Below, piece by piece: positions 1 to 64,000 of a DNA stretch of 64,000 nt (the first letter of the stretch is position 1; each line of letters begins with the position of its first letter). The notes under the pieces were generated by a model that ran no database searches, had not been told where the DNA came from, and was given only the letters and a program-made list of their open reading frames with translations. Origin of the DNA: Wenjunlia tyrosinilytica (lineage in GTDB: Bacteria; Actinomycetota; Actinomycetes; Streptomycetales; Streptomycetaceae); assembly GCF_014646055.1 (NCBI RefSeq), contig NZ_BMMS01000018.1:62001-126000 (forward strand), read 5' to 3'. The position numbers and the translations under genes are program-made.

Positions 1-794
1 TGGCCATGTCGACGGATCTCCCCCCGCAGTTGTTCGGTGATCTCGATGGACAGATCGGCGACCGCGGCGTCCTCGATGCGGCGCGGCTGGGGGATGTCGA
101 CCCGCCACTCGCGGGCGATGCGCCCTGGCCGCGAGGACAGCAGCACGACCCGCTGGGCCAGCCGGACCGCCTCGCGGACGTTGTGGGTGACGAACAGGAT
201 GGACACGCCGGTCTCGGACCAGATCCGCGTCAGCTCGTCGTGCAGGACATCGCGGGTGATCGCGTCCAGGGCCGCGAAGGGCTCGTCCATCAGCAGGACC
301 GGGGTCGCCTGGGAGAGCGCGCGGGCCAGCGCCACCCGTTGGCGCATCCCGCCGGACAGCTCGTGGACCCGCTTTCCGTAGGCGCCCCGCAGCCGCACGA
401 TCTCCAGGAGCCGCTCGGCCTCGCCGCGCCGCTCGGAGCGCGGGACCCCGCGAAGCCGCAGGGCGAGTTCGATGTTCTTGCCCGCGGTCAGCCACGGGAA
501 CAGCGCGTGCTCCTGGAACATGAGCGCGGGACGGCCGCCGGGCACCTCGATGCTGCCGGCCGACGGCCTGTCGAGGTCGGCGACGAGATTGAGCAGGGTG
601 GACTTGCCGCATCCCGAGGCACCGAGGAGGCAGACGAACTCACCGGGCGCCACGTCCAGACTGATGTCGTCGAGCACCGTCTGCGCAGCGCCGGGACGAC
701 CGAACGACTTCGACACGTGGTTCAGACGGACGGCGGGTGAAGCGGAGTCCACGAAGTCTGCGCCGGACTCGGCCTTGACGAGGGTGGTTGCCAT
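1..794 (-). CDS. ABC transporter ATP-binding protein, sulfonate/nitrate/taurine type (partial)
   Basis: Cytoplasmic ATPase of an SsuB/TauB/NrtD-type importer. About 264 codons are visible and the 3' end lies beyond the left edge. Walker A GASGCGKST is near residues 58-66, the signature LSGGMRQRVALARAL follows, and Walker B is LLMDEP. The ATG at 794 has a near-perfect ribosome binding site, GGAGGTGA. The gene follows the binding lipoprotein with an 81-bp gap, in one transcription unit with the cys genes, which favours organosulfur (sulfonate) uptake over nitrate. The family is certain. The substrate is inferred from context only, and a permease gene would be expected just outside the window. 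Confidence 0.9.
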   Translation of the reverse strand, partial: MATTLVKAESGADFVDSASPAVRLNHVSKSFGRPGAAQTVLDDISLDVAPGEFVCLLGASGCGKSTLLNLVADLDRPSAGSIEVPGGRPALMFQEHALFPWLTAGKNIELALRLRGVPRSERRGEAERLLEIVRLRGAYGKRVHELSGGMRQRVALARALSQATPVLLMDEPFAALDAITRDVLHDELTRIWSETGVSILFVTHNVREAVRLAQRVVLLSSRPGRIAREWRVDIPQPRRIEDAAVADLSIEITEQLRGEIRRHG

Positions 795-875
795 CGAGGT
801 CACCTCCTTGGGTCGGGGGCCGGTCCGCCCCGCCGCACGGGGGCGGGGCGGACCGGTGTGTCCGCTTGACGTGCG

Positions 876-2012
876 TTACTTGGCGCCGAGTCCCGCGTCG
901 GCGACCTCCGGCTGTCCCTCGGCCTTGAGCACCTTGTTCAGGAGCGTCAGGTCGTAGATCCCCTTGAGGTCGACCTTGTCGAGCAGGCCCGCCTTGATGC
1001 CGTGGTCGGCCTCCTGCTGGAGGGTGGAGGCCAGCGGGTCATTGGTGATCTGCACGTTCTTGAAGGCGGGGTCGAGCACCTCGTCGGGCAGGGCCTTGCC
1101 GGAGAGCGTCTCCAGAGCGGAGTTGATGTCCTTCTTGGCCTTGTCGGGGTTGGCGGTGATCCAGGCGTTGGTCTTCACCGAGCCGCGCAGCACGGCCTCG
1201 ACCACGTCCGGGTGCTCCTTGAGGAACTTCTGGGAGACGATCACGTTCGTGATGACGAACTTGCCGTCCTTCCACAGCGTCTTCTCGTCCAGGGCGACCT
1301 TGCCGCCTGCCGCGACCAGCTTGGAGGCGGTGGGCTCGGGCACCCAGGCGCCGTCGAGGTCACCGCGCTGGAAGGAGGTGGGGATCTCCTTGTTGTCCTG
1401 GCGGATGACCTTCACGTCGCCCTTGCCCGTCTGGGCGTCGACCTTCAGGCCCTTCTCCGCCAGGTAGTTCAGCAGCGCCACGTCCTGCGTATTGCCGAGC
1501 TGGGGAGTGGCTATCCGCTTGCCCTTGAGGTCGTCCAGGCCCTTGATCTTCTTGGGGTTGACGACGAGCGAGACACCGCCGGAGGCCGAGCCGGAGATGA
1601 TCTTCAGGCTCTGGCCCTTGGACTTCACATAGCCGTTGATCGACGGGGAGGGGCCGATCCAGCCGATGTCGATCGCACCCGCGTTGAGGGCCTCGATCTC
1701 CGCCGGGCCGGCGTTGAACACCTGGGTCTTGACCGAGGTTCCGCCGAGCTCCTTGGCGAACAGGCCTTCCTGGAGGCCCACGATGGGAGTGGCGTGAGTG
1801 GTGTTGCCGAAGTAGCCGATCTTCACCTCGGAGGCGGACAGCTTCTTCTTGTTCGCGTTGGCCGCGGGAGCGGCCTTCTTGGAGTCGTCCTTCTTCTCCG
1901 AGCCGTAGCCGCAGGCGCCGAGAACGCCGATCACGGGGATGAGCGCGGCCACGGCGATCAGACGCCGGGAGGAGCGGATGGTTCTGGAGGGCGTGGACTG
2001 AGCGGATGACAC
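876..2012 (-). CDS. ABC transporter substrate-binding lipoprotein, aliphatic sulfonate/nitrate family
   Basis: This 378-aa protein is an SsuA/TauA/NrtA-like periplasmic-binding-fold protein. It has a lipoprotein signal peptide: a basic N-terminus with RSSRR, a hydrophobic stretch and the lipobox LGAC with Cys34. The mature part starts with a Lys/Ala-rich tether. It then shows family features such as the early KIGYFGNTTHA strand and the IGWIGPSP ligand-site loop. The start is GTG at 2012, with AGAGGA about 11 nt upstream. It lies 193 bp after cysN and directly before the ATPase gene, so it should deliver a sulfur compound to that transporter. The exact ligand cannot be read from the sequence. 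Confidence 0.9.
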   Translation of the reverse strand: MSSAQSTPSRTIRSSRRLIAVAALIPVIGVLGACGYGSEKKDDSKKAAPAANANKKKLSASEVKIGYFGNTTHATPIVGLQEGLFAKELGGTSVKTQVFNAGPAEIEALNAGAIDIGWIGPSPSINGYVKSKGQSLKIISGSASGGVSLVVNPKKIKGLDDLKGKRIATPQLGNTQDVALLNYLAEKGLKVDAQTGKGDVKVIRQDNKEIPTSFQRGDLDGAWVPEPTASKLVAAGGKVALDEKTLWKDGKFVITNVIVSQKFLKEHPDVVEAVLRGSVKTNAWITANPDKAKKDINSALETLSGKALPDEVLDPAFKNVQITNDPLASTLQQEADHGIKAGLLDKVDLKGIYDLTLLNKVLKAEGQPEVADAGLGAK

Positions 2013-2043
2013 GGGAGGGTTTCCTCTCGGCGGGGTCCGGGCG

Positions 2044-2127
2044 TCAGGGCGCGGACCGGACAGCGATATGTCTTCGGTGCTGGTACTGCGACAGGGTGGG
2101 GACAGCGGTGATCGTCAGCGCACACAT
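2044..2127 (-). CDS. Possible 27-aa upstream peptide before the binding-lipoprotein gene
   Basis: This is a short ATG-started frame with a GGGGTGG stretch just upstream. It stops 31 nt before the binding-protein GTG. It contains HRRHIAVR, which only partly resembles the RHxDL core of actinobacterial sulfur-gene leader peptides, and it lacks their terminal Cys. It has the same length as the clear leader before sir. It may be a diverged leader or chance. The rest of the 2013-2205 gap shows no other gene. Confidence 0.22.
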   Translation of the reverse strand: MCALTITAVPTLSQYQHRRHIAVRSAP

Positions 2128-2205
2128 CGCGCCACCCCGCCCTGCCCACTGCTCAGTTGGCCGCCGCTGATCCAGCCGCCCAGCTTGTCGAACGTGGAGA
2201 AGACC

Positions 2206-3522
2206 TCACATGCCATGTGCCGCACCCCCCGAGAAAGCCTCGCCGACCAGGCCGGCGGTCAGTGTCGTACCGTCGGCGGCGTCGATGAGCAGGAACGAGC
2301 CGGTGCGCCGCGAGACCGCGTAGGCGTCCAGCGCCAGCGGCTCGGCCGTGCGCAGCACGACCCGCCCGATGTCGTTCACCTTCAGCGACCCCGGCCGCTC
2401 CTGCTTGTCCAGTGTGTCGATGTCCAGGCGGTGGGTGATGTCCTTCACGATCGCCTTGACCGTGCGGGTCGTGTGCTTCAGCAGCACCCGGTCACCCACG
2501 CGCAGCTCGCGCTCGTTGAGGTGGCAGACCGTCGCCTCGACGTCCTTGACCGCCGCGGGCGCCTGCGCCGTCGGGGCGATCAGGTCACCGCGGGCGATGT
2601 CGATGTCGTCGGCCAGCCGTACGGCCACGGACTGCGGGGCCCAGGCGACGTCCACCGGCTCACCGAGCAGGTCGATGCCCGCGATCGTGGAGGTGTGGCC
2701 GGACGGCAGCACGGTGACCGGCTCGCCCACCCGCAGCACACCGGAGGCGATCTGGCCCGCGTAGCCGCGGTAGTCCCGGAACTGCTCCGTCTGCGGGCGG
2801 ATCACGTACTGGACCGGAAGGCGCGCCGCCTCGTCGCTCGGGTCGCTGCCGACCGGGATGGTCTCCAGATGCTCCAGCAGGGTCGGGCCGCCGTACCAGT
2901 CCATGTTGGCGGACGGCTCCACCACGTTGTCCCCGGCCAGGGCCGAGATCGGTATCGAGGTGACGTCCGGCACGCCCAGGGAGGCGGCGTAGGCGGTGAA
3001 CTCCTCGGCGATCGCCGCGAAGACGGGCTCCGACCAGTCGACCAGGTCCATCTTGTTCACGGCCAGCACCACATGCGGCACCCGCAGGAGCGCGGCGACC
3101 GCGGCGTGGCGGCGGGTCTGCTCGACCACCCCGTTGCGGGCGTCGACCAGGACCACGGCCAGCTCCGCCGTGGAGGCGCCGGTCACCATGTTCCGCGTGT
3201 ACTGCACATGTCCGGGGGTGTCGGCCAGGATGAACCGCCGCCGGGCGGTGGCGAAGTAGCGGTAGGCGACATCGATGGTGATGCCCTGCTCGCGCTCGGC
3301 CCGCAGCCCGTCGGTCAGCAGCGCCAGGTCCGGCGCGTCCTGGCCGCGGCTGCGCGAGGCGTGCTCGACGGCCTCGAGCTGGTCGGTCAGCACCGACTTG
3401 GAGTCGTGCAGAAGCCGGCCGACGAGGGTCGACTTGCCGTCGTCCACCGAGCCCGCGGTGGCGAAGCGCAGCAGGGAGGTGGCGCTGACCTGCTGGAGGT
3501 CGACGGTGGTGTTCGCACTCAT
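2206..3522 (-). CDS. cysN: Sulfate adenylyltransferase subunit 1 (GTPase subunit)
   Basis: CysN is the GTP-hydrolysing partner of CysD. Together they activate sulfate to adenosine 5'-phosphosulfate (APS) in the cytoplasm. The 438-aa protein has an EF-Tu-like GTPase domain: P-loop GSVDDGKST near residue 20, switch region GITIDVAYRYF, DTPGH and NKMD. Beta-barrel domains follow. There is no fused APS kinase, in keeping with the separate cysC. The open frame extends upstream, but the ATG at 3522 lies 2 nt after the cysD stop, which fixes the start by translational coupling. Confidence 0.96.
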   Translation of the reverse strand: MSANTTVDLQQVSATSLLRFATAGSVDDGKSTLVGRLLHDSKSVLTDQLEAVEHASRSRGQDAPDLALLTDGLRAEREQGITIDVAYRYFATARRRFILADTPGHVQYTRNMVTGASTAELAVVLVDARNGVVEQTRRHAAVAALLRVPHVVLAVNKMDLVDWSEPVFAAIAEEFTAYAASLGVPDVTSIPISALAGDNVVEPSANMDWYGGPTLLEHLETIPVGSDPSDEAARLPVQYVIRPQTEQFRDYRGYAGQIASGVLRVGEPVTVLPSGHTSTIAGIDLLGEPVDVAWAPQSVAVRLADDIDIARGDLIAPTAQAPAAVKDVEATVCHLNERELRVGDRVLLKHTTRTVKAIVKDITHRLDIDTLDKQERPGSLKVNDIGRVVLRTAEPLALDAYAVSRRTGSFLLIDAADGTTLTAGLVGEAFSGGAAHGM

Positions 3523-3524
3523 GG

Positions 3525-4478
3525 TTAGAAGTACCCCTCGCGCTTGCGGTCCTCCATGGCGGCCTCGGACATCTTGTCGTCGGCCCGGGTCGCTCCCCGC
3601 TCGGTCAGGCGGCTGGCGGCCACCTCGGTGATCACCTCGGGGACGGTGGCGGCGGAGGACTCCACCGCGCCCGTGCACGACATGTCGCCGACCGTGCGGT
3701 ACCGCACCATGCGGCGCTCGACCGCCTCGCCCTCCTTGGGGCCGCCCCACTCGCCGGGCGCCAGCCACATGCCGTTGCGGCTGAACACCTCGCGCTCGTG
3801 GGCGAAGTAGATCTCGGGCAGCTCGATCCGCTCGCGCAGGATGTACTGCCACACATCCAGCTCGGTCCAGTTGGACAGCGGGAAGACACGCACATGCTCA
3901 CCGGGCGCGTGGCGGCCGTTGTAGAGCTGCCACAGCTCGGGGCGCTGCCGGCGCGGGTCCCACGCCCCGAACTCGTCCCGCAGGGAGAACACGCGCTCCT
4001 TGGCGCGGGCCTTCTCCTCGTCCCGGCGCCCGCCGCCGAACACCGCGTCGAAGCGCCCGTTCTCGATGGCCTCGAGCAGGGGAACGGTCTGCAGTGGGTT
4101 GCGGGTGCCGTCGGGACGCTCGCGCAGCCTGCCGCCGTCGATGTACTCCTGCACGGAGGCGACCACGAGCCGCAGCCCGTGCGCCTCGACCGTGCGGTCG
4201 CGGTACTCGATGACCTCGGGGAAGTTGTGCCCGGTGTCCACGTGGAGCAGGGTGAACGGGACCGGCGCCGGGCGGAACGCCTTGAGCGCCAGGTGCAGCA
4301 TCACGATCGAGTCCTTGCCGCCGGAGAACAGCAGCACAGGGCGCTCGAACTCGCCGGCGACCTCACGGAAGATGTGGACCGCCTCGGACTCCAGGGCGTC
4401 CAGGTGGCTGAGCGTGTAGGGGTTCTCCAGCGTCTCGGCCGTCTCGACGGCCGTGATCACACCGCGTGCGTCGCTCAT
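3525..4478 (-). CDS. cysD: Sulfate adenylyltransferase subunit 2
   Basis: CysD catalyses ATP + sulfate to APS + PPi with CysN. The 317-aa length is normal. The ATP-pyrophosphatase PP-loop SGGKDS sits at residues 52-57. The conserved C-terminal ending EDRKREGYF is present. The ATG at 4478 overlaps the cysC stop as ATGA, and the gene ends 2 nt before cysN, so all three genes are translationally coupled. Confidence 0.97.
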   Translation of the reverse strand: MSDARGVITAVETAETLENPYTLSHLDALESEAVHIFREVAGEFERPVLLFSGGKDSIVMLHLALKAFRPAPVPFTLLHVDTGHNFPEVIEYRDRTVEAHGLRLVVASVQEYIDGGRLRERPDGTRNPLQTVPLLEAIENGRFDAVFGGGRRDEEKARAKERVFSLRDEFGAWDPRRQRPELWQLYNGRHAPGEHVRVFPLSNWTELDVWQYILRERIELPEIYFAHEREVFSRNGMWLAPGEWGGPKEGEAVERRMVRYRTVGDMSCTGAVESSAATVPEVITEVAASRLTERGATRADDKMSEAAMEDRKREGYF

Positions 4479-5020
4479 GCCAGACCCCTTTCAACGAGCA
4501 GCGCGTGCAGCGCCGCCGCGGACTCGTCCACCGTCTGCGTGTGCGCCTCGATCCGGCCGTCCGGCCGCTCCGGGGCCTCGTAGGGGTCGTCCACACCGGT
4601 GAGGCCGGAGATCTCCCCCGCCCGCTGCTTGGCGTACAGGCCCTTCACATCGCGGTCCGAGCAGACCTCGACGGGGGTGGCCACATGGACCTCCACGTAC
4701 GGCGTCCCCGCCGCGTCGTGCCGCTTGCGCACGGCCTCACGGCTGTCCGCGTACGGCGCGATGACGGGCGCCAGCACCTTCACCCCGTGCGAGGCGAGCA
4801 GTTCGGCGACGAAGCCGATGCGCTGGACGTTCTGGTGCCGGTCCTCGCGGGAGAAGCCGAGCCCGGCGGAGAGGAAGGTGCGGATCTCGTCGCCGTCCAG
4901 CACCTCGACCCGGTGGCCGTCGCCGCGCAGCCTCTCGGCCAGGGCGAAGGCGATCGTGGTCTTGCCCGCGCTCGGCAGACCTGTGAGCCAGACGGTGGCT
5001 CCCCGGTCCGTGACGGTCAT
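4475..5020 (-). CDS. cysC: Adenylyl-sulfate (APS) kinase
   Basis: CysC phosphorylates APS to PAPS. With the ATG at 5020 the protein has 181 aa, P-loop GLPSAGKT at 14-21, and the family's DGDEIR and LGFSREDR motifs. This start has AGGAG six nt upstream. An in-frame ATG at 5125 overlaps the cysH stop as ATGA but has no ribosome binding site. It would add 35 residues of Thr/His-rich low-complexity sequence. I prefer 5020. Since the neighbouring reductase is of the APS type, PAPS made here probably serves sulfation or regulation more than the main reduction route. Confidence 0.93.
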   Translation of the reverse strand: MTVTDRGATVWLTGLPSAGKTTIAFALAERLRGDGHRVEVLDGDEIRTFLSAGLGFSREDRHQNVQRIGFVAELLASHGVKVLAPVIAPYADSREAVRKRHDAAGTPYVEVHVATPVEVCSDRDVKGLYAKQRAGEISGLTGVDDPYEAPERPDGRIEAHTQTVDESAAALHALLVERGLA

Positions 5021-5121
5021 CTGCGGCTCCTGCTCCTTCGCGTGCCCGGTGTGCGCGTGTTCTGTCCCGGCATGCCCGGTCGTCGTGGCATCCCTCGTCG
5101 TCGTGGCCGTCGTCGTCGTTG

Positions 5122-5826
5122 TCATCCGTGCAGCCCGCACTCGGTCTTGGCCCGGCCCGCCCAGCGGCCCGCGCGGGCGTCCTCGCCCTCCAGCACCCGG
5201 CGGGTGCAGGGCGCGCAGCCGACGGAGGCGTATCCGTCCGTCAGCAGGGGGTTGGTGAGGACTCCGTGCTCCGCCGCGTAGGCGTCCACGTCGTCCTGGG
5301 TCCAGCGGGCGATGGGGGAGACCTTCACCTTGCCGCGGCGGGGATCCCAGCCGACGACCGGGGTGTTCGCGCGGGTCGGCGACTCGTCGCGGCGCAGCCC
5401 GGTGGCCCAGGCGTCGTACCCGGCCAGGCCCTCCTCCAGCGGCTTGACCTTGCGCAGGGCGCAGCACAGGTCCGGGTCGCGGTCGTGCAGCTTCGGCCCG
5501 TACTCGGCGTCCTGTTCGGCAACGGACTGGCGGGGCGTCAGAGTTATGACGTTGACGTCGTAGACCTCGGCGACGGCGTCACGGGTGCCGATCGTCTCCG
5601 GGAAGTGGTAGCCGGTGTCCAGGAAGACCACGTCCACACCGGGGCGGGCGCGGGAGGCCAGGTGGGCCACGACCGCGTCCTCCATCGAGGACGTCACGCA
5701 GAACCGGTCGCCGAACTTGTCGGCGGCCCAGCGCAGCACCTCGAGCGCCGACGCCTCCTCCAGCTCTCTGCCCGCCCGTTCGGCCAGCTTCTCCAGCTCC
5801 TCCGCAGTGCGCTGAGCGGTGGTCAC
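5122..5826 (-). CDS. cysH: Adenylyl-sulfate (APS) reductase, thioredoxin-dependent, 4Fe-4S type
   Basis: CysH reduces APS to sulfite plus AMP. The 234-aa protein has both cysteine pairs that ligate a 4Fe-4S cluster in bacterial APS reductases (DLCCALRK and GCAPCTRR), plus the C-terminal catalytic ECGLH. PAPS-specific reductases lack the two CC pairs, so this is the APS-using type. The GTG at 5826 overlaps the previous stop as GTGA and has GAGAGG upstream. A longer frame upstream reads through His/Arg-rich sequence that is the shadow of the preceding gene's Thr-rich tail. Confidence 0.95.
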   Translation of the reverse strand: MTTAQRTAEELEKLAERAGRELEEASALEVLRWAADKFGDRFCVTSSMEDAVVAHLASRARPGVDVVFLDTGYHFPETIGTRDAVAEVYDVNVITLTPRQSVAEQDAEYGPKLHDRDPDLCCALRKVKPLEEGLAGYDAWATGLRRDESPTRANTPVVGWDPRRGKVKVSPIARWTQDDVDAYAAEHGVLTNPLLTDGYASVGCAPCTRRVLEGEDARAGRWAGRAKTECGLHG

Positions 5827-6044
5827 CCGGTGCCCCTCTCGCGGTCGGTGGTGGTGTTGCCGGTGGTGGTGGTGCCGGTGGTCGTGCCGACGGCCTGAAG
5901 GCCCTTGGCCAGCAGGCCGAGGAACTTCAGCTGGAACGCGCGCGAGCAGGCGGCGCACTCCCAGGCGCCGTGCCCCTCCTCGGAGGGACGCAGGTCCTCG
6001 TCGCCGCAGTAGGGGCAGTAGAACGGTGCGGCTCGCTCGCTCAC
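5823..6044 (-). CDS. Small zinc-ribbon protein of the sulfur operon
   Basis: This 73-aa protein has two CxxC pairs (C10/C13 and C30/C33) that would bind one zinc. Its C-terminal tail is low complexity and Thr-rich. It lies between sir and cysH and overlaps cysH by 4 nt (GTGA). The start is GTG at 6044 with GGAG upstream. Its place inside the operon suggests a helper role in sulfite or APS reduction, such as metal or electron handling, but no function can be read directly. Confidence 0.8.
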   Translation of the reverse strand: MSERAAPFYCPYCGDEDLRPSEEGHGAWECAACSRAFQLKFLGLLAKGLQAVGTTTGTTTTGNTTTDRERGTG

Positions 6045-6162
6045 TGCTCCGCCCTTTCGTTCGCTTCTCCGCCCGCTCGGCGAAGCTCCGGTGCGTTGCG
6101 GACCTGCGGTTGGGCGGCCTCGCGTGCGTCGCTCACTGGAGTGCCTTCGTTCGCTTCTCCGC
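6045..6162. repeat. Imperfect direct repeats in the sir to zinc-ribbon spacer
   Basis: The spacer contains TTCGTTCGCTTCTCCG twice (about 6056 and 6146) and GCTCACTGGAGTGCCT twice (about 6131 and 6161). The second copy runs into the end of sir. The zinc-ribbon gene's own start region carries a related GCTCACTG. This looks like a local slippage duplication that moved or lengthened the spacer. No gene is seen here. Confidence 0.6.
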
Positions 6163-7911
6163 TCACTGGAGTGCCTCCTCCGGCGCGCGCGCCGCCCACT
6201 GGGCGAAGCGCTCGCCGTCCTCGCGGTCGTCCTGGAAGCGGCGCAGCACCCGCTCGACGTAGTCGGGCAGTTCGGCGGCGGTGACCTTCAGACCGCGGAC
6301 CTTGCGGCCGAAGCCGGGCTCGAGGCCGAGAGCGCCACCGAGGTGCACCTGGTAGCCCTCCACCTGGTTGCCCTCGCTGTCGGTGACGAGCTGGCCCTTG
6401 AGGCCGATGTCGGCGACCTGGATACGGGCGCAGGCGTTGGGGCAGCCGTTGACGTTGATCGTGAGGGGCTGGTCGAAATCGGGCAGGCGCTTCTCGAGCT
6501 CGTCGATGAGCGACGAGCCGCGGGCCTTGGTCTCCACGATCGCGAGCTTGCAGAACTCGATGCCGGTGCAGGCCATGGTGCCGCGCCGGAACGGGGACGG
6601 GTCGACCCTCAGGTCCAGCGCCTCGAGGCCGGCGACCAGGGATTCGATCCGCGACTCCTCGACGTCGAGCACGATCATCTTCTGCTCGACGGTGGTGCGC
6701 AGGCGGTCGGACCCGTGCTCGGCGGCCAGTTCGGCGATCCTCGTCAAGGTGGCACCGTCGACGCGTCCGACGCGCGGGGCGAAGCCGACGTAGTAGCGGC
6801 CGTCCTTCTGCCGGTGCACACCGACGTGGTCGCGCCACTGCTCGAGCGGCTGCTCGGGCGCGGGTCCGTCGATGAGCTCACGCTCGAGGTACTCGTCCTG
6901 GAGCACCTGGCGGAACTTCTCGGCACCCCAGTCGGCGACGAGGAACTTCAGCCGCGCCCGGTTGCGCAGTCGGCGGTAGCCGTAGTCGCGGAAGATCCCG
7001 ATGACACCGGCCCAGACGTCGGGCACCTCGTCCAGCGGGACCCACGCGCCGAGCCGGACACCGATCTTGGGGTTGGTCGACAGGCCGCCGCCGACCCACA
7101 GGTCGAAGCCGGGGCCGTGCTCGGGGTGCTCGACGCCGACGAACGCGATGTCGTTGATCTCGTGGGCGACGTCGAGGAGCGGGGATCCGGAGATCGCCGT
7201 CTTGAACTTGCGGGGGAGGTTGGAGAACTCCTTGCTCCCGATGTACCGGCTGTGGATCGCGTCGATGGCGGGCGTGCCGTCGATGATCTCGTCCTCGGCG
7301 ATCCCGGCGACCGGCGAGCCGAGGATGACGCGGGGGGTGTCACCGCATGCCTCGGTCGTGGACAGGCCGACGCTCTCGAGACGGCGCCAGATCTCCGGTA
7401 CGTCCTCGATTCGGATCCAGTGGTACTGCACATTCTGCCGGTCGGTGATGTCGGCCGTGCCGCGGGCGAACTCCTGGGAGATCTCACCGATGGTGCGCAG
7501 CTGCTCGGCGGTCAGCCGCCCGCCGTCGACGCGCACCCGCATCATGAAGAACTTGTCGTCCAGCTCCTCCGGCTCCAGGATCGCGGTCTTGCCGCCGTCG
7601 ATCCCGGGCTTGCGCTGGGTGTACAGGCCCCACCAGCGCATCCGGCCGCGCAGATCGGCCCCGTCGATGGAGTCGAAGCCGCGGTGGGCGTAGATCGTCT
7701 CGATGCGTGCCCGGACGTTGAGACCGTCGTCGTCCTTCTTGGTCTGCTCGTTGGCGTTGAGCGGTGTGAGGTGTCCCGCGGCCCACTGGCCCTCGCCGCG
7801 GTGGCGGCTCTTGCGGGCGCCACCGGCTGCGCCGGCGCCCCGGGCACCGGCGCCGGGGGAGGCGCCGTCCGGGGCGTTCGCGGAGCTGGACGAACGGGGG
7901 GTGGCGGCCAT
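6163..7911 (-). CDS. sir: Nitrite/sulfite reductase (ferredoxin-type sulfite reductase)
   Basis: This enzyme reduces sulfite to sulfide by six electrons. The 582-aa protein has the two-fold ferrodoxin-like nitrite/sulfite reductase fold and the siroheme/4Fe-4S cysteine motifs ACTGIEFC and GCPNAC. The first about 50 residues are a Ser/Ala/Gly-rich extension before the conserved core. The frame is open further upstream, but the ATG at 7911 has AAGGA about 8 nt before it. It is the first enzyme gene of the cys operon, so the product is sulfide for cysteine synthesis, not ammonia. Confidence 0.95.
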   Translation of the reverse strand: MAATPRSSSSANAPDGASPGAGARGAGAAGGARKSRHRGEGQWAAGHLTPLNANEQTKKDDDGLNVRARIETIYAHRGFDSIDGADLRGRMRWWGLYTQRKPGIDGGKTAILEPEELDDKFFMMRVRVDGGRLTAEQLRTIGEISQEFARGTADITDRQNVQYHWIRIEDVPEIWRRLESVGLSTTEACGDTPRVILGSPVAGIAEDEIIDGTPAIDAIHSRYIGSKEFSNLPRKFKTAISGSPLLDVAHEINDIAFVGVEHPEHGPGFDLWVGGGLSTNPKIGVRLGAWVPLDEVPDVWAGVIGIFRDYGYRRLRNRARLKFLVADWGAEKFRQVLQDEYLERELIDGPAPEQPLEQWRDHVGVHRQKDGRYYVGFAPRVGRVDGATLTRIAELAAEHGSDRLRTTVEQKMIVLDVEESRIESLVAGLEALDLRVDPSPFRRGTMACTGIEFCKLAIVETKARGSSLIDELEKRLPDFDQPLTINVNGCPNACARIQVADIGLKGQLVTDSEGNQVEGYQVHLGGALGLEPGFGRKVRGLKVTAAELPDYVERVLRRFQDDREDGERFAQWAARAPEEALQ

Positions 7912-8089
7912 GGAGCGTCCTTCAGGCGAGCAAGCGGGTGGGCGGATGGGCGCGGCGGACGAACCCCGGCCGGACGTGACGGGTTCACCGTCGACGGCGG
8001 CCGATTCGGATGCCGAGGAGTGTCGGGACGACCGGGTGCGCGCCCGCACATCCGCGGCGGCGGGGACGGCGTGGGGTCTGCGCTCGAAG

Positions 8090-8173
8090 TCAGATCACCG
8101 GACAGATGGCGCTGGACATGCGGCCGAGGTCGACGTGAAGTCGACCTACCAAGGCGGTTCCGGCGCGTGACAT
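8090..8173 (-). CDS. Cys-containing leader peptide upstream of sir
   Basis: A 27-aa frame starts at ATG 8173 and ends in TGA. It contains RLHVDLGRMSSAICPVI, which fits the short actinobacterial 'putative leader peptide' pattern with an R-x-HxDL core and a single Cys near the end. Such peptides precede sulfur assimilation genes. It lies 178 bp upstream of the sir start on the same strand. The Cys codon is the fourth from the stop. A cysteine-starvation attenuation or coupling mechanism is a reasonable inference but is not visible directly. Confidence 0.8.
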   Translation of the reverse strand: MSRAGTALVGRLHVDLGRMSSAICPVI

Positions 8174-8210
8174 GTGGGAAGCGTGGCACGCGGGTCTCGG
8201 GCCAGTCCAC

Positions 8211-8233
8211 TGACATCCACTATCTGGACATCA
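8211..8233. promoter_or_regulatory. Imperfect inverted repeat upstream of the sulfur leader peptide
   Basis: The half-sites TGACATCCA and TGGACATCA are separated by 5 bp. They match the inverted arrangement at 7 of 9 positions. The element lies about 38 bp upstream of the leader ATG, where a repressor or activator of the sulfur operon would bind. No regulator is assigned. Confidence 0.3.
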
Positions 8234-8358
8234 TTGGCTCGAATGGCGAGACAGTGTGTCGTGCGCCACGAAAGCCCGTGGGCCGGGCTCCCGGGCATCC
8301 TCTCAGCACCCTCTTGGCTGGATCGGCTCGGCTGGATCTGTTCGGCGGGATGCCCCGC

Positions 8359-8469
8359 GGATCCCCAGCCCGATCCCCCGCCCGATCCCCTCAGCCCGAT
8401 CCCCTCAGCGCGATCCCCCAGCGCTATCCCCCCAGCACGATCCCCTCAGCACGATCCCCTCAGCGGTAC
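8359..8469. repeat. Degenerate tandem repeat around CGATCCCCTCAG
   Basis: About eight imperfect copies of a 12-14 bp unit (CGATCCCCTCAGC and variants) lie between the sulfur operon promoter and the downstream end of the GNAT gene. The 8174-8515 stretch holds this repeat, the presumed sulfur promoter and no gene. Confidence 0.7.
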
Positions 8470-8515
8470 CTCCTCGGCGGGACCCCCGGAGCGTGACCCG
8501 CAGAGCGGGACCCCC

Positions 8516-9103
8516 TCAGCGGGCGCCCGGCCACGGGCCGGGCGTGGGGCCCACCGTTTCCGGACGGGTGCGGGCGTCGTAGATCCGCATGCCCCGGCGC
8601 TCGTAGTTCCCCAGGGCCGCGGGGCCGTCCAGCGAGCAGGTGTGCACCCACACCCGGGTGGTCACCCGCCGACCGGTGTGGCGTTCCGCGAGGTCCCAGG
8701 CGCGGGCCAGGCCGAACGAGAGCAGATGGCCGCCGAGGCCCCGGCCGGTGAACGAGGGCAGCAGGCCGAAGTAGGCGATCTCCACCGTGGCGCCGTCCTG
8801 CGCGTCGAGCTCCACGAATCCCGCCGGTGTGCCGCGTACGTAAAGCACCCAGGTCTCCGAGCCCGCCCGGCCCAGCCACTCCTCCCACTGCCGGTGACTC
8901 CAGGGCAGCCGGTCGGTCCAGTGGTGGTCGCCACCGACCGCGGTATAGAGGAACCGGCTGAATTCGGGCGAGGCGATCTCGGCTCGCAGGATGTCCGTCC
9001 CACTCTCCGGACCGGGTGCGGCGGAGGGGGAGAGGTCGCCGGGGGAGGTCTGCTCGAGAAACCAGGTGGTCACGTCGACGGCGGGGGCGTTCGGGGCGTT
9101 CAT
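8516..9103 (-). CDS. GNAT family N-acetyltransferase
   Basis: A 195-aa cytoplasmic acetyltransferase. The GNAT core is clear: VEIAYFGLLPSFTGRGLGG forms the acetyl-CoA pyrophosphate-binding motif A (about residues 108-127), followed by a helix and an NYERRGM motif B. The substrate is unknown. The ATG at 9103 is chosen over a TTG at 9115. The start overlaps the stop of a possible small gene as ATGA, which could mean translational coupling. Confidence 0.88.
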   Translation of the reverse strand: MNAPNAPAVDVTTWFLEQTSPGDLSPSAAPGPESGTDILRAEIASPEFSRFLYTAVGGDHHWTDRLPWSHRQWEEWLGRAGSETWVLYVRGTPAGFVELDAQDGATVEIAYFGLLPSFTGRGLGGHLLSFGLARAWDLAERHTGRRVTTRVWVHTCSLDGPAALGNYERRGMRIYDARTRPETVGPTPGPWPGAR

Positions 9104-9345
9104 GCGGCGACCCAATCACGGGTGGCGCCCTCCGCCCATTCGCGACGGCGGCAGCGGTCACACGAGACGGGCGCCACCGCGTGCCGATGGCACGCACACC
9201 CCACGGTCGGGAACGCGGCCCGCGAGCGGTTCGGTACGGCAACGCGCTCGTGTCCAAAGCCTGGACGCTGATTCAAAGTGACGCTGATTCCAAGTAATGA
9301 ACCGAGGCGAGGAACGAACGGGCACAAGCGGTCAGAGGCGGTCAC
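9100..9345 (-). CDS. Possible small Cys/His-rich protein upstream of the GNAT gene
   Basis: This is an open frame of up to 81 codons from a GTG at 9345. It ends in an ATGA overlap with the GNAT start. Its C-terminal part has a cluster of Cys and His (CACHRH, then SCDRC) that could bind zinc. The upstream part has a TTA codon and no good ribosome binding site, so a shorter product or no gene at all is possible. The rest of the 9104-9429 spacer shows nothing else. Confidence 0.3.
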   Translation of the reverse strand: MTASDRLCPFVPRLGSLLGISVTLNQRPGFGHERVAVPNRSRAAFPTVGCACHRHAVAPVSCDRCRRREWAEGATRDWVAA

Positions 9346-9429
9346 AGGCGCGTGCCACCCGGGTGGCTCTGCCGGAGCGAAGATCGGGCAGAGTTGGGGG
9401 CACGCCGTTCACCCCCGGAAAGGCACCTC

Positions 9430-10389
9430 ATGACCCTCAGCAGGCCCATTGCCGTCCTCGGAGAGGCCGTCGCCGATGCCTTCGTCGAACCCGGCCGCAG
9501 CGAGGCGGGTGAACTGGCGCTGCGCGTCCTCCCCGGCGGCGGCCCTGCCAACACCGCCGTGGCGCTCGCCCGCCTCGGCACCCCCACCCGGTTCCTCGGG
9601 CGGCTGTCCAACGACGTGTTCGGCCGCCTCTTCCGGGCCCACCTCACCGAGTCCGGGGTCGACCTGACCGGCTGCCCGGAGGCCGCCGAGCCCAGCACCC
9701 TGGCGGTGGCCGACATCGACGAGCGGGGCCATGCCCGCTACTCGTTCCACGCCGAGGGGACCGCCGACTGGCAGTGGACCCGCCCCGAGCTCCAGCAGGG
9801 CATGCCGCAGGACGCCGTCTGCGTGCACACCGGCTCACTGGCGCTCGTGCGCGAGCCGGGCGGGACGCGCGTGGAGGAGATGCTCGCCGAGGTCCGCACC
9901 CGGGCGACTGTCTCGATAGACCCCAATGTCCGTCTGCACCTCGTACCCCCGGACGTCTACCGCACGGCCCTGCCCCGGTGGTGCGCCGTCGCCGACATCC
10001 TGCGCCTCAGCGACGACGACCTGGCCCAGATCCGCCCCGGTATGCCGGTGGAGGAGGCGTGCGACACCTGGCACGCGGCCGGGGTGGGCCTGGTGGTGAT
10101 CACCCGCGGTCGGCACGGCGCCGTGGCGTCGCTGGCCGGGGAACGGGTCCGGGTGCCCGCGCCCAAGGTCGAGACGGTGGACTCGGTCGGCGCGGGCGAC
10201 GCGTTCACCGCGGGGCTGCTGCACTGGCTGCACGCCCATGGCCGCCTCGGCGGGCGCCTCGACGGGCTCACCATCGACGAGGTGCGCGAGGCGGCGACCC
10301 TGGCGGCGAAGGTCGCCGCCCTCACCTGCTCGGTCAGCGGGGCGAACCCGCCGTACGCCGAGCAGCTCGACGGCATGCCGGTCGGCTAG
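9430..10389 (+). CDS. PfkB-family carbohydrate kinase (fructokinase-like)
   Basis: A 319-aa ribokinase/fructokinase-type sugar kinase. The N-terminal PGGGPANTAVALARLG is the first PfkB signature and substrate loop. DSVGAGDAFTAGLL, about residue 255, is the second signature with the catalytic Asp and the anion hole. The ATG at 9430 has GGAAAGG upstream. It is a single gene convergent with the acyl-CoA dehydrogenase. The exact sugar is not determined. Confidence 0.92.
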   Translation: MTLSRPIAVLGEAVADAFVEPGRSEAGELALRVLPGGGPANTAVALARLGTPTRFLGRLSNDVFGRLFRAHLTESGVDLTGCPEAAEPSTLAVADIDERGHARYSFHAEGTADWQWTRPELQQGMPQDAVCVHTGSLALVREPGGTRVEEMLAEVRTRATVSIDPNVRLHLVPPDVYRTALPRWCAVADILRLSDDDLAQIRPGMPVEEACDTWHAAGVGLVVITRGRHGAVASLAGERVRVPAPKVETVDSVGAGDAFTAGLLHWLHAHGRLGGRLDGLTIDEVREAATLAAKVAALTCSVSGANPPYAEQLDGMPVG

Positions 10390-10425
10390 AGCGCGGTCGC
10401 GGGCCCGCTGCGGGGCGGCGTTCCG

Positions 10426-12063
10426 CTACAGGTCGACCTTCGCCCGGTTGACGATGCCGCTCAGGTCCAGGCTGCCCGGAAGCGTTCCGAACGCCGAGCC
10501 CCAGTCCCCGGCGAGGCGTGAGGCGCAGAAGGCGTCCGAGACCTCGGGGGGCGCGAACCGCACGAGCAGCGACCCCTGGAGCACCAGCGCCATCCGCTCC
10601 ACCAGCCGCCGGGCCCTGGCCTCGATGCCGTCGAGGTCGGCCAGCTCGGTGAGCATGTCCTTGATCGCCGCGTCGAGGCGGTGGTCGGCTCCGCGGGCCC
10701 GGCCGACCTCGGTCAGGAAGGCGTTGAGCGACTGCGGCTCGCGCTGGATGGCGCGCAGCACATCGAGGGCGTTGACGTTGCCCGAGCCCTCCCAGACGGA
10801 GTTCAGCGGCGCCTCGCGGTAGAGCCTGGGCATGCCGGACTCCTCCACGTAGCCGTTCCCGCCCAGGCACTCCAGCGCCTCGGCGGCGAGCGGAGCGCAG
10901 CGCTTGGTCACCCAGTACTTGGAGACGGCCACGGCCAGGCGGCGGAAGTGCCGCTCCTGCTCGCTGTCGTCGTCGAACGCGGCGGCCAGGCGCAGAGCGG
11001 TCGTGGCGGCGGCCTCGGACTCCACGGCCAGGTCGGCCAGCACATTGCGCATGAGCGGCTTGTCGATGAGCGGGCCGCCGAAGGCGCTGCGGTGGGCCGT
11101 GTGGTGGATCGCCTGCGCCACGGCCCGGCGCATCAGCGCGGCGGACCCCAGCACGCAGTCGAGGCGGGTGGCCGACACCATCTCGATGATCGTGGCGACG
11201 CCTCGCCCCTCCTCGCCGACGCGGCGCACCCAGGTGCCGTCGAACTCCACCTCGGAGGAGGCGTTCGAGCGGTTGCCGAGCTTGTCCTTCAGGCGCTGGA
11301 TCCGGAAGACATTGCGGGTGCCGTCCTCCAGGACACGGGGCAGAAGGAAACACGTGAGGCCGCCCGGGGCCTGCCCCAGCACCAGGAAGACATCCGACAT
11401 CGGAGCGGAGCAGAACCACTTGTGACCCGTCAGCAGGTACTCGCCCTCGGCCGCCAGCGGCTCGGCCCGCGTGGTGTTGGCCCGGACGTCGGAGCCGCCC
11501 TGCTTCTCCGTCATGCCCATCCCGGCCAGGCATCCGGCCTTCTGCGAGGCGGGCCTGAGGTCCTGGACGTAGACGCGGGAGGTCAGCAGGGGTTCCCACT
11601 GCCGGGCCAGCTCCGGTTCGGCGCGCAGGGCCGGTACGGCGGCGTGGGTCATCGACAGTGGACAGGCATGACCGGCTTCGGCCTGGGTCCAGACGATGAA
11701 CGAGGCCGCGCGTCGCAGATGCCCTCCCGGACGGGTCCACGCGTCGCCGGTCAGTCCCTTGGACACCGAGTGGCCGAGGAGCCGGTGCCAGGCGGGGTGG
11801 AAGTCCACCTCGTCGACGCGGTTGCCGTAGCGGTCGTGGGTGCGGAGCACCGGTTCGTGCCGGTTCGCGTCCTCACCCCACCGTTGAGCCTGCGCGGACC
11901 CCGCCGAGTGCCCCAGATCGCTCAGATCGCGGAAGAGTTCCTCGTGCAGTTCGGGCGCGGCGTGGCGCCGCACCCCCTCGGTCAGCGCCGCGTCCGAGGA
12001 GAAGACGTCGTACCCGACGAGCGGCACTGCCTGGTTGGTCACGGTGTGAGTGGGAGGCGTCAT
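10426..12063 (-). CDS. AidB-like acyl-CoA dehydrogenase family protein
   Basis: A 545-aa flavoprotein of the acyl-CoA dehydrogenase family. The length, the GGNGYVEESGMPRLYREAP stretch and the VWEGSGNVNALD motif are typical of the AidB (alkylation-response) branch. Family members bind FAD, and E. coli AidB also binds DNA, but a repair role here is unproven. The frame stays open far upstream, through the antisense of the next gene, but the ATG at 12063 is the credible start. It is divergent from the YihY gene with only 18 bp between the annotated starts. Confidence 0.9.
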   Translation of the reverse strand: MTPPTHTVTNQAVPLVGYDVFSSDAALTEGVRRHAAPELHEELFRDLSDLGHSAGSAQAQRWGEDANRHEPVLRTHDRYGNRVDEVDFHPAWHRLLGHSVSKGLTGDAWTRPGGHLRRAASFIVWTQAEAGHACPLSMTHAAVPALRAEPELARQWEPLLTSRVYVQDLRPASQKAGCLAGMGMTEKQGGSDVRANTTRAEPLAAEGEYLLTGHKWFCSAPMSDVFLVLGQAPGGLTCFLLPRVLEDGTRNVFRIQRLKDKLGNRSNASSEVEFDGTWVRRVGEEGRGVATIIEMVSATRLDCVLGSAALMRRAVAQAIHHTAHRSAFGGPLIDKPLMRNVLADLAVESEAAATTALRLAAAFDDDSEQERHFRRLAVAVSKYWVTKRCAPLAAEALECLGGNGYVEESGMPRLYREAPLNSVWEGSGNVNALDVLRAIQREPQSLNAFLTEVGRARGADHRLDAAIKDMLTELADLDGIEARARRLVERMALVLQGSLLVRFAPPEVSDAFCASRLAGDWGSAFGTLPGSLDLSGIVNRAKVDL

Positions 12064-12081
12064 GGAAGATACGGTAAGTAG

Positions 12082-13266
12082 GTGCAAGCAGCAGGCGAAA
12101 CACCTGGGGGGAAGACTCCCAAGCACCGGGCCACGCGAAACCGGCTCCCGGGGCGAATCAGGCGGGTGAGGATCGCCACGCGTGGCGTTTCCGTTCGTAG
12201 GATCGTCTGGCTGCTGTTGAAGGACACGGTGAACTCCTGCATGGAGTACCGGGTCACCGGTTTGGCGGCGGAGGCCGCGTTTTTCACGCTGTTGTCGTTG
12301 CCGCCGTTGCTGCTGAGCCTCGTGGGTGCTCTGGGGTATCTCGACACGATCATCGGGACCGACACCATCGACCACATCCGGTCGAACATCCTCACCGCCT
12401 CGGGGAAGGTCCTGTCCGCGCAGGGTGTGGACCAGTTGGTGCGGCCGCTGCTCAAGAGCGCCTTCGGCGGGGGACGGCCCGACCTGATCTCGATCGGCTT
12501 CGTCATCGCGCTGTGGTCGGGATCGCGGGCGCTGAACGTGTTCGTCGACACCATCACGATCATGTACGGGCTGGAGGGGCGGCGGGGGATCGTCAAGACG
12601 CGGCTGCTGTCGTTCATGCTCTACGTGATCGCCCTGGTCATCGGGGCGGTGGTGCTGCCGCTTATGGTGGTGGGGCCCGACGCGGTGGTCCATCTCCTGC
12701 CGTTCAGCGCGGGGGCGGTACATGTCCTGTACTGGCCCGTGGTGCTGGTGTTGTCGGTGGTGTTCCTGACGACGCTGTACCACGTATCGGTGCCGGTGCG
12801 GACGCCGTGGCAGGAGGACATCCCCGGGGCGCTGGTGGCGCTGCTGATGTGGGTGGTCGGCAGTGTGGTGCTGAGGATCTATCTCACCCGTACGGTGGAA
12901 GGGCCGTCGCTGTACGGATCGCTGGCGGCGCCGGTGGCGGTGCTGCTGTGGATCGGTGTGTCGGCGTTCGCGGTGCTGGTGGGGGCCGCGGTGAACGCTT
13001 CCATCGACCGGGTGTGGCCGTCGCTGGCGACGGCCGCCGCTCGCGAGGAGAACGCGCTGGCCGCGGAGAAGGCGGCCGCCGCCGTGGTCGCGCAGGCCGC
13101 CGCCCGGCGGCGGGCGGCGGAGGAGGGCGAGGAGTACGAGGCGGAGGATCCGCCGGCGGAGTTCCCGGAACGGTGGGCCCATTTCTTGCCGCCGGACGAT
13201 TTCCGGGCGCATTTGCGCACGAAGAACGGCTCGAAGCGCCCCTCGGAGGGTGAGCCGGAAGAGTGA
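12082..13266 (+). CDS. YihY/virulence factor BrkB family membrane protein
   Basis: A 394-aa integral membrane protein with six predicted hydrophobic segments between about residues 60 and 315. It has the family's early EAAFFTLLSLPP motif and a charged Ala/Glu-rich C-terminal tail. The GTG at 12082 lacks a good ribosome binding site. An in-frame GTG at 12166 would give 366 aa and leave a more normal promoter gap, so the start is uncertain. The molecular function of the family is unknown (proposed envelope or transport role). Confidence 0.88.
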   Translation: MQAAGETPGGKTPKHRATRNRLPGRIRRVRIATRGVSVRRIVWLLLKDTVNSCMEYRVTGLAAEAAFFTLLSLPPLLLSLVGALGYLDTIIGTDTIDHIRSNILTASGKVLSAQGVDQLVRPLLKSAFGGGRPDLISIGFVIALWSGSRALNVFVDTITIMYGLEGRRGIVKTRLLSFMLYVIALVIGAVVLPLMVVGPDAVVHLLPFSAGAVHVLYWPVVLVLSVVFLTTLYHVSVPVRTPWQEDIPGALVALLMWVVGSVVLRIYLTRTVEGPSLYGSLAAPVAVLLWIGVSAFAVLVGAAVNASIDRVWPSLATAAAREENALAAEKAAAAVVAQAAARRRAAEEGEEYEAEDPPAEFPERWAHFLPPDDFRAHLRTKNGSKRPSEGEPEE

Positions 13267-13429
13267 TCCCCGCTGTGGTGACGGTTGGGCCGGTGGGCTG
13301 CGATTGGTCCGCGCGAGCCCGTGGCATCAGCGCGAATATTCAGTGGCGGGCCCCGGCCCGCGCCGCTAGCGTTTCCTCCGCCGCGCGGCCGAATGCCGCG
13401 TGCCCATGGGAGATCCGGAGGTGAGGAGA

Positions 13430-13501
13430 ATGGCCGTCATGACGATGCCCGCTGCCCGCGTGCAGCACACATTCCTCTCCATCCTCCCGGTCTCCGGCTG
13501 A
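13430..13501 (+). CDS. Possible 23-aa upstream peptide before rsgA
   Basis: A short frame preceded by GGAGGTGAGGAG ends 55 nt before the rsgA start. It has no recognisable family. The 13267-13556 spacer shows only this frame and a possible -10 (TAGCGT) near 13370. It could be a regulatory leader peptide or a chance frame. Confidence 0.25.
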   Translation: MAVMTMPAARVQHTFLSILPVSG

Positions 13502-13556
13502 CTTCCCGCGCGTCTTCGCGACAACAGCTGGGGCCACCTTCGAAGGGTCATCCACG

Positions 13557-14687
13557 TTGTCCGTCCTTCCCGAGATCCCGCACACCCTCGCCGACTACGG
13601 CTGGGACAGCGCTTTCGCCGAAGACTTCTCGCTCCACCACTGCCACCGCACCACCGATCTCATACCCGGCCGCATCATCCGGGTCGACCGCGGCCGCTGC
13701 GACGTCGTGATCAGCACCCGCCGGAGCACCAGTTCGGACACAAGCACCGCCCCGGTCACCGTCGTCCCCGCCGACATCGCACCGGTGCACACCTCCGACC
13801 CCATGGAATGGGCCTGCACCGGCGACTGGGTCGCCCTCGACCCACCCTCCGCCAACACCCTCGCCACCGTCCGCGCCCTGCTCCCGCGCCGCACCGCCAT
13901 GGTCCGCTCCACCTCCTCCAAACGGTCCGAGGGCCAGGTACTGGCGGCCAATGTCGACCACGTGGTCGTCGCCGTCTGCCTCGCCACCCAGCCCGACCTC
14001 GGCAGGCTCGAGCGGTTTCTCGCCCTCGCCTGGGAGAGCGGTGCCCAGCCGCTCGTCGTACTGACCAAGGCCGACCTCGCCACCGACGCCGAATATGTCA
14101 GGGCGGACACCGAGGCCGCCGCTCCCGGCGTCCAGGTACTCGTCGTCAGTTCCGAGACCGGCGAGGGAATCGACGTCCTGTCAGCCGTCCTGGCCGGCAG
14201 CACGTCCGTCCTCATCGGGCGATCCGGCGCGGGCAAGTCCACCCTCGCCAATACCCTCCTCGGCCAGGAGGTCCAGGAGGTCAACCACACCCGCGACAGC
14301 GACGGCAAGGGCCGCCACACCACCGTTGCCCGCGATCTGCTTCCCCTGCCCTTCGGCGGGGTCCTGATCGACACACCGGGCCTTCGCGGTGTGGGCCTGT
14401 GGGACGCCGAGTCCGGACTCCAGCAGGTGTTCTCCGAGATCGAGGAACTGGCGCAGGAATGCCGTTTCCACGACTGCGCCCACAACCGCGAGCCCGGTTG
14501 CGCGGTGCTCAACGCGGTGGAGGACGGCGCCCTCACCGTCCGCCGCCTGGAGAGCTACCGCAAACTCCTCCGGGAGAACGCCTGGATCGCCTCGCGCACG
14601 GACGCGAGGCTGCGTGCCGAGCGGCTGCGGCACTGGAAGATGATCCACAAATCGGTGCGCGACTCGGGTGTCACCCGTCGGCGGTGA
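13557..14687 (+). CDS. rsgA: Ribosome small-subunit-dependent GTPase A
   Basis: RsgA (YjeQ) is a circularly permuted GTPase that assists late 30S subunit maturation. In the 376-aa protein the G4 motif (TKAD) comes before the P-loop GRSGAGKST and DTPGL, as expected of the permuted order. A C-terminal zinc knuckle CRFHDCAHNREPGC follows. The start is TTG at 13557 with AAGGG upstream. It appears monocistronic. Confidence 0.95.
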   Translation: MSVLPEIPHTLADYGWDSAFAEDFSLHHCHRTTDLIPGRIIRVDRGRCDVVISTRRSTSSDTSTAPVTVVPADIAPVHTSDPMEWACTGDWVALDPPSANTLATVRALLPRRTAMVRSTSSKRSEGQVLAANVDHVVVAVCLATQPDLGRLERFLALAWESGAQPLVVLTKADLATDAEYVRADTEAAAPGVQVLVVSSETGEGIDVLSAVLAGSTSVLIGRSGAGKSTLANTLLGQEVQEVNHTRDSDGKGRHTTVARDLLPLPFGGVLIDTPGLRGVGLWDAESGLQQVFSEIEELAQECRFHDCAHNREPGCAVLNAVEDGALTVRRLESYRKLLRENAWIASRTDARLRAERLRHWKMIHKSVRDSGVTRRR

Positions 14688-14727
14688 GTCCCGCCGCCGA
14701 CACGCAGCCGCCGACACGCAGCCGCCG

Positions 14728-14853
14728 TCACCCGATGTGCGGGGGGCGGCGGCGACGCCCGTGAAGCGGGCTGCCCTCGTGCCAGAAGGTGTAGATCACA
14801 CTGCCGGCGCCGAGCGCGACGATGACGACTCCGAGGACGAACGTGGCGACCAA
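14728..14853 (-). CDS. 41-aa single-pass membrane protein
   Basis: A tiny protein: one hydrophobic segment (VATFVLGVVIVALGAGSVIY) followed by a basic Arg-rich tail. The TTG start at 14853 has a perfect AGGAGG six nt upstream, which argues that it is really translated. Function unknown. It is transcribed away from the sugar-uptake operon. Confidence 0.6.
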   Translation of the reverse strand: MVATFVLGVVIVALGAGSVIYTFWHEGSPLHGRRRRPPHIG

Positions 14854-15030
14854 GGTGCCCTCCTGCGGGCGACGCCGGGCACGGTGGGGAACGGGCCCGT
14901 CACGGATGGTGTATGCCGGTGATGTGCCCTTGGCGCGCAGCCCCCACACGCCTTGACGGGAAACAGAAGTGGAGCACGCCATTCCGCTCCCCGTTATGAA
15001 GCCGAGACAGTCGTGATCTCCAGTCGTCCC

Positions 15031-15059
15031 TTGACAGTGGTTCGGCGCCCACCCCATTG
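15031..15059 (+). promoter_or_regulatory. Promoter of the beta-glucoside uptake operon
   Basis: A consensus -35 TTGACA lies at 15031-15036. A -10-like CATTG/CATTGT lies 17-18 bp downstream, directly abutting the LacI-type operator at 15060. Binding of the repressor would block RNA polymerase. Confidence 0.6.
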
Positions 15060-15073
15060 TGAGAGCGCTCTCA
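15060..15073. promoter_or_regulatory. LacI-family operator (CebR-box-like)
   Basis: TGAGAGCGCTCTCA is a perfect 14-bp palindrome that differs from the CebR box TGGGAGCGCTCCCA by two symmetric changes. It lies 44 bp before the binding-protein ATG and overlaps the -10/+1 region. A matching site precedes the repressor gene at 21077. Confidence 0.85.
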
Positions 15074-15117
15074 AAACGAGACACACACTGTTCACAAGTT
15101 GAACATCAGGAGGACGC

Positions 15118-16401
15118 ATGGGCACGACGCGGATCGTGCGCGGGGCCAGGATCTTCGCGACGTGCGGCGCGGCGGCGCTGGTGCTGACCGCTTGCGGCTC
15201 GAACTCTGGCTCCGGCGGCGGCGACATCACACTCACAGTCGCGGACTTCGGCGGCTTCGGCTACGACAAGCTCATCAAGGACTACGAGAAGAGCCACCCC
15301 GGCATCAAGGTCAAGGAGAAGGTGGCTCAGTTCGACCCCCACCACCAGCAGTTGAGCACTCAGCTCGCCGCGGGCGCCGGAGCCGCCGACGTCGTGGCGA
15401 TAGAAGAGGGCTACCTGCCCAAGTTCCGCCAGTCCAAGGACAAGTTCGTCAACCTCGCCGACCACGGGGCCGACAAGCTCAAGGACCGGTGGCTGCCCTG
15501 GAAGTGGGAGCAGGGGGTCACCGACAACGGCAAGTACGTCCTCGGCTACGGCACCGACATCGGCTCCCTGGCGATGTGCTACAACACCGAGCTGTTCAAG
15601 AAGGCCGGTCTGCCCACGGACCGGGACAAGGTTTCCGCCCTGTGGACGACGTGGGACGACTACCTCGGCGTCGGGCACAAGTTCGTCCGCAAGGTCAAGG
15701 GCGCCGGCTGGTACGACACCGACCAGAACCTGTTCACCGCGATCATGAACCAGACCCAGTACGGGTTCTTCGACCAGGACGACAAGTTCATCGGCGACAC
15801 CAACCCCAAGGTCAAGGAGGCGTTCCTGCAAGCCGGCAAGGACGCCAAGAAGCTCTCGGCCAAGCTGCTCGCCTTCTCGCCGCAGTGGAGCGCCGGGATC
15901 AAGAAGGGCGCCATGGCGACGATCCCGTGCCCGTCCTGGATGAACGGCCTGATCGAGACCGCGGCCGGCAAGGAGAACTCCGGGAAGTGGGACATCGCCA
16001 AGCTCCCCGGCGACGGCGGTAACTGGGGCGGTTCCTTCCTGACCGTTCCCAAGCAGGGCAAGCACCCGAAGGAGGCCGCGGAGCTGGCCGCGTGGCTGAC
16101 CGCCCCGGAGCAGGAGAAGCGCCTGTTCGCCGAGGTCGGCGCGCTGCCGTCGCAGCCGGCGCTGCTGAAGGACCCCGCGATCCTCGGCAAGACGCGGCCG
16201 TTCTTCAACAACGCTCCCGTGGGCAAGATCTACGGCGATTCGGCCACCGCGCTCCAGCCCAACTACCGCGGCTCGCGTGACGGTGACATCCGCCCCGGCT
16301 TCAGCAACGCCCTGATCCGCGTCGAGCAGGGCAAGCAGTCGCCAGAGGCATCGTTCAACCAGGCGATCAAGGAAGCCAAGAAGGCCCTCAAGCTCGGGTA
16401 A
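15118..16401 (+). CDS. CebE-like sugar-binding lipoprotein (cellobiose/beta-glucoside ABC importer)
   Basis: A 427-aa CUT1-family extracellular solute-binding protein. The signal peptide ends in lipobox LTAC (Cys26). The DVVAIEEGYLPKF and DRWLPWKWEQG stretches resemble those of CebE-type cellobiose-binding proteins. The ATG at 15118 has AGGAGG seven nt upstream. It is the first gene of an operon with two permeases and a GH1 beta-glucosidase, so cellobiose or a related beta-glucoside is the likely ligand. No ATPase gene is present. In Streptomyces such importers share MsiK, encoded elsewhere. Confidence 0.92.
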   Translation: MGTTRIVRGARIFATCGAAALVLTACGSNSGSGGGDITLTVADFGGFGYDKLIKDYEKSHPGIKVKEKVAQFDPHHQQLSTQLAAGAGAADVVAIEEGYLPKFRQSKDKFVNLADHGADKLKDRWLPWKWEQGVTDNGKYVLGYGTDIGSLAMCYNTELFKKAGLPTDRDKVSALWTTWDDYLGVGHKFVRKVKGAGWYDTDQNLFTAIMNQTQYGFFDQDDKFIGDTNPKVKEAFLQAGKDAKKLSAKLLAFSPQWSAGIKKGAMATIPCPSWMNGLIETAAGKENSGKWDIAKLPGDGGNWGGSFLTVPKQGKHPKEAAELAAWLTAPEQEKRLFAEVGALPSQPALLKDPAILGKTRPFFNNAPVGKIYGDSATALQPNYRGSRDGDIRPGFSNALIRVEQGKQSPEASFNQAIKEAKKALKLG

Positions 16402-16431
16402 TCCCCGGCACCGGATGACAGGGAAGTGACG

Positions 16432-17409
16432 ATGGCGGTGCAGACCGCTGAGAAGGCCCCGCCCGCGCCGAAGAGGAGCGCGGGCGGGGCACCGGAGAAG
16501 CGAGGCAGGAAGCGGGCCTTCGGCTTCGACCGCAAGGTCACGCCGTACTTGTTCGTCATCCCGTTCTTCGTCGTGTTCGGCGTCTTCGGGCTCTATCCCA
16601 TCCTCTACACGTTCTGGGTGTCGCTGCACGACTGGCACCTGGTCAACGGCGAACTCGGCTTCGTGGGCCTGGACAACTTCACCGAGCTGTTCCACGACCC
16701 CGACTTCTACCGGGCGTTGCGCAACACGCTCAGCATCTTCGTCATTTCCACCTTCCCGCAGCTGCTGTTCGCGCTCGGCATCGCGTGGATGCTGGACACG
16801 AAGCTGCGGGCCCGTTCGTTCTGGCGCTCGGCGGTGCTCGTTCCCAACGTGGTCTCGATCGTCGCCGTGGGAGTCGTGTTCTCCCAGATGTTCGCGCCGA
16901 GCGACTGGAGCGTGAGCAACTGGCTGCTCTCGCTGGTCGGCCTCGGCGCGGTCGACTGGCCCGCCAACGTCTGGTCCTCGCACCTGGCCATCAGCGTCAT
17001 GGTGATCTGGCGCTGGACCGGCTACAACGCGCTGATCTACCTGGCCGCGATGCAGGCGGTCCCACGTGAGCTCTACGAGTCCGCCGAGCTCGACGGCGCG
17101 AGCCGCTGGACGACGTTCTGGAGCGTGACCGTCCCGTCGATCCGGCCGACGATCGTCTTCACCGTCGTCATCTCGACCATCGGCGGGCTCCAACTCTTCA
17201 CCGAGCCCCTGCTCTTCGGCGGTGTCAACGGCCAGGAGGGCGGCAGCGACCACCAGTTCCAGACGCTGACGCTCCTGCTCTACAAGTACGCCTTCGTCCA
17301 GCAGAACTCGGGCTACGCCTCCGCCATCTCCTGGGTGCTGTTCCTGCTGATCGCACTGATGGCCGTCGTCAACCTGCTGCTCGTGCGGCGCATCTCGTCC
17401 ACCCGCTGA
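16432..17409 (+). CDS. Sugar ABC transporter permease (CebF-like)
   Basis: A 325-aa inner-membrane permease of the MalF/CUT1 class. A Lys-rich N-terminal tail leads to six membrane segments. The EAA loop, ELYESAELDGASRWTTFWSV, would contact the ATPase. The ATG at 16432 follows AGGGAAG; a GTG six bases earlier is an alternative. It lies 30 bp after the binding protein. Confidence 0.93.
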   Translation: MAVQTAEKAPPAPKRSAGGAPEKRGRKRAFGFDRKVTPYLFVIPFFVVFGVFGLYPILYTFWVSLHDWHLVNGELGFVGLDNFTELFHDPDFYRALRNTLSIFVISTFPQLLFALGIAWMLDTKLRARSFWRSAVLVPNVVSIVAVGVVFSQMFAPSDWSVSNWLLSLVGLGAVDWPANVWSSHLAISVMVIWRWTGYNALIYLAAMQAVPRELYESAELDGASRWTTFWSVTVPSIRPTIVFTVVISTIGGLQLFTEPLLFGGVNGQEGGSDHQFQTLTLLLYKYAFVQQNSGYASAISWVLFLLIALMAVVNLLLVRRISSTR

Positions 17410-17424
17410 GAGGGCTCGTCTCCC

Positions 17425-18270
17425 ATGGCCGCGAAGTCAACCGCGAGGGCCGAACGGCGCCCCGGTCCGCTCGTCTACACGGCGATGGCGCTGCTCGTCC
17501 TCGCCTCGCTCTTCCCCCTGTACTGGACGTTCGTTGTCGCCTCCAACGACAACTCGGTGATCGGCCAGTCCACTCCACCGCTCGTTCCGGGCGGCCACCT
17601 GTTCGACAACTTCTCCAGGGTCTTCGACTCGGTGGAGTTCTGGATCGCGATGAAGAACAGCCTGATCATCTCGACGACCACGGCTGTCAGCAATGTCGTG
17701 CTCTCGACGATGGCCGGGTTCGCCTTCGCCAAACTGCGGTTCCGCGGGCGGAACCTCCTGCTGGGCACGGTGGTCGCCACCGTCATGGTGCCGACCCAGC
17801 TGGGCATCGTCCCGCTCTACATGATGATCACCAAGATGGGGCTGTTCGCCTCCGTCTCCGCGGTCATCCTCCCGTCGCTGGTCTCCGCGTTCGGTGTCTT
17901 CTGGATGCGCCAGGCCATCGACGAGAACATACCCGACGAACTGGTGGAGGCCGCCCGGGTCGACGGCTGCCGCCTGATCGGGGTGTGGTGGCACGTCGTG
18001 CTGCCGGGAGTGCGCTCCACCGCCTCGGTGCTGGCCATGTTCGTGTTCATGACGGCCTGGAACGACTTCTTCTGGCCGCTCATCGTCCTGCCGCCCGGCA
18101 CCGGGGGCACCGTGCAGACCGTTCTCAGCCAGCTCGCGGCCGGGTACTTCACCGACTACTCGCTCATCATGAGCGGCGCCTTCCTCGGAGTGCTGCCGTT
18201 GCTCGTGCTGTTCGTGGCGTTCGCCCGGCAGATCGTCTCCGGCGTCATGGCCGGCGCGGTCAAGGGCTGA
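17425..18270 (+). CDS. Sugar ABC transporter permease (CebG-like)
   Basis: A 281-aa MalG-type permease, partner of the previous gene, with six membrane segments. Its EAA loop contains DELVEAARVDGCRL. The ATG at 17425 lies 15 bp after the upstream stop with GAGAGG before it. Together with the binding protein it forms the uptake channel for the disaccharide that the next gene hydrolyses. Confidence 0.93.
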   Translation: MAAKSTARAERRPGPLVYTAMALLVLASLFPLYWTFVVASNDNSVIGQSTPPLVPGGHLFDNFSRVFDSVEFWIAMKNSLIISTTTAVSNVVLSTMAGFAFAKLRFRGRNLLLGTVVATVMVPTQLGIVPLYMMITKMGLFASVSAVILPSLVSAFGVFWMRQAIDENIPDELVEAARVDGCRLIGVWWHVVLPGVRSTASVLAMFVFMTAWNDFFWPLIVLPPGTGGTVQTVLSQLAAGYFTDYSLIMSGAFLGVLPLLVLFVAFARQIVSGVMAGAVKG

Positions 18271-18315
18271 TCCCGCCGGCCCGACCGGCCGACCGACTCT
18301 AGGAGAAGTTTCCAG

Positions 18316-19722
18316 GTGACCAACCTCTTTACCTCCACCATGCCCGCTCACGCCTCCCGGGGCCCCCTGCGCTTCCCCGAGACCTTCCGCTGGGGCGTTT
18401 CCACCGCGGCCATCCAGATCGAGGGCGCGACGCGAGCGGACGGCAGAGGCCGCTCCATCTGGGACACGTTCAGCGAGCGGCCGGGCGCCGTCCTCGACGG
18501 CGACACCCCCGAACATGCCTGCGACCACTACCGGCGATGGCCCCAGGACATCGCGCTGATGCGGGAGTTGGGCGTGGGTTCCTACCGCTTCTCCATCGCC
18601 TGGCCGCGTATCCAGCCGCAGGGGCGCGGCCCCGCCCTCGAAGCCGGTCTCGACTTCTACGACCGCCTCGTCGACGGCCTGCTCGAAGTGGGGATCGACC
18701 CGGTCGCCACGCTCTACCACTGGGATCTTCCGCAGGCGCTCGAGGACGAGGGCGGCTGGGCCGAGCGGGGGACGGCGCAGCGCTTCGCCGAGTACGCCCA
18801 TGTCGTGGCGGGCAGGCTCGGCGACCGCGTCAGGCAGTGGTCCACACTGAATGAGCCCTGGTGCTCGGCCTTCCTCGGCTACTGCAACGGTGTCCACGCC
18901 CCCGGCCGCACGGAGCCCGCCGCGGCGCTGGCCGCGATGCACCATCTCCTGCTCGGCCATGGACTGGCCGTCGAGGCGCTGCGCTCGCAGGCACCGGACG
19001 CCAGGCTGTCCATCGTCCTCAACCTCACCCAGGTGCACGGCGACGACCCGGAGGCCGTGCGCAAGGTGGACGGCCTGCACAACCGCGTCTACCTCGACCC
19101 GGTGCTCCTCGGGCGCTACCCGGCCGACGTGGTCGAGGACACCCGGCACCTCACCGACTGGTCGTTCGTCCGCGAGGGCGACGCGGCGACGATCGCCGCG
19201 CCCATCGACTGGCTGGGCATCAATTACTACGCACCCGCGCACGTCGGGGCCGCCGCCGACCCCTCGGAGGTGACCACCGGTGCGCTGCCGGGCCTGCGCG
19301 GAGTGGTGTACCTGCCGCCGAGGCCCCCGCTGACCGGCATCGGCTGGGAACAGGACCCGGCTTCCTTGACCTCGCTGCTGCTGCGTCTGAGCCATGACTA
19401 CCCCGGTGTGCCGCTGGTGATCACCGAGAACGGGGCCGCGTTCCCCGACGCCGTCGGCCCCGACGGCGGGGTGGACGACGCCGACCGGCTCGCCTACATC
19501 GACGGGCATCTGCGGGCGGTCCACGCGGCCATCGAGGGCGGCGCCCCGGTCCAGGGCTATCTGGCCTGGTCGCTGCTGGACAACTTCGAATGGGCCTTCG
19601 GCTACAGCCAGCGCTTCGGCCTGGTGCATGTGGACTACGAGACGCAGGAGCGCACGATCAAGCGAAGCGGCCACTGGTACGCGCGGGTGGCCCGCTCCGG
19701 TGAGCTGCCGGCGACGGACTGA
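18316..19722 (+). CDS. GH1 family beta-glucosidase
   Basis: A 468-aa cytoplasmic glycoside hydrolase family 1 enzyme that cleaves imported cellobiose or related beta-glucosides to glucose. The acid/base is in NEP (Glu180) and the nucleophile is in ITENG (Glu371). No signal peptide is seen. The GTG at 18316 has AGGAGA nine nt upstream. As the last gene of the uptake operon it plays the role BglC plays in ceb clusters, where it also sets the level of the inducer. Confidence 0.95.
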   Translation: MTNLFTSTMPAHASRGPLRFPETFRWGVSTAAIQIEGATRADGRGRSIWDTFSERPGAVLDGDTPEHACDHYRRWPQDIALMRELGVGSYRFSIAWPRIQPQGRGPALEAGLDFYDRLVDGLLEVGIDPVATLYHWDLPQALEDEGGWAERGTAQRFAEYAHVVAGRLGDRVRQWSTLNEPWCSAFLGYCNGVHAPGRTEPAAALAAMHHLLLGHGLAVEALRSQAPDARLSIVLNLTQVHGDDPEAVRKVDGLHNRVYLDPVLLGRYPADVVEDTRHLTDWSFVREGDAATIAAPIDWLGINYYAPAHVGAAADPSEVTTGALPGLRGVVYLPPRPPLTGIGWEQDPASLTSLLLRLSHDYPGVPLVITENGAAFPDAVGPDGGVDDADRLAYIDGHLRAVHAAIEGGAPVQGYLAWSLLDNFEWAFGYSQRFGLVHVDYETQERTIKRSGHWYARVARSGELPATD

Positions 19723-19853
19723 GGCGCCCTACCGCGGCGCTGCGACGGCACTGCGCGCTGCGCGCTGCGACGGCACATCGAGGCGCGCCATGGCGCGCGC
19801 GAATGACTCCGGGGCGCGGAAATCTGGGGAGACGTCCGTGCCCCGGGCCGGCA

Positions 19854-19889
19854 CCCGGGCACCCCGAGCCTGACCTCGGGGTGCCCGGG
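19854..19889. terminator. Strong bidirectional hairpin between the beta-glucosidase and repressor genes
   Basis: A 15-bp perfect stem (CCCGGGCACCCCGAG and its complement) surrounds a 6-nt loop. It sits in the 272-bp convergent gap, where it can end both transcripts. The rest of the gap has small repeats of GCTGCGACGGCAC and no gene. Confidence 0.8.
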
Positions 19890-19994
19890 GCACCATCGCG
19901 GTCGCACGTGCTCCCGGGCCCGGCAACGAACGTTCCAGGCCACGGCCCCGACGCGGGCCCCGGTACCAACGTCTTCGATGGAGGGGCGGCACGC

Positions 19995-21017
19995 TCAGGC
20001 GGAGGCGCGCCGCACCAGGCGGGTCGGCATTATCGCCGGGGTGAGGCCCTCGGGACCCTCGGCGAGCAGGCGCAGGAGCAGACGGGTCATCTCCCTGCCC
20101 ATCTCCTCCACGTCCTGGCGGACGGTGGTCAGCGGGGGATCGGTCCACAGCGCTATGGACTCTATGTCGTCGAAGCCGACCACGGCGACGTCCTCGGGCA
20201 CCCGCTTCCCGCGCTCGTGCAGGACGGTCAGGGCGCCCGAGGCCATGAGGTCGTTCCCGACGAACACCGCGTCCAGGTCGGGGGCGGCATCCAGGAGCTG
20301 GGCCATCGCCCGCTCCCCGCCCGCGCGGGTGAAGTCACCGTGGGCGAGCAGGGACGGGTCGGCGTCGGGAAGGATGTCCTGGTAGCCGAGCAGGCGGTCG
20401 GTGGCGGACGTCTGGTCCAGGGGGCCGGTGATGTGCGCGATCCGGCGGCGGCCGAGCGCGATCAGATGCTGGACGGCGAGGCGGCCACCGCCCCGGTTGT
20501 CGCTGTCGACGTAGATCGTGTCCTCGTCCATCTGCCGGATGGGACGCCCCCCGAAGACGGTCGGCAGGCCGGCCTGGCGGGTCATCGCGGGCAGGGGGTC
20601 GTCCTCGTGGAGCGAGAACATCAGGGCGCCGTCCACATGCTGGCCGGCCAAGTAGCGGCCCACCCGTGCGTAGTCCCGGCGGTTCTCCACGAGCAGGAGC
20701 ACCAGCTGGCAGTCCGCGGCGGTCAGCTCCAGGCTCATACCGCGCAGATGCGTGCCGAAGAACGGGTCGCCGAACAGCCGGGTCTCCGACTCGGCGACGA
20801 TGACGGCCACCGCGTCGTGGCGGCGGGTGACCAGGGTGCGCGCCGCCTGGTTGGGTACGTATCCGAGCTCCGCGATCGACCGTTCCACACGTTGGCGGAC
20901 CGGGCGGCGGACGCCGGGCGAGCCGTTGACGACGCGCGATACGGTCGCGCGGGAGACGCCCGCGTGCTCGGCCACGGCTTCGAGCGTGGGTCTGGTCCTG
21001 GAGCGGGAATCGGACAC
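19995..21017 (-). CDS. LacI-family transcriptional repressor (CebR-like)
   Basis: A 340-aa LacI/GalR regulator. The N-terminal helix-turn-helix, about residues 11-30 with AVAEHAGVSRATVSRVVNG, is followed by the hinge and a periplasmic-binding-fold sensor domain. The GTG at 21017 has GAGGAGTGA upstream. The CebR-box-like site at 21077 lies in its own promoter and another lies before the uptake operon, which supports autoregulation and control of the operon. Unlike the classic ceb cluster, the regulator here is convergent at the 3' end. Confidence 0.93.
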   Translation of the reverse strand: MSDSRSRTRPTLEAVAEHAGVSRATVSRVVNGSPGVRRPVRQRVERSIAELGYVPNQAARTLVTRRHDAVAVIVAESETRLFGDPFFGTHLRGMSLELTAADCQLVLLLVENRRDYARVGRYLAGQHVDGALMFSLHEDDPLPAMTRQAGLPTVFGGRPIRQMDEDTIYVDSDNRGGGRLAVQHLIALGRRRIAHITGPLDQTSATDRLLGYQDILPDADPSLLAHGDFTRAGGERAMAQLLDAAPDLDAVFVGNDLMASGALTVLHERGKRVPEDVAVVGFDDIESIALWTDPPLTTVRQDVEEMGREMTRLLLRLLAEGPEGLTPAIMPTRLVRRASA

Positions 21018-21076
21018 TGGTCACTCCTCGTTCACCGGATGCCGTGGCGGAAGCCTATCGGGTGACGGCACAGATG

Positions 21077-21090
21077 TGAGAGCGCTCCCA
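21077..21090. promoter_or_regulatory. Second CebR-box-like operator, in the repressor promoter
   Basis: TGAGAGCGCTCCCA is one half-site change away from the operator at 15060. It lies 60 bp upstream of the repressor start and 69 bp upstream of the divergent Ada/AlkA gene, so that gene could also be affected. Confidence 0.8.
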
Positions 21091-21158
21091 CCACAGGGGA
21101 GGAAGCCATGTCCGATTCCCGCCAGTCCAACCCCGCCCGGTGACGCAGACTGGACGAC

Positions 21159-22913
21159 ATGATCGATGAAGAGACCGCCTACCAGGCAGTGCGCAGCCGG
21201 GACTCGCGCTTCGACGGCGTGTTCTTCCTCGGCGTCGCCACCACCGGCATCTACTGCCGCCCCAGCTGCCCGGCGGTCACCCCGAAGCGTCCCAACGCAC
21301 GCTTCTACCCGACCGCCGCCGCGGCGCAGGGGGCGGGCTTCCGCGCCTGCCGCCGATGCCGCCCCGACGCCGTGCCGGGCTCGCCGGAGTGGAACGTCCG
21401 CGCCGATGTCGTGGGCCGTGCCATGCGGCTGATCGGTGACGGTGTCGTGGACCGTGAAGGCGTCAGCGGGCTCGCCGAACGCCTCGGCTACAGCACCAGG
21501 CAGGTCCACCGCCAGCTCACCGCCGAGCTGGGCGCGGGCCCCGTGGCGCTGGCCCGGGCCCAGCGGGCGCACGCCGCCCGTGTCCTGCTCCAGACCACGC
21601 AGCTGCCGGTGACCGAGACGGCGTTCGCGGCCGGGTTCGCGAGCGTACGGCAGTTCAACGACACCATCCGGGCCGTCTACGGCTACACGCCCAGGGAGCT
21701 TCGGGCGGCGGCGGGAGGCGGCAGCACCGGGCGGGGAGCGGGATCCTCGGGACTCGTTCCGCTGCGCCTGGCCCACCGCGCCCCCTACGACGCCGCCGGG
21801 GTCTTCGACTTCCTGGCCGCCCGTACGGTCCCCGGCGTCGAGGAGATGGCGGGCCCGCCCGGCGTGCGCACCTACCGCCGCACCCTGCGGCTGCCCAACG
21901 GGCACGGAGTCGCCGAGGTGGACGAGCCCCGCGGCTCCCGGCAGACGCACTGGCTGGACTGCCGCCTGCGCCTGTCCGACCTGCGCGACCTGACCACGGC
22001 GGTGCAGCGGATGCGGGCCCTGTTCGACCTGGACGCGGATCCGGGGGCCATCGCCGAACGACTCGGAGCCGACCCATGGCTCGGCCCACTGGTGGCCGCG
22101 CGGCCCGGTCTGCGCTCGCCCGGTTCCCCCGACCCGCACGAGCACGCGCTGCGAGCGGTCCTCGGCCGGCAGGTGACCCTCGAGGCGGCGAGGACGCTCG
22201 CGGGGCGGCTCACCGCGGCCCTCGGACAGCCGCTGCCCGAGCCGAGCGGTGGCCTGACCCATCTCTTCCCCGGCCCCGCCTCCGTTGCCGCAGCCGAGCT
22301 GGACGTGCTCGGCATGCCCGACGCGCGAAGTCGAGCGCTGCGGGGCCTCGCCGAGGCACTCGCCGACGCGACCGTGTCCCTCGATCCCGGAACCGACCGG
22401 GACGACGCAGCCAGGGCGCTGCTGGCCCTGCCCGGTATCGGCCCCTGGACGGTCGGTTCCATCCGCATGCGGGCGCTGGGCGACCCCGATGTCCTTCTGC
22501 CCTGGGACGCCGGAGTGCCACAGGGGCTGCTGAGCCTGCGGCCGCCGACCGGCCCCGGCCCCGATTTCCCGGGCTCCGATTTCCCAGGCTCCGACGTCTC
22601 GGGCCCTGATGTCTCGGGCCCTGATGCCTTGGGCCCTGATGCCTTGGGCTCCGGCGTCTCGGGCTCCGGCTCCGATCCCCGGGAGAACGTGTCCCAGCGC
22701 TGGCGGCCTTGGCGCAGCTATGCCACCCACCTCCTGTGGGCCGCCGCCGGTGCCCCCCACCCCACTGCCTCCCGCCCCGTGCCCTCAAGCCCCACCACCT
22801 CCCGCCCCACCACCTCCCGCCCCACCACCTCCCGCCCCACCACCTCCCGCCCCACCACCTCCCGCCCCGCTACCTCCCGCCCCGCTACCTCCCGCCATGG
22901 AGGCGAACAATGA
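21159..22913 (+). CDS. Ada/AlkA fusion: methyl-phosphotriester sensor, AraC HTH and DNA-3-methyladenine glycosylase II
   Basis: A 584-aa DNA alkylation repair protein. Residues about 1-75 are the Ada zinc domain with C33, C37, C64 and C67; C33 corresponds to the methyl-accepting Cys38 of E. coli Ada. An AraC-type HTH follows (about 85-185), then the AlkA N-terminal domain and the HhH-GPD glycosylase domain with catalytic Asp450 in LPWDAGV. A 15-bp tandem repeat encodes a Gly/Pro/Asp/Ser-rich insertion inside the C-terminal part of the HhH domain (about 468-502). A second encodes a TTSRP-repeat tail. It overlaps ogt by 4 nt. Confidence 0.93.
   Translation: MIDEETAYQAVRSRDSRFDGVFFLGVATTGIYCRPSCPAVTPKRPNARFYPTAAAAQGAGFRACRRCRPDAVPGSPEWNVRADVVGRAMRLIGDGVVDREGVSGLAERLGYSTRQVHRQLTAELGAGPVALARAQRAHAARVLLQTTQLPVTETAFAAGFASVRQFNDTIRAVYGYTPRELRAAAGGGSTGRGAGSSGLVPLRLAHRAPYDAAGVFDFLAARTVPGVEEMAGPPGVRTYRRTLRLPNGHGVAEVDEPRGSRQTHWLDCRLRLSDLRDLTTAVQRMRALFDLDADPGAIAERLGADPWLGPLVAARPGLRSPGSPDPHEHALRAVLGRQVTLEAARTLAGRLTAALGQPLPEPSGGLTHLFPGPASVAAAELDVLGMPDARSRALRGLAEALADATVSLDPGTDRDDAARALLALPGIGPWTVGSIRMRALGDPDVLLPWDAGVPQGLLSLRPPTGPGPDFPGSDFPGSDVSGPDVSGPDALGPDALGSGVSGSGSDPRENVSQRWRPWRSYATHLLWAAAGAPHPTASRPVPSSPTTSRPTTSRPTTSRPTTSRPTTSRPATSRPATSRHGGEQ
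22561..22665 (+). repeat. 15-bp tandem repeat inside the AlkA domain
   Basis: Seven imperfect 15-bp units related to CCGATGTCTCGGGCC keep the reading frame. They encode a repeated flexible pentapeptide like SGPDV/LGPDA. They lie between the catalytic Asp450 and the conserved RWRPWRSY segment. Confidence 0.85.
22791..22895 (+). repeat. 15-bp tandem repeat at the 3' end of the Ada/AlkA gene
   Basis: Five units of CCCACCACCTCCCGC are followed by two of CCCGCTACCTCCCGC. In frame they encode a repeating TTSRP/ATSRP tail. The array ends 14 bp before the ogt start and just before its ribosome binding site. Confidence 0.92.
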
Positions 22914-23401
22914 CGCTGTACACGACCACCCCGAGCCCCCTCGGCGAGCTTCTGCTGGCGGGGGAGGAGAGCGACGGCGCTTTCGCCCTGGCCTCCGTCA
23001 CCGTGCCCGACCAGCGCCGGGGCGCCGTCGTCCTGCCCCACTGGCGGCGTGACCCCGTGCCGTTCAAGGAGGCCCTGAGCCAGCTCGAGGCCTACTTCGC
23101 CGGGGAGCTCAAGCAGTTCGACCTGCCGCTCGCCCCCGTGGGCACCCCGTTCCGCCGACGTGTGTGGCAGGCGCTCGACGAGGTCCCCTACGGCAGCACC
23201 ACGACGTATCGGCGGCTGAGCGAGGCGGCCGGCTCGCCCGGCGCGGTCCGTGCGGTCGGCGGGGCGGTCGGTGCCAATCCGCTGCTCGTGATCCGCGCCT
23301 GCCACCGGGTGATCGGATCCGACGGCACCCTCACCGGCTACGCGGGCGGCCTCGACCGCAAGCGCAGCCTCCTGACCATCGAAGGAGCCCTGCTGGTGTG
23401 A
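22910..23401 (+). CDS. ogt: Methylated-DNA--protein-cysteine methyltransferase
   Basis: A 163-aa suicide enzyme that removes O6-methyl groups from guanine onto its own Cys. The DNA-binding helix carries VPYGSTTTYRRLSEAAGSP, and the active site reads IRACHRVIG. The usual Pro before the Cys is replaced by Ala. The ATG at 22910 overlaps the Ada/AlkA stop (ATGA) with GGAGGCG upstream, so repair sensor, glycosylase and methyltransferase are translated together. Confidence 0.94.
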   Translation: MTLYTTTPSPLGELLLAGEESDGAFALASVTVPDQRRGAVVLPHWRRDPVPFKEALSQLEAYFAGELKQFDLPLAPVGTPFRRRVWQALDEVPYGSTTTYRRLSEAAGSPGAVRAVGGAVGANPLLVIRACHRVIGSDGTLTGYAGGLDRKRSLLTIEGALLV

Positions 23402-23531
23402 CGGCCGGTGGCGGTCCTGGGCGGCGAAGGCGGCCTTCGATGTCGGTGCGTCCGGGATTCCGCCGGGGTGCCGCCGGGTACCGCTGGGCTTCCGCGGGGT
23501 TCCGCCGGGGTGCCGCCGGGCCCGGACCTCG

Positions 23532-24014
23532 TCAGCCGAAGAGGACCGCGCCACTCCAGGCCCCGGCCACCAGCAGGGCGGCGAACAGCTCGATGAGGAC
23601 ACCGAAGCCGATGGCCCTCAGCGCCGTCCTCGTCGACACCCAGGCATGGGAGTGGCCCCCCAGGCGCAGCCACTCCATCGCGTAGACACCCAGGACGAAG
23701 CCGATCGCCAGGCCGATCAGCGGAATCAGGAAGAAGCCGACCACCCCGGCCACGCCGCCGACCGCCAAGGTCCGCCAGGGCACCCCGGCCTCTCGCATGC
23801 TGCGGCTGGGGAGCAGCCATTTCAGGACCTGGTTCACCAGCAGAACGGCCGTGGCGCCGACCAGGACGAACCAGGCCAGGGAGGTGCGCTCGGCCAGGGC
23901 CCACCACAGGACGGCGGCCCAGCACAGGAGCACTCCGGGCAGGCCGGGCACCAGCACGCCGACGATGCCGAACAGCATGACCAGGCCGACGAGGCAGAGC
24001 TGAGCGGTCCCCAT
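23532..24014 (-). CDS. DUF456 domain-containing membrane protein
   Basis: A 160-aa protein of unknown function with about five hydrophobic segments. The glycine-rich motif VGVLVPGLPGVLLCW near the N-terminus and GLAIGFVLGVYAMEW are typical of DUF456. The 23402-23531 spacer on its 3' side has short CCGCCGGGGTG repeats and no gene. Confidence 0.88.
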   Translation of the reverse strand: MGTAQLCLVGLVMLFGIVGVLVPGLPGVLLCWAAVLWWALAERTSLAWFVLVGATAVLLVNQVLKWLLPSRSMREAGVPWRTLAVGGVAGVVGFFLIPLIGLAIGFVLGVYAMEWLRLGGHSHAWVSTRTALRAIGFGVLIELFAALLVAGAWSGAVLFG

Positions 24015-24134
24015 GAGGGCAAGCCTGCCCGATGCGAGCGGCTCACACCCGCTGTGACGCCGTTCGGCAGGCTCATGGCACCCCCGTGACGCCGTTCCCG
24101 CACGCTCATGGCCTTCCGGGAACGGCGCCGTGGG

Positions 24135-24896
24135 TCATCCCACCCGGGGCACGCCCCGCTTGCGCAGCATGTCGTTCATCATGTCGATCTCGGACTGCTG
24201 GCCCTCGGCCATGGTCTTGGCGAGTCCGTGGATCTGCTTGTCGTCCGACAGGTCGACCGCGCCCTGCGCCATCTCGATGCCGCCCTTGTGATGGGCGATC
24301 ATCAGGCGCAGGTACAGGATCTCCGCGGCCTTGCCCCTGGCCTTGCGCAGCTTGTCCAGCTCCGCGTTCGTGGCCATACCGGGCATCAGGGAGCCGTCAT
24401 GGGCCTTGTACGAGGCGTGGTGGCCACCCATCCAGGCCATGGGCGGCTTGTCCCCGGTCGGGGTCAGCCCCCACACGTCCAGCCACCCGAGCAGCATGCC
24501 GCGCTGGTTGGCCTGGGTGTTGGCGATGTCGTAGGCGAGCCGGCGCACGTCCGCGTCGCCGGTGCTGTCGCGGACGATGAACGACATCTCCACCGCCTGC
24601 TGGTGGTGGACCGCCATGTCGCGGGCGAAGCCGGCCTCCGGGGAGTGGTCCCCGGGGGTCGAGCCGCCGCCGTCGAGGTGGACCAGCGCCGCGGCCAGGG
24701 CCAGGCACAGGGCCAGGACCGCGCCGACCGCGGCGGGCCACCAGACCCGGCGCCGGGGCTGCGGCCCGGGACCGCCTTCGGTCCCGAACTCCTCGGCACC
24801 GTCCTCCGGGTCCTTCGCGGACCCGGAGGCGCCGGACTCCCGCGTCACGGGATCGTCCTCGGCCCGCGCGGTGACGCCGTCACGCTCGCGCGTCAC
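24135..24896 (-). CDS. DUF305 domain-containing membrane-anchored protein
   Basis: A 253-aa protein with a charged cytoplasmic N-terminus, one membrane segment (about 51-72) and an extracellular DUF305 four-helix ferritin-like domain. It has the paired motifs DMAVHHQQAVEM and MIAHHKGGIEMA, whose His and Met residues suggest metal (for example copper) binding. Its GTG at 24896 overlaps the upstream gene's stop as GTGA. It is co-transcribed with the DUF3105 gene, a pairing that suggests one shared cell-surface function. Confidence 0.92.
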   Translation of the reverse strand: MTRERDGVTARAEDDPVTRESGASGSAKDPEDGAEEFGTEGGPGPQPRRRVWWPAAVGAVLALCLALAAALVHLDGGGSTPGDHSPEAGFARDMAVHHQQAVEMSFIVRDSTGDADVRRLAYDIANTQANQRGMLLGWLDVWGLTPTGDKPPMAWMGGHHASYKAHDGSLMPGMATNAELDKLRKARGKAAEILYLRLMIAHHKGGIEMAQGAVDLSDDKQIHGLAKTMAEGQQSEIDMMNDMLRKRGVPRVG

Positions 24897-25540
24897 GGGG
24901 TCGGCTTCCCTCCGGTGCAGGCGGCACCCTTCTCACGGGTCTGCTCGCCGTTGACGTACCACTTGAAGAACTGGTTGACCCTCGGGTCCTTGGCGCTGTC
25001 CACGGTGAGCTGGTGGCCCCAGGCGCTCAGCGTGATCACGCCGGACTGGCTCGGGAAGGGGCTCATCAGCGAGTACGGCTTCTGCTTGACCATGTCGGCG
25101 AGCGTCTTGATGTCCGCCTTGCCGGCCTTGCTGTTGTAGGTGACCCAGACGCTGCCGTGCTCGAGCGCGTGGACCGCGTTCTCGTTGCGCAGCGGCTTGT
25201 CGTAGACGTCGCCGTTGCAGTTCTGCCACACCGGGTCGTGGTCGCCGCCGACCGGCGGGGACTGCGGGTACTTCACCGAGTGGCTGACGTGTTTGAAGGT
25301 CAGCCCGCCGTAGGTCTTCTCGCCCTGCACCCGCGCCTTGGGCGGCTTGGAGCTCGCGCTGTTGTCGTCCTTGGAGGCGGACGCGATGATCGCCCAGCCG
25401 CCGCCCACCATGCCCGCGAGGACCACGACCCCCGCGACGACGGCGATTATTCGATTGCGGCGCTCGCGAGCGGCCTCGGCGCGGCGCATCTCCTCGGCGC
25501 GGGCGCGGCGGGCCGAAGCGTTCTGCTTGGCGGAACCCAT
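24893..25540 (-). CDS. DUF3105 domain-containing protein
   Basis: A 215-aa protein with a basic N-terminal coil, a membrane anchor at about 31-55 and an extracellular DUF3105 domain (PPVGGDHDPVWQNCNG, HALEHGSVWVTY). Conserved His and Cys residues could bind metal. The frame is open upstream, but the ATG at 25540 has AAGGA eight nt before it. The 25541-25699 spacer carries 2.6 copies of CGGATGCTGCGGTGCA (from 25596) and no gene. Confidence 0.9.
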   Translation of the reverse strand: MGSAKQNASARRARAEEMRRAEAARERRNRIIAVVAGVVVLAGMVGGGWAIIASASKDDNSASSKPPKARVQGEKTYGGLTFKHVSHSVKYPQSPPVGGDHDPVWQNCNGDVYDKPLRNENAVHALEHGSVWVTYNSKAGKADIKTLADMVKQKPYSLMSPFPSQSGVITLSAWGHQLTVDSAKDPRVNQFFKWYVNGEQTREKGAACTGGKPTP

Positions 25541-25699
25541 GGGTAGTCCTTGTCCCCGCCGCGGATCTGCGCGGCGGTGCGGAATGGAAATCGAACGGAT
25601 GCTGCGGTGCACGGATGCTGCGGTGCACGGATGCGGTGGTGCTGGGTGCGCGAGCGCGGTGCCGCCCTCGTCCGGGGAGCGCCGCGGGGGCATCCGGTA

Positions 25700-26161
25700 T
25701 CAGGTCCGCAGTACCTGGAGGCGGTGCAGGTCCGGGGAGAGGTCGCTGCCCGGGAGCGGGCCCGCAGGACCCGGCGCCGGCAGGGCCACGGCGATCGGCA
25801 GCCGGGGCGGGACCGCGGGGGCGGGCTGCGGCAGCGGCCCGGGAAGCGTCGCTCCCGCGTTCTGCTCGCTGGAGCCGTCGCAGCCGCTGTGGCCCGTACC
25901 GTCGCCGGCCGCGGAGCACACATGGGCGGTGGGCGCCGTCCGGTCGGCCTTCGCGTCGACGTCGTGCGGCCGGACCTTCACGGCGGCGGGCGCGGCCGCG
26001 TGTGCCTTCATGGGCAGGGACCGGTGGTGCACGCCCCCGCGTGGCGCCAGGCTGCCCGAGCACACCAGGAGGGCGGCCAGCAGTGTCGCCAGGGCGCAGC
26101 CGAGCACGGCGAGCCGGGCCAGGCGCTCGGCGTCGCGGCTTCGGGGCTGCGCTGTGGTCAT
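25700..26161 (-). CDS. Hypothetical secreted or membrane-anchored protein
   Basis: A 153-aa protein, not recognised. It has one N-terminal membrane segment or signal (LARLAVLGCALATLLAALLV). A His/Ala-rich middle is followed by two Cys (HVCSAAGDGTGHSGC) and a Pro-rich tail. The ATG at 26161 lacks a ribosome binding site, but a TACTAT -10-like box at 26170-26175 would place the transcript start at or near the ATG, so translation may be leaderless. It lies upstream of the DUF3105/DUF305 pair on the same strand. Confidence 0.65.
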   Translation of the reverse strand: MTTAQPRSRDAERLARLAVLGCALATLLAALLVCSGSLAPRGGVHHRSLPMKAHAAAPAAVKVRPHDVDAKADRTAPTAHVCSAAGDGTGHSGCDGSSEQNAGATLPGPLPQPAPAVPPRLPIAVALPAPGPAGPLPGSDLSPDLHRLQVLRT

Positions 26162-26211
26162 TGCCACAGATAGTAGCCAGCGCGGATGGGGGTGGTGCCA
26201 GGGCCTCGGAC

Positions 26212-27249
26212 TCAATGTTGCCGGTCCGTGTCCCACTCCGGGCTGCGCCCGCCGCCCCGTCCTCGGCGGGCCACCCACCCCTTCTCGTACGCGTGCCAGC
26301 CCAGTTGGAGGCGGGTGGTCACCTGCGCCAGCTCCATCAGCCGTTTCACCCGGCGCTGCACCGTGCGCAGGCCCAGATCCAGCTGCTTGGCGACCGAGGT
26401 GTCCGTGAACCCGGCCAGCAGAAGGGACAGGATCTGCAGGTCCACCCCGTCCGGCACCCGCCTTCCCTCCTGCACCACCGCGTCGCCGTCGGCGAGGTGG
26501 ACCGGCTGCGCCCGCGCCCACACCGCGTCGAACAGGCTCAGCAGGGAGTCGAGCAACCCGCTGGCGTGCACCACCAGCGCGTTCGGCTCCACGGCGTCCT
26601 GGACGAGGGGGACCATGCCCAGCGAGCGGTCCACGACGACGAGCCTGGTGGGCACCTTGTCCGCCACTCGGATGCCCATCCCCCGCTCCAGGGCCGCCCG
26701 CAGTCCCGTGATGCCGCCGGGGTCGGCGAGCACATCCCGTTCCACGACCATCCGTGACCGCACTCCCCGGCCGCAGGCCTGTGCCGGTGCGTCGTCGTGA
26801 GGCCCGTCCGGGACCACGGGAGCCTCGGTCACCAGCGCGCAGACCTCCTCGGCCGCTCCCTGCCGCAACTGCTCGAAACGGTGCCGCACCGCCTCGGTGC
26901 CGGTCACCACCTCGACCAGGTCGTGCGCCTCCCGGCCCGTCGCGCCCGAGCGGTACTCACGGGCCAGGGCCCGCGTGGCCGCCTCCGCCTGCTCCAGCCC
27001 CTGCCTCTGCCGGCTCAGCAGCGCCCCCAGCGCCACCGCCGGAGGCGCCGCCACATACCGGTCCGGCCGACCGGAGGAGTGAGCGGCCAGTCCGTGCTGT
27101 TCCAGCCTGTGCAGCGTCCGCAGGATGTCGTCCTCGGCATGTCCGAGCCTGCGGGCCAGATCGGCCACGTCGGCCGCGCCGAGGCCGACAAGTGTCCTGT
27201 AGGTGGTCTCTTCGATCTCGTCGAGGCCGACCGCGCCGAGCACCGGCAT
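26212..27249 (-). CDS. LuxR-type transcriptional regulator with N-terminal TrmB-like HTH
   Basis: A 345-aa regulator. An N-terminal winged-helix-like segment (GLGAADVADLARRLGHAEDD) is followed by a helical linker, a middle domain with VVVDRSLGMVPL and a C-terminal LuxR/NarL HTH (LSLLLAGFTDTSVAKQLDLG, then RTVQRRVKRLM). The ATG at 27249 and a GTG at 27243 both fit the upstream GGGGGAGGG. It is divergent from the PP2C gene. The regulator at 57028 has the same layout. Confidence 0.85.
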   Translation of the reverse strand: MPVLGAVGLDEIEETTYRTLVGLGAADVADLARRLGHAEDDILRTLHRLEQHGLAAHSSGRPDRYVAAPPAVALGALLSRQRQGLEQAEAATRALAREYRSGATGREAHDLVEVVTGTEAVRHRFEQLRQGAAEEVCALVTEAPVVPDGPHDDAPAQACGRGVRSRMVVERDVLADPGGITGLRAALERGMGIRVADKVPTRLVVVDRSLGMVPLVQDAVEPNALVVHASGLLDSLLSLFDAVWARAQPVHLADGDAVVQEGRRVPDGVDLQILSLLLAGFTDTSVAKQLDLGLRTVQRRVKRLMELAQVTTRLQLGWHAYEKGWVARRGRGGGRSPEWDTDRQH

Positions 27250-27409
27250 TCCCTCCCCCAAGTCCCGCGTCCGTCACGCTCCCCGTGTGGCGGTTCGCGG
27301 CCATGGCGCAAACCCGCCGTCGGAGCATCTTCCCTCCAGGTGCGTGTTCTGTGCCAGTCTCCTCGTCGTTCGCCTCCTCACCGGGCCGCCCTCTGTGGAC
27401 AATAGGTGC

Positions 27410-28771
27410 ATGAGCCAGCAGGGGGACCCGCATCACGGCGAGGACGAGTGGTGGCAGCAGCTCTACGGAGCGGCCCAGCGAGACACCGTTCCCGAGCCGG
27501 GCCAGGAGAGCGTCGACAAGCACTTCGACGCCGTGCGGACGGTGATGGACGGGGGACGGACCACGGACGGCGACGACCATCGGGGCGACGACCTCGACGA
27601 CTTGCCGGACGACGGCCTGCACGACGGTGGCGTGCCGGACGACCGCTCGCCGGACGACGGCCTGCAGGACGACGGCCTGCAGGACGACGACTTCCAGGAC
27701 GGCGACTTGCGGGAGGACGGCTTCCCGGACACGCCGCCGGGCCCCGTGCCCGAACAGCGCACCGATCCCTACCGGGCGCCCGCGACGCTGCGCCTGCGTA
27801 CCGTCTCCGCCCCGCAGGGACAGGACCCCGGCCGGGGACGGGACGCCGGTCAGGCGCACGACCCCGGCCGAGGACAGGCGTCCGGCCCGGCGGCGGGGAA
27901 GCGGCCCCCGCCCGCCTACGTCGGCGACCGGCCGCCCACTTACGCCCCCGAGCCAACCGCCTGGCCCGCCGCGGATCCCGAGGACATGGAGTCGCTCACC
28001 CCCGACACCGTGGTCGACGGCGCCCAGTACGGGCCGCTGACCCTGCGTGCCGCCTCCGTCCGCGGAGACTCCGCCCGCTACCGGGGACAGCCGCGCAGGG
28101 ACGCCATGCTGACGGTTCGTTTCGGGGAGGGCGACAGCGCACTGCTCCTGCTCGCGGTCGCCTGCGGGGAGCGGACCGGTGAGGATTCCCACCTGGCCGC
28201 CCGCGAGGCCTGCCGCTGGATAGCCTCGGCGGTCGGACGGCACAGCGACCGCCTCGCCGAGGACATACGGGCCGCGCGCCGAGGCTCGCTGAAGTCGGGG
28301 CTCCAGCGGCTGACCGACCGCTGCCTCGGCCAGCTGCGGCTGCGCGCCCGTGAGCTGGGCTTCGAGCCGGAGGAGTACACCGCCGGACTGCGCTGCCTCC
28401 TGCTGCCCGCCGACCGGCAGTGCCGCACCCGGGTGTTCTTCGGCGTCGGCGACGGCGGACTGTTCCGCCTGCGCGACGGGGAGTGGCAGGACCTCGATCC
28501 CGTGCGCGACCCGCGGGCCGAGGAGACCGGTGGGGAGGTCCATCGGAGTTTCCGCTTCCGTGCCTCGGTGGGCCGCCCGGGTGACGCACTGCTGCTGTGC
28601 ACACAGGGGCTGGCCTCGGTCCTGCGCGCGGAGCCCGACCTCGTCGGCCTGCTGGCCGAGCGCTGGTCCGGCGGCACCGCGCCGGGACTGGTCGACTTCC
28701 TGCGGGACACCCAGATACGGGCCAAGGGCTACGCCGACGACCGGACGAGCGCCGCCGCCTGGGAGGCATGA
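27410..28771 (+). CDS. PP2C-family serine/threonine phosphatase-like protein
   Basis: A 453-aa protein. The C-terminal half (from about 195) resembles a protein phosphatase 2C domain: RDAMLTVRFGEGDSALLLLAVACG, GVGDGGLFRLRDGEW and GDALLLCTQGL. The N-terminal 180 residues are disordered. They include an Asp-rich repeat coded by imperfect 15-bp units (27597-27725) and Pro/Gly/Arg-rich sequence. It resembles the PP2C-like proteins of actinobacterial regulatory clusters. Catalytic metal-binding Asp residues are not all obvious, so activity is uncertain. Confidence 0.75.
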   Translation: MSQQGDPHHGEDEWWQQLYGAAQRDTVPEPGQESVDKHFDAVRTVMDGGRTTDGDDHRGDDLDDLPDDGLHDGGVPDDRSPDDGLQDDGLQDDDFQDGDLREDGFPDTPPGPVPEQRTDPYRAPATLRLRTVSAPQGQDPGRGRDAGQAHDPGRGQASGPAAGKRPPPAYVGDRPPTYAPEPTAWPAADPEDMESLTPDTVVDGAQYGPLTLRAASVRGDSARYRGQPRRDAMLTVRFGEGDSALLLLAVACGERTGEDSHLAAREACRWIASAVGRHSDRLAEDIRAARRGSLKSGLQRLTDRCLGQLRLRARELGFEPEEYTAGLRCLLLPADRQCRTRVFFGVGDGGLFRLRDGEWQDLDPVRDPRAEETGGEVHRSFRFRASVGRPGDALLLCTQGLASVLRAEPDLVGLLAERWSGGTAPGLVDFLRDTQIRAKGYADDRTSAAAWEA

Positions 28772-28891
28772 CGGAACCGTTTGGCGAAGGCCGGTGACGA
28801 GGCGGTGCGCCCGAGGTGGTGCCGTCCGGGCTCGCGTGTGTACATGGAGTGAGGTACCCGACACCGCCAGACCCGCCCGGAGGGATGACCG

Positions 28892-30634
28892 ATGGCCAAG
28901 CAGACCGTCGCCGAGCAGTTCGTCGACATCCTCGTGCGCGCCGGAGTGCAGCGTCTCTACGGGGTCGTGGGGGACAGCCTCAATCCGGTCGTGGACGCCA
29001 TTCGGCGCAATGCCGCCATCGACTGGGTGCAGGTGCGCCACGAGGAGGCGGCGGCCTTCGCGGCCGGGGCGCAGGCCCAGCTCACCGGGAGGCTCGCGGT
29101 CTGCGCCGGCTCCTGCGGCCCCGGCAACGTCCACCTGATCAACGGTCTCTACGACGCCCACCGCAGCATGGCGCCCGTCCTCGCGCTCGCCTCCCACATC
29201 CCCAGCAGTGAGATCGGCACCGGCTACTTCCAGGAGACCCACCCGGACCGGCTGTTCAGCGAGTGCAGCCACTACAGCGAACTCATCTCCAGCCCCGGGC
29301 AGATGCCGCGTGTCCTCCAGACCGCCATCCAGCACGCGGTGGGACGTGGCGGGGTCAGTGTCGTGGCGCTGCCCGGCGACATCGCCGCCCAGCAGGCGCC
29401 ACAGCGCAGCATCGAGCACGCCATGGTCACCGAGCGGCCGACGGCGCGCCCCGGTGACGCCGAGATCGACCGCCTTGCCCGGATGGTCGACGACGCCGAC
29501 CGGGTCACCCTCTTCTGCGGCAGCGGCACGGCGGGGGCGCACGACGAGGTGATGACCTTCGCCGAGCGGGTGAAGTCCCCTGTGGGGCACGCCCTGCGCG
29601 GCAAGGAGCACATCCAGTACGACAACCCCTACGACGTCGGGATGAGCGGTCTGCTCGGCTACGGAGCCGCCTACGAGGCGATGCACGAGTGCGACCTGCT
29701 GATCCTGCTCGGCACCGACTTCCCGTACAACGCGTTCCTGCCCGACGACGTGGCGATCGTCCAGGTCGATGTGCGCCCGGAACACCTCGGCCGCCGCTCC
29801 AAGCTGGACCTGGCGGTGTGGGGCGATGTCCGGGAGACCCTGCGCTGCCTGACGCCGAGGGTGCGGCCCAAGCAGGACCGCCGGTTCCTGGACCGGATGC
29901 TGAACAAGCACGCCGAGGCGCTCGAAGGCGTCATCAAGGCGTACACCCGCAAGGTGGACAAGCACATCCCGATCCACCCGGAGTACGTGGCCTCGATCCT
30001 CGACGAGGAGGCCGACGAGGACGCGGTGTTCACCGTGGACACCGGGATGTGCAATGTGTGGGCGGCCCGCTATCTGACGCCCAACGGCAGGCGCCGGGTC
30101 ATCGGCTCCTTCACCCACGGCTCGATGGCCAACGCCATGCCGCAGGCGATCGGCGCCCAGTTCCTCGACCGCGACCGCCAGATCATCTCCATGTCCGGCG
30201 ACGGCGGCTTCTCCATGCTGATGGGCGACTTCCTCACCCTCGTCCAGTACCGACTGCCGGTGAAGATCGTCCTGTTCAACAACTCCTCGCTCGGCATGGT
30301 GGAGTTGGAGATGCTCGTCGCCGGACTGCCCGCCTACGGCACGCACAACGTCAACCCCGACTTCGCCGCCATCGCCAGGGCCGCCGGCGCCTACGGTGTG
30401 CGCGTGGAGAAGCCCAAGCAGTTGCGGGACGCGCTGCGCGGCGCTTTCGACCACAAGGGACCGGCGCTCGTCGACATCGTCACCGATCCCAACGCCCTGT
30501 CCATCCCCCCGAAGATCACCGGGGACCAGCTCAGCGGCTTCGCGCTGTCCATGGGCAAGATGGTGCTCGACGGAGGCGTAGGCCGCATGGTGCAGATGGC
30601 CCGCTCGAACATCCGGAACATCCCGCGCCCCTGA
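28892..30634 (+). CDS. poxB: Thiamine-pyrophosphate enzyme, pyruvate oxidase/dehydrogenase (quinone) type
   Basis: A 580-aa ThDP- and FAD-dependent enzyme of the acetolactate synthase/pyruvate oxidase superfamily. The N-terminal ThDP pyrimidine domain has the catalytic Glu in VRHEEAAAFAAGAQAQL. A central FAD-type domain follows. The C-terminal pyrophosphate domain has GDGGFSMLMGDF...NNSSLGM. The best fit is PoxB, which converts pyruvate to acetate and CO2 with electrons to quinone. The ATG at 28892 is preceded by GGAGGGATGACCG. Confidence 0.92.
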   Translation: MAKQTVAEQFVDILVRAGVQRLYGVVGDSLNPVVDAIRRNAAIDWVQVRHEEAAAFAAGAQAQLTGRLAVCAGSCGPGNVHLINGLYDAHRSMAPVLALASHIPSSEIGTGYFQETHPDRLFSECSHYSELISSPGQMPRVLQTAIQHAVGRGGVSVVALPGDIAAQQAPQRSIEHAMVTERPTARPGDAEIDRLARMVDDADRVTLFCGSGTAGAHDEVMTFAERVKSPVGHALRGKEHIQYDNPYDVGMSGLLGYGAAYEAMHECDLLILLGTDFPYNAFLPDDVAIVQVDVRPEHLGRRSKLDLAVWGDVRETLRCLTPRVRPKQDRRFLDRMLNKHAEALEGVIKAYTRKVDKHIPIHPEYVASILDEEADEDAVFTVDTGMCNVWAARYLTPNGRRRVIGSFTHGSMANAMPQAIGAQFLDRDRQIISMSGDGGFSMLMGDFLTLVQYRLPVKIVLFNNSSLGMVELEMLVAGLPAYGTHNVNPDFAAIARAAGAYGVRVEKPKQLRDALRGAFDHKGPALVDIVTDPNALSIPPKITGDQLSGFALSMGKMVLDGGVGRMVQMARSNIRNIPRP

Positions 30635-30708
30635 CGCCCACCAGTGCGCGGGGTGGATCTGGCCAAAATGCCCCAGCCGGGACATTGAGGGACTGGACCA
30701 ACGACCCG

Positions 30709-31185
30709 ATGGGCATCCATCTCGTCAAGATGTTCGACGCGTACTGGACGGGCACGAGTCGGGGAGTGGGGCGAGAAATGGACGCGCCGGGCGTCAGACG
30801 GCTGCACAGGTATGTGCAGCGGGCCGACCTCAAGGCGGTCGCCGACGTACGACGCATGCTGCGGGACGCGTTACTGCAGTGGGGCGCCGAGGAGTTGACG
30901 GAGACCGCGGAGTTGCTGACCAGCGAACTGGTCACCAACGCGCTCGTCCACACCGACGACGACGCCCTCTTCGTGGCCGTGCTCACCGGGGAGGGCCCGG
31001 CCCGCCGCCTGAGAGTGGAGGTCCGCGACGACACTCCCCACCGGGCGTATCTGCGCCATCCCGACGGCTTCGCGGTCTCCGGTCGCGGGCTGCTGCTCGT
31101 CCAGAGCCTGGCCGACGCCTGGGGGACGCGAGCGCATGGAGGGGGCAAGGCCATCTGGTTCGAACTCACCGAGAGACCCGACTGA
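30709..31185 (+). CDS. ATP-binding protein, anti-sigma-factor/RsbW-like histidine-kinase fold
   Basis: A 158-aa GHKL-type ATPase of the serine-kinase anti-sigma class common in Streptomyces. The N-box is in LTSELVTNALVH, and the G boxes are DDTPHRA and SGRGLLLVQSLAD. A TTG at 30685 is an alternative start. Codon 55 is TTA, so full expression should need the bldA leucyl-tRNA. It sits 74 bp after poxB and upstream of the conflict-type operon. It may control a sigma factor, which is not in this window. Confidence 0.88.
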   Translation: MGIHLVKMFDAYWTGTSRGVGREMDAPGVRRLHRYVQRADLKAVADVRRMLRDALLQWGAEELTETAELLTSELVTNALVHTDDDALFVAVLTGEGPARRLRVEVRDDTPHRAYLRHPDGFAVSGRGLLLVQSLADAWGTRAHGGGKAIWFELTERPD

Positions 31186-31248
31186 GCCCCTGCGGCTGAC
31201 TTACTGTCACCGGCACAGCGTCAAAAGCTTGTTGAAGACGACGCCGAT

Positions 31249-31268
31249 CGGAATGGTTTACCACTCCG
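31249..31268. promoter_or_regulatory. Inverted repeat upstream of the hydrolase-VMAP operon
   Basis: CGGAATGG and CCACTCCG flank TTTA, matching as inverted half-sites at 7 of 8 positions. A TTGAAG -35-like box lies just upstream (31232). It is a candidate promoter/operator for the operon that starts at 31336. The remaining 31186-31335 spacer shows nothing else. Confidence 0.35.
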
Positions 31269-31335
31269 ATGCATTACTCTTCCCTCGCGACCGCGTGCTC
31301 GATGAGAGGATTCCCCGGTCGGTGAGGGGGGGTCC

Positions 31336-32514
31336 ATGACGACAGTGGTGTTCATCCATGGCACAGGTGTGCGCGAGCTGCGCTACGGCCAGGCGCTGGA
31401 CCGCATCCGCCGGGGGCTGTCGCGTCACCGTCCCGACCTGACCGTGAGCCCCTGCTACTGGGGCGGCACCCTGGGCTCGCGCCTCGGAGCCGACGGTCGG
31501 TCGGTCCCCGGCCTCGGCCCCGCCGACGACTTCAGCGAGCAGGACCGGGAACGGGCCCGCTGGGCGATGCTGTACGACCGGCCCCTGTACGAGCTGGAAC
31601 TGCTCGAGGTCGCCGGGGGACGCCCGCCACGGATGACTCCGGGAGGCCGGGAGCCGGGAGCGGAGCTCGCCGAGCGGCTCGAGGCGTGCGCCGAACAGCC
31701 CGAGGTGCGTGGGGCGTTCGAGGCAGCGGGACTGGACGAGGGCCCCTCCCCGGCCGTGGCCGCCGTCGCCGGCTCGCGCGCCTGCCGAGCCGCCCTGGCC
31801 CGCCTGGAGGAGGACACCGCGGCCGTCCGCGGCATGCTCGCCCGGGCCGTCACCGCCCAGGCGCTGGCCCAGGTCGACGGCGGCCCGGGAACCGTCGACC
31901 CCGGCGCACGCGACGCCGTCGTGGGCGCGCTGCTCGACGCCCTCGGCGGCGACGAGTACGGAATCGGCGAGGTCGGGGCGAAGGTCCTGCGGACCGCGGG
32001 AGCGCTCGCCCTCCAGTTCGGCGGCGACCGCCTTGTGGTGAACCGGCGCGGCGACTGGACCGAGGAGCGGCATCCCCTGGCGGGGGACGTGATGGCGTAT
32101 CTCGCCCGCGGGGGAGGGATACGCGACTTCATCGCGGAGCGGGTCCGGGCCGTCGAGGGCCCCGTCGCGCTGCTCGCCCACAGCCTCGGCGGGGTCGCCG
32201 CCGTGGACCTCCTCGTCCAACAGGAGCTGCCCCAGGTGGAGTTGCTGGTGACGGTCGGGTCGCAGGCGCCCTTCCTCTACGAGTTGGACGCACTGCCGTG
32301 CCTGCCGTTCCCGACCGCCCTGCCCGCCCGCTTCCCCCGCTGGGTCAATGTCTTCGACCGCCGCGACCTCCTGTCGTACCTGGCGCGGCCGGTCTTCCCC
32401 GGGAGGGCGGAAGATGTCGAAGTCGACAACGGACAGCCTGTCACCACCGCCCACAGTGGGTACTGGAACAACGAGAGTATCTACCGGTTGCTCGCGAGCG
32501 AGGTGCGAGCGTGA
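31336..32514 (+). CDS. Alpha/beta-hydrolase-like protein, first gene of the VMAP operon
   Basis: A 392-aa protein with an N-terminal strand and oxyanion loop FIHGTG (His8) and a nucleophile elbow AHSLGG (Ser283). A candidate catalytic His is near the C-terminus. The middle about 200 residues are an unusual Ala/Glu/Arg-rich helical insertion. No signal peptide is seen, so it acts in the cytoplasm. The ATG at 31336 has GAGGGGGG upstream. It is 28 bp from the VMAP gene. It could be a lipase or esterase effector of the neighbouring conflict system, but this is inference. Confidence 0.75.
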   Translation: MTTVVFIHGTGVRELRYGQALDRIRRGLSRHRPDLTVSPCYWGGTLGSRLGADGRSVPGLGPADDFSEQDRERARWAMLYDRPLYELELLEVAGGRPPRMTPGGREPGAELAERLEACAEQPEVRGAFEAAGLDEGPSPAVAAVAGSRACRAALARLEEDTAAVRGMLARAVTAQALAQVDGGPGTVDPGARDAVVGALLDALGGDEYGIGEVGAKVLRTAGALALQFGGDRLVVNRRGDWTEERHPLAGDVMAYLARGGGIRDFIAERVRAVEGPVALLAHSLGGVAAVDLLVQQELPQVELLVTVGSQAPFLYELDALPCLPFPTALPARFPRWVNVFDRRDLLSYLARPVFPGRAEDVEVDNGQPVTTAHSGYWNNESIYRLLASEVRA

Positions 32515-32542
32515 CCGCCATGATGGGCGTTCGGGGGGCAAC

Positions 32543-34027
32543 GTGCCTGGTCAGGACGGGCGATCGTTTCGGCTCAGGATTTTGATGAAGACGGCTCGCG
32601 TGCTCGAGGCATGCCCGACGGTCAAGGACGCGACCAGCAGGCAGCTGTGGCTCGAAATGGTGGAAGAGGAGTTGGGACAGCGGCTCGACCTACGCAATCA
32701 GACCCGGCTGCGCCCCCTGGTGGTGGAGCTGACCAGGACATGTGCCGCGATACCCGCCGGGCTGGACGTGCTCGTCGATGTGCTCGCGGCGCTGGAGGGC
32801 GAGTCGTCGAGGGAGGTCAGCGGGCTGCGCTCGCTGATGGACGAGTGGAGCGCGGTGGAGTTCTTCGCCGACGCCGACTGGACGCTGCTGCAGCAGACCC
32901 TGAACGAGGTCACCGTGCGCGGCCACGTGGCGCTCGGCGAGGCGGCGACGGAGGGGCGCGTCCGCATACCGCCGCGCTGCACCGACGCCTGGACCTGCTT
33001 CGCCTTCCTGACGGGCGTCAACAGCCCCTCCGGCACGCTGCCGCCCAGCATGGTCTTCCTCGAACTGCTGGCGGAGCAGATCGAGGACCCGGTCGGCGTG
33101 CGCGTGCTGCGGCAGTGGAACCAGCGGTGGGCGCACCGCTGGAACCTCACCGCGGAACTGGAGAACACCCGTTGGCGCCGCTCCCCGGAGAAGCCGGAGC
33201 CCGCCTCGACGGCGAGGCTGATCATCCAGCTCGACCCCGACGGTGTGGACCCCGACTCCTACACGCTGTCGTACTGGCAGGAGTGGGACGCCGCCGGCCG
33301 GCACTGCGAACGGGGCGAGGACAGGCTGGTGAAGCGGGAGGACCTGGAACTCGTGGTGGAGGAACTGGTCGAGCGGATGGAGGACTCATGGGCCGAGCGG
33401 TCGAGTCCCGTGTGGCTGGAGTTCTTCCTTCCGTGGGAGCTTCTCAACGCCCCGGTGGAATGGTGGGCGAAGGAAACGCGTTCTGACTTACCGTCGCCCC
33501 TGATCGGCGACTACCCGATCATCGTGCGCAGTCTGGAGAGGCTGCGTATGCGCAAGTGGCACCGTCCCTGGCGGCAGCGGTGGCAGCATCTGACCAACCG
33601 CCCGGCCGACAGCCGCGCACACTGGAGCAACCCCGTCGGTGAGGATCATGTGCAGCGCCTGGAGATGGAATTGAAGGCGGACGACCACCTGGTCTCCCTG
33701 GTGCTCAGCGAGCCCCCGCTGCCCGACGGCGGCACGGGCCAGCAGGAGGTGCTGGTGGCCCTGCGAGCAGGCCTGCCGGTGATCATATGGAACCGCGAGG
33801 ACTGCTCCACGGAGGCCTTCCGGGCCGTGGTCGCGGAACTTTTGGCCGATGCGGGTCTGGCCAACCTCCCGGGCCATGCACGACAGTTGAAGCTCGACGC
33901 TTCGCGTCTGGATCCCGTGCACCCAGCCAGTCGCGCCGCTAGGAACCTGACAGTTCTCTGGGACGACCCAGGACGGCAACCGGGAGGCCGCGACGCCTCC
34001 GGGTTCTTGGGAGAGGGGTGGCGTTGA
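32543..34027 (+). CDS. VMAP protein: effector-associated domain plus VMAP-C
   Basis: A 494-aa protein of the vWA-MoxR-associated type. Residues about 9-98 form an effector-associated domain (EAD2-like). The first 15 core residues, LRILMKTARVLEACP, align without gaps with LRALTAFVEALLELP in the caspase at 41863-43062. The C-terminal half has VMAP-C hallmarks such as LEFFLPWELLNAPVEWW, a YPIIVRSLERLR segment and LRAGLPVIIW. I chose GTG 32543 over ATG 32585 because the later start would cut into the aligned EAD. Codon 316 is TTA. The stop overlaps the MoxR start (TGATG). Confidence 0.8.
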   Translation: MPGQDGRSFRLRILMKTARVLEACPTVKDATSRQLWLEMVEEELGQRLDLRNQTRLRPLVVELTRTCAAIPAGLDVLVDVLAALEGESSREVSGLRSLMDEWSAVEFFADADWTLLQQTLNEVTVRGHVALGEAATEGRVRIPPRCTDAWTCFAFLTGVNSPSGTLPPSMVFLELLAEQIEDPVGVRVLRQWNQRWAHRWNLTAELENTRWRRSPEKPEPASTARLIIQLDPDGVDPDSYTLSYWQEWDAAGRHCERGEDRLVKREDLELVVEELVERMEDSWAERSSPVWLEFFLPWELLNAPVEWWAKETRSDLPSPLIGDYPIIVRSLERLRMRKWHRPWRQRWQHLTNRPADSRAHWSNPVGEDHVQRLEMELKADDHLVSLVLSEPPLPDGGTGQQEVLVALRAGLPVIIWNREDCSTEAFRAVVAELLADAGLANLPGHARQLKLDASRLDPVHPASRAARNLTVLWDDPGRQPGGRDASGFLGEGWR

Positions 34028-35184
34028 TGACGGGCAACGCTACCGGTGACGCCGCACACCAGGAGCGGCATTCGAACGGGGACACCGCGCGGGCCGGACA
34101 GCAGTGGTGGCTGTACCAGGGGACGGGCCTTCCCCTGCCCCGGGATGTGCGCGACGCCAAGTGGCCCGAGCCCCCGCACTGGAGGAACTTCGACGGCGGT
34201 CCCGACCTCCCGCCACCCCCGGACGACCGGGCCGAGGTCGACCGCAGGCTCGGTGAGCAGGCCCTTCCGTTCCGTGTGGACCCGCACGAGGTCTCGATGG
34301 TGAACGCGGCCCTGTATCTGCGCAGACCGCTCCTCGTGACAGGGCGCCCGGGGTCCGGCAAGTCGAGCCTGGCCTTTCGTATAGCCCGCGAACTGCGGCT
34401 GGGCCGCGTGCTCAAGTGGCCGATCACCAGCCGGACAAGGCTTCGTTCGGGTCTGTACGAATTCGACACCGTGGGGAGGGCCCAGGCATCCGGCCAGTAC
34501 TGGGCCAGGGTGGCCGCGATGGGCGGAGTGGCGGCGCTGTCGGAGTCCGCGGAGGAGGACGAGCCGTCCGGAGCCCGGGCGGACCGGCACGACCACGTGG
34601 GCGACTACCTTCACCTGGGTCCGCTGGGGACCGCTCTCCTTCCGCAGAAGCTGCCGAGGGTCCTCCTCATCGACGAGCTGGACAAAAGCGACATAGATCT
34701 GCCGAACGACCTGCTCAACATCTTCGAGGACGGGGAGTTCGCCGTCCCGGAACTCGTTCGGGTGAGGGATCGTACCCCCGAGGTGAACGTCCATTCCGCA
34801 GATCCGAACAGAAGGGTCCAGGTCAGGGATGGAATTGTTCGGTGTCATGCGTTTCCGGTCGTCGTTATTACATCCAATGGCGAAAGGGAGTTTCCGGCTC
34901 CGTTCCTCCGCCGCTGTCTGACACTGGAAATGAGCGATCCCGATGAGGAAGCATTGGCCGCCATGGTGGCAGCGCACTTCCCCTCCGGGCTCGATGAATC
35001 GGCCACGGACCTGATCAGGGCCTTCCTCAGCCGGGGGGAGCGGGTGGGCGGCCTCGCCGCCGACCAGCTGTTGAACGCCGTGTACCTCGCGACCTCGGGC
35101 GGGATCCGCACCGACCACGACGACGAGACCTGGCAGGCCGTACTCGAGGCGATCTGGCACCGGCTGTCACCGGCAGGGCCCTGA
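34027..35184 (+). CDS. MoxR-type AAA+ ATPase
   Basis: A 385-aa AAA+ ATPase. Walker A is GRPGSGKSS and Walker B is VLLIDELDKSD. The sensor-1 asparagine is in VVVITSNGEREFP and an arginine finger follows in APFLRRC. It is the NTP-dependent switch of the vWA-MoxR-VMAP trio. MoxR ATPases work as chaperones or assembly factors with vWA partners. It is coupled to both neighbours by one-base TGATG overlaps, implying fixed stoichiometry. A GTG at 34018 is an alternative start. Confidence 0.9.
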   Translation: MTGNATGDAAHQERHSNGDTARAGQQWWLYQGTGLPLPRDVRDAKWPEPPHWRNFDGGPDLPPPPDDRAEVDRRLGEQALPFRVDPHEVSMVNAALYLRRPLLVTGRPGSGKSSLAFRIARELRLGRVLKWPITSRTRLRSGLYEFDTVGRAQASGQYWARVAAMGGVAALSESAEEDEPSGARADRHDHVGDYLHLGPLGTALLPQKLPRVLLIDELDKSDIDLPNDLLNIFEDGEFAVPELVRVRDRTPEVNVHSADPNRRVQVRDGIVRCHAFPVVVITSNGEREFPAPFLRRCLTLEMSDPDEEALAAMVAAHFPSGLDESATDLIRAFLSRGERVGGLAADQLLNAVYLATSGGIRTDHDDETWQAVLEAIWHRLSPAGP

Positions 35185-38100
35185 TGGCCCCGGAAGGAAG
35201 GCGCCCCCCGATCGCGCCCGCGGACGAAGTGGCCGGGTCGCCTCACCGCGGCATGAACCGGGGTGCGCGTCGCCACGCCTCCGGCCGGAGGACATCGGCC
35301 GATCCCCTGTGGTACGAGGTGGCGGACGCCCTCTGGCTCGCCGAGCGGATCGCCGCGGCCGACAGCCCCCGGCCTGCCGAACCGCACTCCGACGAGCCGG
35401 AGGAGGGCGGCAGTTCCGACGTCCCGGACGATCCCGGCCCCGCCGCCGACGAGCCGTCCTGGCCGTCGGCGGGGAGCGAAGCCTCCGACGCCCCGACGCC
35501 CGGCCACCTGCCACCGGACGTACCCGGCCGGCCGCCACCGGAGACGACCGCGACGGCGCCCTCGACCGCCACCGGCCGCGTTCGGCCCGGCGGAAGGAGT
35601 GGAAGCCCCCCTCCCCCGGGCCGGTTACGCGGTCCCGGAGGGCGGCGCGGCCATCGCGGCCTGGCCGTCGACCCGCTGATCCGCGCCGTGCGTCCGTTGC
35701 GCCAGACCGTGGAGTCCGTTCACGAGTTCAGGCTCGACGAGGAGGCCACGGCGGAATGCATGGCGGCCGACCCCGCCATGTGGACCCCGGTGTGCGAACC
35801 GGAGGAAGAACTCCGCTCCGAGGTCGTCCTCGTCGTCGACGCCGGCCCCACGATGCTGATCTGGCAGGAGACCGTCGCGCAATTGGACGAACTCCTCGTG
35901 AGGTCCGGAAGCTTCAGGTCCACCCGGGTGCGGCGGCTGCGCACGGACTCCTCCATTCCCGAGGACGTGACCCTGCTGTCGTCGTCCGTGCCGGGGGTGG
36001 GATACGACCCCGGGGAACTCATCGATCCCACCGGCCGCCGTATCGTCCTCGTGCTCACGGACGGCTTGGCGCCCGCCTGGGACTCCCAGGCCGTGCTGCC
36101 ACTGCTGCAACGGTGGGGGAGGGTGATGCCCGTCGCCGTCGTGCACCTCCTCCCGTCCACCCTGTGGCACCGCTCGGGGCTGGACCCCCAACGACTCGGC
36201 CTGCGGGCCACTTCGCCGTGGCAACCCAACTCCCGGCTCGACTGGGTCTCCAGGGGCATACCGCGGGATCTGCTCGACCCGGTGGCCCAGCCGGTCCCCG
36301 ACGGCGCTGTCCCCGTCCCCGTGCTGGAGCTCGACCCGCGCTGGCTGCGGGCATGGGTCGGCCTGCTCGTCGGCGGCCGCGCGGAGTGGACGACCATGAC
36401 GGGTGTGCTGGCCGGGCCGTGGAAGGGCCCCAGGGACGCCGCTCGGGCGGCGCCGGTGCCGGAGGCGACGGCGCTGGAGAAGGTCCTGTCCTTCCGCGCG
36501 CAGGCGACCCCGGAGGCGTTCATGCTTGCCGCCCGGCTCGCCGCGGCGCCCCTGCGGCTGCCCGTCATCAAGAGGGTGCAGGAGCGGCTCGTCCCGGCTT
36601 CGCGGGCCTCGCACGTGAGCGAGTTGCTCATGAGTCCCCTGGTGTCCGCCTCTTCCGGCGAGGGAGCGCCCGGCTTCGCGTTCGACTTCGCCCCCGGGGT
36701 GCGCGAGGAACTGCTGGCGACCGCTCGCCGTGCCGAGACCGTCCGGGTGCTCAAGACCGTGGCCGACGCCATGGAGGAGTGCGGCGGGGGATACTCCCCC
36801 GACCTGGTGGAGGCGCTGACCACACCGGGGACCGCTTCGGCCCCTCGGGTCACGCAGAGCAGCGCGCCCCTGCTGCGGATCGAGCAGCAAGTGATGCAGG
36901 CGATGTCGGGGCAGCACCTCAGTCGGGCCCGGCAGCTCTCGGAACTTCTCGGGGATCCGGCCGCTCCCGGCGGCTCTGCACCATCCGGGGTGTCTTCCGG
37001 CGACACGGCTCCAGACCGTGACCCGGACCGCAGATCACCTGAGAAAGTGAGCCGGCCCCACGGCTCGTCGGGCGCGCAGTTCGCCGCGGACCGGCAACCG
37101 TCCACGAGCCTCCGCGCGACCGGTCAGGAGGCCCAAACGAACACTGGAGGGACGCAAGTGACTCAGACCACCGCGGAGCCGACCGCGGAGCGGCGGTACT
37201 CAACCGGGCGGCCGGCGGTGTGGGGCAACATCCCGCAACGCAACCCCAATTTCACCGGCCGCGAAGAGCTCCTGGCTGCCCTGCGAGAGCGGCTGGAGGC
37301 AGGCACCACCGCGGTCCTGCCCGAGGCCCTGCACGGCATGGGCGGTGTAGGCAAGTCCCAGTTGGCAGTTGAATACGTATACCGCCATCAAGCCGATTAC
37401 GACGTCATTTGGTGGATTCCCTCCGAGCGCAAGGCGCAGGCCGCCCAGGCGCTGGTGGAGCTGGCCCAGCAGATGCGCCTGCCGGTGAAGGGCGAGGCCA
37501 ACCAGGCGGTGCCCGCGCTTCGGGAGGCGCTTCGCCGGGGAGAGCCCTACGAGCGATGGCTCCTTGTCTTCGACAACGCCGAAAGTCCGGACACTGTGCG
37601 GGAGTTCTTCCCACAGGGAGGATCCGGGTCGATTCTCGTGACATCACGCAATCTGCAGTGGGGCAGCGTGGCACGCCCCCTCGAAGTCGACGTGTTCGCG
37701 CGCGAGGAGAGCAAGTCACTGCTGCGCCGCCGTGATCCCGGCCTCACCGAGGAGGAGTCGGAGCGGCTCGCCGTCGCGCTGGGAGACCTGCCCCTCGCCG
37801 TGGAGCAGGCGGCAGCCTGGCGCGCGGAGACCGGGATGCCCGCGGACGAATACCTGCGGCTGTTCGAGCAGAAGCGCACCGAACTGCTCGAGGTCTCCCC
37901 GCCGTTGGACTACCAGCTGCCCGTCGCCGCGGCCTGGAACGTCTCGCTCGACCAGATCGAGCTGCGCAACCCGGCGGCGCTGCAGCTCCTCCAGGTCGCC
38001 TCGTTCCTCGCTCCCGAGCCCGTGGCGCGGTCCCTGTTCTCCAGCGCCCGCAACGCCTCCATCGCGCCCGAGCTGGACGCGGCCCTGAGGGATCCGCTGC

Positions 38101-39689
38101 GACTCGCCCGAGCCATCAGGGAGATCAACCGCTACTCCTTGGCGCGCATCGACCACCGGAAGAACTCCATTCAGATGCACCGGCTGGTCCAGGCGGTGCT
38201 CCTGAGCCGGATGACCGAGGAGGAGCGCGACACGATGCTCCGCGGAGCCCGCGCGCTCATCGCCTCCGGCGACCCGAACAACCCCGAGTCGGCCGAGGCC
38301 TGGCCCCGCTACGCCGAGCTGTACCCCCACGTGGTCGCCTCCAAGGCGGAGGAGTCCGACGACCCCTGGGTCCGCGAGCTTGTCATGAACACCGCCAAGT
38401 ACTTGTACCGGTGGGGCGAGCACGAAGAGGCCAGGGCGTTCTCCCAGCGCGCCTACGAGACCTGGAAGCGGGAGCGGGGCGAGGAGGACGAGTCCACACT
38501 CGTCATGGCCCAGTGGCTGGGCTTCATGCTCTTCGCCGTCGGCCGCTACAGGGAGGCGGCCGAGCTCAACGCGCACACGCTGAGCATCTACGAGGAGACC
38601 GTCCCCGAGGACCGCGAGGACGCCCTCGAGGCCATCGGAGCCGTGGCCATCGACCACCGGGTCCAGGGCGACTTCGCCCGCGCCCTGGAGCTGTCGGAGA
38701 CCGTCTACACCCGGTCGATGCACGCCTTCGGTGAGGACGACCCCACGACGCTGAACGCGGCGCACAACCTCGCCGTGAGTCTGCGTCTGGCCGGAGAGTT
38801 CGCGCGCGCCCGCGACCTCGACGACGAGACATGGCAGCGCAAGGTCCAGGTCTTCGGCGAGGACCACGAGCTGAGCCTGATCACCCGTGCCGGCCTCACC
38901 ATCGACCGGCGTGAGCTGGGCGACTACGTGGAGGCGCGCAAGGAGCAGGAGGACAGCGTCCAGAAGTACCGCCAGCTCATGGGCGACGGACACCCCGGCA
39001 CCCTGCGGGCGGAGCGCCACCTGTCGGTCGCGTTGCGCAAGGCGGGAGCACACGAGCAGGCACGCGAGCTGTCCGACGCGGTGACGAGGAAGTTCACGGC
39101 CCGCTACGGCGTCGAGCACCCCGACACCACCGCTGCTGCCCTGAACCACTCGGTGGACCTGCGGCAGACCGGCGACCTGGCGGCGGCGAAGGAGCGGGGC
39201 CAGGAACTCCTCGAGCGCTACACCGGAACCCTGGGGGAAGAGCATCCGCACACCGTCTCCACCGCGGTCAACCTGGCCATCACGCTGCGGCTGATGGGCG
39301 AGCTCGAAGCCGCGCTGCGCATGGACGAGAAGGCCCTCGAGACCTTCCGCCTGCGTTTGTCGGACGACCACCCCTCGACTCTGGTGTGCCGCACCAACCT
39401 GGCCAGCGACCTCTACGCGCTGGGTGAGTTCGACCGAGCCCTGGAGCTCGACACCGACACCCTGGAGCGGTCCACCAGGGTGCTGGGTGAGTCCCACCCC
39501 TCGACCCTCGCCATCGCGCTCAACCGTGCCCTGGACCTGCGGGCGCTGCGCCACACGCAGGAGGCCGAGGAACTGCACGCAAGGGCTCTGGCCGGGTTCC
39601 AGGGGGTGCTGGGCAGCGACCACCCGGCCACCATGGCGGCCTCGGGGTGGATGAGGGCCGACTGCGACATCGACCCGATGCCGCTGTGA
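35184..39689 (+). CDS. SAV_2336/vWA-like + NB-ARC NTPase + TPR fusion protein (FxSxx-COOH system TPR type)
   Basis: A 1501-aa signalling protein. Residues 1-190 are disordered and Pro/Arg-rich. From about 210 a vWA-like fold appears (EVVLVVDAGPTM, a degenerate MIDAS) as in the SAV_2336 family. From about 660 the second half is a STAND NTPase: RNPNFTGREELL, Walker A GMGGVGKS (718-725) and Walker B WLLVFDNAE. It is followed by about ten kinesin-light-chain-like TPR repeats (HPxTL...NLAxxL...GE) to the C-terminus. This second half matches the FxSxx-COOH system TPR family. Codon 148 is TTA. A strong internal start lies at codon 659. Confidence 0.88.
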   Translation: MAPEGRRPPIAPADEVAGSPHRGMNRGARRHASGRRTSADPLWYEVADALWLAERIAAADSPRPAEPHSDEPEEGGSSDVPDDPGPAADEPSWPSAGSEASDAPTPGHLPPDVPGRPPPETTATAPSTATGRVRPGGRSGSPPPPGRLRGPGGRRGHRGLAVDPLIRAVRPLRQTVESVHEFRLDEEATAECMAADPAMWTPVCEPEEELRSEVVLVVDAGPTMLIWQETVAQLDELLVRSGSFRSTRVRRLRTDSSIPEDVTLLSSSVPGVGYDPGELIDPTGRRIVLVLTDGLAPAWDSQAVLPLLQRWGRVMPVAVVHLLPSTLWHRSGLDPQRLGLRATSPWQPNSRLDWVSRGIPRDLLDPVAQPVPDGAVPVPVLELDPRWLRAWVGLLVGGRAEWTTMTGVLAGPWKGPRDAARAAPVPEATALEKVLSFRAQATPEAFMLAARLAAAPLRLPVIKRVQERLVPASRASHVSELLMSPLVSASSGEGAPGFAFDFAPGVREELLATARRAETVRVLKTVADAMEECGGGYSPDLVEALTTPGTASAPRVTQSSAPLLRIEQQVMQAMSGQHLSRARQLSELLGDPAAPGGSAPSGVSSGDTAPDRDPDRRSPEKVSRPHGSSGAQFAADRQPSTSLRATGQEAQTNTGGTQVTQTTAEPTAERRYSTGRPAVWGNIPQRNPNFTGREELLAALRERLEAGTTAVLPEALHGMGGVGKSQLAVEYVYRHQADYDVIWWIPSERKAQAAQALVELAQQMRLPVKGEANQAVPALREALRRGEPYERWLLVFDNAESPDTVREFFPQGGSGSILVTSRNLQWGSVARPLEVDVFAREESKSLLRRRDPGLTEEESERLAVALGDLPLAVEQAAAWRAETGMPADEYLRLFEQKRTELLEVSPPLDYQLPVAAAWNVSLDQIELRNPAALQLLQVASFLAPEPVARSLFSSARNASIAPELDAALRDPLRLARAIREINRYSLARIDHRKNSIQMHRLVQAVLLSRMTEEERDTMLRGARALIASGDPNNPESAEAWPRYAELYPHVVASKAEESDDPWVRELVMNTAKYLYRWGEHEEARAFSQRAYETWKRERGEEDESTLVMAQWLGFMLFAVGRYREAAELNAHTLSIYEETVPEDREDALEAIGAVAIDHRVQGDFARALELSETVYTRSMHAFGEDDPTTLNAAHNLAVSLRLAGEFARARDLDDETWQRKVQVFGEDHELSLITRAGLTIDRRELGDYVEARKEQEDSVQKYRQLMGDGHPGTLRAERHLSVALRKAGAHEQARELSDAVTRKFTARYGVEHPDTTAAALNHSVDLRQTGDLAAAKERGQELLERYTGTLGEEHPHTVSTAVNLAITLRLMGELEAALRMDEKALETFRLRLSDDHPSTLVCRTNLASDLYALGEFDRALELDTDTLERSTRVLGESHPSTLAIALNRALDLRALRHTQEAEELHARALAGFQGVLGSDHPATMAASGWMRADCDIDPMPL
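37146..37160 (+). promoter_or_regulatory. Internal ribosome binding site and GTG start within the fusion gene
   Basis: GGAGGG at 37146-37151 is followed six nt later by an in-frame GTG (codon 659), exactly at the border between the vWA half and the NB-ARC half. It would yield an 843-aa NB-ARC/TPR protein from the same mRNA, free of the TTA codon at position 148. Confidence 0.6.
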
Positions 39690-39710
39690 CCCGGCCGGCC
39701 GGGCGCTGGG

Positions 39711-41567
39711 TCAACCGGCGTCCGGCCGCAGGGCAGGCCCGAGCCACAGGGCCAGCTCCCGTACCGAAGGGGTCTTTCCGGCCTCACTGAGGATCGCCTG
39801 CCGCACCGCTCGGACGAGTTCCGGGCGGTGCAGCAGTATGTGGTCGCTGTCACCCGTCCCGTGCAGGCACATGGCCAGCCCCGCCAGGTGCGGCGGCGAG
39901 TCGGGACGCTCCACCAAAGCGGCCTCGTAGCGTTCGCCCGCCTCTTCCAGGTCGCCGGACACGTAGTCGAGGTCCGCCGGAACGGCGCCGGACACCTGCT
40001 GCCCGGGGTTCGGATCGGCACGCAGACGGCGGAATTCGACGGGGTCGACCAGCTGGAGCCTTGCCAGCACCGCGCGAGTGTCGAGCCACTGCGCACGCGG
40101 GTCGGATACGACACGGGATTGTTCAACGCTTGTGAGCGGCAAGGGCACCGCCTGGCCCCGGGACCAGGCTCGAGCCAGCTCGGCCACGAGCTCGCGGTCG
40201 GGTCGAAGATGCCACAGGCGCCAGCTGATCCGGTGGTCCACAGCCGCCGCCTCGGCGGCCGACAGCACGTTGGCGGGCACCGGTTCGGTCTGCCAGGAGG
40301 CCAGCCGTTGCGACAAGGTGTCCACGAGATGCCGGCCGTAGTCCGTGAGTTCGGGGCGTTCCTGGAGAATCCGCAGGGCGGAGAGCGTCTGACGCCTCCA
40401 CAGGGCGAACTCGTATTGAGCGAGGTCGGCCTCGGGTCCGCTCAGCCGCGTTCGGCGCTCCCGCCAGAAGCAGGTGACTCCGGAGAAGGCGTAGACGCCC
40501 TGCAGGAGTCCCTTGGCGGGGCGGGGATCGTCCCGCCAAGGGGCGTACAACGGCTCCGGCCCGGCGTCGCCGTCGCAGAGGTCGACCAGCCTCTGGAGGC
40601 CGTTGAGCTTGATGTGCTGGAACTCGTGGATCAGGGTCACCGCCAACTCGGACGCGGTGCCCGGCTGGGAGGCGAGGGCCGAGCCGAATGCGTCGGCTCC
40701 GGAGGCACTGTAGACGCGGAAACGTTCCCCCTGATACACGGGAACGATCTCCTTCAGGCCGCGGGCGAGAGTCTCAGCGGCCGCGGGCTGTTCCTCGTTC
40801 AGGAGCGACCACGCCTCGTCGAACAGCTCACGCCACCTGTCCACCGCGGCGGGAGGACACCTTTGCGCCAACGTGGGCACCTGGAGCGCCCGATACGGAT
40901 CCAGGTCGTCGAACGCAATGTCGATGGACCGTGCGCGCGCCTGTGCCCTGAGCCTGCGCACGCTCTGCCAGCCCGGCGCGTCGTCGCGCGGATTCGGCGG
41001 CAGTTCGACGACATGAGCGTCCACCCGGACCGTGGTCGGCCCGGCGGCGCGGCGCGCCCTGGCGATTCCCCAGAGAGTCTTGCCGCGAGGTGGCATCGAC
41101 GCCCCGCCGAGCGAGGGAAGCACCGCCAGTTCGCCGTACACGGGGATGCTCATATGGAAATCCAGCCCCGCCAGTGTCGCGGCGGCGGCGGCCAGGGCGT
41201 GCAGGTAGCCGACCTCTGCCCACAGTGGCGCCGGCGTCGCGGGAGCGGCACCGTGAAGTCGGCGCAGGACATGCGCGCACCATCTCCCTACCTGCGGCGT
41301 GAGCAGCAGTGATTCCACAGCCTCGGGGGCCTGCTGATGCGACCGCACGAGCAGCGTCCAGGCGTGGTCCACGGAAGGCAGCCGCCCGGTGGCGCCCGGG
41401 CGCTCGCGGGCACTGCGCAGCAGGGCATAGAGCATGAGCATGCGATGGCTGCGCTCGGCGGCCAGCAGCGCGTCGATTGCCTCCGCGCCGGCATCGCCTG
41501 CCGCGAAAGCGGTGAAATGGTCGACGATCAGGCGGTGCCGCTGGAACCCAGGGTCGGAGTCCACCAC
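39711..41567 (-). CDS. HExxH-motif peptide-modifying enzyme (aKG-HExxH-type peptide beta-hydroxylase family)
   Basis: A 618-aa protein. LIHEFQHIKL gives HEFQH at 314-318, the metal-binding HExxH of a family found next to FxSxx-COOH peptides. It is thought to hydroxylate the precursor with 2-oxoglutarate, and not to act as a protease. The rest is mostly helical, with a C-terminal TPR-like part. The GTG at 41567 starts 6 nt after the stop of the FxsA-like peptide gene without its own clear ribosome binding site, so translation probably depends on that gene. It converges with the fusion gene, 21 bp away. Confidence 0.85.
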   Translation of the reverse strand: MVDSDPGFQRHRLIVDHFTAFAAGDAGAEAIDALLAAERSHRMLMLYALLRSARERPGATGRLPSVDHAWTLLVRSHQQAPEAVESLLLTPQVGRWCAHVLRRLHGAAPATPAPLWAEVGYLHALAAAAATLAGLDFHMSIPVYGELAVLPSLGGASMPPRGKTLWGIARARRAAGPTTVRVDAHVVELPPNPRDDAPGWQSVRRLRAQARARSIDIAFDDLDPYRALQVPTLAQRCPPAAVDRWRELFDEAWSLLNEEQPAAAETLARGLKEIVPVYQGERFRVYSASGADAFGSALASQPGTASELAVTLIHEFQHIKLNGLQRLVDLCDGDAGPEPLYAPWRDDPRPAKGLLQGVYAFSGVTCFWRERRTRLSGPEADLAQYEFALWRRQTLSALRILQERPELTDYGRHLVDTLSQRLASWQTEPVPANVLSAAEAAAVDHRISWRLWHLRPDRELVAELARAWSRGQAVPLPLTSVEQSRVVSDPRAQWLDTRAVLARLQLVDPVEFRRLRADPNPGQQVSGAVPADLDYVSGDLEEAGERYEAALVERPDSPPHLAGLAMCLHGTGDSDHILLHRPELVRAVRQAILSEAGKTPSVRELALWLGPALRPDAG

Positions 41568-41573
41568 GCCGGG

Positions 41574-41738
41574 CTAGGAATTCGAGCCGGCGACGCTGTT
41601 CTGTGGGTCGGCTATCTGCTGGAGAAGACGGGCCATGGCAGGCGCGAGAATCCGGTCGTCCTGCATGTCCAGAACTTCAATGCTGACCCCTGTCAGATCG
41701 ACGAGATCGGACTCTATTGCCGCCTGGGGCAGATCCAT
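41574..41738 (-). CDS. FxsA-like precursor peptide with a degenerate C-terminus
   Basis: A 54-aa peptide starting MDLPQ at ATG 41738 with a very strong AAGGAGGAG upstream. The middle, DLVDLTGVSIEVLD, and the QQIADPQNSVAG segment resemble FxsA (FXSXX-COOH) peptides. It ends AGSNS: Ser stands at position -3, but the required Phe at -5 is Ala, and by alignment to family tails the Phe is replaced and the last two residues are missing. It lies between caspase and HExxH genes, so it is the likely substrate of the latter. Confidence 0.82.
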   Translation of the reverse strand: MDLPQAAIESDLVDLTGVSIEVLDMQDDRILAPAMARLLQQIADPQNSVAGSNS

Positions 41739-41862
41739 CGTGCCGACTCCTCCTTCTGCGGCCCGAGTCGCCATCGCGCCGCTCGTTCCATGATGTGCCA
41801 ACTCCCCAAGCTGGGGAAGACCGAGTCCAGGCCACGAACCACGGGCGGACGAAGGGTGGCGG

Positions 41863-43062
41863 TCACCTTTCCGCATGGTTCATCAACTCCGCGGCGGCAG
41901 CGTCCACTTGCTCAATGGCAGCCGAGCCGTTCGCAAAGAATCGGACGGATTCCACCAGTTCCTCCAGGGCTCCTGGGTACCGCAGACAGGTGCGAACGAT
42001 GTCCAGCGTGTCCGTGCGGGCGGCCGGGTGCCGGCGGACCGAGGCGTAGACCTCGAGGCGCAGCAGTCCCAACACCTGTTCACGGGCGGCCGGTTCGGTC
42101 ATGGCGGGAAGCTCGAGCAGTGCCTCCACGAACGCCGTCAGCGCACGGAGCGGCGGCGCGGAGGTGGCGGCGGGCCCGCCCGCGGCTCGCTGCCTCGGGT
42201 CGGACGGCGGCTCCCGCAGCACCTGTCCCACATCCCCGGCGGGGCTCCGGTGCCAGAAGTATGTGGGGGTCTGCCGTGTCCGCCCCTGTTCCCGCAAGGC
42301 GGTGAAGCGGCGGTTGAGGGTGGTGGTCAGCTCGTGCGGGTCCGGGAGCCACGACCCTCCTGCGGGGGTGGGGGCAGGGGTCTGGAGGAGGTCGAGCACC
42401 TCGCGGCTGAACAGGCCGCCGCGCGGGCTGCCCCGGTTGATCGCCGACTGGCCGGGGCCCGCGGCGAAGAGGACGAACTGCTCGCGGCCCGGGACGGACA
42501 GGCCCGCCGCCGGGGTCTCCAACGGCAGGGTGCGGTCGAGCGACTGAGGGTCGGCGAAGCGCTGGCACGCGTCGATCAGCCACATCTGCCGCTGGAAGGA
42601 GGGGATGAGGTCGGTGCGGAACGAGGCGAGGGTCGGGTCGACCGCCAGATTGGTCCGGTCCTCGTCCGAGGCGTCGGCGTGGAACAGCCGTTTGTCGCCA
42701 TGGATGTCGACGGCGCCGTGTCCCATCCACACCACGCACAGCAAGTCGCCCCGCTCGGCCGTAAGTTGACGGAAGAGTACTTCGTGGACGTGTTGACGCC
42801 GCGCGGGCGTCACCGCGAGGGACAGGCGTGACTGGTCGAGCAGATGGGTGTTGGCCGGCAGCGGGGAGGCCAGCAGCCTGATCCGCTCCGGCGGCACGCC
42901 GCGGTCGAGGAACCACCGGGTGAAGGCGAGGGCGTCCCTCACCGGCCCGTCGAGACTCCAGGCGGAACCGGCCGCGTAGACCTCGGCGGCCACGACGACC
43001 ACGCTGGTGCGCGCCGGATCGGTGTTTCGCCACTCGGAGGCGGCCGGTGAGTCGGGGGACAC
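41863..43062 (-). CDS. Caspase-like protease (C14-type) with effector-associated domain
   Basis: A 399-aa protein. Residues about 18-285 form a caspase/metacaspase-like domain: catalytic His115 in VWMGHG and Cys166 in LIDACQ, both in the expected places after hydrophobic strands. Residues about 303-395 are an EAD2-like helical domain homologous to that of the VMAP protein (shared RTC, then P, then L..LV pattern). The GTG at 43062 has AAGGA upstream. It heads the operon caspase, FxsA-like peptide, HExxH enzyme. It is the probable killing or processing effector of the system. Confidence 0.87.
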   Translation of the reverse strand: MSPDSPAASEWRNTDPARTSVVVVAAEVYAAGSAWSLDGPVRDALAFTRWFLDRGVPPERIRLLASPLPANTHLLDQSRLSLAVTPARRQHVHEVLFRQLTAERGDLLCVVWMGHGAVDIHGDKRLFHADASDEDRTNLAVDPTLASFRTDLIPSFQRQMWLIDACQRFADPQSLDRTLPLETPAAGLSVPGREQFVLFAAGPGQSAINRGSPRGGLFSREVLDLLQTPAPTPAGGSWLPDPHELTTTLNRRFTALREQGRTRQTPTYFWHRSPAGDVGQVLREPPSDPRQRAAGGPAATSAPPLRALTAFVEALLELPAMTEPAAREQVLGLLRLEVYASVRRHPAARTDTLDIVRTCLRYPGALEELVESVRFFANGSAAIEQVDAAAAELMNHAER

Positions 43063-43293
43063 AGGAGTGGTCCTTCCCCTGTCCCGGCTCCGCGAAGCGC
43101 GCCGGTGCCGGCTGGGAAGTCCGCGACCGGAGAGTCACGACGGCGGTACTCGTCGGCCGAGGGTCCGCCGGTGCCCGCCGAGAAGCCGCCGGTGGCAGCC
43201 GCGGGCCTGCGGGCCTGCGCCCGTCGGCGGCACCGGAGGACTGGCGCCGACGGCGGCGCCGGGGCTCGCCGACTCCCGCCGAAAGGCCGCCTG

Positions 43294-44772
43294 TCAGCCG
43301 ATCGGCCAGGAGTGCACCGGCTCATTGGTGTGCATGTGCTCCAGATACCGCAGGGTCATCCTGCGCAGGGCCTCGTGCCGGTCCACGCCCTCGCCGCGCT
43401 CGATCGCCTCGGTGGTCTCCATCTGCCACGCCGCGCCGTTGCGGCCGGTCAGGCAGCGCTGCTCGATGATGCCGAGCAGCGGGTCGCGCCACGCCGCGTC
43501 GATGCCGGAGCGCTCCAGGCCCTCGTGGGCCAGCGGCAGCAGTCGGCGCAGGACCAGTTCGGCCGCCGGGACCACACCGACGCCCGGCCAGTACAGACGC
43601 GACTCGATGCCGTGGCGGGCGCCCGCGTGCAGATTGTCCTCGGCCGCCGAGAACGACATCCGCGTCCACATCGGCCGCTCGTCCTCGGCCAGGGCGCGGG
43701 TGAGCCCGTAGTAGAAGGCGCCATTGGCGGCGACGTCGGCCACGGAGGGACCGGCGGGCAGCACACGGTTCTCCACCCGAAGGTGCGGCTTGCCGTCGAC
43801 GACCGCGTACACCGGGCGGTTCCAGCGGTAGACCGTTCCGTTGTGCAGGGTCAGCTCCGAAAGTTCGGGGATGTCACCGTTCTCCAGCGTCCGCCGAGGG
43901 TCCTCGTCGTCGCAGATGGGCAGCAGCGCCGGGAAGTAGCGCGCGTTCTCCTCGAACAGGTCGAAGACCGAGGTGATCCAGCGCTCGCCGAACCACACCC
44001 GGGGCCGCACACCCTGGAGCTTCAGCTCCTCGGCACGGGTGTCGGTGGCCTGCTCGAACAGCGGGATCCGCGTCTCGTGCCAGAGCCGTTTGCCGAACAG
44101 GTACGGCGAGTTGGCGGCCAGGGCGACCTGGACGCCCGCGACGAGCTGGGCGGCGTTCCAGTAGTCGGCGAACTCGTCGGGGCTGACCTGGAGATGGAAC
44201 TGCGCACTGGTGCACGCGGCCTCCGGGGTGATGCTGTCCGCGTAGACGTGCAGGCGCTCCACCCCGTCCAGGGACAGGCGCAGGTCCTCCCCGCGGGCGG
44301 CGAAGACCTGCTCGTTGAGGAGGTGGTAGCGGGGGTTCTCCGACAGGGCGCCCGGACCGACGTCGTCCTGCGTCAGCGTCGGCAGGATGCCGATCATGAT
44401 CAGATGCGCTCCGAGCGCGCCCGCCCGCCTCTCGGCGTGGTTGAGGGCGTCGCGGATCTCCTGCTCCCAGGCGGCGGGGCCACCGGTCGACAGGCGGCGG
44501 GGCGGGATGTCGATCTCCAGATTGAACCGGCCCAGCTCGGTCGACCAGGCGGGATCGGCTATGGCCTCGAGCACCTCGTGGTTGCGCATGGCGGGTTCGG
44601 CGTCCTCGTGCACGAGGTTCAACTCGATCTCGAGGCCGACCTGCGGGCGCTCGAAGTCGAAGCGCGACTCGCGCAGCATCCTCTCCAGGACATCGAGGCA
44701 CACATGCACCTTGTCCCGGTAGCGGCGTCGGTCCTCGCGGGTGAATTCGAGCGCCGGGACATCGCGTCCCAT
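43294..44772 (-). CDS. Glutamate-cysteine ligase family 2 protein
   Basis: A 492-aa carboxylate-amine ligase of the GCS2/YbdK family. Key stretches are VGLEIELNLV (early glutamate-binding strand), SAQFHLQV and LRVENRVLPAGP. Family members join glutamate or another acid to an amine with ATP. Its true substrate in Streptomyces is not settled: gamma-glutamylcysteine is possible, and the EgtA role is usually in ergothioneine clusters, which are absent here. The ATG at 44772 has GGGAGG upstream. The 43063-43293 gap shows only GCCGCCGGTG-like repeats. Confidence 0.88.
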   Translation of the reverse strand: MGRDVPALEFTREDRRRYRDKVHVCLDVLERMLRESRFDFERPQVGLEIELNLVHEDAEPAMRNHEVLEAIADPAWSTELGRFNLEIDIPPRRLSTGGPAAWEQEIRDALNHAERRAGALGAHLIMIGILPTLTQDDVGPGALSENPRYHLLNEQVFAARGEDLRLSLDGVERLHVYADSITPEAACTSAQFHLQVSPDEFADYWNAAQLVAGVQVALAANSPYLFGKRLWHETRIPLFEQATDTRAEELKLQGVRPRVWFGERWITSVFDLFEENARYFPALLPICDDEDPRRTLENGDIPELSELTLHNGTVYRWNRPVYAVVDGKPHLRVENRVLPAGPSVADVAANGAFYYGLTRALAEDERPMWTRMSFSAAEDNLHAGARHGIESRLYWPGVGVVPAAELVLRRLLPLAHEGLERSGIDAAWRDPLLGIIEQRCLTGRNGAAWQMETTEAIERGEGVDRHEALRRMTLRYLEHMHTNEPVHSWPIG

Positions 44773-44811
44773 GTGCCCTCCCGAGACTTCTCGGCGGCAG
44801 GGCCCCTGGTC

Positions 44812-46101
44812 TCAGCGTCCCACGGCCCGCCCGCCCGGGCCAGTGATGGCCGCCCCCCGGGTGAATCCGGGGTGGGCGAATGCGGGGTGGGCGCGAATGT
44901 GGTGGGCGAGAACGCGGTGGTGGTCGTCGCCGCCCGGCCGGGAGAGCGGGTCGGCGTGCACCGTGGCGGCCATGAGCCGGGGCACCGCGTGGATCAGGGC
45001 GTGCTCGGCCGCCGCGGCGACCGCGTGGGCCTCCACCACGGTGAGGGTGTCGTCGACCAGGATCTCCGCCTCGGCCCGCATCCGGTGCCCGATCCACCGC
45101 AGCCGCACCGCTCCGAGGCCGCGCACTCCGTCCACCGCGACGAGGGCGGACTCGGCTGTGTCGACCAGTTCCGGGTCGACCGCGTCCATCAGCCGCCGCA
45201 ATACCTCCCGGGCGGCACCCCACAGCACGGCCACGATCGCGGCGGTGATCGCCAGGCCGACCACGGGGTCCGCCCACCGCCACCCGAGGGCGGCCCCACC
45301 CGCGCCCAGCAGTACGGCCAATGAGGTGAAAGCGTCGCCACGGGCGTGCATCCCGTCCGCGACCAGGGCCGCCGAGCCCATCCGCCGACCGGTGCGGATG
45401 CGGTAGCGGGCCACCCACTCGTTCCCGGCGAAGCCGGCCACCGCGGCCGCGGCCACCGCCGGCAGGTGGGTGACGTCGTGCGGGTGGAGAAGCCGGTCCG
45501 CGGCCTCGTACCCGGCGAACGCGGCCGAGGCTGCGATGGTGAGCACGATCGCGATCCCGGCCAGGTCCTCGGCGCGCCCGTATCCGTAGGTGAAGCGGCG
45601 GCCGGCGGCCCGGCGGCCCAGGAGGAACGCGACCGCGAGGGGCAGGGAGGTCAGGGCGTCGGCCGCATTGTGGACGGTGTCGCCGAGCAGCGCCACCGAC
45701 CCGGACGAGACGGCGACCAGCGCCTGGACCGCGGCGGTCACCCCGAGGACGGTGAGGGAGATCCACAGCGTGCGCAGGCCCTCGGCGGAGGATTCCAGCG
45801 CGGAGTCCACCTTGTCGCCGGGGTCGTGCGAGTGCGGCCGGAAGGGATGCAGGAGCGCGTGCAGCCGGCCGCGGTGAGCGTGGTCATGGCCGCGGTCGTG
45901 CGGGTGGCCGTGGGCGCGTCGGCGCGCGCGGCCGCCTTCGTGATCACGACCGCGGGCGTGCTCGTGCGGGTGGCCGTGCTCGTGGGCGTGGGGGTGGCCG
46001 TGGGCTTGGGGGTGGCCGTGGGCGTCGGGGTGGGCGTCGCCGTGAGGATGCTCATGACCGTGCATGCCATCACCGTGGCATGCGAAGTCCGTTGCAGCCA
46101 C
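44812..46101 (-). CDS. Cation diffusion facilitator family metal exporter with His-rich N-terminus
   Basis: A 429-aa CDF transporter that exports Zn2+ or a similar ion in exchange for protons. About 85 N-terminal residues are extremely His-rich (HGHPHAHEHGHPHEH), a likely metal buffer. Six membrane segments follow with the metal-site motifs HNAADAL and HARGDAF, then a C-terminal cytoplasmic domain. The GTG at 46101 or the ATG at 46065 could start translation; neither has a good ribosome binding site. Only 39 bp separate its end from the ligase start, so the two may share a transcript. Confidence 0.92.
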   Translation of the reverse strand: MAATDFACHGDGMHGHEHPHGDAHPDAHGHPQAHGHPHAHEHGHPHEHARGRDHEGGRARRRAHGHPHDRGHDHAHRGRLHALLHPFRPHSHDPGDKVDSALESSAEGLRTLWISLTVLGVTAAVQALVAVSSGSVALLGDTVHNAADALTSLPLAVAFLLGRRAAGRRFTYGYGRAEDLAGIAIVLTIAASAAFAGYEAADRLLHPHDVTHLPAVAAAAVAGFAGNEWVARYRIRTGRRMGSAALVADGMHARGDAFTSLAVLLGAGGAALGWRWADPVVGLAITAAIVAVLWGAAREVLRRLMDAVDPELVDTAESALVAVDGVRGLGAVRLRWIGHRMRAEAEILVDDTLTVVEAHAVAAAAEHALIHAVPRLMAATVHADPLSRPGGDDHHRVLAHHIRAHPAFAHPGFTRGAAITGPGGRAVGR

Positions 46102-46173
46102 TGCCGTTCAAACGACCGTGGGCAGCTGCGATGTCCTCGCAACTGCCCACGTCATGCCTCGGTGCCCTCGGAA

Positions 46174-47238
46174 TCAACCGAACTGCTGCTCAAGATCCTT
46201 GAGCTTGCGCTCCAGGGAGTCCAGGCGCGGGAGGGCGAGCGTGTCGTCCTCGGCCGTCAGGTCGATCGGCGTCCTGCCTTTGTCCGCGGCGGCCCGCTCC
46301 CCTTTCTCCGGGACCGGCTGGAGGGCCAGGCGGCTGCCGCGGGCGGGGAGCTCTCCGGCGGGGGCGGCCTCGGGGGCCGCTATGGCAGGCTCCGAGGTCG
46401 TCGAGGAGGGCAGCGCCGGGACCTGCCGCCCGCCGCGACCGAGGTTCCAGCTGCGGTGCTGCCGGTTGAGCGCACGGATCTTGGCCCGCTCGAGCCGGTC
46501 CGAGTCGCGCTGCCGCAGGCGCTCCTGCTCCTTCTGGCGGCGGTCCTCGCGGACCTCCTCCACGGCCTCGTCGAGGCTGCGGACGTTCTCCAGGAGCATC
46601 AGCGACCAGGCGCCGTACGTCTCACGCGGGGCACGCAGCCACCGCACGATGCGGATCTGCGGCAGCGGACGCGGCACGAGGCCCTGCTCGCGCAGTGCCG
46701 CCCGCCTCGTCTGCTTCAGCGCGCGGTCGAACAGGACCGCCGCCGACAGCGACATCCCGGCGAAGAACTCCGGGGCACCGGCGTGGCCCAGGCCGCGCGG
46801 GGCGTGCACCCAGTTGAACCAGGCCGACGCCGCCGCGAACGCCCACACCAGCAGGCGCGAACCCAGGGCCGCGTCACCGTGGCTCGCCTCCCGGACGGCG
46901 AGGACGGAGCAGAACATCGCCGCGCCGTCCAGGCCGAAGGGCACCAGGTACTCCCAGCCCCCGGAGAGGTTGAGGTTCTGCTGGCCGAAGCCGACGAGTC
47001 CGTGGAACGACAGAGCGGCGGCCACCGCGGCGCAGCAGAAGAGGAGCAGGTAGGAGAAGCTGCCGTAGATCAGTTCCTTGCGCCTGCGGCGCTCCTCGCT
47101 GCGCTCCCAGCTGTCCGTCTGGGCGTTGTCCTCGGCATTGCCGCCCCGGGTGCGCAGGTAGGCCGTCGCCACCGCGGCGACCGCCAGCAGCGCCAGGCCC
47201 GTCAGGGCCCAGGCAAGCGGTATGTCCGAGAGTCTCAT
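46174..47238 (-). CDS. DUF2637 domain-containing membrane protein
   Basis: A 354-aa actinobacterial protein. Four membrane segments occupy about residues 7-165, with the family block GLVGFGQQNLNLSG, LVPFGLDGAAMFCSVLAVREASHG and AWFNWVHAPRG. A cytoplasmic charged coiled-coil region (VREDRRQKEQERLRQRDSDR) and a disordered tail follow. Some relatives are called SpdB-like transfer proteins of Streptomyces plasmids, but no transfer genes are nearby, so function is unknown. The frame is open upstream; the ATG at 47238 fits the domain start. Confidence 0.88.
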   Translation of the reverse strand: MRLSDIPLAWALTGLALLAVAAVATAYLRTRGGNAEDNAQTDSWERSEERRRRKELIYGSFSYLLLFCCAAVAAALSFHGLVGFGQQNLNLSGGWEYLVPFGLDGAAMFCSVLAVREASHGDAALGSRLLVWAFAAASAWFNWVHAPRGLGHAGAPEFFAGMSLSAAVLFDRALKQTRRAALREQGLVPRPLPQIRIVRWLRAPRETYGAWSLMLLENVRSLDEAVEEVREDRRQKEQERLRQRDSDRLERAKIRALNRQHRSWNLGRGGRQVPALPSSTTSEPAIAAPEAAPAGELPARGSRLALQPVPEKGERAAADKGRTPIDLTAEDDTLALPRLDSLERKLKDLEQQFG

Positions 47239-47499
47239 GTGATCCCATGCCTCGCTTGTGTCGGGCGACTGACGCCCCATCTTGGCGGATGGAGGGCAGC
47301 GTACAAGGCGGTTTGGGGCAACTGTGCAACGCTCTGATGACAACTGGAGCCAAAAGGGCACACTTTGACCTTGATCGATCGAGCGATCAGGGCAACTCCC
47401 ATATAAAAGCGGCCATTGGGGTGCCGTCAGGCCGTGCCGCATGAGACGGCCGGACGGGCCCGCGGCTGCTCGAAACGGTGCGCGGCGACGGCCATCGCC

Positions 47500-48228
47500 T
47501 TACGTCGGAGCGAGCTGGTTCGACAGCCACACCGGGATACCGCCCAGGAGTTGCACCAGCCGTGCCGCCTCCGCCCGCAGCCTGGCCGCCTCGACCTCGG
47601 ACTCCACGTCCGCGAGCGCCGTCAGCGCGGGTGCGACGCCGACGAGGTAGCCGAGCTGTTCGCGCAGCCGCAGGGACTCGGTGAACCCGTGCCTGGCCTC
47701 GGCGAGATCGCCGTCCTGGAACGCGAGTCCGGCCAGATGCCGCCAGGTGAACGAGCAGAGCAGGTCGTCGCCGGCTTCGGTGGCGCCCGCGTGGGCGCGG
47801 CGGTAGGCGACACGTGCGGCGGGGGCGTTGTGGGACAGGTGCTCGGAGATCAGGCCGCGGCGGAAGTCGAGCAGCGGGCGGTTGGGCGAGTCGAGGGCGA
47901 GGAGGGCGGCGCCGCGGCCGAGGGCGGCCCGTGCCTCGTCCGCCCGGTCCCGGGCGCCGAGGACGGTCGACGCGTAGGCGAGGTGGCCCCGCTCGCAGGC
48001 GGCGGCTCCGCGTTGTTCATCCGTTCGGGCGAGCGCCTCGGCGGCCCGCAGGGCGTCCTCGGCCTCGGACCACCCGGACGAGGTGAACATGCACTGCTCG
48101 ATCAGCACCGCGGTGCGCTCCAGGGCCGACCCCGGGTCGTTCGCGTCCACCTCCAGGAGCCGGGCCGCCTCTCCCCAGCACCCCCGCGATCTCAGCCGCC
48201 ACACATCCGACACGGCGGTGTCCGCCAC
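47500..48228 (-). CDS. Helical TPR-like protein of unknown function
   Basis: A 242-aa all-helical protein rich in Ala/Arg/Leu. Regularly spaced helix pairs such as EAEDALRAAEALARTDEQRG and AVAYRRAH-like segments suggest tetratricopeptide-like repeats. The GTG at 48228 has GGGGAGGAC upstream. It is not recognised as a named family. The 48229-48425 gap to the PucR gene and the 47239-47499 gap hold no gene. Confidence 0.75.
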   Translation of the reverse strand: MADTAVSDVWRLRSRGCWGEAARLLEVDANDPGSALERTAVLIEQCMFTSSGWSEAEDALRAAEALARTDEQRGAAACERGHLAYASTVLGARDRADEARAALGRGAALLALDSPNRPLLDFRRGLISEHLSHNAPAARVAYRRAHAGATEAGDDLLCSFTWRHLAGLAFQDGDLAEARHGFTESLRLREQLGYLVGVAPALTALADVESEVEAARLRAEAARLVQLLGGIPVWLSNQLAPT

Positions 48229-48425
48229 AGTCAGTCCTCCCCGGGTACGAGCAATGCCGGCAGTTGTCCGCAGTGGGCGCAGTCCAGCACGAGGCGGGGG
48301 CCCACGCCAAGAGGCAGTGATCGATTGGATGATCCAATTTTCGTGGTCTCGTCCACGCCCGACGGCCGCGGGAGCGCCCGGTCGGCGCCGGTCGGCCCCG
48401 TGCGGAGCGAGCCGGTCGGCGCCGG

Positions 48426-50066
48426 TCAGCTCATGCGCAGCGCGAGGAAGAAGTCCAGCTTGTCCTCCAGCCGCGACAGGTCCCTGCCGGTGAGCTGCTC
48501 GATACGGCCGATGCGGTAGCGCAGCGTGTTGACATGCAGATGGAGCCGGGTGGCGCACCTGGTCCAGGAGCCGTCGCACTCCAGGAATGCCTCCAGCGTG
48601 GGGACCAGCTCGGCGCGGTGCCGCTGGTCGTACCCGCGCAGCGGCTCCAGCAGCCGGGCGGTGAAGGCCCGCCGGACGTCGTCCGGGACGAACGGCAGCA
48701 ACAGGACGTGGGAGGCCAGCTCCTCGTGCCCGGCGACGCAGACCTGCCCCGGGCGGGCGGCGGCCACCCGCCGGGCGTGCCGGGCCTCCTCCAGGGCGCC
48801 GCGCAGCCCCTCGGCGGAATGGACGGTGGCGCTGACGCCCACGGTCAGCCGTCCGTCGGCGGCCAGGCCCATCGCCAGCGGCCCGCCGATGGCGGCCAGC
48901 AGGTCGGCGGCGAGCAGTTCCCCCTTCTGCTCCTCACCGGACGGCATGGGCACCAGGGCCACCGCCTCGATTCCGTCGTGCGCCACGGCGATGCGCTCGG
49001 ACGGGTCGCCCCCGGCCGCGAAGGGGTCCGCCAGCACCTCCTCCAGAAGCGCCTGGGCGACGGAGCCCGAGGGAAGGGCCTGCTCGCCGCTCCACTCCAC
49101 GGTCGCGACCACGACCTGCCAGTGCGGGCCCGTGCCGACACCCGGCAGGAGGACCGGCCCGGCGACCCGCAGGCGTGCGGCCACCTCGGCGGGCGAGGCA
49201 CCGGCCTGGACGAGGTCGAGCACCTCCTGGGCGAGGCGGCGCCGCACCATACGGGCGGCGTCGCGCCGGTCCCGTTCCACCGCGATCAGCTGGGCGACAC
49301 CGCGCACCAGGTCGAGACGCTCGGCGGGCCAGTCGGCCGAGTCCGCCTCCACGGCCAGCAGCCAGTCGGACAGCGCCGAGCCGCGGACCTCGGCATCGGC
49401 GCCGCGCCGGACCGGGAAGAGCGAGTACCGGCGGCCTCGCACGGCCGTGCGGTGCGGCCCCGGGCGGCTGCCGCGCTGGGCGGCCAGGTGCTCGCCCGCC
49501 AGGGCGGCGCCCGTCTCGTGGGAAAGCCCGGGGGCCACCCCGGCGATCTGCCGCCCGATGGGGGACAGGACGAAGGCCCGCAGGTCGAGGTCGGAGTCGA
49601 GCAGGCCCAGGACGGCGTCCGGGCCGCCGCCCTCGGGCCCGGAGGACATCAGCCTGCGGTGCCGCTCGACGACGGCGGCCAGGTCCCCGGCCCGCTCGGT
49701 GGAGACCTGCCGCACCACGTGCTCCGTGATGGCGGCGAAGGCGACGTTCTCGTCCACCGCGAACAGCGGCAGATGGTGCTTGGCGCAGGCACGCACCAGG
49801 TCGTCGGGGATGGCGCCCTGCTCCGCCTCGCCCGCGGCGAGGCCCGCCACACCGGCCGAGGCCAGGATGCGCACGAAGCGTTCGGAGTCCTCGGGCGAGT
49901 GCCGCCAGGCCAGCCCGGTCAGCACCAGCTCCCCGCCCTTGAGGTAGCGGCTGGGGTCGCGCAGGTCGGTGGTCATCACGCCGCGGACCGTGCGGTCGAG
50001 TTCGTCCCCGCCCCCCAGCAGCCGCAGGCCCAGTTCGTCCGTTTCCAGCAGTGCCTGCAGACGCAT
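48426..50066 (-). CDS. PucR-family transcriptional regulator of purine catabolism
   Basis: A 546-aa regulator. The N-terminal PucR sensor domain (TTDLRDPSRYLKGGELVLTG) is followed by a GGDEF-like middle and a C-terminal PucR HTH (LHLHVNTLRYRIGRIEQLTG). It lies divergent from the xanthine dehydrogenase genes, which it most likely controls in response to purines or nitrogen state. The frame is open upstream; the ATG at 50066 matches the usual domain start MRLQALL, with AGGAAG upstream. Confidence 0.93.
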   Translation of the reverse strand: MRLQALLETDELGLRLLGGGDELDRTVRGVMTTDLRDPSRYLKGGELVLTGLAWRHSPEDSERFVRILASAGVAGLAAGEAEQGAIPDDLVRACAKHHLPLFAVDENVAFAAITEHVVRQVSTERAGDLAAVVERHRRLMSSGPEGGGPDAVLGLLDSDLDLRAFVLSPIGRQIAGVAPGLSHETGAALAGEHLAAQRGSRPGPHRTAVRGRRYSLFPVRRGADAEVRGSALSDWLLAVEADSADWPAERLDLVRGVAQLIAVERDRRDAARMVRRRLAQEVLDLVQAGASPAEVAARLRVAGPVLLPGVGTGPHWQVVVATVEWSGEQALPSGSVAQALLEEVLADPFAAGGDPSERIAVAHDGIEAVALVPMPSGEEQKGELLAADLLAAIGGPLAMGLAADGRLTVGVSATVHSAEGLRGALEEARHARRVAAARPGQVCVAGHEELASHVLLLPFVPDDVRRAFTARLLEPLRGYDQRHRAELVPTLEAFLECDGSWTRCATRLHLHVNTLRYRIGRIEQLTGRDLSRLEDKLDFFLALRMS

Positions 50067-50179
50067 GTTCGCCACTTCCTCGTGTCCGGGGCGCCCACCC
50101 GGCCCGGGCGGCCGGTGCACCTGTCGACCCGTTGTGCATCCAGGGTCGCGCCCGGCCCGTTCCATCGGTGTTGCGGCAC

Positions 50180-50205
50180 GGGTCTCGTGAGGTTTCACGA
50201 GACCC
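50180..50205. promoter_or_regulatory. Palindromic operator candidate between pucR and xanthine dehydrogenase genes
   Basis: GGGTCTCGTGA and TCACGAGACCC form an 11-bp perfect inverted repeat around a GGTT spacer. It lies in the 290-bp divergent gap and is the most conspicuous symmetric element there. It may bind PucR, or act as a hairpin in the transcript. No other gene is seen in the gap. Confidence 0.55.
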
Positions 50206-50356
50206 CTCTTCGGAGGAATCTACAAGACCGCGGCCCCACCCACAGAAGTCCTTCATGCGTTCGGTGACTGCACCCGGATGGCCCGCTGTCGGTGTACTGG
50301 CGCCATACCTCGTGAACAGCACATGCACCGTTCCCGGAAACGAAGAGAGCGCCCAC

Positions 50357-51250
50357 ATGGAGTTCCTGCGCCCCGCCGACTGGGAGGAGGCCCTGGCCGC
50401 CAAGGCGGAGCATCCCTCGGCCGTGCCCATCGCGGGCGGCACGGATGTGATGGTCGAGCTGAACTTCGACCACCGCCGCCCCGACGTGCTCGTGGACCTC
50501 AACCGGATCGCCGAGCTCGAGGAGTGGGAGGTCGGTGAGGACGTCGTCCGCCTCGGCGCCTCCGTCTCCTACACCCGCGTCATCGAGGAGCTCTCCGCCG
50601 AGCTGCCGGGCCTTGCGCTGGCCGCGCGCACCGTGGGCTCTCCGCAGATCCGCAACCGCGGCAGCGTCGGTGGCAACCTCGGCGCGGCCTCGCCCGCGGG
50701 TGACTCGCACCCCCCGCTGCTGGCCGCGGGCGCGGAGGTCGAGGCCGAGTCGGTCCGGGGCACCCGCCTGATCCCGGTCGAGGAGTTCTACACCGGCGTC
50801 AAGCGCAACGCGCTCGCGCCCGACGAGCTGATCAGGGCGGTGCGCATCAGGAAGGCCGACGGCCCCCAGCAGTTCTCCAAGGTCGGCACCCGCAACGCCA
50901 TGGTGATCGCGGTGTGCGCCTTCGCCGTCGCGCTGCACCCCGGGACCCGCACGGTGCGCACCGGCATCGGCTCCGCCGCCCCCACGCCCGTGCGCGCCCG
51001 CGAGGCCGAGCGGTTCCTCGACGCGGCGCTCGAGGAGGGCGGCCACTGGGACAACGGCAAGATCATCCCACCGTCCGTGGCCCGCCGGTTCGGCGAGCTG
51101 GTCGCGGGCGCCGCCAACCCCATCGACGACGTGCGGGGCAGCGCCAGATACCGCAGGCACGCCCTCACGGTGATGGCCCGCCGCACGCTCGGCTGGACCT
51201 GGGAAGAGCTGCGCGGCCGCGGCGACGAGAGGAGTGAGCGATGCGCGTGA
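50357..51250 (+). CDS. Xanthine dehydrogenase FAD-binding subunit
   Basis: A 297-aa CoxM/XdhB-type flavoprotein subunit. The FAD-binding motif AGGTDVMVELN lies near residue 26, and the second motif TVGSPQIRNRGSVGGNLGAASPAGD near residues 91-115. It passes electrons from the 2Fe-2S subunit to NAD+ or another acceptor. The ATG at 50357 is chosen at the family's usual start. It overlaps the next gene by 10 nt. Confidence 0.95.
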   Translation: MEFLRPADWEEALAAKAEHPSAVPIAGGTDVMVELNFDHRRPDVLVDLNRIAELEEWEVGEDVVRLGASVSYTRVIEELSAELPGLALAARTVGSPQIRNRGSVGGNLGAASPAGDSHPPLLAAGAEVEAESVRGTRLIPVEEFYTGVKRNALAPDELIRAVRIRKADGPQQFSKVGTRNAMVIAVCAFAVALHPGTRTVRTGIGSAAPTPVRAREAERFLDAALEEGGHWDNGKIIPPSVARRFGELVAGAANPIDDVRGSARYRRHALTVMARRTLGWTWEELRGRGDERSERCA

Positions 51251-51864
51251 CCTTCACCGTCAACGGCCGCCGCCAGGAGGCCGACGACGTCTGGGAGGGC
51301 GAGAGCCTGCTCTACCTCCTGCGTGAGCGGCTGGGCCTGCCCGGCTCGAAGAACGCCTGCGAGCAGGGCGAGTGCGGCTCCTGCACCGTCCGCCTCGACG
51401 GCGCCCCCGTCTGCGCCTGCCTCGTCGCCGCCGGACAGGTCGAGGGCCGCGAGGTCGTCACCGTCGAGGGCCTGGCGGACCACTCCAGGGAGCGCTCCGA
51501 GGGCGGACGCACCACCGGTGCCCGCGGAACGAGCCTCGACGAGGCCAGGACGTGGCAGGCGGGCCCCACCGGCGTCGGGCCCGGCTCGCACGCCGCCGAC
51601 TCCCTGACCGGCGGGGGCACCGAGCTGTCCCCGATCCAGCAGGCGTTCATCGACGCCGGAGCGGTGCAGTGCGGCTTCTGCACTCCGGGCCTGCTCGTCA
51701 CCGCCGACGAACTGCTCGAACGCAATGCGTCCCCCTCCGACGCCGACATCCGCGAGGCGCTGTCGGGGAACCTGTGCCGCTGCACGGGCTACGAGACGAT
51801 CCTCGACGCGGTACGCCTGGCGGCCGCCCGCGGCGGGACCGCGAAGGCCGGAGAGGGTGCCTGA
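51241..51864 (+). CDS. Xanthine dehydrogenase 2Fe-2S subunit
   Basis: A 207-aa CoxS-type subunit. The N-terminal plant-ferredoxin cluster is CEQGECGSCTV...C. The C-terminal helical cluster is CGFCTPG...CRCTGY. The family is usually about 160 aa; here about 45 extra Gly/Ser/Thr/Arg-rich residues (about 80-127) lengthen the linker between the two Fe-S domains. The ATG at 51241 lies within the end of the FAD subunit gene. Confidence 0.95.
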   Translation: MRVTFTVNGRRQEADDVWEGESLLYLLRERLGLPGSKNACEQGECGSCTVRLDGAPVCACLVAAGQVEGREVVTVEGLADHSRERSEGGRTTGARGTSLDEARTWQAGPTGVGPGSHAADSLTGGGTELSPIQQAFIDAGAVQCGFCTPGLLVTADELLERNASPSDADIREALSGNLCRCTGYETILDAVRLAAARGGTAKAGEGA

Positions 51865-51865
51865 G

Positions 51866-54244
51866 ATGGGCGTTGTCCGTACCCCCACGAACCTCACCCA
51901 GGGCAGCGGCACCAGGGGCGGTGTCGGGGAGTCCACGCTCCGCCCCGACGGCACCCTGAAGGTGACCGGCGAGTTCGCCTACGCGTCCGACATGTGGCAC
52001 GACGACATGCTGTGGGGCTTCACCCTGCGCAGCCCCCACGCCCACGCCCGGATCCTGTCGATCGACACCGCACAGGCGCTGCGGACGCCCGGCGTCCACG
52101 CCGTCATGACCCATGACGACCTGCGGTTCGAGACCCGTTACGGCCTGGAGTACCAGGACACCCCGGTCCTCGCCGACGCGGTGGTCCGCCACCACGGAGA
52201 ACCGGTGGCCCTCGTCGCCGCCGACCACCCCGAGACCGCCCGGCGTGCCGCCGCCAAGATCAAGGTGGACTACGAGCCGCTGCCGCTGGTGATCGACGAG
52301 GAGACAGCGACCGCCCCGGACGCGCCGCTGCTGCACCCCCACCGCGACGACCACCACAAGGACCACGTCCCGCACCCGAACATCGTCCACCGCCAGCCCA
52401 TCGTGCGCGGCGACGTCGAGGCCGCGAAGGCGCGGGCCGATGTGATCGTCACCGGTGAGTACGAGGTCGGCATGCAGGACCAGGCGTTCCTCGGCCCGGA
52501 GTCCGGCCTCGCCGTCCCCGCGGAGGACGGCGGTGTGGACCTGTACATCGCCACCCAATGGCTGCACGCGGACCTGCGCCAGATCGCCCCCGTCCTCGGC
52601 CTGCCCGAGGAGAAGGTGCGGATGACGCTCTCCGGCGTCGGCGGCGCCTTCGGCGGCCGTGAGGACCTGTCCATGCAGGTCCACGCCTGCCTGCTGGCCC
52701 TGCACACCGGCAAGCCGGTGAAGATCGTCTACAACCGGTTCGAGTCGTTCTTCGGCCATGTCCACCGGCACCCGGCCAAGCTCCACTACGAGCACGGTGC
52801 GACCCGGGACGGCCGGATCACGCATATGAAGTGCCGGATCGTACTGGACGGCGGCGCCTACGCGTCGTCCTCCCCGGCCGTCGTCGGCAATGCGTCCTCC
52901 CTGTCCGTCGGCCCCTACGTGATCGACAACGTCGAGATCGAGGCCCTGGCGCTCTACACCAACAACCCGCCCTGCGGCGCCATGCGCGGCTTCGGCGCGG
53001 TCCAGGCGTGCTTCGCCTACGAGGCCCAGATGGACAGGCTGGCCGCGGAGCTGGACATGGACCCGGTGGGGTTCCGGCAGATCAACGCGATGTCCCAGGG
53101 CGCGGTCATGCCGACCGGCCAGGTCGTCGACTCCCCGGCCCCGGTCGCCGAACTGCTGCGCCGGGTCAAGGCGATGCCGATGCCGCCGGAGCGGCAGTGG
53201 CTCTGCGCGGGCAGCGGCGCCGATGTGCGGGCCCTGCCGGGCGGCCTGTCCAACACCACCCACGGCGAGGGCGTGGTCCGCGGGGTGGGATACGCGGTCG
53301 GCATCAAGAACGTCGGCTTCTCCGAGGGCTTCGACGACTACTCCACCGCCCGGGTGCGGCTGGAGGTGATCAACGGCGAGCCGGTGGCCGTCGTGCACAC
53401 CGCGATGGCAGAGGTCGGGCAGGGCGGTGTCACGGTGCACGCCCAGATCGCCCGTACCGAACTGGGCGTCACCCAGGTCACCATCCACCCCGCCGACACC
53501 CAGGTCGGCTCCGCGGGCTCCACCTCCGCCTCCCGCCAGACCTATGTCACCGGCGGCGCGGTGAAGCACACCTGCGAGGCTGTTCGTGAGCGTGTCCTGG
53601 AGCTGGGGCGGGCGAAGTTCGGCTCGTACCACCCGGCGTGGGCCACCGCGGAGCTGCTGCTGGAGGGCGGCAAGGTCGTCACCGACGCCGGTGAGGTCCT
53701 GACCGGCCTCGTGGACGTCCTCGAGGGCGAGTGCGTCGACGTCGAGCGGGAGTGGCGGCACCGCCCCACCCAGGCGTTCGACCTGGTCACCGGCCAGGGA
53801 GACGGCCATGTCCAGTACTCCTTCGCGGCCCACCGCGCGGTGGTCGAGGTCGACACCGAACTCGGCCTGGTCAAAGTCGTCGAGCTCGCCTGCGCCCAGG
53901 ACGTCGGCAAGCAGCTCAACCCGCTGTCGGTGGTCGGCCAGATCCAGGGCGCCACCACGCAGGGCCTGGGCCTGGCCGTCATGGAGGAGATCGTCGTCTC
54001 CGAGGAGGCCAAGGTCAGGAACCCGTCCTTCACGGACTACCTGATCCCGACGATCCTCGACACCCCGACCATCCCCGTGGACGTCCTCGAGCTCGCCGAC
54101 GAGCACGCCCCCTACGGGCTGCGCGGTGTGGGCGAGGCCCCGACGCTGTCCTCCACCCCGGCGGTGGTCGCCGCGATCCGCGCGGCGACCGGTCTGCCCC
54201 TCGGACGCGTTCCGGTGCGTCCCGAACACCTCACCGGAACGTGA
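51866..54244 (+). CDS. Xanthine dehydrogenase molybdopterin-binding catalytic subunit
   Basis: A 792-aa CoxL/XdhA-type catalytic subunit that oxidises hypoxanthine and xanthine toward urate. Key molybdopterin-binding stretches are VGGAFGGRED, NNPPCGAMRGFGAVQ and the C-terminal GVGEAPTLSS, which holds the conserved active-site Glu. The ATG at 51866 lies 1 base after the previous stop. The three subunits form a typical bacterial heterotrimer and are translationally coupled. Confidence 0.95.
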   Translation: MGVVRTPTNLTQGSGTRGGVGESTLRPDGTLKVTGEFAYASDMWHDDMLWGFTLRSPHAHARILSIDTAQALRTPGVHAVMTHDDLRFETRYGLEYQDTPVLADAVVRHHGEPVALVAADHPETARRAAAKIKVDYEPLPLVIDEETATAPDAPLLHPHRDDHHKDHVPHPNIVHRQPIVRGDVEAAKARADVIVTGEYEVGMQDQAFLGPESGLAVPAEDGGVDLYIATQWLHADLRQIAPVLGLPEEKVRMTLSGVGGAFGGREDLSMQVHACLLALHTGKPVKIVYNRFESFFGHVHRHPAKLHYEHGATRDGRITHMKCRIVLDGGAYASSSPAVVGNASSLSVGPYVIDNVEIEALALYTNNPPCGAMRGFGAVQACFAYEAQMDRLAAELDMDPVGFRQINAMSQGAVMPTGQVVDSPAPVAELLRRVKAMPMPPERQWLCAGSGADVRALPGGLSNTTHGEGVVRGVGYAVGIKNVGFSEGFDDYSTARVRLEVINGEPVAVVHTAMAEVGQGGVTVHAQIARTELGVTQVTIHPADTQVGSAGSTSASRQTYVTGGAVKHTCEAVRERVLELGRAKFGSYHPAWATAELLLEGGKVVTDAGEVLTGLVDVLEGECVDVEREWRHRPTQAFDLVTGQGDGHVQYSFAAHRAVVEVDTELGLVKVVELACAQDVGKQLNPLSVVGQIQGATTQGLGLAVMEEIVVSEEAKVRNPSFTDYLIPTILDTPTIPVDVLELADEHAPYGLRGVGEAPTLSSTPAVVAAIRAATGLPLGRVPVRPEHLTGT

Positions 54245-54250
54245 GGCCGT

Positions 54251-54276
54251 GGCGCCCCGCGAGTGCGCGGGGCGCC
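54251..54276 (+). terminator. Hairpin terminator after the xanthine dehydrogenase genes
   Basis: GGCGCCCCGCG and its complement form an 11-bp perfect stem with a 4-nt loop, starting 7 bp after the stop codon. It would separate the enzyme operon from the downstream permease remnant and xdhC. Confidence 0.75.
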
Positions 54277-54376
54277 CCCCACCCCGGGGCGGCGCGCACC
54301 TGCCGTGTGCTGCCCCGGGTGTGGCACGGATCGAAGTGGCCCCACCCCGTTGGCCCAGGTCATCCACCCCAGCCGG

Positions 54377-54692
54377 GTGGCAGCCGCCGCGCTCGTGGGT
54401 GATCGGAGCGATGATGATGGGGAGCGCCCGTCACATCGACCGGCCGGACCCGGCCGCGTCGATCCCGGTCTTCCCGACCTTCGTCCTCATGCCGTTCACC
54501 TACTCGATCACCGCGGGCAACGCGGCGGGCGTCATCGCCTACGTCGCCGTCAAGGCGGCGCAGGGCGGATGGCGCGAACCAGGCCCGCACATGGGGGTGC
54601 TGTCCGAGGTTTTGCTCGTCCGGTTCCCGCTCGGGCCGATCGAGAGCTGGCTGGGAGTCAAGCAGCGATCAGTAGCCTCCATCCATCGGTAA
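54377..54692 (+). pseudogene. Remnant of an NCS2 (AzgA-like) purine permease
   Basis: The frame ending at 54692 reads VIGAMMMGSARHID and then PTFVLMPFTYSIT, followed by AGVIAYVAVKAA and PIESWLGV. This is the C-terminal third of NCS2 nucleobase permeases. Just upstream, VAAAALV continues the same transmembrane helix in another frame, and one extra G near 54398 explains the shift. No N-terminal two-thirds is present. It is a truncated, frameshifted gene, probably the lost purine importer of this locus. It has no ribosome binding site of its own. Confidence 0.75.
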
Positions 54693-54708
54693 GGACAAGG
54701 AGCTCACG

Positions 54709-55929
54709 ATGCTGGACATCGCCGAAGAGTTGCACCGGTGGTGCGAGCAGGGGCGCGCTTTCGCCGTCGCCACCGTGGTGGCCGTCAGCGGCAGCGGTCC
54801 CAGGCAGCCGGGGGCGGCGCTCGCCGTGGACGACGCCGGCACCGCGATCGGCAGTGTGTCCGGCGGATGCGTCGAGGCAGCGGTGTACGAGCTGTGCCAG
54901 GAGGCGCTGGAGTCCGGTCGCAGCGTGCTCCAGCGCTTCGGGTACAGCGACGAGGATGCCTTCGCCGTGGGCCTGACCTGCGGCGGTGTCATCGACATCT
55001 TCGTCCAGCCGGTGCGGCCGCGCAGCGCCGGGCGCCCGCTGATCGCCTCCGCCGTGGACGCCGCCTCGCGGGGGCAGGCGGCGGCCGTCGCCAGGATCGT
55101 TGAGGGCCCCGACGAGCTGCTGGGGCGCGCCCTCATGGTGCGCTCCGGCGGCCCGGCCGCGGGCACCTCGGCCCTCGATACTTCGGCCCCCGGCACTTCG
55201 GCTTCCGGTGTCTCGGCTTCGGGTGCCTCGGCTTCGGGCAGCCTGGGGGACGACGGGCTCGACCGGTCGGTCGCGGGTGAGGCCGCGGCCCTGCTGGATG
55301 CCGGGCGCACCGAGCTGATCCGTATCGGCGCGGACGGCAGCCGCTGCGGAGAGCCCCTGTCGGTGCTGGTCGAATCGAGCGTGCCCCCGCCGCGGATGCT
55401 GGTCTTCGGCGCCATCGACTTCGCCTCCGCGGTGGTGCGCGTCGGCAAGTTCCTCGGGTACCGCGTCACCGTCTGCGACGCCCGGCCGGTCTTCGCCACC
55501 CCCGCGCGTTTCCCCGACGCCGACGAGGTCGTCGTCGACTGGCCCCACCGCTACCTCGACGGCACCGCGGTGGACGGCCGCACGGTGATGTGCGTGCTTA
55601 CGCACGACGCCAAGTTCGACATCCCGCTGCTCCAGCGCGCGCTGCGGCTGCCCGTGGCGTACGTGGGCGCGATGGGATCGCGGCGCACCCACGAGGACCG
55701 GCTCGGCCGCCTGCGCGAGGCCGGGGTCACCGAGTTCGAGCTGGCCAGGCTCCACTCGCCGATCGGCCTCGACCTCGGCGCCAGGACGCCGGAGGAGACC
55801 GCCCTGTCCATCGGGGCGGAGATCGTCGCCCACCGCCGCGGGGGAAGCGGAGCGCCGCTGACCCGCGGCACGGGCCCCATCCACCACGAGGGCCGGTCGC
55901 CGACCCGCCGGGTCGGCTCCGTGGCCTGA
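54709..55929 (+). CDS. XdhC/CoxI family molybdenum-enzyme maturation factor
   Basis: A 406-aa chaperone that inserts or sulfurates the molybdenum cofactor of xanthine dehydrogenase. The N-terminal XdhC/CoxI domain has GSVSGGCVE and GLTCGG. The C-terminal Rossmann domain contains VTVCDARPVFATPARFP and YVGAMGSRRTHEDR. Between them an inserted Ser/Ala/Gly-rich repeat (about 152-176) is coded by 15-bp tandem units. The ATG at 54709 has AAGGAG eight nt upstream. Confidence 0.94.
   Translation: MLDIAEELHRWCEQGRAFAVATVVAVSGSGPRQPGAALAVDDAGTAIGSVSGGCVEAAVYELCQEALESGRSVLQRFGYSDEDAFAVGLTCGGVIDIFVQPVRPRSAGRPLIASAVDAASRGQAAAVARIVEGPDELLGRALMVRSGGPAAGTSALDTSAPGTSASGVSASGASASGSLGDDGLDRSVAGEAAALLDAGRTELIRIGADGSRCGEPLSVLVESSVPPPRMLVFGAIDFASAVVRVGKFLGYRVTVCDARPVFATPARFPDADEVVVDWPHRYLDGTAVDGRTVMCVLTHDAKFDIPLLQRALRLPVAYVGAMGSRRTHEDRLGRLREAGVTEFELARLHSPIGLDLGARTPEETALSIGAEIVAHRRGGSGAPLTRGTGPIHHEGRSPTRRVGSVA
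55161..55235 (+). repeat. 15-bp tandem repeat in the XdhC gene linker
   Basis: About five imperfect units of GGTGCCTCGGCTTCG encode a repeating GTSA/GVSAS linker between the two XdhC domains. The reading frame is kept. Confidence 0.8.
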
Positions 55930-55940
55930 ACCCTCCCTAG

Positions 55941-56695
55941 CGGGCAGACGGGGCCAGGGCTTGCCTGCCGGCGAGCAGGGGTGCGGGGGTTGCCTCCGGC
56001 GGGCAGGGGTGCGGGAGACCGGCGGTGTCGTCGCCCGGCCGCGCCTCCCTCGCTCTCCGGCGGGCAGGGGTGCCGGACCTGCCTCCGGGCGGGCATGCGG
56101 GGCCGGGCTTGCCTGCCGGCGGGCAGGGGTGCGGGGGTTGCTTCCGGGCGGGCAGGGGGCTGGACCTGCCTCTGAGCGGCCAGTGGGCGTGGACTGGTCC
56201 TCCGGCGGGCAGGGGTGCGGGGGTTGCCTCCGGCGGGCAGGGGTGCGGGAGACCGGCGGTGTCGTCGCCCGGCCACGTCTCCCTCGCTCTCCGGCGGGCA
56301 GGGGTGCGGGACCTGCCTCCGAGTGGCCAGGAGGCGTGGACTCGCTCTCCGGCGGGCAGGGGGCCGGACCTGCCTCCGTGTGGCCAGTGGGCGTGGACTG
56401 GCCCTCCGGCGGGCAGGGGTGCGGGGGTTGCTTCCGGGCGGGCAGGGGTGCCGGACCTGCCTCCGTGTGGCCAGTGGGCGTGGACTGGTCCTCCGGCGGG
56501 CAGGGGTGCGGGGGTTGCTTCCGGGCGGGCAGGGGTGCTGGGCCTGCCTCCGTGTGGCCAGTGGGCGTGGACTCGCCCTCAGGCGGGCAAGGGGTTGCGG
56601 GGCCTGCCTCCGGGCGGGCAAGGGGGCCGGGCTTGCCTGCCGGCGGGCAGGGGGCATGGACTCCCCCCTCGGTGGGCAGGAGGGTCGGCTCGCCG
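55941..56695. repeat. G-rich minisatellite between the purine locus and the PKS cluster
   Basis: A dense array of imperfect repeats built on CCGGCGGGCAGGGGTGCGGG and on GGCCAGTGGGCGTGGACT. An about 93-bp block at 55981 recurs at 56215, and an about 87-bp unit is repeated near 56405 and 56490. Long frames on both strands are open only because the composition excludes stop codons, so no gene is assigned. Runs of four or more G suggest G-quadruplexes. The region 56696-57027 holds the promoter area of the next regulator and no other gene. Confidence 0.85.
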
Positions 56696-57027
56696 CAGGC
56701 CGGGGGCGGCAGGGCGTCCTGCCGATCGGACGCCGTCCCGCCGCTCACTGCTCCACATCCACAAGGCAGTCGCCGCTTCCCCGGGACCGGACTGCCGTCC
56801 CTGCCGCGGCCCGGCACCGGGGAAGGGGGCCGCCCTCACCGGGACGGGGAGGGCGGCCCCTCTTTGCGCCTCATTTGGGGGTCTTCGCCCGGTCCTGGCC
56901 CGCAGGGTCCGCGTGGGCTCGAGCCGGAAGCGAGCGTCAAGGTCACAATAAGCGCTGGTCAAGGCAGCCCGACCGGGGGTGCGGCCGGTCGAGTGGCAAC
57001 TCGCCCGGTCGAGTTGGGGAGTGCGCA

Positions 57028-58092
57028 ATGCTCGAATTGCTGGGCCTGGACTCGGTGGCCGAGAACGTCTACCGCGAAATGCTCGCCACCCAGGAGGGCG
57101 GCGTCGCCGACATCGCGGCCCGCCTGCGCCTGACCGAGGAGGAGGTCCGCGGCGCCCTCGACAAACTCAGCGAACTCGCCCTGCTGCGGCCCTCCTACGA
57201 CGTGCCCGGCGAGATGCGGGCGATCCGTCCGGAAGTCGGCATGGAAATGCTCCTCGCCCGCCAGCAGGCCGAACTCGCCGCCCACCAGCAGAGGTTCGAG
57301 CAGTCGCGGGCCGCGGCTGTGCGCCTGATCGCCGAATGCGCGGAGCTGCGCCAGGTCAAGGGGTACGCGGGCGCCGAGCAGTTGACCGGCCTCGACCAGA
57401 TCCGCGCCAAGCTCTCCGTCCTCACCCGGGCGGTGGAGAACGAGGTCATGTCGTTCGCCCCCGGCGGAGCCCAGAGCGCCGAGAACCGCGAGGCCGCCAA
57501 GCCCCTGGACGAGCAACTGCTGCGCCGCGGTGTGCGGATGCGCACCGTGTACCTCGACAGTGTGCGCAACCACCCGCCGTCCATCGCCTATGCCGACTGG
57601 CTCACCCGGCTCGGCGGCGAGATCCGCACCGGGCCCACCCTGCCGGTCCGCATGGTCGTCCTCGACCGCCGTACCGCGATCGTCTCCAACGAGGGCGCCA
57701 ACGGCGAGCCCTCCGCCACCGTCCTGCACATGTACGGGGCGGTGGCCGCGCTGTGCGGACTGTTCGACATGGTGTGGCACAACGCCACCCCGCTCGGCAG
57801 GACCACCAGGCGCGACGAGCGCGGTATCACCCCTCAGCAGGCCGAGGTCCTGCGCCTGCTCGCCCAGGGGCTGACCGACGAGGCGACCGCCCACCGCCTC
57901 GGTGTCGCCCCCAGGACCGCCCGGCGCATCGCCGCGGAGCTGATGGAGCGCCTCGGCGCGCGCAGCCGCTTCCAGGCCGGAGCCTACGCCGCCCAGCGCG
58001 GCTGGCTCGACCCCAGGCCCAGGCCGAGGAGCGCCGCGCCGGCCCGGCCGGCGGTGCGTTCCGGACCGCGTTCGGCAGCGGGCGGACGGTAG
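57028..58092 (+). CDS. LuxR-type transcriptional regulator with N-terminal TrmB-like HTH
   Basis: A 354-aa regulator. An N-terminal TrmB-like winged helix (VADIAARLRLTEEEVRGALD) is followed by a coiled linker, a PLD-like middle domain with VVLDRRTAIVSNEG and a C-terminal LuxR HTH (ITPQQAEVLRLLAQGLTDEA, then APRTARRIAAELMERLGA). The ATG at 57028 has GGGGAG upstream. It is the first gene beside the PUFA-like synthase genes and is the likely pathway regulator. Confidence 0.88.
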   Translation: MLELLGLDSVAENVYREMLATQEGGVADIAARLRLTEEEVRGALDKLSELALLRPSYDVPGEMRAIRPEVGMEMLLARQQAELAAHQQRFEQSRAAAVRLIAECAELRQVKGYAGAEQLTGLDQIRAKLSVLTRAVENEVMSFAPGGAQSAENREAAKPLDEQLLRRGVRMRTVYLDSVRNHPPSIAYADWLTRLGGEIRTGPTLPVRMVVLDRRTAIVSNEGANGEPSATVLHMYGAVAALCGLFDMVWHNATPLGRTTRRDERGITPQQAEVLRLLAQGLTDEATAHRLGVAPRTARRIAAELMERLGARSRFQAGAYAAQRGWLDPRPRPRSAAPARPAVRSGPRSAAGGR

Positions 58093-58217
58093 CGTCCGCA
58101 GGCGTTTTCCGGCCGCTCTTTATATCCGGACACCGGTCCTGGCCGGTTTTACCGGCTGCATAAATTAGCCCTCCCCGAAAGGGAGGCCTGCCTATCCGTT
58201 CCGGTGATGATCGGTGC

Positions 58218-58595
58218 ATGTACCTCATTCATGCCCACGTAAGGATTCCTGACGGGGCGGTATTGTCACCGGATGCCCCGTCGCTCATCATGTCAGCGGC
58301 GTGTCCGGGCGACGGACTCGAGCATGTCACCGCCCACCCGTGCACCGGAACGGACCCCGTTCTCGGTCTGTTCATCCTCGCCCCCTCGCTGGAGGCCGCC
58401 GAGTACACCGCGACCGCGCTGTGCCGCAGGGCGATCGCCGACCGCGCCGCCTTCGGGGGCGAGGCGGTGCTCCTGGGCTGCGAAGCCGCCTTCCCGGCTC
58501 CTCCGTGCGGCCAGCCCCCGCACCCGCCCGATCGCGGTGGACGGCTTATGCCGAGGACGGATCCTGACACCCCGTGCCACTGGAAAGGACCTTGA
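58218..58595 (+). CDS. Small protein of the PUFA-like cluster, function unknown
   Basis: A 125-aa protein. It begins with an antiparallel-looking MYLIHAHVRIPDGAVL strand pair and a central VLGLFILAPSLEAAEYTATALCRRAI helix, followed by a Pro-rich tail. It resembles small unnamed proteins found near LuxR regulators of Streptomyces secondary metabolism. A CCTCCC/GGGAGG hairpin at 58170-58186 lies between it and the regulator gene. It has no strong ribosome binding site. Confidence 0.7.
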   Translation: MYLIHAHVRIPDGAVLSPDAPSLIMSAACPGDGLEHVTAHPCTGTDPVLGLFILAPSLEAAEYTATALCRRAIADRAAFGGEAVLLGCEAAFPAPPCGQPPHPPDRGGRLMPRTDPDTPCHWKGP

Positions 58596-58668
58596 GGCGG
58601 CCGCATGCTCATCACATCGGATCCCTCGAGAACCGGATCCGGCGTCGGAATCACGGAAGGGCCACTCC

Positions 58669-58737
58669 ATGATCCGTCCCGCCGCAGCGGGCTTCCCGAC
58701 CTGTTCCACGGAGACCTTCACCATGGGCTGGCAGTAG
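58669..58737 (+). CDS. Candidate 22-aa peptide of the PUFA-like cluster
   Basis: A short frame from ATG 58669 with GGAAGGGCC upstream encodes MIRPAAAGFP followed by TCSTETFTMGWQ. It is rich in Thr/Ser with one Cys and ends in an aromatic Trp. It lies in a 280-bp spacer between the 125-aa protein and the ACP. It could be a signalling or modified peptide. No modifying enzyme is visible, so it may also be chance. Confidence 0.4.
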   Translation: MIRPAAAGFPTCSTETFTMGWQ

Positions 58738-58877
58738 CGAAGTGAGGCGCCGGAGCGTCTGAATCCCTCCGCGCCGCGGAATTACCGAGCACAACACCTC
58801 GCAGACGAATTCGGGGGAGACCCGGATCCGCGGCCGAGCCATGCCGAAAACCGCACCAGGACACGAAAGGAACGACC

Positions 58878-59144
58878 ATGGCAGCAGTCACGGCGAAGGA
58901 AGCCCAGGACTGGCTGATCGACAAGATCGCGCACCGCCTCGGAGTCTCCAGCGACCAGGTCTCGCCCGAGCAGTACTTCGACGAGTTCGACCTCGACTCC
59001 ACCGAAGCGCTCATCCTCGCGGGCGAGCTGGAGAGCTGGCTCGGCTTCGAGATCGGGACCACGGCGCTGTGGTACCACCCGACCACGAAGGACCTGGCCG
59101 CGTACATCGCCGAGGAGAGCGAGCAGCGTGCGGCCGCGTCGTAG
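58878..59144 (+). CDS. Acyl carrier protein
   Basis: An 88-aa stand-alone ACP. Four helices, with the phosphopantetheine attachment Ser41 in FDLDSTEALIL. The ATG at 58878 has AAAGGAACG upstream. It is coupled to the thioesterase gene by a 17-nt overlap and precedes the PUFA-like synthase, so it probably takes part in priming or release on that line. Confidence 0.93.
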   Translation: MAAVTAKEAQDWLIDKIAHRLGVSSDQVSPEQYFDEFDLDSTEALILAGELESWLGFEIGTTALWYHPTTKDLAAYIAEESEQRAAAS

Positions 59145-60177
59145 ACAGCCCGCGGCCCCGCAGATCGTCCGCCGCCTCAGGACCGCCGCCCCCGGTGGCC
59201 GCACCGTCTTCCTCGTCCACCCGGGGGCGCTGCCGGCCGATGTGCACCGGGCCTTGGCCGCCGCCCTTCCCGAGGGCAGCGGACTGACCGTCCTCGACCT
59301 CAGCGCGGTCCCCGAGTACTTCGACGCGGCGCTGGCGGGCGGCCGGGCGGACACCACCCTCGAGGCGCTGGCGGCGAAGCTGCGGGCCGAGTTCGAGGCG
59401 CTGCCGGAGGGCCCGGTCCACGACGGACGGCCCTATGTACTCGCCGGCTGGTCGTTCGGGGGTGTGCTGGCGCTGGAGATGGCCCGGCAGATGTCCGAGG
59501 GCCGACGGCCGCGGCGGCTGGTGCTGCTCGACAGCATCGCGCCGACGCAGGCGTACCAGCAGCCCGACGAAGCGCTCGACCCACCGCTACTGCTCGGCTG
59601 GTTCGCCATGTACCTCGGGGCCAAACGGCAGCGCCGGATACGGGTGTTCGCCAGCCGCTTGGCCGGACACAGCGCCGAGGACGGCCTGTTGCAGGTCCTG
59701 GACGCGGCGGTCGCCGCGGGGGCGCTCTCCCCCGACACACCGATGCCGGGTCTGCGCAAGCTCTACGACACCTATGTCGACGGGCTGTTGCGCAACAACC
59801 GGCTCACCGCCCCCTACCGACCCGGGCCCGCCCATGCGCCGATCGTCCTGATCAAGGCCGAGGGCAGCCTCATCCCCGAAGACCCCACGCTCGGCTGGGA
59901 AGAACTCGCCCCCCACGGCCTGGAGCTGCACACCGCTCCGGGCGACCACTACACGATGCTCGCCCGCCAGGACTCCGCCGAGATGATCGCGCGCCTGGTC
60001 GGCGTCGTCGACAACCCCGCGGTCGACAACCCCGCGGTCGACAACCCCGCGGTCGACAACCCTGCGGTCGACAACCGCGCGGTCGGCGATTCCCGGGGCG
60101 GCGATTCCCGGGCCGACGACTCCGTTGCCGAGTTCTGCCCACCGACAGTCCCCGCCAGCCGAGACCGAGTCGGCTGA
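59128..60177 (+). CDS. Thioesterase (alpha/beta-hydrolase) of the PUFA-like cluster
   Basis: A 349-aa thioesterase. The nucleophile elbow is GWSFGG with Ser109, and the catalytic His is in PGDHYTM. The size and lid region (LLLGWFAMYLGAKRQRR) are like the TE domains of polyketide/non-ribosomal synthases. The C-terminal tail has five VDNPA-type repeats from a 15-bp tandem array, then a degenerate DSRGGDSRADDS. The GTG at 59128 lies inside the ACP end with GAGGAGAG upstream. Confidence 0.92.
   Translation: MRPRRRQPAAPQIVRRLRTAAPGGRTVFLVHPGALPADVHRALAAALPEGSGLTVLDLSAVPEYFDAALAGGRADTTLEALAAKLRAEFEALPEGPVHDGRPYVLAGWSFGGVLALEMARQMSEGRRPRRLVLLDSIAPTQAYQQPDEALDPPLLLGWFAMYLGAKRQRRIRVFASRLAGHSAEDGLLQVLDAAVAAGALSPDTPMPGLRKLYDTYVDGLLRNNRLTAPYRPGPAHAPIVLIKAEGSLIPEDPTLGWEELAPHGLELHTAPGDHYTMLARQDSAEMIARLVGVVDNPAVDNPAVDNPAVDNPAVDNRAVGDSRGGDSRADDSVAEFCPPTVPASRDRVG
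60007..60081 (+). repeat. 15-bp tandem repeat in the thioesterase tail
   Basis: Three exact GTCGACAACCCCGCG units are followed by two variants. In frame they encode a VDNPA repeat after the catalytic domain. Confidence 0.92.
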
Positions 60178-60202
60178 ACCCCCAGACCGAGAGAGCCCCG
60201 CC

Positions 60203-63200
60203 GTGAACTCTTCGCAGGATTCCGACCTCGATCGTCGGCTCGCCAGAGACCCCGTAGCCATCGTCGGTCTGTCGGCCCTCTACCCCAACTCCCGCGATCT
60301 GCGTGAATTCTGGAGCAACGTCGTCGCGGCCGCCGACTGCATCGAGGACGTGCCCGCAACCCACTGGGATGTGGCCGAGCACTACGACCCCGACCCCGCA
60401 GCGCCGGACAAGACGTACTCCAGGCGCGGCGGCTTCATCCCGCCGGTCCCGTTCAACCCCCTGGAGTTCGGCCTCCCGCCGAACACCCTGGAGGTCACCG
60501 ACGTCCTCCAGCTCCTGAGCCTGGTCGTCGCCCGCGACCTGCTCAAGGACGCGCACGCCGACCAGTCCTGGTACGACCCGTCCCGCACTGGAGTGGTCCT
60601 CGGCGTCACCGGTGCCAACCAGCTCACCCAGCCGCTGTCCGCCCGCCTCCAGACCCCCGTGCTCAAGGAGGTCGTGCGCAGTTGCGGGCTGAGCGACCGC
60701 GACGCCGAGGAGATCGCCGAGAAGTTCAAGCTGGCCTTCGCCCCCTGGGAGGAGAACTCCTTCCCCGGAATGCTCGGCAACGTCGTCGCCGGGCGCATCG
60801 CCAACCGCCTCGACCTCGGCGGCACCAATATGACGATCGACGCCGCCTGCGCGAGCTCGCTCGCGGCGACGAAGACGGCCGTCAGCGAACTGCTCGAGGG
60901 CCGGGCGGACACCATGCTCGCCGGTGGCTGCGACGCCGAGAACACGATCTTCATGTACCTGTGCTTCTCCAAGACCCCGGCCTTCTCCAAGGCCGGCCGC
61001 ATCCGCCCGTTCGACAAGGACGCCGACGGCACACTCATCGGCGAGGGCATCGGCATGCTCGCGCTGCGCCGCCTCGCAGACGCCGAGCGCGACGGCAACC
61101 GCGTCTACGCGGTCATCCGGGGCATCGGCTCCTCCAGCGACGGCCGGTTCAAGTCCATCTACGCCCCCCGCAAGGAAGGGCAGATGGTCGCGCTGCGCCG
61201 CGCCTACGAGGACGCGGACTGCTCGCCCGAGACCGTCGAGCTGTTCGAGGCGCACGGCACCGGCACCGCGGTCGGCGACGCCACCGAGCTGTCCGCGCTG
61301 TCCGCCGTGGTCTCCGAGGCCACCGAGAGCAAGGGCTACGCGGCCGTCGGCAGCGTCAAGTCCCAGATAGGGCACACCAAGGCGGCCGCCGGAGCGGCAG
61401 GCATGATCAAGCTGGCGCTGGCCCTGCACCACAAGGTGCTGCCGCCCACGATCAACGTCGACGAGCCCAACCCCGCCGTGGACTTCGAGGACAGCCCGTT
61501 CTACGTCAACACCGTCAGCCGCCCGTGGATCCGTGACCCGCGGCGCCCCAGCAGGCGGGCCGCCATCTCCTCGTTCGGCTTCGGCGGCACCAACTTCCAC
61601 TTCGTGATGGAGGAGCACGGCGACGGCGACGACCTGAAGGTCATGTTCCCGGTCGCCAAGGTGCACCTGTGGCACGCCCCGGACACGGCCGGACTGGAAC
61701 GGGCTCTCGCCGAGGGGGCCGAGCCCACCGGGGGACCGGTCCCCGCCGGCCACGCCCGTGTCGCCTTCGTCGCCCGCACCGGGGCCGAGCTGGCCGGCTT
61801 GCGCGAACTCGCCCTGGGCGAACTGCGCTCCCGGCCCGACGCCCGCTCGTGGTCGCACCCCAAGGGCGTCCACTTCCGCCGTGACGCGGCCGAGACCGGC
61901 AAGGTCGCCGCGCTCTTCGCCGGGCAGGGCAGCCAGTACGTCAACCTCGGGCACACCGCCGTGCTCGGGGTGCCGCCGCTGCGTGCCGCCTTCGACCGGG
62001 CCAACCGGCACTTCGATGGGACGCTGCCGCTGTCCAGGGTCGCGTTCCCCCCGCCCGCCTTCGACGTCTCCGCCAAGGGCGCCCAGGAAGAGGCGCTGCG
62101 CCGCACCGACTACGCCCAGCCCGCCATCGGCGCCCTGTCGGCAGGCCAGTTCCGGTACTTGGAGGAGCTCGGCTTCAAGGCCGAGGGCTTCCTCGGACAC
62201 AGCTTCGGTGAACTCACCGCGCTGTGGGCCTCCGGAGCCCTCGACGACGACGCCTACTTCGCGCTCGCCCGCGCCCGAGGAGCGGCGATGGCGCCGCCCG
62301 CGAACGCGGGCTCGGGCCTCGACGCGGGCTCCGACTTCGACGCGGGCGCCATGGCCGCCGTCAGCGCGCCGGAGGAGAAGGTCGCCGAACTGCTCGCCGC
62401 CCACCCCGCCCTGGTGGTGTGCAACCGCAACGCCGCCGACCAGATCGTCGTCGGGGGCGCCACACAGGAGGTGGACCGGCTCGTCGCCGCGGCGAAGGAA
62501 GCCGGTGTCCGGGCCACCCGGCTGCCGGTCTCGGCCGCGTTCCACACCTCCTTCGTCGGGCACGCGGTGGAGGCGTTCCGCGCCCATGTGGAGGCCGCGC
62601 AGATCCGCGAGCCGCGAGGCACGGTGTACGCCAACACCCCCGGCGCGAGCTACGGCGCCGACGTGGAGGCCAACCGGCGCGTGATCACGGAGCAGCTGAT
62701 CAACCCGGTGCACTTCGCCGACCGTGTCGAGGAGATGTACGCGGCGGGCCACCGCACCTTCGTGGAATTCGGCCCCAAGGGCGTGCTCACCCAGCTGGTC
62801 CGCCGCATCCTCGGCGACCGCGAGCACACCGCCGTCCAGCTCGACGCCGGTCCCGACCGTGACGCCGACACCGCGCTGAAGCAGGCCGTGGCCCAGCTCG
62901 CGGTCCTCGGACTGCCGCTGGACACCGCGGACCGCTACACCGCACCGGTGCCGGAGGCCGCACCGGCCAAGGGGATGACGGTGATGCTCAACGGCATCAA
63001 CTACGTCTCCGAGCCGAGGAAGGCCGCGTACCGCGACGCCATTGAGAACGGCTACAAGGTCACCCTGCCCACCGCCCCCGTAGCCGCCCCCGCAGCCGCA
63101 GCCGCAGCCGCGCCCGCGCCGACCCCCGCAGCCGCTCCCGCACCCGCCCCGGCAGCGCCGCCGGAGCCCGTGGCGGCGCCCGTACTCGCGCCCGCCCCGG

Positions 63201-64000
63201 TGGCGCAGGAGCCCCCGGCCCCGGTGGCGGCCCCCGTGCCCGCCGCGCCGCCGACGCGACCCGTCCTGGAGACCACGGAGACCCCGTACATGGACAGCGA
63301 CCAGAACTCACCGCCACCGGCAGCGGGCGACACCCGCCTGACCGAGCTCGTGGCCGACCACCTCTCCCTGCACGACGACTACCTCAACGGCCAGCTGCGC
63401 AGCGCCGAACGCCTCGCCGGCCTGGTGGAGCGGGCCGCGGCCGAGGGACGCCTGGGCGAGGTCTTCGCCGGTGTCTCCGCGGTGAAGGAGCACGGCCTGG
63501 CCATCGGCCGCACCCACCTCAAGGCCAACGAGGTCCTGCGCGACCTCGCCGAACTGGAGCTGGGCCGCACCGGCCGCACCGCCGCGGCGGCGTCCCCGGC
63601 CGCGGCGCCTGCCGCTCCCGCCGCCCCGGCGGTGGCCCCGGCGGCTGCGCAGCCGCCCGCCGCACTCCCGGTCGCCCAGCCCGCCCCCGCGGCGCTGCCG
63701 CCCGCCCCGGTGGCCGAGACCCCGCCCGCCCCGGTGGCCGAGACCCCGCCCGCCCCGGTGGCCGAGATACCGGTGGCCCCGGCCCCCGCCCCGGTCGTGG
63801 AGACCCCGGCGCCCGCGGCCGTCGTGGAGGCGCCGAAGCCCACGCCCGTGGTCGAGACCCCGGCCCCCGCAGGAGTTTCCCCGGCGGCTGTGGAGCAGGC
63901 GTTGCTGGATGTGGTGGCGCAGAAGACGGGCTATCCGGCGGAGATGCTTGAGCTGGGTATGGATGTGGAGGCTGATCTGGGGATCGACTCGATCAAGCGG
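60203..64000 (+). CDS. PUFA-synthase-like iterative type I polyketide synthase (partial)
   Basis: 1266 codons are open to the window edge from GTG 60203. The ketosynthase has its active Cys216 in DAACASSL and His residues in EAHGTGT and GHTKAAAG. The acyltransferase has Ser667 in GHSFGE. A long Ala/Pro linker (about 955-1030) leads to a helical domain (about 1030-1125). A second Ala/Pro linker precedes the first ACP, with Ser1263 in GIDSIKR at the edge. KS-AT followed by ACPs in tandem is the PfaA layout. Further ACPs and a KR are expected downstream. The product is unknown. Confidence 0.92.
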   Translation, partial: MNSSQDSDLDRRLARDPVAIVGLSALYPNSRDLREFWSNVVAAADCIEDVPATHWDVAEHYDPDPAAPDKTYSRRGGFIPPVPFNPLEFGLPPNTLEVTDVLQLLSLVVARDLLKDAHADQSWYDPSRTGVVLGVTGANQLTQPLSARLQTPVLKEVVRSCGLSDRDAEEIAEKFKLAFAPWEENSFPGMLGNVVAGRIANRLDLGGTNMTIDAACASSLAATKTAVSELLEGRADTMLAGGCDAENTIFMYLCFSKTPAFSKAGRIRPFDKDADGTLIGEGIGMLALRRLADAERDGNRVYAVIRGIGSSSDGRFKSIYAPRKEGQMVALRRAYEDADCSPETVELFEAHGTGTAVGDATELSALSAVVSEATESKGYAAVGSVKSQIGHTKAAAGAAGMIKLALALHHKVLPPTINVDEPNPAVDFEDSPFYVNTVSRPWIRDPRRPSRRAAISSFGFGGTNFHFVMEEHGDGDDLKVMFPVAKVHLWHAPDTAGLERALAEGAEPTGGPVPAGHARVAFVARTGAELAGLRELALGELRSRPDARSWSHPKGVHFRRDAAETGKVAALFAGQGSQYVNLGHTAVLGVPPLRAAFDRANRHFDGTLPLSRVAFPPPAFDVSAKGAQEEALRRTDYAQPAIGALSAGQFRYLEELGFKAEGFLGHSFGELTALWASGALDDDAYFALARARGAAMAPPANAGSGLDAGSDFDAGAMAAVSAPEEKVAELLAAHPALVVCNRNAADQIVVGGATQEVDRLVAAAKEAGVRATRLPVSAAFHTSFVGHAVEAFRAHVEAAQIREPRGTVYANTPGASYGADVEANRRVITEQLINPVHFADRVEEMYAAGHRTFVEFGPKGVLTQLVRRILGDREHTAVQLDAGPDRDADTALKQAVAQLAVLGLPLDTADRYTAPVPEAAPAKGMTVMLNGINYVSEPRKAAYRDAIENGYKVTLPTAPVAAPAAAAAAAPAPTPAAAPAPAPAAPPEPVAAPVLAPAPVAQEPPAPVAAPVPAAPPTRPVLETTETPYMDSDQNSPPPAAGDTRLTELVADHLSLHDDYLNGQLRSAERLAGLVERAAAEGRLGEVFAGVSAVKEHGLAIGRTHLKANEVLRDLAELELGRTGRTAAAASPAAAPAAPAAPAVAPAAAQPPAALPVAQPAPAALPPAPVAETPPAPVAETPPAPVAEIPVAPAPAPVVETPAPAAVVEAPKPTPVVETPAPAGVSPAAVEQALLDVVAQKTGYPAEMLELGMDVEADLGIDSIKR

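What the first reader, a model, noticed from the sequence alone, without database searches (positions are those of the whole stretch)
41574..41738. FxsA-like peptide that has lost the FxSxx C-terminus but keeps its HExxH partner
The 54-aa peptide has the MDLPQ start, DLVDLTGVS and ADPQNSVAG segments of FxsA peptides, a very strong ribosome binding site and an operon with a HExxH enzyme. It ends AGSNS, where the family defines FxSxx. No radical-SAM FxsB is in the window. Either the modified residue lies elsewhere (the HExxH enzyme may target Asp or another residue in the conserved body), or this is a new sub-type without the cross-link. The family tail was recalled from memory.
Basis: partly seen in the sequence, partly recalled or inferred. 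Interest (0 to 1): 0.8.

Follow-up and report, generated by a model that had tools for sequence, protein, structure and literature searches.

The report
FxsA-like peptide without cross-linking enzyme
A tiny bacterial peptide sits beside an iron-dependent enzyme that probably oxidises it, inside an immunity-like gene cluster; it belongs to a large branch of such peptides that have neither a cross-linking enzyme beside them nor a cross-linkable tail.

Summary
The 54-aa ORF, its strong ribosome-binding site, the HExxH neighbour and the AGSNS end are real. The peptide did not uniquely lose its tail. Of 78 related loci, 77 showed no FxsB nearby; a homologous peptide was found at 73 of them, and none of these (nor the window's) ends FxSxx. 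The one locus with FxsB has a peptide ending SGFDSII. At 38 of 50 FxsB(H) loci an FxS-tailed peptide was found. So the tail follows FxsB, not HExxH. Kaur et al. 2020 already described FxsB-less systems of this layout ("RxD", "acidic"); 42 of 75 peptides here have RxD/E ends. The window peptide lacks RxD too: its short tail resembles eight others. Around it lies a VMAP-MoxR-NB-ARC/TPR conflict system with a caspase-EAD2 gene. By sequence and predicted fold the enzyme is an alpha-ketoglutarate-HExxH oxygenase (SjiH Z 30.9, ChlH Z 23.1), not the peptidase proposed in 2020. Best reading: it docks on the conserved body and oxidises the variable tail without a cyclophane. The oxidised residue is unknown.

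The parts
41574..41738 (-). precursor-like peptide, 54 aa, body IESDLVDLTGVSIEVL..., short tail AGSNS
   Evidence: 57.2 bits to a profile of 74 relatives that excludes it
41747..41757 (-). ribosome-binding site AGAAGGAGGAG, 8 bases before the peptide ATG
   Evidence: sequence
39711..41567 (-). standalone aKG-HExxH oxygenase, 618 aa (HEFQH at 314-318), C-terminal helical, TPR-like extension from about residue 450
   Evidence: TIGR04267 164.7 bits (cut-off 40); one search matches 22nu/22ob and 8s5f; predicted fold; TPR-like part (weak)
41863..43062 (-). caspase-like protease with C-terminal EAD2; GHG and DACQ motifs present
   Evidence: EAD2 7.6e-22; caspase_w_EACC1 27.5 bits (below its cut-off 140); PADLOC caspase 2.9e-6; motifs kept in 5 relatives (DSCQ in one)
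35184..39689 (+). SAV_2336 N-terminal domain + NB-ARC + TPR (FxSxx_TPR) protein, convergent with the enzyme gene
   Evidence: NF040586 911.8 bits, NF041121 385.8 bits; NB-ARC and TPR
34018..35184 (+). MoxR-like AAA ATPase
   Evidence: AAA_5 25.6 bits (cut-off 22); the name MoxR is inferred from its place beside VMAP
32348..34027 (+). VMAP protein: EAD2 + VMAP-M0 + VMAP-C
   Evidence: 9.6e-17, 1.6e-26, 3e-48

Best explanation
The peptide is the precursor of an FxsB-independent branch of FxsA-like peptides, part of a VMAP-MoxR-NB-ARC/TPR conflict system. The conserved N-terminal body acts as a leader that docks on the standalone HExxH enzyme. That enzyme, an Fe(II)/alpha-ketoglutarate oxygenase, oxidises the variable C-terminal tail (QNSVAGSNS), most likely by beta-hydroxylating Asn53, without any cyclophane. 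The oxidised peptide is then a signal or effector for the NB-ARC/TPR protein, while the caspase-EAD2 protein is recruited by the EAD2 of VMAP. Shown: genes, homology, neighbourhood, no FxsB found, tail pattern, enzyme family and predicted fold. Inferred: oxidation, its site, leader role, EAD2 pairing, signalling role.
For: Peptide and enzyme are coupled (6-base gap). A peptide was found at 74 of 78 related loci, 73 of them ending within 250 bases of the matched enzyme region. HExxH plus W344, R345, D347, R349 are invariant in 89 of 89 standalone enzyme rows and 11 of 11 FxsBH rows. The model matches SjiH (Z 30.9) and ChlH (Z 23.1); the next row has Z 7.2. ChlH is an aKG-dependent hydroxylase (as reported in PMC12636437, passages). 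F-x-S tails track FxsB. The own genome and 3 of 7 relatives' genomes show no FxsB over cut-off. The body's start is better conserved than the tail: mean pairwise identity 0.43 for residues 7-24 against 0.22 for 46-54. A fused SAV_2336N+NB-ARC/TPR gene was found at 68 of 78 loci and VMAP at 68 of 78.
Against: No chemistry was tested. The target residue is not conserved: Asn at position 53 in only 29 of 63 filled rows, and in only two of the nine short tails (window, L058). Residues 25-45 of the body are hardly better conserved than the tail (0.23 against 0.22). A test of Asn/Gln as the HExxH target failed: three FxsBH loci in which no HExxH motif was found still have FNS, FNS and FQS tails. ChlH is reported to depend on a preinstalled cyclophane (PMC12636437), which this peptide could not have from FxsB.
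Confidence: 0.6

Rival explanations
1. The enzyme does alpha-oxidation at the tail glycine (Gly51) and splits the backbone, leaving a C-terminal amide or releasing the last residues, as PflC/PosC do at Ala (and partly at Gly).
For: Gly51 is the most conserved tail position (51 of 71 filled rows; by eye all nine short tails). PosC splits the backbone at small residues (PMC12636437 passages). It would explain the 'released C-terminal peptide' expected by Kaur et al..
Against: Not tested; 20 of 71 filled rows lack this Gly. PflC/PosC act at a different motif (ARMD).
Confidence: 0.2
2. The HExxH protein is a zinc peptidase that cuts the precursor (the 2020 proposal).
For: Proposed for this system by Kaur et al.; PflC shows proteolysis without its leader.
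Against: The fold and sequence matches are to aKG oxygenase domains. Leukotriene A4 hydrolase, a zincin peptidase, appears only at Z about 5.
Confidence: 0.08
3. The tail is a decayed remnant after loss of FxsB or of an RxD end, and the peptide is no longer modified.
For: The closest enzymes by tree path (L043, L033, L034) go with SGYNPQRID tails, longer than AGSNS.
Against: The genes examined here are open and their domains complete. Short tails occur at 8 other loci and need 3 changes on the tree (at least 2 forced by well-supported branches). The body scores 44 bits on its own.
Confidence: 0.07
4. An FxsB elsewhere in the genome acts on the peptide in trans.
For: 4 of 7 relatives' genomes hold FxsB at places other than the peptide locus.
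Against: The own draft genome has none over cut-off, and the tail has no aromatic residue to cross-link.
Confidence: 0.02

Closest known systems
RxD-type peptide system of VMAP ternary conflict systems (Kaur et al. 2020, PMC7159879; passages read)
   Same: Small peptide plus HExxH protein, no radical SAM, AP-ATPase-TPR fused in the partner protein, VMAP and MoxR
   Different: The window peptide has no RxD end. The HExxH protein is read here as an oxygenase, not a peptidase. I did not see the paper's source data, so short tails may be in it.
FxSxx-COOH cyclophane peptides with FxsB (TIGR04268/TIGR04269)
   Same: Homologous body; the L033 peptide scores 21.5 bits (below cut-off 28) and the L103 peptide 48.6 bits to TIGR04268
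   Different: No FxSxx, no model match for the window peptide, no FxsB found
aKG-HExxH peptide hydroxylase domains ChlH and SjiH (PDB 8s5f, 22ob)
   Same: Sequence, HExxH and WRxDxR motif, predicted fold
   Different: Standalone with a C-terminal extension instead of fused to radical SAM; Phe361 here, His in 11 of 11 FxsBH rows, Phe also in ChlH
PflC/PosC, PesO, BipH/BpmH (RiPP HExxH oxygenases)
   Same: aKG-HExxH proteins outside FxsB fusions (passages)
   Different: Different precursors and clusters; reported targets Gln, Pro and Phe

Membership tests
FxSxx-COOH peptide (TIGR04268) | F-x-S-x-x C-terminus | tested here: not met
   Ends AGSNS; no model match at E up to 10
FxSxx-COOH peptide (TIGR04268) | radical SAM/SPASM partner FxsB | tested here: not met
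   None over cut-off in the draft genome; no FxsB match among window ORFs of 80 aa or more
FxSxx-COOH peptide (TIGR04268) | homologous precursor body | tested here: met
   One profile covers the window peptide and the FxSxx peptide of L103
aKG-HExxH peptide beta-hydroxylase (TIGR04267) | profile score over cut-off and HExxH site | tested here: met
   164.7 bits, cut-off 40; HEFQH 314-318
aKG-HExxH peptide beta-hydroxylase (TIGR04267) | fold of the solved members | tested here: met
   Predicted model, mean pLDDT 93.1; Z 30.9 to 22ob, 23.1 to 8s5f
aKG-HExxH peptide beta-hydroxylase (TIGR04267) | Fe(II)/aKG-dependent hydroxylation of the partner peptide | not testable with these tools
   Needs biochemistry
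RxD-type peptide system (Kaur et al. 2020) | RxD motif at the peptide C-terminus | tested here: not met
   Tail AGSNS; 42 of 75 peptides match R-x-D/E with up to 4 residues after it
RxD-type peptide system (Kaur et al. 2020) | AP-ATPase-TPR fused to the vWA component | tested here: inconclusive
   SAV_2336N + NB-ARC + TPR in one protein; no Pfam vWA match, so its vWA identity rests on the paper's description
VMAP ternary conflict system | VMAP protein, and an EAD shared by VMAP and an adjacent effector gene | tested here: met
   VMAP-C, VMAP-M0 and EAD2 in one protein, EAD2 also in the caspase-like protein
VMAP ternary conflict system | MoxR AAA ATPase with a vWA protein | tested here: inconclusive
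   AAA_5 over cut-off at 34018-35184, no MoxR-specific model over cut-off, no vWA match

The most novel reading that the evidence does not exclude
Standalone aKG-HExxH enzymes oxidise cyclophane-free, fast-changing tails of FxsA-like peptides, and the oxidised tail is the ligand that licenses a bacterial NB-ARC/TPR plus caspase-EAD2 response: an oxygen- and alpha-ketoglutarate-gated peptide alarm. Short tails such as AGSNS would be a further tail type beside FxSxx and RxD.
Probability: 0.2. Interest if true: 0.75.

Novelty: new variant of a known kind. Interest (0 to 1): 0.42.

Why it matters
It separates two chemistries that are often fused in one protein: FxsB cross-linking and HExxH oxidation. 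ChlH is reported to depend on a cyclophane made first; here no FxsB was found to make one, so a simple two-gene co-expression tests whether HExxH oxygenases act on linear peptides of this family. It also argues against the 2020 reading of the HExxH protein as a peptidase in these immunity-like clusters, and gives the peptide a chemically definable form that could be tested as the signal.

Tried and rejected
Sequencing error or a fresh stop codon: rejected, because neither other frame nor the codons after the stop give an FxSxx or RxD end, and 8 other loci have similar short ends.

Asp14 of the body as obligatory target: weakened by Arg/Arg/Cys at that place in three loci with intact enzymes.

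Asn/Gln at the middle place of F-x-S as the HExxH target: tested with the three FxsBH loci in which no HExxH motif was found (L187-L189). All three keep Asn or Gln, so the idea gained no support.

Limits of the F-x-S contrast: at the FxsB(H) loci peptides were picked partly by an F-x-S-type pattern, so the 12 of 50 without one are 'not found', not 'different tail'; the FxsB-less peptides were picked by a body pattern and profile. Many FxsBH loci are close relatives (L115, L117, L119-L122 are near-copies), so counts are not independent.

Fold search: zincin peptidases reach only Z about 5; a missing family there is no proof of absence.

Family model TIGR04268 in the own genome: 0 matches, but it rang in none of the 14 control genomes either, so on its own it shows nothing.

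Paper searches. Three papers of that library hold 'FxSxx'; two are fungal papers by title, the third is Kaur et al. 2020. Haft and Basu 2011 was not read. Morishita et al. 2024 is not held and is known here only through passages of PMC12636437. The four papers used (PMC7159879, PMC12636437, PMC13060819, PMC12707348) were read as passages only.

Dropped before counting: second peptide-enzyme pairs at paired loci were left out of the 75 peptides and of the tree. L036 was dropped from the alignment used for the structure, which held 36 sequences. L177's doubtful match was counted as not found. The tree is FastTree with local support only and was rooted on the FxsBH rows by choice.

Full report
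What is there. The minus strand at 41574-41738 encodes MDLPQAAIESDLVDLTGVSIEVLDMQDDRILAPAMARLLQQIADPQNSVAGSNS. AGAAGGAGGAG ends 8 bases before its ATG, and the enzyme's GTG starts 6 bases after its stop. The window lies in a draft genome of 8.49 Mb in 172 contigs. A profile of 74 relatives that excludes the window peptide gives it 57.2 bits, against at most 10.0 for 2000 shuffles, and nothing else among 869 window ORFs is significant.

The enzyme. P0002 (39711-41567) scores 164.7 bits to TIGR04267 (cut-off 40) and is the only match to that family in the genome. It matches two solved aKG-HExxH proteins by sequence (22nu, E 9.9e-38; ChlH 8s5f, E 3e-10). The predicted model (mean pLDDT 93.1, pTM 0.92) aligns to SjiH-Ni 22ob with Z 30.9 over 402 residues and to 8s5f with Z 23.1 over 316; the next row is Z 7.2. 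Foldseek agrees: E 1.0e-21 for 22ob, 1.6e-9 for the best of four 8s5f chains, nothing else at or below 0.001. H314, E315, H318, W344, R345, D347 and R349 are invariant in all 89 standalone and 11 FxsBH rows. Position 361 is Phe in 86 of 89 standalone rows, His in 11 of 11 FxsBH rows, Tyr in L103 and Phe in ChlH. It is a possible specificity position, with no mechanism shown.

Relatives. A peptide was found at 74 of 78 loci (none at L047, L051, L105, L106), giving 75 peptides with the window's. One of the 75 ends FxSxx: L103 (SGFDSII). That is also the only one of 78 loci with an FxsB match in the DNA held, up to 10 kb each side. So 73 relatives plus the window's, 74 peptides, come from loci without a nearby FxsB, and none ends FxSxx. 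42 of 75 have R-x-D/E at or near the end. Nine, the window's included, have a short tail: AGSNS, GGYST, GGSEPS (twice), GGSEGS, AGSNGS, GGTSGS, GGSSGS (twice). The short-tail grouping is mine, made by eye.

Contrast. At 20 FxsB(H) loci, 17 peptides end F-x-S-x-x, one has F-x-S followed by an extension (L112), and none was found at L113 and L128. At 30 further FxsB(H) loci, 20 have an F-x-S-tailed peptide and 10 have none found, counting the doubtful L177 as none. Together 38 of 50, against 0 of 74 without FxsB nearby. Of 11 more FxsB regions (some are the same places as above), seven hold a peptide with F-x-S in its tail (L140-L144, L148, L149), L139 has F-T-N, and none was found in L145-L147. 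L140 (the same place as L103), L141, L142 and L143 have separately encoded FxsB and HExxH; in L141 and L142 the peptide lies about 4 to 5 kb from FxsB. So the tail follows FxsB, not HExxH. The two sets were not searched in quite the same way, and many FxsBH loci are near-copies (see Tried and rejected).

Genome-wide FxsB. The window's genome has none over cut-off (30 bits against 370). Of seven genomes holding relatives, four have FxsB over cut-off (those of L103, L033, L058, L043) and three do not (L035, L045, L049). The standalone system therefore occurs where no FxsB was found; these are shotgun assemblies and may be incomplete.

Tree. On a FastTree of 100 enzyme rows the 11 FxsBH rows lie on one side of a branch with support 100 and the standalone rows on the other, with L103 near the base of the latter. 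The window enzyme is nearest by path to L043, L033 and L034, whose peptides end SGYNPQRID. Short tails need 3 changes, at least 2 forced by well-supported branches.

Neighbourhood. Upstream in the operon is a caspase-like protein with EAD2 that keeps GHG and DACQ. The caspase call rests on weak profile scores and these motifs. Convergent to the enzyme lie SAV_2336N-NB-ARC-TPR, a MoxR-like AAA protein and VMAP with EAD2. Among the 78 loci the fused SAV_2336N-NB-ARC-TPR gene was found at 68, VMAP at 68, MoxR at 47, EAD2 at 33 and the caspase at 5; single-sequence queries and contig ends make these lower bounds. The EAD2 slot is modular: trypsin (L060), alpha/beta-hydrolase (L033, L043), caspase (window and five loci).

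How it most likely works. Kaur et al. 2020 (PMC7159879; passages) described this kind of cluster: a peptide, a 'metallopeptidase', and, for RxD and acidic peptides, an AP-ATPase-TPR fused to the vWA component, with radical SAM noted for the FxSxx type. They propose that EAD2 recruits signalling peptidases and nucleotide-using domains. Later work showed HExxH proteins of this family to be aKG oxygenases acting on Asp, His, Phe, Gln and Pro (PMC12636437 and PMC13060819, passages). Putting the two together, the most likely step here is oxidation of the tail by the standalone enzyme, guided by the conserved body, with no cyclophane. The residue cannot be named from sequence. Asn53 (+16 Da) is my first guess and Gly51 (backbone cleavage, as in PflC/PosC) the second. 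Asp14 is weakened as an obligatory site. That the product signals to the NB-ARC/TPR protein is inference from the published proposal.

Verdict. What this work adds is the association of tail type with FxsB across these loci, the short-tail variant, and the reading of the 2020 'peptidase' as an FxsB-independent oxygenase.

Noticed in passing
L038, L044, L060, L061, L064, L066, L071, L079, L086, L100: Two peptide-HExxH pairs lie head to head around an EAD2 gene; one peptide has a tail of the GGYNPQRDE kind, the other mostly of the SVSDFNPAERFD kind.
   Followed up: partly
window 41863-43062 and L033, L036, L043, L047, L060, L103: The gene upstream of the peptide (or nearby) swaps its effector domain (caspase, trypsin, alpha/beta-hydrolase, unassigned) while keeping EAD2.
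   Followed up: partly
window 39711-41567, residue 361: Phe in 86 of 89 standalone enzymes and in ChlH, His in 11 of 11 FxsBH rows (and in standalone L009), Tyr in L036 and in L103, the standalone enzyme that has an FxsB neighbour.
   Followed up: partly
L187, L188, L189: FxsBH proteins in which no HExxH motif was found still have FNS/FQS-tailed peptides.
   Followed up: no
L074, L081: Peptides with glycine-rich tails GGGGSPYFAAGCD unlike the FxSxx or RxD kinds.
   Followed up: no
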